From the NCBI GenBank assembly GCA_028819565.1, contig JAPPLD010000007.1, forward strand, positions 1-38,871: 38,871 bases of DNA. Direction: 5' to 3'. Shown here piece after piece: positions 1 through 38,871 of this stretch; the stretch's first letter is position 1; each line of letters opens with the position of its first letter. The stretch is from Gammaproteobacteria bacterium (GTDB lineage: Bacteria; Pseudomonadota; Gammaproteobacteria; Poriferisulfidales; Poriferisulfidaceae). The translations under genes were made by a program, and so were the position numbers. A model generated the notes under the pieces. The model ran no database searches, was not told where the DNA came from, and worked only from the letters and a program-made list of their open reading frames with translations.

Positions 1-71
1 CGGCGGATTGGATCTTTACCCGAGGCCGCCTTTCCACACAAAACCGTGAAGAGCCAATGAAATAGCGGAAC

Positions 72-99
72 TTTCGATTTACCTCTGCCGCTCTATAAT
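72..99 (+). promoter_or_regulatory. Putative sigma70 promoter for the AlbA_2 gene
   Basis: A perfect -10 hexamer TATAAT lies at 94-99. The region 16-17 bases upstream offers only a weak -35 (TTTCGA, 72-77). The start codon is a GTG at 135, preceded by GGGAG at 125-129, so the leader would be about 30 nt. The rest of bases 1-134 holds no gene I can support. Confidence 0.45.
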
Positions 100-134
100 G
101 ATTTCCTCCCCACTTTAGAACATCGGGAGTTGCG

Positions 135-1877
135 GTGAATTACAGCGATTCGGAGATCGCGCGTCTTCTGGAATTGGGCGAAGACAGCCACTGCGAATTC
201 AAACAGGTCCAATTCAAAGGCGACACCTTGGGTGGCCCGGGCCAAGATGATTTGGCCCACGAGATTGCCGCCTTTGCAAATGGGGACGGCGGTGTCCTGC
301 TGGCAGGAGTCACGGACGACGGTGCGGTGCAGGGCATGTCCGGCACCCAGGCAAAAGAACTGGAACGCTTCGTGGTCGAGATCTGCCGCGACAAGATCAA
401 GCCTCCGGTCGACTTCAAGACCGTGCACCGGGAATACGACGGCAAACTCCTGTTAATCATCGAAGTGCCCGAAGGCTACGCCTTGCATGAAAGCCCCGGT
501 CATTGCTATCGCCGATTCGGTTCCTCCAAGAGAAAAATGAACAGCGACGAGAAGGCCCGGCTTGCGCAGCAACGGGGAAGAGGCCGTTTTTCAGCGCCGG
601 ACGAGCAGCCCGTGCAACAGACCGGCTTCGGCACTCTGGACGAATCACTGTGGAGGCCCCTGCTCAGCGCCGAAGGCGCAAAGGATCCTGAGTCGGCACT
701 TGAAAAGCTGGCGCTTCTGATGTCGGACAAGTCGGGTAAACCCCAAGCCACGGTTGCGGGCATATTGCTTTGCACCCAAAATCCCGAGCAGTTTCTTCCC
801 AGCGCCTGTGTGACGGTAACCCACTACCGGGGGAAAGATCGCGCCTCCGGTCAGTTTGACGCGAAAGAAATCACCGGGCCATTGGACCGGCAGATTCGCG
901 AAGCGGTGGCTTTCGTGATGCGCAACATGCGCGTCGCGGCCCGCAAGGAGCCCGCGCGCGTGGACATTCCCCAGTACAGTTCGAAAGCAGTGTTCGAAGC
1001 GGTCGTCAACGCGGTGGTGCACCGCGACTACACGATGCGGCAAAGCAAGATCCGGCTGTCCCTGTTCTCCGACCGGCTGGAAATACAATCGCCCGGCGCG
1101 TTGCCGAACAACCTGACTCTGGAAAGCATGGGCCAGCGACAGGCGACCCGGAATGAAGCCTTGGCCTCCATGCTCGGGCGGATGCCGGTCAATGGCACTC
1201 CGGGGTCCGAAGACCGGCTTTATTTGATGGAGCGCCGCGGGGATGGAGTCTCGATTATCAAGCGCGAAACCGAGGCGCTGTGCGGAAAAGTTCCTGAATA
1301 CGAATTGCCTGACGATTCGGAAGTCCGCCTGACCCTTCCGGCCGCACCGCAGGAGCCCAGTCCGGCCCTCGCAGTTGTCACCGTCCGCTGCGGAGACACG
1401 CCCCTAGCCGGAGTTGCCGTACTCGCACTGTTCCCGAACAAGACCTGGAGGCAGGCAACGACCGACGAGCACGGAGAAGCCCACCTTGACCTTCACTCGA
1501 CCGAACTTCCGATGACGGTCTTCGCGGCGGCGGACAAATTCGGCGCAGGCGTGAAACGCGACTGGATCCCCTCGCAGTGCCCCCTTTCCATGCAGATGAA
1601 CGAACTCCCCGATGGCGGTTCTGTCATCTTCGCCGAAGCGACGGGCACGCTGCCCGGACTCGAAGGCAGGCTGAACCCTATTCGGGACACCCTGGATCGC
1701 ACCTACCTTTACGCTTCCAACATCTCCATCAACGAGGGACAGGCGCAACCGGTGCATTTCTTCCCCGGCGACAAACTGAGGCTCACGGATGCGAACGGAA
1801 GCGAATTGCTGATACGCATTGTCGACATTACCGGTCGGTCGGCACTGATTGAATATTTCCCGTCCGCCGAAAAGTGA
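135..1877 (+). CDS. AlbA_2 (Schlafen AAA_4-like) ATP-binding protein with C-terminal beta domains
   Basis: This 580-residue protein has an N-terminal AlbA_2/divergent-AAA domain (about residues 10-140), seen in the CEFKQ motif and the run HEIAAFANGDGG. A GHKL-type ATPase segment follows near residues 286-325 (FEAVVNAVVHRDY, then SDRLEIQSPG). From about residue 413 there is a beta-rich segment resembling a carboxypeptidase-regulatory/Ig-like fold (TPLAGVAVLAL, TTDEHGEAHLDL), then about 110 further residues. Proteins with AlbA_2 plus this ATPase domain are often annotated as transcriptional regulators and are frequent in defence-rich regions; the biochemical role is generally unknown. GTG at 135 has a good Shine-Dalgarno (GGGAG). 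A HepT-like gene and an MmeI-type enzyme follow on the same strand, which suggests a defence context (inference). Family assignment is firm, function is not. Confidence 0.8.
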   Translation: MNYSDSEIARLLELGEDSHCEFKQVQFKGDTLGGPGQDDLAHEIAAFANGDGGVLLAGVTDDGAVQGMSGTQAKELERFVVEICRDKIKPPVDFKTVHREYDGKLLLIIEVPEGYALHESPGHCYRRFGSSKRKMNSDEKARLAQQRGRGRFSAPDEQPVQQTGFGTLDESLWRPLLSAEGAKDPESALEKLALLMSDKSGKPQATVAGILLCTQNPEQFLPSACVTVTHYRGKDRASGQFDAKEITGPLDRQIREAVAFVMRNMRVAARKEPARVDIPQYSSKAVFEAVVNAVVHRDYTMRQSKIRLSLFSDRLEIQSPGALPNNLTLESMGQRQATRNEALASMLGRMPVNGTPGSEDRLYLMERRGDGVSIIKRETEALCGKVPEYELPDDSEVRLTLPAAPQEPSPALAVVTVRCGDTPLAGVAVLALFPNKTWRQATTDEHGEAHLDLHSTELPMTVFAAADKFGAGVKRDWIPSQCPLSMQMNELPDGGSVIFAEATGTLPGLEGRLNPIRDTLDRTYLYASNISINEGQAQPVHFFPGDKLRLTDANGSELLIRIVDITGRSALIEYFPSAEK

Positions 1878-1955
1878 TTCCGCTCAATGCGCGAGACGAC
1901 TGAACAGGTTTCGGGACGTTACGAGCCGTCTTAATCGGCCTGACTTGGATTCCGA

Positions 1956-2303
1956 ATGCGTATGCGGCATGACCCCTCGCGCCTGGTCGACATCCTGATC
2001 GCGGCCCGCGACGCAGTGAAATTCACCGAAGGCATGACGCCGGAGCAGTTCGGCGAGGACAACCTGCACCAGTACGCCACCACCAAAGCACTGGAGACCA
2101 TCGGGGGGGCCGTCGCCCGCCTCAGAGACGGGACCAAGGCCAGGTACCCGGAAGTTGAATGGGACAAGGTTGCCGGGATGCACTCGCGTCTTATGCGGGA
2201 CGATTTCTCGGTCCGCCATGGCCACATCTGGAGCATCGTGCAAGACGACCTGCCCGGGCTGGTCTCCCAGATGGAAGCGATCGTACCGCCAGCGCCGGAT
2301 TGA
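1956..2303 (+). CDS. HepT-like HEPN protein (DUF86), unpaired
   Basis: This 115-residue protein resembles the HepT/DUF86 branch of HEPN domains, the toxin half of MntA-HepT toxin-antitoxin systems. HEPN ribonucleases carry an R-x(4-6)-H motif. Here R81 and H88 (RDDFSVRH) give R-x6-H, so the catalytic pair is kept. ATG at 1956 or the in-frame ATG at 1962 could be the start. MntA, the nucleotidyltransferase antitoxin that AMPylates HepT, normally lies next to it. Only 78 bases separate this gene from the AlbA_2 gene and 76 from the MmeI-type gene, so no MntA is present. It could be regulated by something else, be an inactive relic, or belong with its neighbours. Family call likely; function inferred. 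Confidence 0.7.
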   Translation: MRMRHDPSRLVDILIAARDAVKFTEGMTPEQFGEDNLHQYATTKALETIGGAVARLRDGTKARYPEVEWDKVAGMHSRLMRDDFSVRHGHIWSIVQDDLPGLVSQMEAIVPPAPD

Positions 2304-2379
2304 TCAGGTTGGCCGCTCACGCCTGGATTGACGTCTACTCTGACTTGAGCCTTTCTCGCGTTAAGACACGGATTAATTG

Positions 2380-5178
2380 ATGCGCTTGTCTTGGAACGAA
2401 GTCCGTGTCCGTGCCGCCACCTTTGCCGAAAAGTGGCAGGATGCGGCCTATGAAACGGAAGAAACGCAGAGTTTCTACAACGATTTCTTCCAGGTTTTCG
2501 GGGTTGAGCGCCGATCGGTCGCGCGTTATGAACAACATGTGAGAAAGCTTGATAACCGCTCCGGGTTTATCGATCTGTTCTGGCCCGGCGTCTTGATTGT
2601 GGAGCAGAAAAGCGTGGGGCGAGATCTATCCGAGGCTTATGGCCAAGCCGGGGAATATTTTGATGCCTTGCCCGAGCACGAGCGGCCCCGGTACATCCTA
2701 GTCAGCGATTTTCAGACTTTCGAACTTCACGATCTCGATGAGCGCGAGAAGATTTCTTTCCCCCTGAAAGAATTGCCTTCTCACGTTGAAGCATTTGGAT
2801 TTATCCTTGGCATCCAGCGTCGGGTTTTCCGGGATCAGGACCCCGCCAACATCGAGGCTTCCGAACTAGTCGGACAACTGCACGACCGAATGAAGGATGC
2901 AGGATACCGGGGCCACGATCTGGAGCGGTTCCTGGCCCGGATCGTTTTCTGCCTGTTTGCGGACGACACCGGAATCTTCGAGCCTCGCGACATCTTCCTA
3001 GACCTAATCGAATCGCGGACTAATAAAGACGGGTCAGACACCGGGTCGCGACTAACTGAATTATTCCAAATACTGGATACCCCGGAATCTGATCGCCAAA
3101 AGACACTGGACGAAGACCTAGCCCGTTTTCCCTATGTCAACGGAGACCTGTTTGACGGAGTGTTGCGAATCCCTTCGTTTGACGGAATCATGCGCGAAGC
3201 ATTGCTGGATGCCTGCCGGTTCGATTGGTCGAACATATCGCCCGCCATTTTCGGCGCATTGTTTCAGTCGGTCATGGACCCCGAGGCTCGCCACGCCGAT
3301 GGCGCGCATTACACGACGGAAGGCAACATCCTGAAGGTGATCGAACCCTTGTTCCTAGATGACCTGCGGAGTGAATTCAAACGACTGAAGTCCCGGAAAG
3401 ACCGGCGGCGGCATCCCGAGTTGATGAAGTTTCAGAAGAAACTGGGAGAAATGCGATTCTTCGACCCGGCCTGCGGATGCGGCAATTTTCTCATCATTGC
3501 CTACCGGGAATTGCGGATACTTGAGATCGAGGTGATGAAAGAAATCTATCCCAGCGGTCAACTGGATGCCTTGGCTGGCGACTTGTCCGTGATTGATGTC
3601 GATCAGTTTTACGGCATCGAGATCAACGAGTTTCCCGTCCGCGTCGCGGAAACCGCCTTGTGGATGATGGATCACATCATGAACAACCGGCTCAGCCTGG
3701 AGTTCGGGCAGACTTACGTGCGCATCCCCCTGAAGAAATCACCGCACATCCATCATGGAGATGCCTTGGAAGTTGATTGGGCTGAGTTTTGCCCACCGCA
3801 ACAGTGTTCGCACATGTTCGGCAACCCTCCATACCTAGGCGCTAAAGTCCAAACCCCGGAACAGCGCATGCAAGTGCGACACATAGCGGCTTTAGGCGGA
3901 ACCGGGGGCTCTCTTGATTACGTGTCTGCCTGGTTCATCAAGGCTGGAGAATATGTCCAGAAAAGTTCTGCCCGCATCGGCTTCGTGGCAACCAATTCGA
4001 TTACCCAAGGCGAACAAGTCGGGCAACTATGGCCGATCCTGTTCGACCGCTGCAAGCTGGAGATCGCGTTCGCGCACCGGACTTTCGCGTGGGGTTCGGA
4101 CGCACGGGGCAAGGCGCATGTGCATGTCGTGATCATCGGGCTCGACCGACGAGAGAATGCGCGGGCGAACACGCGCCTTTTCAATTATCCCGACATCAAC
4201 GACCAGCCGGAAGAAACCCGGCAGGCAGTCTTGTCGCCTTACTTGTTCGATGCCAGTGGCTTGCCAAATCCATATTTGGTGGTGCGGGAAGAGAGTTCCC
4301 CAATCAATGGAATGCCAAGGTTAAAAACCGGCGTTCAAATGATTGATAACGGAATCCTGACATTTGAAGAATCCGAAAAAGAAGAATTTCTTGCAATCGA
4401 GCCTGAGGCTGCTCCTTTCTTTCGTTGTTATATCGGCGGCGACGAATTTATTAATGGTTTTCATCGCTGGATTCTATATCTCAGAGGAATCAACCCAACC
4501 GAATTGAAACGCTTGCCACAGGTTGCGGAAAGGGTTGCCCAAGTACGTGCCTATAGAGCAGCAAGTCGGCGGCCCAGTACACGACGCATGGCCGACTTTC
4601 CGACCTTGGTCGGAGTGGATGAACGTCTCGATGCTGATCACCTGGTTATCCCAAACACAAGCTCCGAACGCCGCGCATATATACCCATTGGATGGTTGGG
4701 TCCCAGTGTCATCGCCAATCAAAAACTGCGCATCCTTCCGAATGCCTCCCTGACTGATTTCGCGCTGCTGACCTCGGCCATGCACATGGCGTGGATGCGA
4801 ACCGTAACAGGACGCATGAAAAGTGACTATATGTATTCTGTGGGTGTCGTCTACAACACTTTCCCCCTGCCGTCCCAGGAGGCTGATCTGTCCAAGCTGG
4901 AGCCCTTGGCTCAGGCCATCTTGGATGCCCGGGCTGAACATCTCGATGCGACGCTGGCCGATCTCTATGATCCGGACTTGATGCCGCCCAACCTACTCCG
5001 GGCGCATCAGGCGCTTGACCGGGCGGTGGACAAGCTTTATCGGCGCAAGGGATTCGGTTCCAAGCGCGAACGCATTGAGCACCTGTTCATGCTGTACGAA
5101 CAAGCCCAAGCGCCCCTCGAAGCTCAAACCAAGGCAAGGCCCAAGCGACGGCAAACAGGAAGCAAACTCAAAAGGTAG
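2380..5178 (+). CDS. MmeI-type (Type IIL) bifunctional restriction endonuclease/DNA methyltransferase
   Basis: The protein has 932 residues from ATG 2380 (a TTG at 2377 would add one); MmeI itself is about 920, so it looks full length. The N-terminal nuclease shows D65-x9-E75-Q-K77 (DLFWPGVLIVEQK), the D-x9-ExK arrangement of MmeI. The methyltransferase core has motif I (FFDPACGCGNFLI, Asp near 362) and motif IV (NPPY near 482-485), which is typical of adenine-N6 methylation. Target-recognition and C-terminal helical parts follow; the end is strongly basic (KARPKRRQTGSKLKR). Such enzymes cut and methylate with one polypeptide, protect by methylating one strand, and set specificity in the target-recognition domain. 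The target sequence cannot be read from the protein here. No stop or frameshift interrupts it, so it is probably functional. It follows the HepT-like gene by 76 bases. Confidence 0.9.
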   Translation: MRLSWNEVRVRAATFAEKWQDAAYETEETQSFYNDFFQVFGVERRSVARYEQHVRKLDNRSGFIDLFWPGVLIVEQKSVGRDLSEAYGQAGEYFDALPEHERPRYILVSDFQTFELHDLDEREKISFPLKELPSHVEAFGFILGIQRRVFRDQDPANIEASELVGQLHDRMKDAGYRGHDLERFLARIVFCLFADDTGIFEPRDIFLDLIESRTNKDGSDTGSRLTELFQILDTPESDRQKTLDEDLARFPYVNGDLFDGVLRIPSFDGIMREALLDACRFDWSNISPAIFGALFQSVMDPEARHADGAHYTTEGNILKVIEPLFLDDLRSEFKRLKSRKDRRRHPELMKFQKKLGEMRFFDPACGCGNFLIIAYRELRILEIEVMKEIYPSGQLDALAGDLSVIDVDQFYGIEINEFPVRVAETALWMMDHIMNNRLSLEFGQTYVRIPLKKSPHIHHGDALEVDWAEFCPPQQCSHMFGNPPYLGAKVQTPEQRMQVRHIAALGGTGGSLDYVSAWFIKAGEYVQKSSARIGFVATNSITQGEQVGQLWPILFDRCKLEIAFAHRTFAWGSDARGKAHVHVVIIGLDRRENARANTRLFNYPDINDQPEETRQAVLSPYLFDASGLPNPYLVVREESSPINGMPRLKTGVQMIDNGILTFEESEKEEFLAIEPEAAPFFRCYIGGDEFINGFHRWILYLRGINPTELKRLPQVAERVAQVRAYRAASRRPSTRRMADFPTLVGVDERLDADHLVIPNTSSERRAYIPIGWLGPSVIANQKLRILPNASLTDFALLTSAMHMAWMRTVTGRMKSDYMYSVGVVYNTFPLPSQEADLSKLEPLAQAILDARAEHLDATLADLYDPDLMPPNLLRAHQALDRAVDKLYRRKGFGSKRERIEHLFMLYEQAQAPLEAQTKARPKRRQTGSKLKR

Positions 5179-5230
5179 GGGTTTGGGTCTCAATGTAGCC
5201 GCAGGGAGCCAAGGCCGGATCGAAAGCCTC

Positions 5231-5299
5231 TCATCGAGGGATCTTCACTCGCGCACGATATCCTCTCAAATTTCCGAAACACCCCGGCCATGCAATCAC
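5231..5299 (-). pseudogene. Possible vapC stub (start codon plus two residues, then unrelated sequence)
   Basis: Reading leftward, the vapB stop overlaps a GTG start (GTGA, 5299-5296), the usual vapB-vapC junction. The frame opens Met-Ile-Ala, a common VapC beginning, but continues as Trp-Pro-Gly-Cys and stops at 5231. There is no PIN domain and no room for one before the MmeI-type gene ends at 5178. The best reading is that vapC was lost by a deletion or insertion right after its start. With only three residues as evidence, chance is possible. Confidence 0.25.
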
Positions 5300-5553
5300 C
5301 GGGGCAACCCTTGTTCGTCGTAAAGCAAGTCACCATGTTCTGCAGCGGGAGGCCCCGGGCCTAGAAGAGAGGCACAGCGCTTCCTGATGGCGCGGATGTC
5401 CCGGAGTAAGGCTTCCCGGTCACGCAGCCGTCGCTCGCGTACAAGACGCTCCTCCAGCACGACGGCAATCGCCCCGGTCTTGGTCTCACCCGTCAGTCGG
5501 GCTAGTTCATCCGCAAGTCGGCAGGTTTTCTCGTTCTTGATGTTGAGGCTCAT
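5296..5553 (-). CDS. VapB-type (PSK/Rv0623-like) antitoxin without toxin
   Basis: The 85-residue product from ATG 5553 has the signature of the ribbon-helix-helix PSK-operon/Rv0623 VapB family: MSLNIKNEKTCRLADELARL, then TGETKTGAIAVVLEERL, a basic Arg/Glu helix, and the closing LLYDEQGLPR. These antitoxins bind their own promoter and neutralise a VapC PIN-domain ribonuclease encoded just downstream. Here only the overlapping GTGA start remains, followed by non-VapC sequence. The antitoxin is therefore an orphan, possibly kept as an anti-addiction gene or simply decaying. It lies convergent with the MmeI-type gene. Confidence 0.8.
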   Translation of the reverse strand: MSLNIKNEKTCRLADELARLTGETKTGAIAVVLEERLVRERRLRDREALLRDIRAIRKRCASLLGPGPPAAEHGDLLYDEQGLPR

Positions 5554-5656
5554 GATTCTGCGCAAAGTAGGAGCAGCAGGAATATTCTGTCATGACTCGC
5601 CTTGGCCGGGCCTTGCCCACCGGACGAATGCCGGGCACCTCCGAAGGAAATGATGC

Positions 5657-5686
5657 GGATTATTTCGGGAGTACAATGAATAATCC
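5657..5686 (+). promoter_or_regulatory. Inverted repeat around a -10-like box upstream of the cupin gene
   Basis: GGATTATT (5657-5664) and AATAATCC (5679-5686) form a perfect 8-bp inverted repeat with a 14-base spacer. The spacer holds TACAAT (5672-5677), a plausible -10 box. This is the geometry of an operator over a promoter. It lies 26 bases before the cupin start codon. Confidence 0.4.
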
Positions 5687-5711
5687 CCTCCACTAAAAAA
5701 GGAGTCAGGAT

Positions 5712-6083
5712 ATGTCACTGCCCAATATGATGAAGGCGAACATCGACGGTGCCGAACCGGATGTTCACGGGAAGATCTCCAAGCAAGTCGTCACACTCGA
5801 CGAAGTCACGGCCATCAAGGTGACCTTCAACCCTGGAGCCAAATGGTCCGTGGACCTCAAGGATTACGCCGGAACGGAATCATGCCTGCTTCCGCATGTC
5901 GCGTACGTAATCTCCGGCGCAATCGAAATCCTGATGGATGACGGTTCAAAAGAGACTTTTCGCAAAGGCGACATCATGATGTTGCCCCCGGGACATGACG
6001 CCTGGACCGTAGGCGACGAGCCTTGCCAGTTCATCCAGATGTCGCAGGGCGACAACTACTACGCGGATCGCTGCTGCGCATAG
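5712..6083 (+). CDS. Small single-domain cupin protein
   Basis: This 123-residue protein has the two cupin motifs. The first is around residues 50-70, where the usual paired metal His residues are only partly kept (LPHVAYVISGAIEI). The second is around 80-100 (FRKGDIMMLPPGHDAW). Single-domain cupins of this length bind a metal or small ligand, and the ligand cannot be told from sequence. The start is supported by GGAG at 5701-5704, seven bases before ATG. It ends Asp-Arg-Cys-Cys-Ala. It is transcribed towards the GT81 operon and is probably monocistronic, with the inverted repeat at 5657-5686 as a candidate control site. Confidence 0.75.
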   Translation: MSLPNMMKANIDGAEPDVHGKISKQVVTLDEVTAIKVTFNPGAKWSVDLKDYAGTESCLLPHVAYVISGAIEILMDDGSKETFRKGDIMMLPPGHDAWTVGDEPCQFIQMSQGDNYYADRCCA

Positions 6084-6141
6084 GCCAGCCTGAAACAGGT
6101 TCGGACCACATTAAATTGGAAGCCATCCGGCTGCCAATCGT

Positions 6142-7356
6142 CTACGCTTGATTGTCCTCTTCCACGGCCATTTCCAGGCGTTGCAGGAAGTCTGGAATGG
6201 CCGAACGAACCCGACGCCAACTTGGGACGTACGGGCTTTCCATCGGGTGCGCCAGAAAATCCTCCCCGGCCTTCAGCAGGTTGCTGGCAAATAGCTCAGC
6301 TGCCTGCTCTTCCGCATCCCGGTCCAAGTTCAGCCCGTTGGTCACCGCATCGCTCTGATAATATTCGATCAGGTCCAGTGCTTCCCGAAGGTAGGCCGCC
6401 TTGAGGCTGCGGAACACACCCTCGGAGAACACCTCGCCCTCGATCGCCATCTTCCTGAAGACGGCCTTGCAGATGTCCGCACTCATCTTCGACAGTCCCG
6501 CCCGTGCGCCGGCCGTCCCCATCTGTTGGTGCTTGTGGTCGTACAGGTCCGCGATGTCGATCTGGCAGACGCGCCGGCTGGAATACATGCGCCGGATCTC
6601 GGCAAGCAGGCCGATCTCCAGGCCCCAGTCGTCCGGCAGGTACAAGTCTTTCAGCACGTGGGTGCGTAGCGAGCATTCCCCGGCCAGCGGGTAGCGGAAA
6701 CTGTCTAGGTATTCAACAAAATCATGCGGCCCGAACACCTTGCGCAGAGCGCGTAGCAACGGCGCCACCAGCAGCCGCGCCACCCGGCCCTTCAATTCCT
6801 GCTCGGAGATACGCGAATAGTAACCCTTGCAGAACGCGAAACTGAAACTCGGGTTCGCGACCGGATAGATCAACCGCGCCAGCAGGCGGCGATCGTACGT
6901 AGTGATGTCGCAGTCGTGCAATGCCAAGGCTTTTGCCCGATCGGATGCCAGCACGTATCCGAAACAGAACCAGACGTTGCGCCCTTTTCCTTGCTGGGTC
7001 GGCGCCAAACCCCGCGCCTCCAGTTCATCCGCCAGGGCCCGCAGCCTGGGACCATCGTTCCAAAGCACGTGGTGGGGCTGTGGCAGGCGGGAGAAGAAGT
7101 CTCGTGCCCGTTTGAACTGCTCCGCATCGGCCGCATCCAGACCGATTACGATCTCGTTCAGGTATTCGACCTGCGCCAGTTCTTCGATGATCCGGTCAAG
7201 CGCCGGTCCCTCCAGTTCCGAATACAGGGAAGGCAGCACCAGCCCCAGCGGACGGTCTTGGGAGAATCTAAGCAGTTCCGCCTCGAATTCTTCGGTGGGG
7301 CGTCCCGCCAGATCGTGCAGTGTGACGATCTGTCCGTTCTGGAAAAAATCACTCAT
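6142..7356 (-). CDS. GT81-type glucosyl- (or mannosyl-) 3-phosphoglycerate synthase
   Basis: This 404-residue GT-A glycosyltransferase matches the GT81 family, whose members transfer a sugar from an NDP-sugar to 3-phosphoglycerate. Visible marks are PSLYSE (42-47), GKGRNVWF (about 123-130) and the DxD-type metal site LHDCD (Asp 148 and 150). The start at 7356 overlaps the phosphatase stop (ATGA), so the two are translationally coupled. The phosphatase next door would remove the phosphate from the product to give the compatible solute glucosylglycerate or mannosylglycerate. The sugar cannot be decided from sequence alone; GT81 favours glucose while the phosphatase family name favours mannose. 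An in-frame upstream extension to 7395 lies inside the phosphatase gene and is unlikely to be used. Confidence 0.75.
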   Translation of the reverse strand: MSDFFQNGQIVTLHDLAGRPTEEFEAELLRFSQDRPLGLVLPSLYSELEGPALDRIIEELAQVEYLNEIVIGLDAADAEQFKRARDFFSRLPQPHHVLWNDGPRLRALADELEARGLAPTQQGKGRNVWFCFGYVLASDRAKALALHDCDITTYDRRLLARLIYPVANPSFSFAFCKGYYSRISEQELKGRVARLLVAPLLRALRKVFGPHDFVEYLDSFRYPLAGECSLRTHVLKDLYLPDDWGLEIGLLAEIRRMYSSRRVCQIDIADLYDHKHQQMGTAGARAGLSKMSADICKAVFRKMAIEGEVFSEGVFRSLKAAYLREALDLIEYYQSDAVTNGLNLDRDAEEQAAELFASNLLKAGEDFLAHPMESPYVPSWRRVRSAIPDFLQRLEMAVEEDNQA

Positions 7357-8129
7357 GGCTGGCCCTCCAGCAGCGTCTGAACCGCGCGCGACCAAGCCGC
7401 CGGTCCGGTCCCCTCCGGGACGCGCGCACCGGGATATTGTATGTTGCGCCCGCCCGGGTTGTTGATAACCACCGCAATATCTGCTGCCGACATCATGCCC
7501 AGATCGTTCGGCCCGTTGCCAAGCGCCACGCTGACTGCTTCCGGATGCCGCCGCCGGTAACGCGGCACTAGGTGCTCCAACGCAACCCGCTTGTCGGTTT
7601 CCCCCATGACATGCACGAAGCGGTCTCCGCGCTTAAGGATCAGTCCATGCGGGCGCAGGCTTTCCGCAAATTCGTCGAGGCGACTCGGGTCATCGCGCCA
7701 AACCAGCGGCTCGCTGAAGTGTCTCTCTCGGGCCGCCGCTATCGAGCCGGGCGGCAAGCCGCAGGCGGCCTCCACCTCTTCTTCACTCATGTCGGAAATC
7801 CCCTGGAAGCGGAACGAGGCAGATAGTCCGTCCAAGGTGGCCCGGATCGCCGGATGGGGAGCGCCAAATGGAATCAGCCCTTCCACCTCACCGTCGTCGA
7901 AAGTTCCGGGCGGCACATACACCGCGCCCCCGTTTTCAATCGAAAACGGCGCATGAATCCCGAGTTCCTCCCTCAACTGAAAGGTCTCTTGTTCGGTTTT
8001 GCTGGTGTTGAAGATGATCGGCACGCCATGCCTGCGGGCGCATTCGATCCCGGGCAGTGCCTCCTCCCAGCGATACGTCTCGACGTCGAGCATCGTCCCA
8101 TCGACGTCGCTGAACAGCAGATAGCGCAT
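7353..8129 (-). CDS. HAD-IIB mannosyl/glucosyl-3-phosphoglycerate phosphatase
   Basis: The 258-residue product is a haloacid-dehalogenase phosphatase of the mannosyl-3-phosphoglycerate phosphatase type. HAD motif I is SDVDGTML (residues 7-14, nucleophile Asp 8). Motif II is near FNTSKT, and the acidic motif IV is in GNGPNDLGMM. It should hydrolyse sugar-3-phosphoglycerate to the free sugar-glycerate and phosphate. Its ATG shares a base with the pgi stop (TAATG) and its own stop overlaps the GT81 start (ATGA), so pgi, phosphatase and synthase form a tight three-gene unit. Pgi governs the hexose-phosphate pool that feeds the sugar donor. Confidence 0.78.
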   Translation of the reverse strand: MRYLLFSDVDGTMLDVETYRWEEALPGIECARRHGVPIIFNTSKTEQETFQLREELGIHAPFSIENGGAVYVPPGTFDDGEVEGLIPFGAPHPAIRATLDGLSASFRFQGISDMSEEEVEAACGLPPGSIAAARERHFSEPLVWRDDPSRLDEFAESLRPHGLILKRGDRFVHVMGETDKRVALEHLVPRYRRRHPEAVSVALGNGPNDLGMMSAADIAVVINNPGGRNIQYPGARVPEGTGPAAWSRAVQTLLEGQP

Positions 8130-9673
8130 TACCGGTGCCGTAATCGGTCGAGGAGAGCATCCAGGGTGTGCCCAAGAGCCGGCACTGACGAATCCTGCAA
8201 TGCCTCCGCCAAAGAGCGTGACAGGCGCTTGCCGTATTCCACCCCGAACTGGTCGAAAGCGTTGATCCCCCAGAACACGGCCACCGAAAACGTCACATGT
8301 TCGAACAATGCCAGTAGCGCCCCGACCCGCCGCGGGCTCAGATCTTCCAACAGGAACAGCGTGCTTGGCCGGTCTCCGGGATGCACGTAGTGCCCGGGTG
8401 CCACTCCGGCGGCTGGTTCCACTTCTTCAGAAGTTCGTCCTGAAGCCAACAGATCCAACTGGGACAAGCACTGGGCCAGCAACGCTCGTTCGCGTTCATC
8501 TTCCAAGTCGCCCCGTGCGATGATCGCGTCCACCGGTACGACCTGCGACCCCTGGTGCAATAGCTGGAAGAACGCATGGGCGCCGTCATTGGCGGAGCCG
8601 CCCCACACGACCGGCGCCGCAATCTCCTGCAATTCACCGTGCATGTCCGCACGTTTGCCCAAGCTTTCCATCTGCAACTGCTGCAGGAACCTTGGCAGCG
8701 TACGCAAGCCGTGGTTGTACGGAAGAACCGCCCGCGTCGCCGCACCCAGGAACGTGTGGTTCCAGAGCATCAGCAGCGCCAACAGCAAGGGGACGTTGGA
8801 CTCCGCCTCCGCCTCCCTGAAATGTTCATCCACCGCGTGGGCGCCTGCAAGCAATTGTTCAAACGCATCCCAGCCAGCATGCAGCACGACCGGCAAGCCG
8901 ACCGTCGACCAGACCGAGTAGCGGCCACCAACCCCTTCCCAGAACGGGAAGATCCGCTGCGCGTCGATGCCGCTCTCCCGCGCGCGGTCGGTTGCGGCCG
9001 TGGTTGCCGCAAAATGCTCCATCACCTCCCCGGATTCCACCCCTTGTTCCACGAGCCACTGTTTGGCCGCCGAAAAATTCCGCTGGGTCTCTTCGGTAGT
9101 AAATGTCTTGGAAGCGACGATGAAAAAGGTCTGATTCGCATCGCAGCCATGCAGCGCGGCGTTCAGTTCCTCAGGGTCCAGCGTGGATGCGAAGCGGACA
9201 TCCGGTGCGCCGGATGCACGGGGAAACGTCTCGCACAACATCCGCGGGCCCAAATCCGAACCACCGATCCCGAGGTTGACGACCGTTCGCCAACGTGTGG
9301 TGCAAGTTTCCGCAAATTCGCGCATCCGCTGGTGCTGTCGATGCACTTCCGACAGAATATCGGCTCCTTCCACAACCAGGCCCTCCGGGCGCGGATCACG
9401 CAGTGCCGGGTGCAATGCTGGACGATTCTCCGTTTCGTTCACCGGCATGCCGGCGAACAGATCGGAGCGGGCCGAGTCCACCTGCCCCGCCACGCAAAGC
9501 AAGTCCGCCCAGGCTGCAGCATCCAACTTCTGGCGCGAGGCGTCGATGTAAATGCCCTCGATATCGCGGCACAGGAAGGAACGTTTCCGGTCTTCCGCAA
9601 ACAGGGTCCGAAGCGGAATTTTCCGCAGGCGTTCCGCATGACGGAAAAGGGATTCCGGATAAAGGTCAGGCAT
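8129..9673 (-). CDS. pgi: Glucose-6-phosphate isomerase
   Basis: The 514-residue product interconverts glucose-6-phosphate and fructose-6-phosphate. Clear family motifs are GIGGSDLGPRML, the phosphate-binding SKTFTTEETQRN, and near the C-terminus FWGINAFDQFGVEYGK with the catalytic Lys region. The active-site stretch WGEPGTNGQH of E. coli-type enzymes reads WGGSANDGAH here, so the usual Glu is Gly; I do not know how common this is. It is the first gene of an operon with the phosphatase and GT81 synthase. A divergent ppc lies 67 bases away, with a perfect -10 for ppc in between. Confidence 0.93.
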   Translation of the reverse strand: MPDLYPESLFRHAERLRKIPLRTLFAEDRKRSFLCRDIEGIYIDASRQKLDAAAWADLLCVAGQVDSARSDLFAGMPVNETENRPALHPALRDPRPEGLVVEGADILSEVHRQHQRMREFAETCTTRWRTVVNLGIGGSDLGPRMLCETFPRASGAPDVRFASTLDPEELNAALHGCDANQTFFIVASKTFTTEETQRNFSAAKQWLVEQGVESGEVMEHFAATTAATDRARESGIDAQRIFPFWEGVGGRYSVWSTVGLPVVLHAGWDAFEQLLAGAHAVDEHFREAEAESNVPLLLALLMLWNHTFLGAATRAVLPYNHGLRTLPRFLQQLQMESLGKRADMHGELQEIAAPVVWGGSANDGAHAFFQLLHQGSQVVPVDAIIARGDLEDERERALLAQCLSQLDLLASGRTSEEVEPAAGVAPGHYVHPGDRPSTLFLLEDLSPRRVGALLALFEHVTFSVAVFWGINAFDQFGVEYGKRLSRSLAEALQDSSVPALGHTLDALLDRLRHR

Positions 9674-9704
9674 GCCGAGAGGTCCGGGTCGAGGGTGCGC
9701 CTAG

Positions 9705-9710
9705 TATAAT
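9705..9710 (+). promoter_or_regulatory. Consensus -10 element upstream of ppc
   Basis: TATAAT at 9705-9710 lies 30 bases before the ppc start in the pgi-ppc divergent gap. No good -35 is seen 16-18 bases upstream, so an activator or another promoter type may be involved. Confidence 0.4.
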
Positions 9711-9740
9711 GGGCGGCTCAAACTTCACCGCCTTTTCTTT

Positions 9741-12536
<2,796 letters not shown>

Positions 12537-12537
12537 C

Positions 12538-12918
12538 TCAGGCCGCCTGGACCGGAATCTTGTGGGTGATGCGCTCGATGCGGTTGCCCGCGCCTAAGTA
12601 AACGAGGACGGGCTTGAAGTCCGCCACTTCCTCCGGTTCCAGTTGCGCGTAGGCGGCAATGATGACCTGATCCCCTGGCGATGCCTTGTGCGCCGCCGCA
12701 CCATTCACCGAAATGATCCGGCTGCCGTGGCGGGCCTGAATGGCGTAGGTCGTCAGCCGCTCTCCGTTGGTAATGTTGTACAGGTCGATCTGCTCGTACT
12801 CGCTGATACCGGCCGCTTCCAGCAACTCGCCATCAATCGCGCACGAACCATCGTAGTCCGGCTCGACATGAGTCACTGTTGTCTGATGCAGGCGGGCACG
12901 GAGGAAAGTCAGTTTCAT
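12538..12918 (-). CDS. panD: Aspartate 1-decarboxylase proenzyme
   Basis: The 126-residue product makes beta-alanine for pantothenate. It is a pyruvoyl enzyme matured by self-cleavage at Gly24-Ser25, visible in YDGSC (residues 22-26). Length and the HKIP end fit the family. It is downstream of panB-panC on the same strand, but an acyltransferase-like remnant and a hydrolase fragment now separate it from panC. An original panB-panC-panD order is therefore likely but inferred. Confidence 0.95.
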
Positions 12919-12982
12919 ATCCGAATTTTAGCAAATGGGCTTTTCGCGGCAAAATGCCCCTGCGAGACAACACATGGGCAGC

Positions 12983-14380
12983 CTATCGCCCCGATACCTT
13001 TATCCAGTGATGACGGCGCTGGAACGGATAGCCCGGCAGTGAGATTCGGCGCCGTGCCTCTCCCGCGAACAGCCCCTGGAAGGAAATCGGCAGTCCCGCC
13101 TCGTACACCTCCGCCACGGCCCCCATGAATTTCCGGTAAATGTCCTCCACCGGTTCGTCACCGGACGGTTCGTGCAAGCTCGAGATCAGCGCTGGCTCCC
13201 CCGCATCTCCCGCCGATTCTGGCCAGGCAGAAGCGAGCATGGGGTCAAATGCCTCGCGCGGGCCGATTTCCACCAGCCCCTCGATTCCAAAATCCGACAG
13301 TGCCTCGGCACATTTCTTGAGTTCCGCCGGCTTGCTCGCTTGCTCGCGCCAGTATGTTGCGTCGAGTATTTCGTCGGGTCCGACCGTTCGACCCATTGTG
13401 CTGCTGATCAGAGTGATCGACGGCGGCGCGATCGCAATATCCGAGAAAATCGTTTCCAATTCATCCGCGCCACGCGCTGCCGCAAACAGCAAGCCATCCT
13501 TCAGACTAAATACTCCCGCCGCCTGCGCTGCCGCAATTTCCCCGAGATCATGGCCAATCACCGCGCTCGGGCGAACCCCCATGCTCAGCCACCATGCCGT
13601 AAGCGCGCATTCCAGCGCATAGATAGCCGGTTGTGCCCATGCCGGATCGTCCAGACTTCCTTTCGAGTCAGCTCGACCGAACATCACATCCAGCAGCGAA
13701 ACTCCCCGTTCTTCTTGAAGCCAGGCATCGCATTGATCCAGCACCACCCGTATCACCGGCTCACTCCGATACAGCGCTTCTCCCATCCCGACCCGCTGGC
13801 TGTCCTGCCCGGTGTACACGAACGCGGCTTTCGCCGCCACTCGCGGTTCCGATCCCTCGCCCGCTTCTACTAGCGCCTCCAGCCCGTCCCTCAAGGAGCC
13901 AGCATCGCTGAACACCACACCTGCGCGGTGAGTGAAATGACTTCGCCCTATCCCGGCCGTCCACGTCATATCGGCAAGCAATTGGTCTAGGGTTTCACCT
14001 TCTTCGGAAAGCTCCTCCGCGTGATCGTCGAGCCATGACCGGTATTCTCCTGCCAACTCTCCAAGTGCTGCATGCGACTTTCCGGAGAGGGGCAGGATTC
14101 TTGCCGCGCGCGGGTCGAATTCTTCTGCCCCCGTGAATACGAAGCGCAACTCATGGAATACGGCCGGAGTTTCTTTCCGCTGCTCGATCTCGATCTTGTC
14201 GCCTGTCCGAAGAAGATCATCGGCGCCGACCCCACCTTGCCGCACTCGTACCTGCCCACGCTCGACCAGCGGTCCGCCTATGAAGTGGACTACGATTTCA
14301 TCCCTGAAACGACGCATCTGCTTCAACTGGAAAAACCCGAGGAGTGCGTTGCCGTGACCCGCGAGTTTCTCGAACGCCAC
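12983..14380 (-). pseudogene. Polyketide synthase acyltransferase-domain fragment, active-site Ser replaced
   Basis: The frame is open for 465 codons, but the first 90 or so are antisense to a hydrolase fragment and look spurious. From about residue 94 (ILPLSGKSHAAL, near base 14100) it reads as a type I PKS KS-AT linker. The AT domain follows (FVYTGQDSQRVGMG, then GHDLGE) and a post-AT linker ends in LPGYPFQRRHHWI. No ketosynthase, dehydratase or carrier domain flanks it. The AT nucleophile motif GHSxGE reads GHDLGE, with Asp encoded at 13549-13547, so it cannot act as a normal AT. It lies between panC and panD. Best read as a stranded module fragment; a repurposed protein is possible because the frame stays open. 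Confidence 0.7.
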
Positions 14381-14392
14381 GACCTCGCATAG
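14120..14392 (+). pseudogene. 3' fragment of an alpha/beta hydrolase gene
   Basis: The plus-strand frame (open from 14072, stop at 14392) codes for a tail typical of alpha/beta hydrolases. It has a beta strand with the acidic residue region (ACPKKIIGADPTLPHSYLP), then the catalytic-His segment IPETTHLLQLEKPEE and a closing helix REFLERHDLA. The nucleophile Ser elbow and the N-terminal half are absent. Homology fades near base 14120, where the PKS fragment on the opposite strand begins, so a recombination junction joins the two. It is presumably not functional. The left boundary is approximate. Confidence 0.55.
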
Positions 14393-14417
14393 CGCCCCTT
14401 GCCAAATTGCCTAGGTC

Positions 14418-15263
14418 TTACAACAAGGCCGGGCCGAAACGGACGACATCCAACAACCGCACTCCCGACAACCGCGCCGCAGCCAGAATGACGAGATCCC
14501 GGTCGGTTGGGGCTGGCCGGCACAGGGAATCCGCTTCACGCACCTCGACATAGTCCGGTTCAAATCCCAACTCGACCAAGTTTTCAAGCGCCTGCCGTTG
14601 CGCCTGCTCGACATCAAGTCCGTCCTTGATTGATTCTGCGGCCGCTTCCAGGATCCGGTGCAATCCGGCAGCCTGTTCACGCGACTGGGGGTCCAGCCTT
14701 CGGTTTCGCGAACTCATGGCAAGACCGCCCGGCTCACGTACGACCGGAGCAGCGACAATTCGGATCGGCGGCTGGCATTCCGCCGCCAAGCGCCGTACCA
14801 GCGTCAATTGTTGGTAATCCTTCTCGCCGAACACGCCAACCGTCGGTGTTGTCTGGTCGAACAGCCGGCTGACTACCGCCGCCACCGCCGTCAGGTGCCC
14901 CGGGCGATACTGACCCTCCAGCACATCCGTCAAACCCGGTATCTCGAACGCCTCCAGCCGGGGAGGCTCGCCGCCCCAGATTTCCTGCTCGTCCGGGGCA
15001 TACGTCAGGTCGACTCCCGCTTGGCGCAGGCGTTCAAAGTCCTCTTCTTCTTCGCGGGGATAGTTGGCGAAATCCTCCGGGTCATCGAACTGGTGTCGGT
15101 TGACGAAAACGGTGGCCAGTACGATTCCGGGGCACTGCCGCGCATGTTCGACCAGACTCAGGTGCCCGGCGTGCAGGCCACCCATGGTCGGCACCAAGAT
15201 TCGTTCTTCGGGCTGCCGGGTCAGCGCGGCCTCAAGTTGCGCCGCCGTGCGGCACAGGATCAT
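14418..15263 (-). CDS. panC: Pantothenate synthetase
   Basis: The 281-residue product condenses pantoate and beta-alanine with ATP. Motifs are the nucleotide-binding VPTMGGLHAGHLSL (HxGH), FGEKDYQQL, and SSRN before the C-terminal domain. The usual VFVNPTQF reads VFVNRHQF. The start at 15263 overlaps the panB stop (ATGA). An open extension upstream to 15488 lies inside panB and has no PanC character. Coupled translation with panB is expected. Confidence 0.94.
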   Translation of the reverse strand: MILCRTAAQLEAALTRQPEERILVPTMGGLHAGHLSLVEHARQCPGIVLATVFVNRHQFDDPEDFANYPREEEEDFERLRQAGVDLTYAPDEQEIWGGEPPRLEAFEIPGLTDVLEGQYRPGHLTAVAAVVSRLFDQTTPTVGVFGEKDYQQLTLVRRLAAECQPPIRIVAAPVVREPGGLAMSSRNRRLDPQSREQAAGLHRILEAAAESIKDGLDVEQAQRQALENLVELGFEPDYVEVREADSLCRPAPTDRDLVILAAARLSGVRLLDVVRFGPALL

Positions 15264-16048
15264 GGGAAAGATCCGGAATGAACTGCTTCGACATAGGCCC
15301 GGACTGCATCCGCGACACCACGGCCCGAATTCATGAAACTGCGGGCGTGTTTTGGAGCCGGGTCGGTCAACCCCAACAGGTCGTACAGCACCAGGATCTG
15401 TCCGTCGCAGGCCGCGCCGGAACCGATGCCGATCACCGGGATTCCCGCTTGTTCGGTAATTTCCGCAGCCAGGTTGTCGACCACGCACTCCACCAACAGC
15501 AGGTCTGCGCCCGCTTGTTCCAGCGCGAGCGCCGTTTCCTGCAGTTCATCCGCCTCTTCAGAAGTGCGCCCGTGTCGCCGGATGCCAGTCAATTTGGTCA
15601 GGCTCTGCAGGCGAAGCCCCAGGTGCGCACAGACTGGGGTACCTTGATCGGACAGGGCGCGGACGATTTCGACCTGATCCTGGGAGGCCTCAAGTTTGAC
15701 CACCTGCGCGCCGCCCTCCTGCACCAACCGCATGGCATTGGCTTGCGCCATGGGAACATCGCAGCAACTCATATACGGCAGGTCGCTGATTAGCAGAGCG
15801 CGCTGAATGCTGCGGGCAACGCATTGCGTGTGGTAGACCATGTCGTCCATGGTCACCGGCTGAGTGTTGGGATGCCCCTGAATAACCATGCCAAGGGAGT
15901 CTCCGACCAAGATGAATTCCACTCCACATGCATCAAGCACGCGCGTGAATGTCGCATCGTAGGCCGTCAGGCCGGCAAAACGATCCCCGCCCTCCCGAGC
16001 CATCCGGTGCAGGGTATCAAGCGTTACGGAGGAATCCGGCATGCTCAT
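15260..16048 (-). CDS. panB: 3-methyl-2-oxobutanoate hydroxymethyltransferase
   Basis: The 262-residue enzyme makes ketopantoate from alpha-ketoisovalerate and methylenetetrahydrofolate. Family marks are LTAYDATFTRVLD, the metal-binding LVGDSLGMVIQGH, KLEA, and GIGSGAACDGQILV. Start is ATG 16048 or, two codons later, ATG 16042. It follows the folK fusion by two bases and overlaps panC, so pcnB-folK-panB-panC is one transcription unit. The folate-linked substrate gives a loose metabolic tie to folK. Confidence 0.95.
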   Translation of the reverse strand: MSMPDSSVTLDTLHRMAREGGDRFAGLTAYDATFTRVLDACGVEFILVGDSLGMVIQGHPNTQPVTMDDMVYHTQCVARSIQRALLISDLPYMSCCDVPMAQANAMRLVQEGGAQVVKLEASQDQVEIVRALSDQGTPVCAHLGLRLQSLTKLTGIRRHGRTSEEADELQETALALEQAGADLLLVECVVDNLAAEITEQAGIPVIGIGSGAACDGQILVLYDLLGLTDPAPKHARSFMNSGRGVADAVRAYVEAVHSGSFP

Positions 16049-16050
16049 AT

Positions 16051-17232
16051 CTACGTCATCGAGTCGGCTGGAGCCATATCATCCAGCATCCCCTCCGGTT
16101 GGCTCGGATCCAGAAAATACTGGCCGGGTTGGGTCATGCCATCCAGCGCAACCAGCAGGCTCTGGTAGTCCTGGAGGCTTTCCGCCAGATTGGCGCAGGA
16201 AGTATCGACCGTCAGCACAGTTCCAGAGTAATTGCGGAAATGTTCCGCCATCAATGCCGACAGCGCTTCCAGGAACTCTGGGCGCACCGCGCGTTCGAAC
16301 GACCGCCCCCGCATTGCGATGCGTTCCAGTAAAACTGACACCGGCGCCTGCAGGTAGATAACCAAGTCCGGACGTGGAAGCCCGGCGGACATATGAGTGT
16401 ACAAGCTAAGCCACAGGTCATATTCGTCGCCCTGAAGCGATAGTCTGGAAAACCAGTCGCTTTTCTCGAATACGTAATCCGAGAAGGTGCGCTGTTGGAA
16501 CAAATCCACCTGGTTCAATTGCTGCAACTGGCTGGCCCGACTGGTCAGGAAGTGCAACTGGGTTGCCAGCGCCGTTTTTTCAGGGGCTTCGAAAAAATCC
16601 TTGAGAAAAGGGTTTTCCTGGTAATTCTCCAGTATCAGCCGACCATTGAAATCGGCTGCCAGACGGTTGCACAACGTGGTCTTGCCGACGCCTATCGGCC
16701 CCTCCACCGCAATCAGGCGTGCCGAGTCGGGCAGGCTTTGGCAAGCCCCCACCCGATCCACCCGGGAATACTTGCACTCCCGTAGCAACTTGGAGACCGT
16801 GCCCCGCCCAGGCACCTCCAGATCCGCGTCCAGTTCCTGCAGCGGAGCCAGTACAAACGCCCGCTCATGCAGGCCCGGATGCGGCAACGTCAGGGTCTTG
16901 CTGTCAAAACGTTCCTGCCCCCACAAGAGCAGGTCCAGGTCCAATGTCCGCGATGCCCAGCGCTCGCGTTGTTCTTTTCGCCCGTGCTGACGTTCGATCG
17001 CTTGAAGTTCATGAAGCAACTGCTCGGGCTTCAGATCAGTTTCGACCTGCACGACCGCATTGATATAGTCTGGCTGGTCCAGCCCACCCATCGGCGGGCT
17101 CCGGTACAGACCCGAAGAGGCACACAGGCGGACCTGAGCAAGCTGCCCCAGTTCGCGCACCGCGGAGCGGACTTGCTCGGTTGGCCCGTCCAGATTGCTG
17201 CCGAGCCCGATGTAAATGTCTCCCCGAGACAC
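16051..17232 (-). CDS. folK: FolK (HPPK)-deoxynucleoside kinase fusion
   Basis: The 393-residue protein joins two enzymes. Residues 1 to about 160 are 6-hydroxymethyl-7,8-dihydropterin pyrophosphokinase: YIGLGSN at the start, RSPPMGGLDQPDYINAVV, and WASRTLDLDLLLWG with the catalytic Asp pair, then LPHPGLHERAFVLAPL. From about residue 170 it is a deoxynucleoside kinase of the dGK/dAK/TK2 type: P-loop VEGPIGVGKTTL, the DYVFEKSDWF motif, and a lid region with RGRSFE. The first makes a folate precursor; the second phosphorylates deoxynucleosides in salvage. No stop or frameshift separates them. pcnB lies two bases upstream and panB two bases downstream. Domain calls are strong; the kinase substrate is not decided. 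Confidence 0.9.
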   Translation of the reverse strand: MSRGDIYIGLGSNLDGPTEQVRSAVRELGQLAQVRLCASSGLYRSPPMGGLDQPDYINAVVQVETDLKPEQLLHELQAIERQHGRKEQRERWASRTLDLDLLLWGQERFDSKTLTLPHPGLHERAFVLAPLQELDADLEVPGRGTVSKLLRECKYSRVDRVGACQSLPDSARLIAVEGPIGVGKTTLCNRLAADFNGRLILENYQENPFLKDFFEAPEKTALATQLHFLTSRASQLQQLNQVDLFQQRTFSDYVFEKSDWFSRLSLQGDEYDLWLSLYTHMSAGLPRPDLVIYLQAPVSVLLERIAMRGRSFERAVRPEFLEALSALMAEHFRNYSGTVLTVDTSCANLAESLQDYQSLLVALDGMTQPGQYFLDPSQPEGMLDDMAPADSMT

Positions 17233-17234
17233 GA

Positions 17235-18539
17235 TTATCTCCGCCGACGGCGACGACGGCGTCGGGGGGTGTCGCTGGGCCCCGTTTCGTACTTTTCCTG
17301 AGCCCGTGTCCAGGCTTGGTAAGCCCCCTGCAGTCGCTCGTCCCTCAACGCGCGCAACCCGAGGAAATCATATGCCGCACGAAATGTGTTGCGCGACATC
17401 ACCCGTTCAGGGTGACCACGCGGGCCTGCTTCCAACTGCGGCTGGCGAACCCAGATCTCGCGGATCACCTGGGCATGACGAAATGGAATGCTGATGGTTC
17501 GTGCCTGATGCTCCAGGGCCCGGTCGGCGCAAATCGCAAACGCGTCGCGAGGACTGAATTCCCCCGGCTCCAGTTCATCCAGCAGTTGGCGTACATACGG
17601 CCACATCAGTACCGCGTAGGCGAAGGCCGGGGAGACCGGCATGCCTGTGCGCACCCGTTCGTCCGTATTCTCCAGTGCCAAGCGGATAAACTCCAGATCC
17701 TCCGGATGATCGCGCTCCAAGGCCGCCTCCGTGCGCGGAAACAGCTGGTGCAGCAACCCTTTTTCACGCAACAGGTCAAATGTACGCACAGCCGCGCCGC
17801 TATGCAGGAGCTTGATCCCCTCGTCGAACAGCCGGGCTGGCGAAATAGCGTCAAGCAAATCCGCCAATTCGGGGATCAGTTGCTCCATGACCGGATCCAT
17901 CTGGAAGTCGAGCTTGGCCGCAAAGCGCACCGCGCGCAGCAACCGAACCGGATCCTCGCGGAAGCGCACCGCAGGCTTGCCAATCATGCACAGGCGACGC
18001 TGCTTCAAGTCCTCCACGCCACCGACGAAGTCCAGCACGGTATTCCGGGTCGGGTCGTAGAACAGGGAGTTGGCCGTGAAATCCCGTCGCAGTGCGTCGC
18101 GATCGACTGTCCCATACGCATTGTCGCGCAGGATCCTCCCTCCCAAGGTCACCGAAACATGGGCACGCCCGGAACGCGAGCGGTGCCCACCCCGGAATGT
18201 CGCGACTTCAATCAGGTCGCGACCCACGTACACGTGCGCAAGCCGGAACCGCCGGCCGACGATGCGGCAACGGTCGAACAGGTTCTTCACCTGTTCAGGG
18301 CGGGCGTCCGTGGCGATGTCGAAGTCTTTCGGGTGCAGGCCCAGCATCAGGTCGCGCACGCTACCCCCGACGATATAGGCCTCGTAGCCTCCCTCCACCA
18401 GGACTTCCACCACGCGCCGGGCAGACCTGGAAACCTCCGAAGGATTGATGCCGTGTTCGTCGGCTTCCACGACCCGGGGATTGCCGTTGGTGCGTTTCTT
18501 TACGGCATCGGATAGGCGGTTGAATAGCTTTTTGGCCAT
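17235..18539 (-). CDS. pcnB: Poly(A) polymerase I
   Basis: The 434-residue product adds 3' poly(A) tails that target RNA for decay. It carries the nucleotidyltransferase head with GGSVRDLMLGLHPKDFDIAT (catalytic Asp pair), then RRDFTANSLFY, FVGGVEDLK, and RFREDPVRLLRAVRFAAKL, which are the hallmarks separating bacterial PAP/CCA enzymes. E. coli-like PAP I features include the N-terminal basic stretch and a C-terminal run of nine Arg residues. The Arg codons form a GC-rich simple-sequence stretch at 17238-17264. It heads the pcnB-folK-panB-panC unit. Confidence 0.93.
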   Translation of the reverse strand: MAKKLFNRLSDAVKKRTNGNPRVVEADEHGINPSEVSRSARRVVEVLVEGGYEAYIVGGSVRDLMLGLHPKDFDIATDARPEQVKNLFDRCRIVGRRFRLAHVYVGRDLIEVATFRGGHRSRSGRAHVSVTLGGRILRDNAYGTVDRDALRRDFTANSLFYDPTRNTVLDFVGGVEDLKQRRLCMIGKPAVRFREDPVRLLRAVRFAAKLDFQMDPVMEQLIPELADLLDAISPARLFDEGIKLLHSGAAVRTFDLLREKGLLHQLFPRTEAALERDHPEDLEFIRLALENTDERVRTGMPVSPAFAYAVLMWPYVRQLLDELEPGEFSPRDAFAICADRALEHQARTISIPFRHAQVIREIWVRQPQLEAGPRGHPERVMSRNTFRAAYDFLGLRALRDERLQGAYQAWTRAQEKYETGPSDTPRRRRRRRRR

Positions 18540-18711
18540 AAACAGGCGTTTGCTCCAACAGGAACTGGCGGGTTTGACATTTTACCGCCTCGGGCTAAAG
18601 ATAGCCTTCCCGCCCGATTCTGCCGAGTCATATTGAGAGGTTTCAGTTTTCATTCGTCTGTAACACATTGAAAATACTATATACTTGAAAAAGTTACTTG
18701 GCCGTCAATTT

Positions 18712-19488
18712 ATGGCAAGCAGATACAGGTTCGAAATTGCCACTCAGGCCTTCGTCATTACCGAATGCCAGCGCCTCCGCTACCAGGTTTTCGCACTGGA
18801 AATGGGGGCATCCCTGGAAAGTGCCGCAGAGCAGATCGATTCGGATTCCTATGACCCGTTCTGCCGCCATTTGACCGTCTCCGACACGGTCACCGGGGAT
18901 ATCGTGGCTTGCACCCGGGTCCTTTCGGACGAAGATGTCCCGCAGGCTGGGGGCTTCTACACACAATCGGAATTCAAACTGGGCCGATTGCGCAGCCTTC
19001 CCGGGAAGAAACTGGAAGTCGGCCGCACCTGCGTGCATCCCGACCATCGCAACGGCGGAGCCATTACCTGTTTGTGGCTCGGTCTTGCGGAATTTATGCT
19101 GTCCCGAGGCTACGAACATCTGTTCGGATGTGCCAGTGTGGACATGTCGGACGGAGGCCACCAGGCTCACGCCATCTACCAGAACGCGCTGGAACGCGGC
19201 TTGGTCAATCTAGACTTGGATGTCCACCCTCGCTCCCCTCTACCCAAACCGGATCAGTTCACCGTGAATGCGTCCATCGAGCTTTCCGATTCGGTTCGGG
19301 AAATCCTGCCGCCTTTGCTGAAAGCCTACCTGAACCTCGGTGCAGAAATCTGCGGCAAACCCTGCTGGGATAAAAAATTCAACGTGGCCGATATGCTGGT
19401 ATTGGTCAATCGCACCAACATCGCGCCCCGTTACGTCCGCCGCTTCCTCAAAGCCATCCAGACACCAGCAAATACATACCAGGCTTGA
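18712..19488 (+). CDS. OlsB/FeeM-like N-acyltransferase (GNAT fold)
   Basis: The 258-residue protein resembles the acyltransferase group that includes ornithine-lipid synthase OlsB, FeeM-type N-acyl amino acid synthases and exosortase-associated acyltransferases. Typical segments are LRYQVFALEMGA near the N-terminus, the core VGRTCVHPDHRNGGAI, FGCASVDMSD, and near the end VLVNRTNIAPRYVRRFLKA. It probably moves an acyl chain from acyl-ACP to an amine, which may yield an amino-lipid; no OlsA partner is nearby. ATG at 18712 is preferred to a TTG at 18685, since neither has a strong ribosome site and the family homology starts after the ATG. The 144-base gap to pcnB is AT-rich and probably holds divergent promoters. 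Confidence 0.65.
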   Translation: MASRYRFEIATQAFVITECQRLRYQVFALEMGASLESAAEQIDSDSYDPFCRHLTVSDTVTGDIVACTRVLSDEDVPQAGGFYTQSEFKLGRLRSLPGKKLEVGRTCVHPDHRNGGAITCLWLGLAEFMLSRGYEHLFGCASVDMSDGGHQAHAIYQNALERGLVNLDLDVHPRSPLPKPDQFTVNASIELSDSVREILPPLLKAYLNLGAEICGKPCWDKKFNVADMLVLVNRTNIAPRYVRRFLKAIQTPANTYQA

Positions 19489-19520
19489 AGCCCACTCCCG
19501 GGCACCCCCTGATGTAGAAT

Positions 19521-19538
19521 ATTAGGCTTCAGCCTAAT
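19521..19538 (+). promoter_or_regulatory. Perfect palindrome before the ferredoxin gene (operator candidate)
   Basis: ATTAGGCT (19521-19528) and AGCCTAAT (19531-19538) form a perfect 8-bp inverted repeat separated by TC. It directly follows TAGAAT (19515-19520), which could serve as a -10 box, and ends 11 bases before the ATG. Placement over the likely transcript start fits a repressor site. It could instead be a short hairpin in the leader. Confidence 0.4.
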
Positions 19539-19549
19539 CGGGATTTCGG

Positions 19550-19873
19550 ATGTTCGGTAAGAAAAAGGATTTCAAATGCACCATCGCCAATACCGGCGAG
19601 ACTTTCGAGGTGCCCGGCAAGATCAACTTGCTGCAGGCGGCCCTGAACGCTGGCATCAAATGGCCCTGCGACTGCAAGGTGGGAAGTTGCGGGACCTGCC
19701 GATGCATCCTCAAGGAGGGCAAGGTCAAGGCTCTGAATGATTTCGCCTACGTGCTGGATGGCGACATGCTCAAGAAAGGCTATATCCTAGCTTGCCAGTC
19801 CCAGTTGAAATCCGACCTGGTCGTCGAGGTGGACTTCGAACAGGGCGCGATCGAAAACATGAAATTGACGTGA
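19550..19873 (+). CDS. Plant-type 2Fe-2S ferredoxin
   Basis: This 107-residue electron carrier has the cluster motif C-x4-C-x2-C (CKVGSCGTC, about residues 44-52) and a distal Cys in LACQSQL. The N-terminal MFGKKKDFKCTI and C-terminal acidic strand fit a stand-alone ferredoxin. It precedes bfd and bfr on the same strand, so an iron-related role is plausible, though the 88-base gap to bfd suggests separate control. The start is clear, with a palindrome just upstream. Confidence 0.85.
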   Translation: MFGKKKDFKCTIANTGETFEVPGKINLLQAALNAGIKWPCDCKVGSCGTCRCILKEGKVKALNDFAYVLDGDMLKKGYILACQSQLKSDLVVEVDFEQGAIENMKLT

Positions 19874-19961
19874 TCGATGCGATTTCATCGCTTCTCACCA
19901 ATCATCCAAAACACCTCATCCCCGATGCTTCACCTAGCCCGCAGATTTGTGGGCCACGCGC

Positions 19962-20147
19962 ATGATCGTCTGTTCCTGCGTTCAAGTCAGTGACCGAGAG
20001 CTGCGCGCCGCGGTGAAAGCCACCGTCAAAGCAGGACAACCCGTGAATTTCCGCTCTGTCTACCGCCAGATGGGGAAACGCGCGCGATGCGGCAATTGCC
20101 GGCCGCTCATCAACCAGATCATCAAACAGGTGCACACTGACGCCTGA
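19962..20147 (+). CDS. bfd: Bacterioferritin-associated ferredoxin
   Basis: The 61-residue product from ATG 19962 has the BFD cluster pattern: CSC near the N-terminus (MIVCSCVQVSDRELRAAV) and CGNC near residue 45 (RARCGNCRPLINQII). Bfd reduces ferric iron in bacterioferritin so that it can be released. A TTG at 19947 could extend it by five residues, but the family starts at Met-Ile-Val-Cys. The bfr gene follows after 27 bases. Confidence 0.88.
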   Translation: MIVCSCVQVSDRELRAAVKATVKAGQPVNFRSVYRQMGKRARCGNCRPLINQIIKQVHTDA

Positions 20148-20174
20148 TTCCTGAAAAAACAGGAGACTGCCATC

Positions 20175-20657
20175 ATGAAAGGAAACGAGAAAGTCATCGA
20201 CTACCTGAACCGCAGCCTGGCCAGCGAATTGCGAGCCGTCAATCAATACTGGCTGCATTACCGGCTACTGGAAGACTGGGGCTATGGCAAGCTCGCGCAA
20301 AAATCGCGAGAAGAGTCCATTGGAGAAATGCGCCATGCGGATCGGTTCGTGGAGCGAATCATCTTCCTGGAAGGACACCCCAATCTGCAAACCTTGGACC
20401 CGTTGCGCATTGGCGAGAACATCCGGGAGGTTTTGGAATGCGACCTCGCCGCCGAACAAGAGGCACATGCTCTGTACCGGGAAGGCCGTGATGTCTGCCA
20501 AGAAGTGAGCGACTATGCTTCCATGCGCTTGTTCGAAGACCTGATCGCGGACGAGGAAATGCACATCGCCTTCATCGAGACACAATTGCAGTTGATCGAC
20601 CAGATTGGGGTCGAGCAGTACGGGTTGCTTCAGGCGGGTTCCAACGAGGACGAATAA
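20175..20657 (+). CDS. bfr: Bacterioferritin
   Basis: This 160-residue iron-storage subunit keeps the ferroxidase residues Glu18, Glu51, His54, Glu94, Glu127 and His130, and the haem ligand Met52 ([10 protein letters not shown]). A good Shine-Dalgarno (AGGAGA) precedes the ATG. It forms a functional pair with bfd upstream. The stop lies 15 bases from the end of the convergent dihydroorotase gene, with no clear terminator between. Confidence 0.95.
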
Positions 20658-20672
20658 CGCCCGGACCGAGAT

Positions 20673-22013
20673 TCACTCGCGGTTGAAATCAATCTTTATT
20701 CCGGCTGCGGGCGGCATTTCCTGCCCGTCCCGGTGCGCGATCCGGCCCGACACTATCGTCGTGTCGATCCGGGCATGCAACATCTGTCCTTCGAATGCCG
20801 ACCAGCCGCATTGGTGAAGAACTTCTTCCGGTTCCACCTGCTTGGCCGTCGACAAATCCACCAAAACCAGATCCGCGTAGTAGCCTTCGCGTAGGAATCC
20901 GCGATCGCGGACCGCGTAGCACAATGCCGGGGCATGCGCCGCCTTTTGCACGACCTGCGGCAAACTGAAGACACCTTGGTGAACCAGCTCCAGAAGCATC
21001 GGCAACGCATGCTGTGTGATCGGCAGCCCCGCCGCAACTTCCTGGTACGGTCCTTCTTTCTCCGACAGCAGGTGTGGCGCGTGATCGGTCGCGATCACGT
21101 CGATCCGGTCTTCGCGCACTGCCTGACGCAGCGCATCCCGATCTGATTTCTCCTTGATCGAGGGGTTGCATTTGATGCGGCCGCCGTACTGCGCATAGTC
21201 GGCGTCGGTGAAAACCAGGTGATGCACACAGGCCTCGGCAGTGATCCGTTTGCCTTCGATCGGCCCGACATCGAACTGTGGCAGTTCGTCCGCTGTGGTC
21301 AGATGCAGAACATGCAACCGTGAGCCGAATCGTCGCGCCAAGCCCACCGCCATGGATGAGGACGCAAGGCACGCCTCCCGGCTGCGAATCTGCACGTGGC
21401 AGTGCATTGGAATCTGCTCACCGTACTGCTGGACATGTTCGGCCAAGGCCGCCTCGATCATCGGTGTGTCTTCGCAGTGCGTTGCAATCAGGGTGGGGCA
21501 GTCGGCAAAGTGCTGTTCCAGCGCCTTGGGGTCGTCCACCAGCATGTTGCCGGTCGATGCACCCATGAAGATCTTGAGCCCGCACACTTTCCGGGGGGCC
21601 AGTTTTCGAACCTCGTCGACATTGTCATTGGTCGCGCCGAAATAAAACGCATAGTTCGCGTGCATCGCGCCATCCGCCCGCGCCAGCTTCTCGTCCAACC
21701 GCTCAAGGGTCACGACCGGCGGCTGGTTGTTCGGCATGTCCATGACCGTGGTCGTGCCACCCGCCACGGCAGCACGAGACTCGGATCGGAAAGTTCCTTT
21801 CTCCGGTTGGCCCGGTTCACGAAAATGCACTTGGCCGTCGATCATCCCGGGCAGCAGGTGAAGCCCCGCAGCATCCAGGACCTGGTCGGCAGACTCGCCA
21901 GACAGGTCCGGCCCGATCTTTTCGATCCGCGAACCTCGGACAAGCAAATCCGTCTCGAACACGCGACCTTCGTTGACCGCAGTCGCATTGACAATCAGGC
22001 AGGAATCAGACAT
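20673..22013 (-). CDS. pyrC: Dihydroorotase (class I-like)
   Basis: The 446-residue amidohydrolase should close carbamoyl-aspartate to dihydroorotate in pyrimidine synthesis. It has GMIDGQVHFREPG (residues 56-68), MDMPNNQPP, GLKIFMGASTGN with the bridging Lys, and IATDHAPH. The usual metal HxH reads Gln-Val-His, so the first His is missing. As I recall, a widespread dihydroorotase subtype shows the same change, but I could not check. It stands apart from other pyr genes. An allantoinase or inactive homologue is less likely. Confidence 0.8.
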   Translation of the reverse strand: MSDSCLIVNATAVNEGRVFETDLLVRGSRIEKIGPDLSGESADQVLDAAGLHLLPGMIDGQVHFREPGQPEKGTFRSESRAAVAGGTTTVMDMPNNQPPVVTLERLDEKLARADGAMHANYAFYFGATNDNVDEVRKLAPRKVCGLKIFMGASTGNMLVDDPKALEQHFADCPTLIATHCEDTPMIEAALAEHVQQYGEQIPMHCHVQIRSREACLASSSMAVGLARRFGSRLHVLHLTTADELPQFDVGPIEGKRITAEACVHHLVFTDADYAQYGGRIKCNPSIKEKSDRDALRQAVREDRIDVIATDHAPHLLSEKEGPYQEVAAGLPITQHALPMLLELVHQGVFSLPQVVQKAAHAPALCYAVRDRGFLREGYYADLVLVDLSTAKQVEPEEVLHQCGWSAFEGQMLHARIDTTIVSGRIAHRDGQEMPPAAGIKIDFNRE

Positions 22014-22171
22014 GGGAAACGTGGGAAAGTTTGCGCATTGTACCGGGTGTCCCGGCTAATCGCCGTTCAGCCTTCGGAACCACTGCGGTTACAGTCGAAG
22101 CGGTTAAGCCCAATCCACCCCAAATCCAAAGGTTTTTCCCTACCGCCAAAATGTGTTCTAATTGATTTAGC

Positions 22172-22522
22172 ATGAGTTCTTCCGACCCACACATCCAAAA
22201 CCCCGTGCTGGACGATGCCGGCTGCGCGGCTCACGAGCCCTATGCCTTGCGCGTGCTAGGCGACAGTATGGAACCGGAATTCGCGGACGGTTGCATTGTC
22301 ATCGTCGACCCGGCCGGACATGCACAGCCTGGTTCTTACGTAGTCGCGCGGGTAAACGGAGAGCCGATTTTCCGGCAGTACTGGATCGAGGAAGAACGGC
22401 ATTGGCTGCGGCCGGTCAACCCTGGCTATCCTTCGCTTGAAATCAGCGACCCTTCAGATATCATCGGCGTCATCACCCAGCGCGCCGGAACCCGCCGCTC
22501 CTACCGTCGCCACTACGTCTGA
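22172..22522 (+). CDS. Short S24 (LexA/UmuD-like) peptidase-fold protein without HTH
   Basis: The 116-residue product is an isolated S24 domain. LGDSMEPEFADG (residues 29-40) carries the nucleophile Ser. The second half of the Ser-Lys dyad normally lies in a segment such as TVKRL, but here it reads IFRQYW, giving Arg where Lys is expected. No DNA-binding domain is present. LexA and UmuD-type relatives cut themselves when bound to RecA; this one may not. It is divergent from pyrC and convergent with gcvH. Confidence 0.7.
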   Translation: MSSSDPHIQNPVLDDAGCAAHEPYALRVLGDSMEPEFADGCIVIVDPAGHAQPGSYVVARVNGEPIFRQYWIEEERHWLRPVNPGYPSLEISDPSDIIGVITQRAGTRRSYRRHYV

Positions 22523-22531
22523 TTCTTAGGG

Positions 22532-22906
22532 TTACTTGCCGGTCAACTCTTTGTAGGCATCCGAATCCATCAGGGATGCACAAGGATCAGGCTCGACACA
22601 GTCCATCTTCAGTATCCAGCCGTCGCCCTCCGGCGAATCATTGACCTGCCAAGGTTCTTCCCGAAGAGTATCGTTGACTTCCGTGACTCGGCCTAAGGCT
22701 GGCGCAATCAGTTCGGACGCGGTCTTTACCGATTCGATTACCCCGAAACTTTGACCCTGGACCAGTTCGGTGCCAGGTTCAGGCAGTTCCACGAACAGGA
22801 TGTCGCCCAGTTCCTCCTGTGCGTAGTGAGTCACGCCAACGGCCGCTCCGCCGGACCCGTCGGATTCCAACCAGAGGTGATCCTGGCTGTAACAGCGCTT
22901 ATCCAT
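22532..22906 (-). CDS. gcvH: Glycine cleavage H protein (lipoyl carrier)
   Basis: The 124-residue carrier has the lipoyl-lysine motif ESVKTASEL with Lys61, and the family core HLWLESDG, GVTHYAQEELGDILFVELP. It would carry the aminomethyl group between the P and T proteins. No gcvT or gcvP is in the window, and the gene ends the glycolytic unit after a Cys-rich gene, so another lipoyl role is possible. It is 20 bases downstream of that gene. Confidence 0.93.
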   Translation of the reverse strand: MDKRCYSQDHLWLESDGSGGAAVGVTHYAQEELGDILFVELPEPGTELVQGQSFGVIESVKTASELIAPALGRVTEVNDTLREEPWQVNDSPEGDGWILKMDCVEPDPCASLMDSDAYKELTGK

Positions 22907-22926
22907 AGTCCCTTGTCTGTCCCGAA

Positions 22927-23322
22927 TCAGTGCCGACTTCGCCGGGCGCGTGCACCATGCATCGCCTCAGCCAGAATGCCATGATCCAGCATCTCAAGTT
23001 TATCCGCCGCATTCCCTGCCACTTCGTCGATGTCCTCGATTCTCTCGCCCGCAGGCAGATTCAGGCATTGCAGCGTTCCAGCCAAACCACCAATCTGGAT
23101 CTTCAGCAGCGTGCTGTGCGGCACCTGGGTGCGATCTTCGACTTCCCCGAAGGCCTCGGCACCAACCTGCTCAAAAAATTCCTGCAGTCCCTGGCAACGG
23201 TTGCAGGAGTCTGCGTCATTGCAGTCGATGCCGGCGCCATCCCGGCGCGTTACCGAAATGGCCCGGGAGCAGGCATGCGTCCCGGCGACGATCAGGCGCT
23301 CAAACGGGCAGTGCGTATTCAC
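22927..23322 (-). CDS. Cys-rich protein of unknown function
   Basis: I do not recognise a named family. From GTG 23322, whose GTGA overlaps the reductase stop, the product has 131 residues. An alternative TTG at 23340 lies inside the reductase gene. Cysteines sit at 5, 18, 34, 40, 43 and 87, with C-x5-C-x2-C (CNDADSCNRC) looking like a metal or Fe-S site. The C-terminal half is acidic and helical and the last residues are basic (ARARRSRH). It lies between a 2Fe-2S reductase and gcvH and overlaps the former, so a redox or cluster-related partner role is likely (inference). Confidence 0.65.
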   Translation of the reverse strand: MNTHCPFERLIVAGTHACSRAISVTRRDGAGIDCNDADSCNRCQGLQEFFEQVGAEAFGEVEDRTQVPHSTLLKIQIGGLAGTLQCLNLPAGERIEDIDEVAGNAADKLEMLDHGILAEAMHGARARRSRH

Positions 23323-24371
23323 GCTGTCGCCCCCAGGCAACGGGTATACGAGTTTCCACGAATAATTTCGGCGTGAAATTGCTCTCGCACCAACTGGTGC
23401 TGCGCGGCCAAGGCATCAAAGCGTTCCACCACCGGCTCCGGCGCACAAATGTACAGGTCCATCCCCGAAAGGTCCGGATGGTCGTCCACGATACGCTTCA
23501 GCATGGTTTCCACTTTTTCCATGCCGGACAATTCATCTTTTGCCCACTCGCTGAACGACTCCTCGATCACTAGGGGCGTGTAGCTCAGTTCGTCGAGCGC
23601 ATCTGTCCAAGAACGGCACAGGTTGTGCATATACAGGTCGTCCGTGCCACAGCAAATCCGGTACAAATGCAGAGACTGCTCCGACTCGCGCGCGGTTAAC
23701 TGTTCGAGCATGCTCTTAATAGCCGCAAATCCAGTGTCGAACGCCACGAACAGAGCCGGGCGAGTGGAATTGTCATCGAACGCAAACCGACCTCCAGGCG
23801 CTTCGACCGTCACAATCTGTCCAGGACGCAGGGACTCGAACGCGCTATCGGAGAAATCGTCATCCGGCAGGCGCCGAATGTGGAAATCGATATGTCGTTC
23901 GTCGCACGGGCAACTGGCAATTGCACTGTCACTTACCGCGCCGTTCTCCAGCGTCAGGCTCGCATACTGGCCTGCCATGAAGCGAAGCCGTTGCGAGCGG
24001 GGTACCCGCAACTTCAGCCACAGCAGGCGTTCGCCGAGCTTTTCGGCGATTTTCACTTTCGCCTGCAAGGTTTGCCAAGGAATGGATGTCGGGTCTTTTT
24101 CGAGCACAACCTCAAGCGTGAGGTCGCTCTGCGCGCCGTTGCTGCACATCAAGAAATCGCCATGCGCCCGCTCGGCTTGGGTGAACACGAAGTCGTGATG
24201 GCGAGTGGGCTTGAGTTCGCCCTCTATCAACCGGGCACGGCACAGCCCGCAATTCCCGGCACTGCATCCGTACGGAAGGCCGACACCCTCTCGGAGGGCG
24301 GCCTCAAGCAGGGTTTCGTTCCCCTGGATTTCGAACGAGCGGTCGGCGTTGCGGAGCCGGACGATCGCCAT
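23319..24371 (-). CDS. 2Fe-2S/FAD ferredoxin-type reductase (CDP-6-deoxyglucoseen reductase-like)
   Basis: The 350-residue protein has an N-terminal 2Fe-2S domain (C-x4-C-x2-C in CSAGNCGLC, about residues 36-44, and a distal Cys in LMCSNG). It is followed by an FAD-binding barrel and an NAD-binding domain (VAFDTGFAAIKSML). The usual flavin-binding RxYS motif reads SDSAIASCP, so FAD binding may differ. Such proteins pass electrons from NAD(P)H to an acceptor, here unknown. The gene follows fba after 9 bases and overlaps the Cys-rich gene, so it belongs to the glycolytic unit. No deoxysugar genes are near. Confidence 0.72.
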   Translation of the reverse strand: MAIVRLRNADRSFEIQGNETLLEAALREGVGLPYGCSAGNCGLCRARLIEGELKPTRHHDFVFTQAERAHGDFLMCSNGAQSDLTLEVVLEKDPTSIPWQTLQAKVKIAEKLGERLLWLKLRVPRSQRLRFMAGQYASLTLENGAVSDSAIASCPCDERHIDFHIRRLPDDDFSDSAFESLRPGQIVTVEAPGGRFAFDDNSTRPALFVAFDTGFAAIKSMLEQLTARESEQSLHLYRICCGTDDLYMHNLCRSWTDALDELSYTPLVIEESFSEWAKDELSGMEKVETMLKRIVDDHPDLSGMDLYICAPEPVVERFDALAAQHQLVREQFHAEIIRGNSYTRCLGATA

Positions 24372-24380
24372 GGGACCGAA

Positions 24381-25400
24381 TCAGGCCGCTTTTTCCATCT
24401 CGACGTCGTAAGCCCCGCGTGCAGCCGCCCCGTTCAGGCGAGCACGCTTGGAGATCGCAGCTTGGCCGATTCCCCGATTGGCTTCGGCGCCTCCCCAGGA
24501 TTTCATCGCCTGCTGCTGTAAGGCACGACCATAAGAAAAAGTTACTGCCCAAGGAAGATCCGGATGCTGGTTGATCGCATTCAGGTGCGCGCTGGCCTCT
24601 TCGTCACTCTGTCCGCCGGACAGGAACGCGATTCCAGGCACTTCCGCCGGTACCGTCTTCTTCAGGCATTCCATCGTGCGGGCGGCCACCGTCTCGACAT
24701 CCGCCTGCTCCGCGCACCGGTCTCCGGAAATTACCATGCTGGGCTTGAGCACGATGCCCTCAAGCCACACGCCCTGGCGCGCCAACTGATCGAAGGTGAC
24801 CTCCAGCGCACGGACGGTCACTTCATAACTGCGATCAATATCGTGTTCGCCATTCATCAGGACTTCGGGTTCGACGATCGGCACTAGATCCGCTTCCTGG
24901 CACAGGGCCGCATAGCGGGCGAGGGCATGGGCATTGGCTTCCAGGCAGGCTTCGCTCGGCAGACCTTCCCCGATGGTGATGACTGCCCGCCACTTGGCGA
25001 AGCGGGCACCTAATTCGGCATACTCAACCAAGCGCTCGCGCAAGCCGTCCAAGCCTTCCGTCACCTTCTCGCCCGGATGACCCGCCAAGTCCTTGGCGCC
25101 TTTATCCACCTTGATGCCCGGCACGATGCCGATCGAGTTCAGGTGCTCCGGGAACGGCGTATCGTCCAACAGTTTCTGGCGCAGGGTCTCGTCAAACAGG
25201 ATCGCGCCGCCGACATGGTCGCCCAGACCCGCTGCCGTGACCAGCATGTCGCGGTAAGTGCGGCGATTTTCTTCAGTAAATTCAATGCCTAAAGCGTCAA
25301 AGCGCTTCTTGCAGGTGGGGTGGCTTTCGTCCATCGCCAAAATCCCCTTCCCGGGGGCCACCATGGCGCGCGCGGTTGCGCTCAATGTTTCACGGTTCAT
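24381..25400 (-). CDS. Fructose-bisphosphate aldolase, class I
   Basis: The 339-residue aldolase is of the Schiff-base class I type related to eukaryotic aldolases: GKGILAMDESHPTCKKRFDALGI, WRAVITIG, IVEPEVLMNGEHD, the Schiff-base Lys segment EGIVLKPSM, and FLSGGQSDEEA. It cleaves fructose-1,6-bisphosphate to triose phosphates. The gene starts 59 bases after pyk; the gap is AT-rich and could hold an internal promoter or a processing site. Confidence 0.95.
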   Translation of the reverse strand: MNRETLSATARAMVAPGKGILAMDESHPTCKKRFDALGIEFTEENRRTYRDMLVTAAGLGDHVGGAILFDETLRQKLLDDTPFPEHLNSIGIVPGIKVDKGAKDLAGHPGEKVTEGLDGLRERLVEYAELGARFAKWRAVITIGEGLPSEACLEANAHALARYAALCQEADLVPIVEPEVLMNGEHDIDRSYEVTVRALEVTFDQLARQGVWLEGIVLKPSMVISGDRCAEQADVETVAARTMECLKKTVPAEVPGIAFLSGGQSDEEASAHLNAINQHPDLPWAVTFSYGRALQQQAMKSWGGAEANRGIGQAAISKRARLNGAAARGAYDVEMEKAA

Positions 25401-25459
25401 AAAAAATATCTGGTTGAAAGATTAAAAAATGGAATGTTCGCGAACGATTTATTTTATCG

Positions 25460-26941
25460 CTACTCGACCGCAACGCCATGCGATTCGGGCATCGCCCCGG
25501 CCTCTACGATCTTCAGGGCGTTGGTACCTCCCTGCACGCCCGCCAGATCGCCCTTGGTGATGATCACTAGGTCGCCATCCTCCACCACACCGCTCTTTTT
25601 CAGCACGTCGACCAGATCCCGGTTGAGCTCGGCATGGTCGGTGCTGATGCTGCGCAAGGTGACCGGATACACCCCGCGGTATAGGTTGACCCGTCGGCGC
25701 GTCTCAAGGTTGCGGGAGACCGCATAGATCGGGATGCTGGAACGGAAACGCGACATCTGCCGGGGAGTGGAGCCAGATTCGGTCAAGGCGGCAATCGCTT
25801 TGACTTCCAGGTGGTTGGCGGTGAAAATCGCCGACAACGCGATCGCCTCGTCCGCATCGAACAAGTCTTCTTCTTCGTTGGCAAGATCCAAGATGTCGCC
25901 GGCGGCATTGCCCTCGGAACCTACGCAGATACGGCTCATCGCGAGCACCGCCTCGACCGGGTTGTCGCCGATTGCCGTCTCTGCCGACAGCATCACGGCG
26001 TCGGTCCCATCCAGCACGGCATTGGCGACATCGAACACCTCTGCACGCGTCGGAATAGTGCTGGTGATCATAGATTCCATCATCTGCGTCGCCGTGATCA
26101 CTACCCGGTTGTGCCGCCAAGCTCTTCGAATCAATTTTTTCTGTACTGCCGGCAGTTCCGGGTCACCAATTTCCACGCCCAAGTCGCCGCGCGCCACCAT
26201 GATTGCGTCCGAAGCATCCAGAATCTCGTCGATGTTCTCGACGGCTTCGGCTCGCTCGATCTTCGCGATCATGTGCGCGTTGCCGCCGGCCTCGCGCAGG
26301 AGTTCGCGTGCATAGTAGATGTCGCCCCCGCTGCGCGGGTAGGACACGGCAAGATAGTCCACGCCGATTTCCGCGGCCAACTGGATGTCCTGATGATCCT
26401 TGGCGCTGATCGAAGGAGCCGACAGGCCGCCACCGGCGCGATTAACGCCCTTGGCGTCCTGCAAGACTCCTCCGGAGATAGTCTCGGTAATGATGCGCCC
26501 GGACTCCACCGCCTTGACCTGTAGAACAAGACGGCCATCGTCCAGCAGCAGATTGTTGCCGACACGCACATCTTCGGACAGTTCTGGATACGTCAGCCCA
26601 ACGCCTTCGCTCGTGCCGGCATCCGGCTCGAGATCCGGGTCTAAGATGAACGGGTCGCCCGGCTTGAGGGTGACCGAACCGTCACGAAAGCCGGTAATGC
26701 GAATCTTCGGCCCCTGCAGGTCGCCCAGAATCGCCAAGTGGTATTTCGGTTCGGTCATCTCGCGAATCCGTTCTGCGCGTTCGCGATGCTCGTCTTGGGT
26801 GCCATGCGAGAAATTCAGGCGAACCACGTCCACGCCGGCATCGATCAAGTCGCGCAATACCTCCGGCGAATCAGTCGCCGGCCCCAAGGTGGCGATGATC
26901 TTGGTTCGCCGGTGGCGAAGTTCGGAGGAAGGCGCAGTCAT
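25460..26941 (-). CDS. pyk: Pyruvate kinase
   Basis: The 493-residue enzyme makes pyruvate and ATP from phosphoenolpyruvate. Motifs include KIIATLGPATDSPEVL, VVRLNFSHG, the catalytic IAKIERAEAVENIDEI, MVARGDLGVEIG, TQMMESMI and MLSAETAIG. The ATG overlaps the pgk stop (ATGA). It is full length, and lies between pgk and fba in the unit. Confidence 0.96.
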   Translation of the reverse strand: MTAPSSELRHRRTKIIATLGPATDSPEVLRDLIDAGVDVVRLNFSHGTQDEHRERAERIREMTEPKYHLAILGDLQGPKIRITGFRDGSVTLKPGDPFILDPDLEPDAGTSEGVGLTYPELSEDVRVGNNLLLDDGRLVLQVKAVESGRIITETISGGVLQDAKGVNRAGGGLSAPSISAKDHQDIQLAAEIGVDYLAVSYPRSGGDIYYARELLREAGGNAHMIAKIERAEAVENIDEILDASDAIMVARGDLGVEIGDPELPAVQKKLIRRAWRHNRVVITATQMMESMITSTIPTRAEVFDVANAVLDGTDAVMLSAETAIGDNPVEAVLAMSRICVGSEGNAAGDILDLANEEEDLFDADEAIALSAIFTANHLEVKAIAALTESGSTPRQMSRFRSSIPIYAVSRNLETRRRVNLYRGVYPVTLRSISTDHAELNRDLVDVLKKSGVVEDGDLVIITKGDLAGVQGGTNALKIVEAGAMPESHGVAVE

Positions 26942-28110
26942 GAGGCCACCGTCTTGAGAATTTCAACGGCTGGGAGCGTGCGGCCCGCCGCATACTCCAG
27001 GAATGCACCCCCGCCGGTCGACAGATAGGACATCTTGCTCTTTATCCGAAAACTTCCCACAGCGGCCAGCGTATCACCCCCGCCCGCAATAGAAAAGGCT
27101 TGCGAGTCGGCAATGGCATGCCCCAAGGCCTTCGTTCCGGCTGCAAAGCGCGGATCCTCGAATACGCCCAGCGGGCCATTCCAGATCACTGTCCGGGCCC
27201 GGGCAACAAGCCGGCCATAGTGATCCTGGGTTTTTGGCCCTACGTCCATAATCCGCTCTCCCGAGCGCACCTCGTCCGCTTCGCGAACGACCGGCTCTTG
27301 CGAACCGGGAAGCTCGCAGACCACATCCTGGGGTAACGGGACGGTCGCCCGGCGCCGGGAAGAAGACTCCATCAACCGCCGCGCGAGATCCAACTGCGCC
27401 GGTTCGTGCAGGGAATCCCCGATATCCAGGCCTGCCGCCGCCATGAACGTGTTGGCAATCCCACCGCCGACGATCAGTTCGTCAGCGATCTCGGCCAGGC
27501 GTTCCAGCACCTCGATTTTGGTCGACACCTTGGCTCCTCCGACGACAGCGACCAGCGGACGTTCCGGTTTCTCCAGGGCACGCTGCAGCATTCTCAGTTC
27601 GCGCCTCAGCAAAGGGCCCGCGCAGGCGCGCGGAGCGTACCGGGCCACTGCATGGGTCGAGGCATGCGCTCGATGCGCGCTGCCAAAGGCATCCATCACG
27701 TAGAGATCGCACAAGGCCGCCATGCGTCGGCCCAGATCGTCGCTGTTCCCGGTCTCCCCTTCGAGAAACCGCACGTTCTCAAGCAGGGTGACGCGACCCG
27801 GCTTGGACTCCACGCCGTCGATCCAGTTGCGCCGGAAAACTGCCGGTTCGTCCAGCCGCTCCGACAAAGCCATCGCGACCGGTTCCAAGGAAGCAGCTGC
27901 ATCGTAGCGCCCCTCCTGCGGCCGCCCCAGATGCGACATCACCAGGACACGACACTGGGCCTGCTGCAAGCGGCGAAGGGTCTGGATGCTGGCGCGAATC
28001 CGCTCATCCGCAGTGATGCGACCGGATTCTATCGGTACGTTCAAGTCGGTGCGCAACAGCACCCGGCTGCCCGGCTTGAGCTTGCCCGGCAAACCGGGAG
28101 GCATGCTCAT
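26938..28110 (-). CDS. pgk: Phosphoglycerate kinase
   Basis: The 390-residue enzyme transfers phosphate between 1,3-bisphosphoglycerate and ADP. Motifs are [46 protein letters not shown], and the C-terminal GGGDTLAAV and [10 protein letters not shown]. The start is ATG 28110, overlapping the gap stop (ATGA), or ATG 28104. An open stretch upstream to 28182 is inside gap and unlikely. Confidence 0.96.
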
Positions 28111-29123
28111 GCGGAGGCGCGCATCCAGGCCGCAATGACATCCAGCATACGATTGGAAAAGCCCCACTCGTTGTCGTACCACGAGAGAACCTTGACCAGG
28201 TTGCCCGGAAGCACCTTGGTCAGCGAAGCATCAAGCGAGGACGACGCCGGGCTGTGGTTGAAGTCGATCGAAACCAGGGGATCCTCGCTGTATGCCAAAA
28301 CGCCTTTCAGCGGTCCCTCGGCTGCCGCACGCACGGCCGCGTTGACTTCTTCTGCGTTCGTCTCCCGACTGGCCACGAAAGTCAAGTCCACCACCGAAAC
28401 GTTGATGGTCGGTACGCGAATGGCGAATCCGTCCAGGCGACCGTCGAGTTCCGGCAGTACCAGGCCGACCGCCCGCGCCGCGCCGGTCGCGGTCGGAATC
28501 ATCGACTGCGTGGCTGAGCGGGCCCGGCGCAGATCGCTGTGCGCCACATCCGTCAACACCTGGTCGTTGGTATACGAATGGATGGTGGTCATGATGCCGG
28601 ACTCGATGCCGACCGATTCCATCAGAACCTTCGCCAGAGGTGCCAAACAGTTCGTCGTGCAGGAGGCATTGGAAACCACGACGTGATCCGGGCCCAACTG
28701 GTCATGATTGACGCCATACACCACGGTCGCATCCACGTCCTTTCCGGCCGGAGCCGAGATCAGCACCCGGGGGGCGCCTGCCTCCAAGTGACCCTGCGAC
28801 TTCTCGCGCGAAGCGAAAAGCCCGGTCGACTCGATCACCACGTCCACTTCCGACTCTTTCCAGGGAATATCTGCCGGGTTGCGGCAGGCGGTGAACCGGA
28901 TGCGGTCGTTTCCCACCATCATGGCATCTCCATCAGCCTGCACGTTCAGGTTGAACGGCCCATGCGCCGAGTCGTAGCGAGTCAGATGTGCGCTGACCTC
29001 CAAATCGCCGATGTCATTGATGGCAACGATGCTGATTTCATCCTGCCGCCCGGCTTCGTAAAAGGCACGCAAGATGTTGCGCCCAATGCGTCCATAGCCG
29101 TTGATTCCTACACGAATGCTCAT
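28107..29123 (-). CDS. gap: Glyceraldehyde-3-phosphate dehydrogenase
   Basis: The 338-residue type I enzyme has [15 protein letters not shown] for NAD binding, the catalytic [15 protein letters not shown] with its Cys, and [13 protein letters not shown] near the end. AGGGAG seven bases before the ATG is a good ribosome site. It is the first gene after the TnpB element, so its transcription may now come through the element or from a promoter at the element edge. Confidence 0.97.
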
Positions 29124-29174
29124 GCTGTCACTCCCTGACCCAACATCTCCCGGGCCATCGTTGTCAAGTGGAAA

Positions 29175-29188
29175 TTATGTAGCAAAAT
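29175..29188 (+). repeat. Terminal inverted repeat, left copy
   Basis: TTATGTAGCAAAAT on the plus strand, matching 14 of 14 with the right copy. It contains the tnpB stop codon, read on the minus strand. GCAAG at 29191-29195 extends the match after two mismatches. Confidence 0.7.
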
Positions 29189-30506
29189 CCGCAAGGGATT
29201 CATTGCTCATTTCTTGACGCTTCCTAGGCCGACTGTGGCAGGATGCCCCGCCGGTGTCGCCGCCTCCACGTCCAGTCGCCCCATTCCCGAAGGCCAAAAC
29301 GTTCAATGCGGCATTCACGTCCGCATCGTCCGTGTGCCCGCAAGCGGTGCACTTGAAGTCTGAATCCTTTCTGTTGTCCTTGTCGACATGCCCGCACCGG
29401 TGGCAGGTCTGGCTGGTGTACGCCGGGTCGACATGGCGGACTTCCATCTTGTAGCTCAGGCACAACTCCAGCGTGCCCCATGCGCTGGCCAGGATCTGCC
29501 GGTTCAGGCCTGACTTCGCACCAACGTTCTTGCCAGGCTTCTGTTTCGTGCCCCGGGCCGATTTCGTCATGCCCCGGATGTTCAGCTTCTCCACGTAGGC
29601 GACATCGTATTCGGAGGCGATGGCCTTGCTGACGTGGTGCCCCCAGTTCTTCCGGGCGAAGCGCTCTGCCGCGCAAGCCCTTTGGTGCTTGATCTGGGTC
29701 CGCAGATACCGCTTGGAGGGCTGATAGCGTGATCGGTCGTGAGGCTTCGGCCCGCAGAGATTCTTTTGATCCTTCCAATAGACCTCGCGCTTGCGCGCCA
29801 TCGACCGCTCATACCGCTTGCGCTTGGCCACTTTCCGTTCCAGGTCCGGCCCGCCGTGCTTGGTCCCGTCCGACAGGACCGCCAGCCGGCCCTCGGCGAT
29901 GTTGCGGTCGATCCCCACCTCCTTGATGGAATGAGGAAGGCTGGCTTGTGCGTCCACTTCGTACACCAGGTAGGCGTACCAGTTGCCGCATTCGTACTTG
30001 ACCGTGCCGGACCTGAACTCGCCGTCCGGGTACGGGTTGTTGCCGACCAACTTTATCCAGCCGACCTTCTGCACGTACAGGCTGTCGCCGGATACCTTGG
30101 CCGATACGTAATTGATGGGGAAACTCGGCGTGGTCGTCCACTTGCCGTGGAACTGTGGCGGCTTGCGGTTAAGTTTCCCACCCGTTTCCAAGTCCTTGAA
30201 GAATGCCTGGTAAGTCCTCTCGATGGGCTGCAGTGAACTCTTGACGATGTATGCCGAATAGCCCTGCAACCACGGATAGCTGTGTTTCCTAAGTACCGTG
30301 AAAGTCCGGCCCAGCCCCGGCGTCGGGACATTTTTTGTGGACATGTAGGAGAAGTTGCAGGTGCCCCACGCTTCATACTCGTCCCGGAGCTTCCCGACCA
30401 TGTGGTTCCAGACGAACCGGCAGGCCCCGGCGGTGCCGTGCAGTTGCTGGTTCTTTCTTACAGAACCCGGATGTAGGCGGTATCGGACGGCGCGGTGGGC
30501 TTTCAT
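29175..30506 (-). CDS. tnpB: TnpB (IS605 OrfB-like) RNA-guided nuclease-type transposon protein
   Basis: The 443-residue protein (from ATG 30506; an ATG at 30527 lies in the repeat) has the TnpB RuvC core. Numbered from 30527, it shows Asp207 in EVGIDRN, Glu313 in [10 protein letters not shown], and Asp403 in [10 protein letters not shown] zinc ribbon of two CxxC pairs (CHRCG at 375-379, CTACG at 393-397) lies between. All catalytic positions are kept, so nuclease activity is plausible. TnpB proteins are guided by an omega RNA from the 3' end of the gene and element; here a Gly-rich then basic tail overlaps that region. It is on the same strand as tkt and gap and may be co-transcribed with them. 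Confidence 0.9.
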
Positions 30507-32539
30507 TTTAGAATTATACTCTTGCATATTTTGCTACATAAATCCCTCAAATTTTCTACAGTAAATCCGAAGTGTTCCATCACCCGGGCGCCCGGTGCCG
30601 AATGGCCGAATTCCTCAACCCCCAACACGTGTCCTTGTGGTCCTATCCAGCGGTGCCACGGCGCGCTAACGCCCGCCTCAACTGCAATCCGAGCAGAAAC
30701 CTCGCTCGGCAGGACTTGTTCCTGGTAGCCCGAATCCTGTCGGGCAAACTGTTCCATGCAGGGCATCGACACGACCCGTGTCCGGATTCCGTCCAGAGCC
30801 GCGGCACATTCGACGGCCAGCCCGACTTCGGACCCGGTGGCAAGCAAAATCAGTTCCGGCGGGCCGTCCGAATCCACCAGCACGTATCCACCGCGCGCGG
30901 ATAGCGCGACAGTCTCCGGAGTATGCTCCAGTTGCGCCACGGACTGGCGCGACAGCGCCAACGCAGTCGGCCCATTCCCGGGCTGCAGCGCACACTTCCA
31001 AGCGACTGCGGTCTCCACGGCATCGGCCGGTCGCCAGACTTCGAGCCCCGGAATCAGCCTGAGACTCGCCAGATGCTCCACCGCCTGGTGGGTCGGACCG
31101 TCCTCGCCCAGGCCGATGGAATCGTGCGTCAGGACGAAAATCACCCGTTGGTGCATCAGCGCCGCCATGCGGATAGAGTTTCGGGCGTAATCGGAGAACG
31201 TCAGGAAGGTTCCGCCATACGGGATGAACCCGCCGTGCAGGGCCAAACCGTTCATCACCGCCCCCATGCCGAACTCCCGGACCCCGTAGTAGATGTAGGT
31301 GCCAGATTCGTCTGCGCTAATCGCGCGGCTGCCCTTGGGTTGGGTGTTGTTGGACCCGGTCAGATCCGCCGAACCGCCGATCAATTCCGGCAGGCTGCCG
31401 GCAATCGCATCCAGGGTGTTTCCCGAATGCTTGCGGGTTGCCGCTTTCGCCGGCTCCATCAGCTGGTTCTTGATATGGGCGTCAATCGCTTCCGTGAACG
31501 CCTCAGGCAAGTCGCCTTCCAGGCGCCGGGCCAGCTCGGCTGCATCCTCCGGGCAACTGGCGGCATAGTCCTCCATGCTCGCCTGCCATTGGGATTCCAT
31601 CTCCGCGCCCTTCTCCCGGGCATCCCAGGCTTCGCGGATCTCGGCCGGAACCTCGAAAGGAGGATGGGGCCAGTCCAGAGTCTCTCGCGCCCGCGCCACT
31701 TCTTCGGCGCCAAGCGGAGCGCCATGCGTGTCTGCAGTGCCCTGCTTCTGCGGTGCGCCATAACCGATCACGGTCCGGCAGCAAAGAAACGACGGCCGGG
31801 GGTCGGCCTGGGCCTCGCGGATGGCCTGATCCACCGCTTCCGGATCATGCCCGTCGATGTCCGGGATTACGTGCCAGCCGTAGGCGGAAAAGCGCCCGGC
31901 CGTATCGTCGGTGAACCAGCCTTTGGTTTCGCCGTCGATCGAGATGCCGTTGTCGTCGTAGAACACGATCAGTTTGCCCAGGCGGAGCGTGCCGGCCAGG
32001 CTGCACGCCTCGTGCGAGACGCCTTCCATCAGGCATCCGTCACCCGCAAACACATAAGTCCGGTGGTTGACAACCTCATGCCCGTCACGGTTGTAGCGGT
32101 CACCCAGCAACCGTTCCGCCAGCGCCATTCCGACCGCATTGGCCAGCCCCTGGCCCAGCGGGCCGGTCGTCGTTTCGACCCCGATGTCCCGATCAAGCTC
32201 CGGGTGCCCGGGCGTGCGCGAGTGCAGTTGGCGGAAAGCCTGAAGTTCTTCCATTGACAGCGGATACCCGGTCAGGTGCAACAAGCTGTACAGCAGCATG
32301 GAGCCGTGCCCGTTGGAGACCACGAAGCGGTCCCGGTCCGGCCAGCCGGGGTTGGCAGGGTTGTGCTTGAGGTGTCGACGCCACAGGACTTCCGCGATAT
32401 CCGCCATTCCCATCGGCATGCCGGGATGGCCGGAAGCGGCCTGTTCGACAGCATCCATGCTCAACGCCCGGATGGCGTTGGCCAGCGTTCGCGGTGCAGG
32501 CATCGGCCCGGAAGAAGAAGGGTTTTCAGGTGGGGTCAT
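30503..32539 (-). CDS. tkt: Transketolase, C-terminus altered by element insertion
   Basis: The 678-residue enzyme moves two-carbon units in the pentose phosphate (or Calvin) pathway. Thiamine-diphosphate sites are seen in [13 protein letters not shown] and the following [25 protein letters not shown] near residue 38, [18 protein letters not shown] and [10 protein letters not shown]-type end motifs (here [13 protein letters not shown]) are typical. The last dozen residues ([12 protein letters not shown]) are encoded by the TnpB element, replacing the usual short tail. The catalytic core is complete, so activity is probably retained. It starts the glycolytic unit. The upstream gap (32540-32716) has a good promoter only on the other strand. 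Confidence 0.94.
30528..30541 (-). repeat. Terminal inverted repeat, right copy
   Basis: Read on the minus strand this is TTATGTAGCAAAAT, identical to the left copy. GCAAG follows after two mismatched bases. It lies in frame at the end of tkt, starting at the Leu codon TTA. Confidence 0.7.
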
Positions 32540-32628
32540 TGACTAAGGTGCGTATTTTCCCCGGAAGTCAGGAAATTGGCAAATTTTGGGTTCTGGAAGT
32601 AGAAATTCGAACCGAAATATAGGGCTAG

Positions 32629-32656
32629 TTGACACTCGGAGGAAGGTCTCTACAAT
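32629..32656 (+). promoter_or_regulatory. Strong sigma70-type promoter for the methyltransferase operon
   Basis: A perfect -35 TTGACA (32629-32634), a 16-base spacer, and a near-perfect -10 TACAAT (32651-32656) point right. Transcription would start near 32663, giving a leader of about 54 nt before the GTG at 32717. It is the clearest promoter in the window. Confidence 0.75.
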
Positions 32657-32716
32657 CCGTGTTGGGGGCATGCGGAGCATTGTCTGGCCACTTGCACCCC
32701 AGTTGGGCACGCACAA

Positions 32717-33880
32717 GTGAAAAGCAGTCAAACCAAGGCATTCAAGGAATTGACCTTGACTTATGATCGGTTGGATAAGACCGACATGGCAACTATTGCC
32801 TCGTTTAATTCCGCCTTTGACCAAGATGAGGTTCAACTGGAGCCTAATGGAGATCAGGTCACCATCCTGTTCAGGCAAGTCGACATTCGCAAGTTACGCA
32901 GTTGCCGAAAAACCTTGAACGGAACTCTGAACTCAAAGTTGGTTCAAGATGTTGTTGCTGCAATTGAGGGCGTTAAAAGTTATGGCATCGCGAATGGCAA
33001 AAGAAACTATGTTGATTACAACAAGGAACGCAAAGTTAAAGATCGGGCTAAAAAAGTTTCGAGCCGTTCACCGTATTTCTACGCACAGAACCATACCCAT
33101 TCTGAAACCAACAATGATTTTCCGGCAGAATATACTGACAAAATTATCGTTGGTGATAGCAAGGATATCCTGAAGAACATCCCGGATAATTCTATTGACC
33201 TGATCTTTACCTCTCCTCCCTACAATTTCGGGCTGGAATATGCTGAAAATCAAGATGCACATTACTGGGAAACTTATTTTGACCAACTGTTTTCTGTGTT
33301 CGACGAGTGTATTCGGGTCACAAAATACGGTGGCAGAATCATTGTTAATGTTCAGCCACTTTTTTCAGACTACATACCCAGCCATCATTTGATTAGCAAC
33401 TTTTTCATTCAGAAGAAATTGATTTGGAAAGGTGAAGTACTATGGGAGAAGAACAATTACAACTGCAAGTACACGGCTTGGGGGAGCTGGAAAAGCCCGA
33501 GCAATCCCTATCTCAAATACACGTGGGAGTTTCTTGAGATTTTCTGCAAGGGAGAAATGAAGAAGCCCGGATCCAGGGATGACATAGACATCAACGCAGA
33601 AGAATTCAAGAAATGGGTTGTGGCTAAATGGTCAATCGCCCCAGAAAGGAAAATGGGTGAATATGGCCATCCTGCAATGTTCCCGGAAGAACTTGCGGAG
33701 AGAGTCCTGAAACTTTTTAGTTATCGTGGAGATATCGTACTCGACCCGTTTAATGGAAGCGGAACCACAACCACCGTGGCAGCCCGCACGGGGCGCAGAT
33801 ATTTAGGAATCGACATTTCCGAAGAATATTGCAAGACTGCTGAACGCAGACTGGAGAGTGTGCAATGCCGCATGATTTAG
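32717..33880 (+). CDS. Beta-class DNA methyltransferase (N4-cytosine or N6-adenine)
   Basis: The 387-residue protein has motif IV first (FTSPPYNF, residues 164-171) and motif I last (LDPFNGSGTTTT, Asp at 343), the beta-class order. The SPPY form favours N4-cytosine methylation but does not exclude adenine. About 135 residues precede the catalytic region and may help in DNA recognition; I cannot match them to a family. Start is GTG 32717 with no clear ribosome site; an internal ATG at 32786 is an alternative. Its end overlaps the next gene by 16 bases. The DNA is visibly AT-richer than the glycolytic genes, indicating transfer. Confidence 0.88.
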   Translation: MKSSQTKAFKELTLTYDRLDKTDMATIASFNSAFDQDEVQLEPNGDQVTILFRQVDIRKLRSCRKTLNGTLNSKLVQDVVAAIEGVKSYGIANGKRNYVDYNKERKVKDRAKKVSSRSPYFYAQNHTHSETNNDFPAEYTDKIIVGDSKDILKNIPDNSIDLIFTSPPYNFGLEYAENQDAHYWETYFDQLFSVFDECIRVTKYGGRIIVNVQPLFSDYIPSHHLISNFFIQKKLIWKGEVLWEKNNYNCKYTAWGSWKSPSNPYLKYTWEFLEIFCKGEMKKPGSRDDIDINAEEFKKWVVAKWSIAPERKMGEYGHPAMFPEELAERVLKLFSYRGDIVLDPFNGSGTTTTVAARTGRRYLGIDISEEYCKTAERRLESVQCRMI

Positions 33881-34575
33881 AAAAAGAAATTGCTTTGCTA
33901 GTTCGTGCACATGAAGAAGAGATTGGGAATGTAGATCAAAAAGCGACAGATCAGATAGGGCGAGCATACGGTGGCGTTGTTCGAGCATCCAAGGGTAAGT
34001 GGGTAGAACGCTTAACCGAGCATGTTATCTATTTAGCGTGGCTTGAACTTGGCGGAAACATTGCTCGAATAAAGGTGAATTCAAACCGTCACAAGATTCC
34101 GATGCGTCAAGAATATGTGCAAGCATTGGACAAAGAGGTGCGGGAATATATTCTGACTTCTATCGGTGAATATTCTTATCCCGCGCAAGTTGACAAGCAA
34201 GTATTCATTGATGACCAATTCGTAATGGGCATTGAATGCAAGGCTTATACCGAAAACGCTATGCTTAAACGGATTCTTGTGGATTTTCACTTGCTGAAGT
34301 CTGCATTTCCAGATATTAGCAGTTATTTGTTCCAGCTAGAAAGTCAACTGGGCGGAGACTACCGAGAGCATAATGAGGTTACATATGGGAGCGCATCTAG
34401 CCACACATTGATGTCATATTTTCCTGATGTTGACTTGCAGATTTTTACCTTCCTGGAGGGAGAAAGAAAAGTGGACCGCCCCATACACAAGGCGGAATTT
34501 TACAAGCCACTCAAGAAAGAGAGGGTTGTCGCGGCAATCGATGTATTGGCTAAAGATTTAACCCAATACGTCTGA
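33865..34575 (+). CDS. Type II restriction endonuclease (PD-(D/E)XK)
   Basis: The 236-residue product overlaps the methyltransferase gene by 16 bases and has a good ribosome site (GGAG at 33853). A PD-(D/E)XK-type core is visible: Asp116/117 in VFIDDQFVMG, then IECKAYTE with Glu124 and Lys126. I cannot assign a named enzyme or target site. Position after a methyltransferase, length and motif all fit a restriction partner. A role as an accessory nuclease to the next gene is less likely. Confidence 0.75.
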   Translation: MPHDLEKEIALLVRAHEEEIGNVDQKATDQIGRAYGGVVRASKGKWVERLTEHVIYLAWLELGGNIARIKVNSNRHKIPMRQEYVQALDKEVREYILTSIGEYSYPAQVDKQVFIDDQFVMGIECKAYTENAMLKRILVDFHLLKSAFPDISSYLFQLESQLGGDYREHNEVTYGSASSHTLMSYFPDVDLQIFTFLEGERKVDRPIHKAEFYKPLKKERVVAAIDVLAKDLTQYV

Positions 34576-34591
34576 ACTTTTAGTTACCAGT

Positions 34592-34605
34592 TACGTCTTG
34601 ACGTA
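34592..34605 (+). promoter_or_regulatory. Perfect dyad over the start of the 1066-residue gene
   Basis: TACGTC (34592-34597) and GACGTA (34600-34605) form a perfect inverted repeat around TT, and the last base is the A of the start codon. Another TACGTC lies at 34567-34572, at the end of the preceding gene. The dyad takes the place of a Shine-Dalgarno. It could be an operator, a translation-blocking hairpin or a modification site. Confidence 0.4.
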
Positions 34606-37600
34606 TGCGTTATACCCTGCCAAAAAATGTCGGTCAAATTGTGACTCACGGCATTTTACCGTCCAAATTGATGCGGCAACTTCGTCCTGAATGCTATTCG
34701 GATACGAGAGATCATGTTTCCTATCCCCTAAGCGCCTCAACTCTCGAATACTGTTTAGAAACCATAACATCGCACAATCAGACATATGATTTTGAGACCT
34801 TTTGTCGAAAACTATGCGAGCGTACAATTTGTCCAAATCTACGGCCTCAAACAGGTTCAGATGGTGGTGGTGATAGTAAAGCTGATTCAGAGTCATATCC
34901 GGTCGCAGAAGAAATTTCCAACCTTACATATATTGGTAATGCTAATCACGGTCATGACCGGTGGGCGTTTGCTTTCAGTGCGCAAAAAACTTGGAGCAAA
35001 AAAGTACGCAGTGACGTAAAAAAGCTTGCTGAAACAGATAGAGTTTATGGCAGAATTTTTTTCATTACGAGTCGGTTTGCGCGAGCGAGAGACCGAGCAC
35101 GGATAGAGGATGAACTGTCTAGAAAGTACTCAGTTCCGGTCACTATTCTTGACCGTTCTTGGATTGTGAATGAAATAGTCGATAAAAATCGTACTGACCT
35201 AGCATTTAATTACCTCGGCATTGGTGAACCCACCACCAGTTCTTCAAGATTAGGCCCCACAGACTACTCTCGCCAACAACATTTATCAGACGCAGAACAA
35301 GCGATTGAAGATCCAGAAGCATTTCGCGGTATGGAGCGTCAGCGAGCTACAGAAGCCCTCGTGGCCGCAAAACTTTCGCGCAACTTGGAACGTCCCCGCA
35401 CCGAAACCGATGGCCGGTTTACACGTGCCATTCGGCTCGCAGATGAGAACGGCTCATGTCGTCAAAAGTTGGAAGCCCGATATGGACATATCTGGACTGC
35501 TTTCTGGTGGTTTGATGACTTTACGTTTCTCAACAATTCTTATGGCAGTTTTGAAAATCTTGCACTAGCATCCAACCATATAAAAGACCTCGAATTGTTG
35601 CTCAACATTAACCAATTGCTTGTCAACTCGGTAGTTCACGGGCATATGACACGTGAGGAATGTCAACTTGATGAACGTATTGAGAAACTGATACAGGCAT
35701 TGGCCGCAGTTGCGGCAGATGTAAATAGGCCTAATAACAGCCTAGAAGCAGAGGCTGCAATTTTACGCATTGATTTAAATCAGGTTACTCTTACTGGAAA
35801 CAGTGACGCTCTACCAACAATTTGTGAACGTTTTTCTACCATCCTTGAGAGAGCGCATGATCTTAGTGAATTTGATGTCGAGAACCTTGTTTCTTTCATC
35901 GAAATTACTGGTTTGGTTGCAGGCAATAATCCTGCCTATAGCGACCTAGTTGAACAAGTTGCAGATTTTGTTGCCTCTAGAAAAAGTGAAGGGGAGGGAT
36001 CTCTTGTTCTTCTTAATCATGCGCAAAAGTTTGATTTTCAAGATCAAATTAATATGATTCGATGGCTGGGAAAAGCCTCTATCGGGCTCGCGAAGCATGA
36101 ATATATACAAGATTTGGCCGAAGCAACCCAGCTTTTAACTCTCGCATACCGAAGTGCTGGCTTACTTTGGGCCGCACGCGCAAGTTGTATTTTTGCCACT
36201 GCATCTATAGCCAGGATAGGAGAACAAGAGAACGATATTCCTATCAACTTCATACCCGTGATGGGTATTTGGGCTTGGATTGCCTTGGAACTTTGTCACA
36301 TTCCTGATTTGCTTTTCTCGATTCAACTCATGAACGGATTCATCTCATCTTTACCGCTGAATGATGAATCTAAATCGAAAATTCAAGCTGATATTCAAAA
36401 ACTGGATGCAGGACTTGGTTGCTTGTTCCTAAATCTTGACAAATCTGACCTACACAGACTTCAAGGTGCGCCAGATATTTTAGATGCCTTGGGTTTATTT
36501 CAGGCACGTACCTCTCTTCTTTATGCGCTTGGCTATGAAGATGTGCTGCGCGAGGATGGCAGTGTGCCAGAAGAGGCAACAGAGGAGGATTTAAAACGTC
36601 TACTTTCGACACTTAAAAATCAGCCAATAGCAGAGCAATTTAGAGATTCATTGATCCTAAACGATGGCGGAAACCAAACCTTATCCACTACGGTTCTTGG
36701 TATACGGGTTGAAGTGGAAATCGATGAGAACGATTTAATTCTGGTCGCGGAATCTCTTTTAGGTTCACTGGAAGCGTTTTTTGCCACCATGGTTGAACAC
36801 CAGGTGGCCCCACACGCCGAGTTCTTCCACATCACCATAATGCAAAGTGAAAAGATTACCAAGCCAACCATAGAAACCAGTAAACTTGATATGAAATCTA
36901 CTGTTTTTTGGCCATGTGGGCTTCAGGTTTCAAAGTATGAAGAACAGATCAATTTACGGAGCTTTTTCGCTGAAGTCGCAGGGCATGTATGGGGGACAAC
37001 CTGCATGGCCGAAGACACAGATTCACTGCTAGAAAGTTTATTTGCCGATGATTTTGTTCAGCACAGAATCGCAATAGTTATGTCTATCCCCAATAACTAT
37101 AGCCGCGTGACATCACGAAGTTTTTCCTGTTTGTCTGATTGGCGAGAAGTTGTGCACCACTCATACCCTCCTCGCAACCAAACCACTATTCCAAAAATTG
37201 AAATCCCATCAAGTGCAGATGCAGCGGGTGAAACCCCCGGAGATAACGAGAAAGCATTCACGGCTAGCAATCATCGGGACAAATGTGTGAGTTCTGTAAT
37301 CAACCTGCATGCGTGGGACCAAGCCGAGTGGCGAGGCTGCGCGTACTACAAGTTAAGTCCATCAGGTCCGCCTTACATGGCATTTTTGTTTGAAAACACT
37401 GATGCGGCAGTAAAGATTTTCACTGACTGGAGGATACGTTTTGGAGACAATGATGTGGAAGAAGACATTCATATCTCCATCATCAGGCATCTACCAGGGA
37501 TTGACCCTCATCATTATTGTGTCCAAGTATCATCTAAATTATTGGCACTTGGCAGCGACTCAACACCGCCAATTCATGGAGTAAGCCGTTCATTGGTAAT

Positions 37601-37805
37601 AACGCCCCATGATAGTGAAAATTTGGAAACATTTTTGACTGGCTACAGAAACTTTGGACATTATTACTTAGTTCCTGCTGTCGGAGTAACAAACCCTAGA
37701 TTCTTCTCTAATTTGTCTATCGTAAAACGGGATTTAACTGTAAAGCATGCTGAAGAGGTTCGTGAACACGATATAGAATTTTTGGCCTTACAACTACTCA
37801 AGTAG
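34605..37805 (+). CDS. Large nuclease-like protein with helical-repeat body, candidate defence effector
   Basis: I do not recognise a named gene. The 1066-residue protein starts with a region (about 60-200) that looks like a restriction-endonuclease fold. It has FCRKLCERTICPNL, the loop GSDGGGDSKAD (Asp90), and a strand RWAFAFSAQK ending in Lys128, then KVRSDVKK and the strand RIFFITSR. A segment ILDRSWIVNEIV follows. If this is a PD-(D/E)XK site, the residue two before the Lys is Ala rather than Glu, so the active site is uncertain. Residues about 300-640 are helix-rich and may be TPR-like repeats. The C-terminal 400 residues are unassigned. There is no signal peptide. It begins 29 bases after the restriction gene on the same strand and shares the AT-rich composition, so it is probably part of the same system. 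Confidence 0.6.
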   Translation: MRYTLPKNVGQIVTHGILPSKLMRQLRPECYSDTRDHVSYPLSASTLEYCLETITSHNQTYDFETFCRKLCERTICPNLRPQTGSDGGGDSKADSESYPVAEEISNLTYIGNANHGHDRWAFAFSAQKTWSKKVRSDVKKLAETDRVYGRIFFITSRFARARDRARIEDELSRKYSVPVTILDRSWIVNEIVDKNRTDLAFNYLGIGEPTTSSSRLGPTDYSRQQHLSDAEQAIEDPEAFRGMERQRATEALVAAKLSRNLERPRTETDGRFTRAIRLADENGSCRQKLEARYGHIWTAFWWFDDFTFLNNSYGSFENLALASNHIKDLELLLNINQLLVNSVVHGHMTREECQLDERIEKLIQALAAVAADVNRPNNSLEAEAAILRIDLNQVTLTGNSDALPTICERFSTILERAHDLSEFDVENLVSFIEITGLVAGNNPAYSDLVEQVADFVASRKSEGEGSLVLLNHAQKFDFQDQINMIRWLGKASIGLAKHEYIQDLAEATQLLTLAYRSAGLLWAARASCIFATASIARIGEQENDIPINFIPVMGIWAWIALELCHIPDLLFSIQLMNGFISSLPLNDESKSKIQADIQKLDAGLGCLFLNLDKSDLHRLQGAPDILDALGLFQARTSLLYALGYEDVLREDGSVPEEATEEDLKRLLSTLKNQPIAEQFRDSLILNDGGNQTLSTTVLGIRVEVEIDENDLILVAESLLGSLEAFFATMVEHQVAPHAEFFHITIMQSEKITKPTIETSKLDMKSTVFWPCGLQVSKYEEQINLRSFFAEVAGHVWGTTCMAEDTDSLLESLFADDFVQHRIAIVMSIPNNYSRVTSRSFSCLSDWREVVHHSYPPRNQTTIPKIEIPSSADAAGETPGDNEKAFTASNHRDKCVSSVINLHAWDQAEWRGCAYYKLSPSGPPYMAFLFENTDAAVKIFTDWRIRFGDNDVEEDIHISIIRHLPGIDPHHYCVQVSSKLLALGSDSTPPIHGVSRSLVITPHDSENLETFLTGYRNFGHYYLVPAVGVTNPRFFSNLSIVKRDLTVKHAEEVREHDIEFLALQLLK

Positions 37806-37857
37806 CTGAATCAAGATTTCAGAAAAATCCGTTATGGCGATAAGTATTTTGGTAGAG

Positions 37858-37912
37858 TTGGCGTTTTAAATTAACGATCTTATAATAGGTCTTTATATAA
37901 GTCTCTTATAAG
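37858..37912 (+). promoter_or_regulatory. Promoter and operator cluster of the Phd/RelE pair
   Basis: A -35-like TTGGCG (37858-37863), a 17-base spacer and a perfect TATAAT (37881-37886) precede the antitoxin gene. CTTATA (37879-37884) and TATAAG (37896-37901) form an inverted repeat over the -10, and CTTATAAG (37905-37912) is a second perfect palindrome. The paired palindromes fit autorepression by the antitoxin or the toxin-antitoxin complex. Confidence 0.55.
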
Positions 37913-37920
37913 GTCTTTTC

Positions 37921-38175
37921 ATGAACCCAATACACCCTGTCCTTGCTGACGCGAGCGTCGGCATATCCGATCTAAAGAAGAATCCCATGGCTATCGTCAA
38001 GCACGCCGAGGGAGCACCGGTCGCGATCCTGAATCGCAACCGGCCAGTTTTTTACGCCGTTCCCGCCGCTGCCTGGGAGGCCATTATCAGTAAACTGGAA
38101 GATCTGGAGCTCGCGGCACTTGTTCGCGAACGCGAGGGAGAAACTGAAATCGAAGTTGGTATCGATGAGCTATAG
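37921..38175 (+). CDS. Phd/YefM-type antitoxin
   Basis: The 84-residue protein has the Phd/YefM DNA-binding N-terminus (VGISDLKKNPMAIVKHA, then GAPVAILNRNRPVFYAVP). The C-terminal acidic helix (REREGETEIEVGIDEL) would bind the toxin. The toxin gene overlaps its last 11 bases, the usual arrangement. It is GC-rich, unlike the operon before it. Upstream palindromes are likely its operator. Confidence 0.85.
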   Translation: MNPIHPVLADASVGISDLKKNPMAIVKHAEGAPVAILNRNRPVFYAVPAAAWEAIISKLEDLELAALVREREGETEIEVGIDEL

Positions 38176-38449
38176 GTTGGTCTTCCTCGCAAGCGCAATG
38201 CGCGAATGGAAAAAACTGGATCCGGATATCCGCAAACAATTCAAAACGAAACTGATCGCCCGCCTCGAAGCGCCACGGGTCGAACGAGACCGCCTGAGTG
38301 TCATGAAGGACTGCTACAAGATCAAACTGCGCAGCGCGGGATACAGGCTCGTCTACCAAGTACGAGAACGGGACGTTGTCGTGGCGGTGGTGGCTGTCGG
38401 CAAACGCGAGCGCAATACCGTCTATCGAGCAGCGGCAAGAAGGACCTAG
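38165..38449 (+). CDS. RelE/ParE-family toxin
   Basis: The 94-residue product from ATG 38165 is a RelE/ParE-fold protein: YRLVFLASAMREWKKLDPDIRKQFK, then KIKLRSAGYRLVYQV and a final strand VVVAVVAVGKRERNTVY. The RelE-like type usually cuts mRNA in the ribosome; ParE-like types act on gyrase. The LRSAGYRLVYQV segment with the basic end GKRERNTVYR favours RelE (inference). It overlaps the antitoxin gene, so translation is coupled. Confidence 0.85.
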   Translation: MSYRLVFLASAMREWKKLDPDIRKQFKTKLIARLEAPRVERDRLSVMKDCYKIKLRSAGYRLVYQVRERDVVVAVVAVGKRERNTVYRAAARRT

Positions 38450-38479
38450 CCTACATTTCTCGAAAATGGGAGCCCAGAC

Positions 38480-38677
38480 ATGATGACATACAAAGGGTAC
38501 ACGGCCACGGTTGGGTTCGATGACTCCGTAGAACGCTTTCACGGAAGAGTCGTCAACAGCGGTCCTTATCCGATTGCCACTTTCGAGGCAACCGACGTGG
38601 ATGATCTTCAAGCCGAATTCCAACGATCTATCGATGAATATCTTTTTTCTTGCAAAGAAGACAGCATCAAGCCTTAA
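38480..38677 (+). pseudogene. HicB-like antitoxin, truncated, without HicA
   Basis: The 65-residue product has the HicB N-terminal fold (YKGYTATVGFDDSVERFHGRV, then IATFEATDVDDLQAEFQRSIDEYLFSC). Full HicB antitoxins of this type continue for about 45 residues with a ribbon-helix-helix DNA-binding domain. Here it stops right after the first domain (SIKP). No hicA lies before it; the 30 bases upstream directly follow the RelE-type gene. It is probably a relic, or a small protein that can bind but not regulate. Confidence 0.6.
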
Positions 38678-38716
38678 ATCCAACTGAGGCCAGAGACTCG
38701 CCAACCACCAAAATAG

Positions 38717-38744
38717 CAAGGGCCGCTCCGAGGAGCAGCCCTTG
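38717..38744. other. Strong GC-rich stem-loop
   Basis: CAAGGGC (38717-38723) pairs with GCCCTTG (38738-38744), and GCTCC (38725-38729) with GGAGC (38732-38736), around a GA loop with one internal mismatch. There is no T-run after it on the plus strand; on the minus strand CTATTTT follows, a weak terminator-like tail. The last 194 bases of the window otherwise hold nothing I can call. Confidence 0.5.
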
Positions 38745-38871
38745 AGCCGACAGCACGCTGCCGACGGATGTGATCTTATTATACTCAGGCCCCCACCAAA
38801 ACTCTTATGCACGGAAGGCGCTTCGAGATTTTGTGTAATGGGATGGTCCGCCCCTCTCTAATCCGGCTTCA

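Follow-up and report, generated by a model that had tools for sequence, protein, structure and literature searches.

Within the window, the whole stretch of 38,871 nucleotides that was analysed, a single open frame encodes an HPPK (FolK) domain followed by a kinase domain of the deoxynucleoside kinase (dNK) family. The product is probably a bifunctional HPPK/kinase chain, with both activities putative, that arose from a conserved folate-kinase-pantothenate gene cluster. The frame, folK1-dNK, occupies positions 16051 to 17232 of the minus strand and extends from a GTG start to a TAG stop over 393 residues; the plus-strand reading of the same interval is interrupted by stops. Comparison with Pfam placed an HPPK domain (PF01288) at residues 7-135 with an E value of 4.3e-39 (133.9 bits against a curated cut-off of 25.7) and a dNK domain (PF01712) at residues 174-359 with an E value of 1.6e-26 (93.8 bits against a curated cut-off of 27). 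Gaps of only 2 nt separate pcnB from the fused gene and the fused gene from panB. The preliminary description, in which a folate enzyme and a kinase share one 393-residue chain set between pcnB and panB, is borne out by the single frame, the two Pfam domains and the short gap on each side. The features of the locus are as follows.

16051..17232, minus strand: fused gene folK1-dNK, 393 aa (open reading frame, Pfam and genus comparison)
16828..17214, minus strand: HPPK (FolK) domain, residues 7-135 (Pfam; E. coli-equivalent residues kept)
16717..16773, minus strand: linker, residues 154-172 (low model confidence; gap-free genus alignment)
16156..16713, minus strand: dNK-family kinase domain, residues 174-359 (Pfam and fold comparison)
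16678..16701, minus strand: P-loop GPIGVGKT, residues 178-185 (sequence motif)
16459..16479, minus strand: DYVFEKS, residues 252-258, at the (D/E)-R-S site in the profile register
17235..18539, minus strand: pcnB, upstream of the fused gene (Pfam, PcnB)
15260..16048, minus strand: panB, downstream of the fused gene (Pfam, PanB)
14418..15263, minus strand: panC, beyond panB (Pfam, Pantoate_ligase; the open reading frame extends to 15488)

Given that the Pantoate_ligase domain begins only at residue 80 of the open frame 14418-15488, the true start of panC is probably the ATG near 15263. The genome that carries the window (G000; 1.8 Mb, 96.67% complete) contains one dNK match and two HPPK matches.

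An AlphaFold2 model of the chain, built from 53 alignment rows, had a mean pLDDT of 84.9 with its lowest block, at 56, in linker residues 161-170; at a pTM of 0.64, the placement of the domains relative to each other is uncertain. Structural comparison with VIA-align matched residues 2-162 to HPPK structures with Z scores of about 25, and residues from about 170 to 369 to Giardia deoxyadenosine kinase (Z 22.8, rmsd 2.2, 195 residues aligned), human dCK (Z 22.0) and Mycoplasma mycoides dAK (Z 21.6). The predicted structure is one of two ordinary folds with a flexible joint, in which the linker would connect two independently folded domains.

Conservation, origin and recurrence of the fusion

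Genomes from the window's order were searched (20 genomes, 18 with a match), and the fusion was unbroken in all six genomes of the genus, a lineage of sponge symbionts called Candidatus Porisulfidus in the annotation of close relatives. The fused proteins of the other five are 65-98% identical to the window protein. The linker aligned without gaps across the six proteins; among the five closer pairs, it differed by zero to three non-synonymous changes, with dN/dS values of 0-0.24 in those pairs and 0.34 against the divergent genome G016. Synonymous changes are numerous, whereas the protein is conserved. Where dS was usable (five pairs), dN/dS ranged from 0.066 to 0.090 for HPPK and from 0.020 to 0.053 for dNK; between the window and G016 it was 0.092 for the dNK half at a dS of 2.2 and undefined for the HPPK half, where dS was saturated. 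The C-terminal tail was less constrained (0.24-0.56 where defined). Ratios of this order indicate that purifying selection is acting on both halves.

When the fused protein was used as a query, 472 loci were retrieved from other species, and the best 79 of these were considered. Four belong to the genus and all are fused. The 75 loci outside the genus comprise 70 with separate adjacent genes, a single fused one (L030, putatively Planctomycetota) and four in which no dNK was found. In 22 of the 70 separate pairs, both genes share a frame and a stop divides them; in the other 48, the frames differ. Separate gammaproteobacterial folK and dNK genes resemble the window locus in gene order and in both proteins (36-59% identity to the window query over the best segment) but yield two chains in place of one.

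The separate state of these 70 pairs is what would be expected if an error of sequencing or assembly had deleted a stop between two genes in the window, and the preliminary description had looked to relatives with such a stop as the sign of an error. Relatives of that kind were found, but the error was not: a frame that is unbroken in six of six genus genomes, with a gap-free linker that differs so little among the closer pairs, leaves it a negligible probability, and sequencing error was ruled out. With the genus uniformly fused and 70 of the 75 outside loci separate, separation by a stop is instead taken as the ancestral state. Residue 161 is encoded by ATG or GTG in five of the six genus genomes, so a separate kinase chain from an internal start at this codon is possible; G016 has ATT there and TTG six codons further on.

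A dNK match was present in 151 of 274 sampled gammaproteobacterial genomes. Among the matches listed, dNK frames of at least 340 aa that exceeded the cut-off occurred in 14 genomes, and only in G000 and G017 was the frame shared with an HPPK match; in nine of the 14, again among the matches listed, the HPPK frame differed in length, and G284, which was read, has separate genes. The long frame of G068 holds a double dNK, and in G206 a single frame likewise carries both of these matches, again among the matches listed. The G068 gene (L118:2237-3637) encodes a 466-aa tandem protein, each domain of which has a standard DR[ST] motif, and in G206 (C7:21323-22657) the frame is 472 aa long. Within 398 Pseudomonadota genomes, two further long dNK frames over the cut-off (G840 and G996) proved to be separate genes, with no fusion. 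Among plasmid records, no match extended over 80% of the query. Judged from the sequences compared, the fusion is the derived state of an old pair of neighbours.

The survey of the fusion across genomes that the preliminary description had proposed found it in the six genus genomes, in G013 and in 12 Planctomycetota genomes. G013 belongs to the same order but to another family; its folK and dNK are joined by a linker of ∼64 residues, and its contig terminates within the kinase frame. Ala, Gln, Arg and Asp abound in the G013 linker (L103:2788-2979), which is partly made up of repeated QDRPAHAA-like units. A family-mate, G014, has separate overlapping genes. In the phylum of G291 (putatively Planctomycetota), dNK matches over the cut-off were present in 41 of 392 genomes. 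The loci of 34 of the 41 were read, and 12 were fused; the over-cut-off frames of the remaining seven are shorter than 300 aa and therefore too short for a fusion. panC was found in all of the 12 fused loci but one, L121, and pcnB gave no match in any of the 12. HPPK-dNK fusions are also annotated in Bacteroidota. In those parts of the literature that were searched, no earlier description of a folK-dNK fusion was found; “nucleoside kinase” and “pcnB” do not occur in the main text of PMC4814558, nor does “nucleoside kinase” in the available part of PMC1971073.

A quick tree was built from 112 kinase domains reduced from 172 distinct ones. On this tree, the fused label requires at least five changes of state, four of which are forced by starred branches, and the fused groups are the genus, G013, G352, G615 and a Planctomycetota clade of 10 with a support of only 85. 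The genus stem is long, at 0.87 changes per column. The changes of state may be gains or losses, gain being the simpler reading in Gammaproteobacteria because the separate state is so common there. The dNK of L071, a locus labelled “Halobacteria archaeon,” falls inside Gammaproteobacteria on the tree, and the entry is probably mislabelled or from a mixed bin.

Neighbouring gene pairs were compared over 202 loci, duplicates included and many of them obtained with folK or dNK queries. A single frame was observed for folK-dNK in 31 of 171 cases, against none of 105 for pcnB-folK, none of 107 for dNK-panB and none of 88 for panB-panC; given the duplicates, the choice of loci by folK and dNK queries and the unmatched pcnB of the 12 Planctomycetota loci, the pairs are unequally exposed, and the contrast is only suggestive of folK-dNK fusing more often than its neighbours.

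These observations bear on a neutral origin, in which two closely spaced genes that were translated together became one by loss of a stop or by a frameshift, with no functional link between their products. Such an origin has a considerable chance of being correct, somewhat below an even one. It would follow easily from the close or overlapping arrangement in relatives, where 22 of the 70 separate pairs share a frame that a stop interrupts and the other 48 differ in frame, and is in keeping with the low model confidence of the linker and with the fact that the HPPK and dNK reactions have no common substrate. Against it stand the five changes of state needed on the tree and the excess of folK-dNK single frames over those of neighbouring pairs, although this control is unequally exposed. 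Recurrent fusion of the same two genes is a classic sign of a common role; to our knowledge, however, HPPK and deoxynucleoside kinases are not connected by any pathway. In the reading that we favour, that of a bifunctional chain, folK1 and the neighbouring dNK-family gene would have been joined in frame inside a pcnB-folK-dNK-panB-panC cluster of the type common among the retrieved gammaproteobacterial relatives.

The HPPK half and the second FolK

All six fused proteins of the genus keep the E. coli-equivalent residues N10, Q50, Y53, N55, E77, R82, W89, R92, D95, D97, H115, R121 and F123, so that the Mg, ATP and pterin residues (R82, R92, D95, D97, H115, Y53, N55 and F123) are retained throughout. 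Among the contact residues, T42S, L45M and Y116P are present in all six, R110 is replaced in all six, and R84E and R88H are found in five and three, respectively. The N-terminal half is predicted to be the cell's canonical HPPK, which would convert 6-hydroxymethyl-7,8-dihydropterin, with ATP, to its pyrophosphate.

The second HPPK gene of the genome directly follows folB, and genes for an SDR and for a pterin-4a-carbinolamine dehydratase lie nearby. Its product, FolK2, was read in five genus genomes and carries the changes Q50D, Y53F, W89F, H115R and R121H. For the folB-linked FolK at L002:1327-1968 (minus strand), H115R and R121H make an altered activity possible.

A similar pair of genes has been described in Acinetobacter baylyi, where, in the available part of PMC4814558, a PanB-FolK link is published, the FolK1 gene lies beside panB and a second folK lies beside folB, and the folB-linked copy is divergent, with altered positions R92 and F123. 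The window genome likewise has one folK by panB and the other by folB, and in both organisms, FolK1 has canonical catalytic residues and the folB-linked copy is divergent (available part of PMC4814558). Two differences are apparent against the same part of that source: the window FolK1 bears a C-terminal kinase domain, unlike A. baylyi FolK1, and FolK2 is changed here at positions 50, 53, 89, 115 and 121 rather than at R92 and F123.

HPPK is also joined to a second enzyme, as here, in the Francisella HPPK-DHPS protein (FolK-FolP; PDB 3mco and 4pzv) and in FolB-FolK (PDB 2cg8), and the HPPK half of the model matched the FolK-FolP and FolB-FolK fusion structures with Z scores of 24.2 and 21.9, respectively. 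The partners in those proteins catalyze adjacent steps of one pathway, whereas the dNK-like kinase is no known folate enzyme.

The kinase half and the branch to which it belongs

G178 and K184 of the P-loop, D252 and the LID arginine R308 are present in all 19 fused kinases. Solved dNKs in the alignment contain a (D/E)-R-(S/T) motif. When (D/E)R[STPH] was sought in the central part of the kinase domain irrespective of alignment register, 12 of 17 distinct kinases that lack an upstream HPPK contained it, as did only one of 155 distinct folK-linked kinases (136 adjacent and 19 fused), namely L153, where it stands at a later place; in this contrast, linked kinases had supplied the search model, the sample came mostly from folK-linked queries, five of the 17 unlinked rows also lack the motif, and some “unlinked” labels may reflect short flanks. 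The standard (D/E)-R-(S/T) motif was found at its usual place in none of the 155. In the family alignment, all 155 have D-[F/Y/H] at positions 252-253, and nearly all have Lys or Arg at 257. The rows of L118 (both domains), L191, L192 and L200 have a standard (D/E)R motif that is out of register in the HMM alignment. Because the motif is absent from its usual place in 155 linked kinases and present in 12 of 17 unlinked ones, the folK-linked kinases appear, by their sequences, to form a branch of their own within the dNK family.

The exact correspondence depends on the alignment used. Profile-profile alignment placed D252-F/Y253 on the D-R of the motif and D258 on the later Asp, and strand 249-251 of the model immediately precedes D252. 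In this register, the window kinase has Y253 where the motif Arg is expected, K257, and S258 in place of the conserved Asp. When the window sequence alone was aligned with phmmer and hhalign, D252 was instead placed on the later Asp. The window sequence lacks (D/E)-R in either case, with D252-Y253 at the site in the profile-profile register and Q246-Q247 in the single-sequence register.

Position D258 corresponds, in the profile register, to the Asp/Ala site six residues after the D/E of solved dNKs, which we take to be D133 of dCK in the base-reading Gln/Arg/Asp triad; Q225 and R232 presumably match dCK Q97 and R104, as their spacing suggests. The window kinase keeps the Gln and Arg of the triad (Q225 and R232), and its third member is S258 in the profile register or D252 in the single-sequence register. 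Loss of a near-invariant Asp in the genus would be a register-dependent claim, and base preference may be shifted there.

At positions conserved in more than 90% of 101 other rows, which include duplicates and fused Planctomycetota, the genus carries D258S, A262S, Y274W and Y328M (six of six) and Y214F (five of six); at L260W, the residue is Leu in 84 of the 101. Q225 is kept in 151 of 153 separate kinases and R232 in 150 of 153, and each is kept in 11 of 19 fused ones. All three triad positions are altered in one fused clade of Planctomycetota (eight sequences; E225, S232 and S/A258). The idea that fused kinases tend to lack an acidic residue at 258 was considered (14 of 19 fused against three of 153 separate kinases, the three all from one clade) and is not claimed as an effect of fusion: on the tree, the loss amounts to three changes, two of them fused clades, and an independent-pairs test gave a median p of 1 with too few pairs for significance.

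Compared with M. mycoides dAK, Giardia dAK and human dCK, the window kinase is alike in fold, P-loop, Q225, R232 and R308. Those enzymes have the motif Arg where the folK-linked kinases have an aromatic residue or His, and the window kinase differs further in its fusion to HPPK and in S258 for Asp. The label of dGK/dAK-type kinase given in the preliminary description holds for the family, as PF01712 and the fold attest, but not for a standard dGK/dAK, since its branch lacks the standard (D/E)-R motif. Among the specificity residues that it had suggested comparing, the window kinase keeps Q225 and R232, and the motif is missing from its place in every linked kinase. Given the missing motif and the change of Asp to Ser in the genus, normal dNK activity is not to be assumed.

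The C-terminal half would be a P-loop kinase of the folK-linked dNK branch. Its most likely function is the phosphorylation of a deoxynucleoside in salvage, and its preference for a particular base may be a shifted one in the genus. The two activities, HPPK and kinase, appear likely from the residues and domains described; both activities, the kinase substrate and any benefit of the fusion are points that we infer.

Candidate roles of the fused chain

TK1 gave no match in any of the six genus genomes. ThyA was found in all six and the large RNR subunit in five, the miss being G016, which is 76% complete. Given that ThyA and RNR are present, the kinase would add to de novo dNTP synthesis rather than replace it. 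ThyA consumes methylene-THF in thymidylate synthesis, and this use, together with the recurrence of the folK-dNK fusion and the single dNK match in a genome from a genus in which TK1 gave no match, is what can be said for the view of the preliminary description that the fusion coordinates folate and one-carbon supply with deoxynucleotide salvage. The view seems unlikely to be right: no intermediate is common to both reactions, the de novo genes are present, and the recurring neighbours panB and panC fit the published PanB-FolK link better (available part of PMC4814558). Regulatory coupling of folate to DNA precursors is possible but unsupported. Under the favoured bifunctional reading, the fusion would fix the synthesis of the two domains at 1:1, rather than serve metabolite channelling.

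The substrate of the folK-linked kinases may alternatively be an alcohol linked to folate or pantothenate, such as a pterin set free when PanB damages methylene-THF; we regard this as distinctly improbable. The D-[F/Y/H] pair of all 155 linked kinases, the motif contrast with unlinked ones (12 of 17 against a single, later-placed case) and the position of folK-dNK by panB or panC in two phyla favour such a substrate. The fold and most of the pocket, however, are dNK-like, with Q225 and R232 nearly invariant in separate kinases and kept in 11 of 19 fused ones, and the motif contrast comes from a largely folK-linked sample in which five of 17 unlinked rows also lack (D/E)R. In its fullest form, which we hold to be just as doubtful, the active site (D-aromatic-x-x-x-K) would be rewired for a metabolite of FolK, PanB and PanC, and the repeated fusions of FolK beside panB in the genus lineage and with panC in 11 of 12 Planctomycetota loci would mark a folate-repair enzyme.

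A more interesting lead than coordination is the folK-linked kinase branch itself. The linkage of folK, kinase and panB or panC in two phyla, the odd motif and the altered Asp raise the question of what the kinase phosphorylates. If the substrate is a deoxynucleoside, many bacteria own a salvage enzyme whose substrate range has been assumed; a substrate related to pterins or pantoate would instead reveal a missing step of folate repair or vitamin synthesis.

Three other genes of the window were noted. The 933-aa product of positions 2377-5178 (plus strand) is a restriction-modification protein of the MmeI family and has five MmeI domains. A lone PKS-type acyltransferase piece lies at 12983-14380 (minus strand), where the best stretch of Acyl_transf_1 covers model positions 2-117 of 319; GHDLG was seen by eye in this piece, at the site for which we take GHSxG to be the usual motif. 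A TnpB-like IS605 OrfB protein is encoded at 29175-30527 (minus strand), between transketolase-like and GAPDH-like genes that were named by eye.
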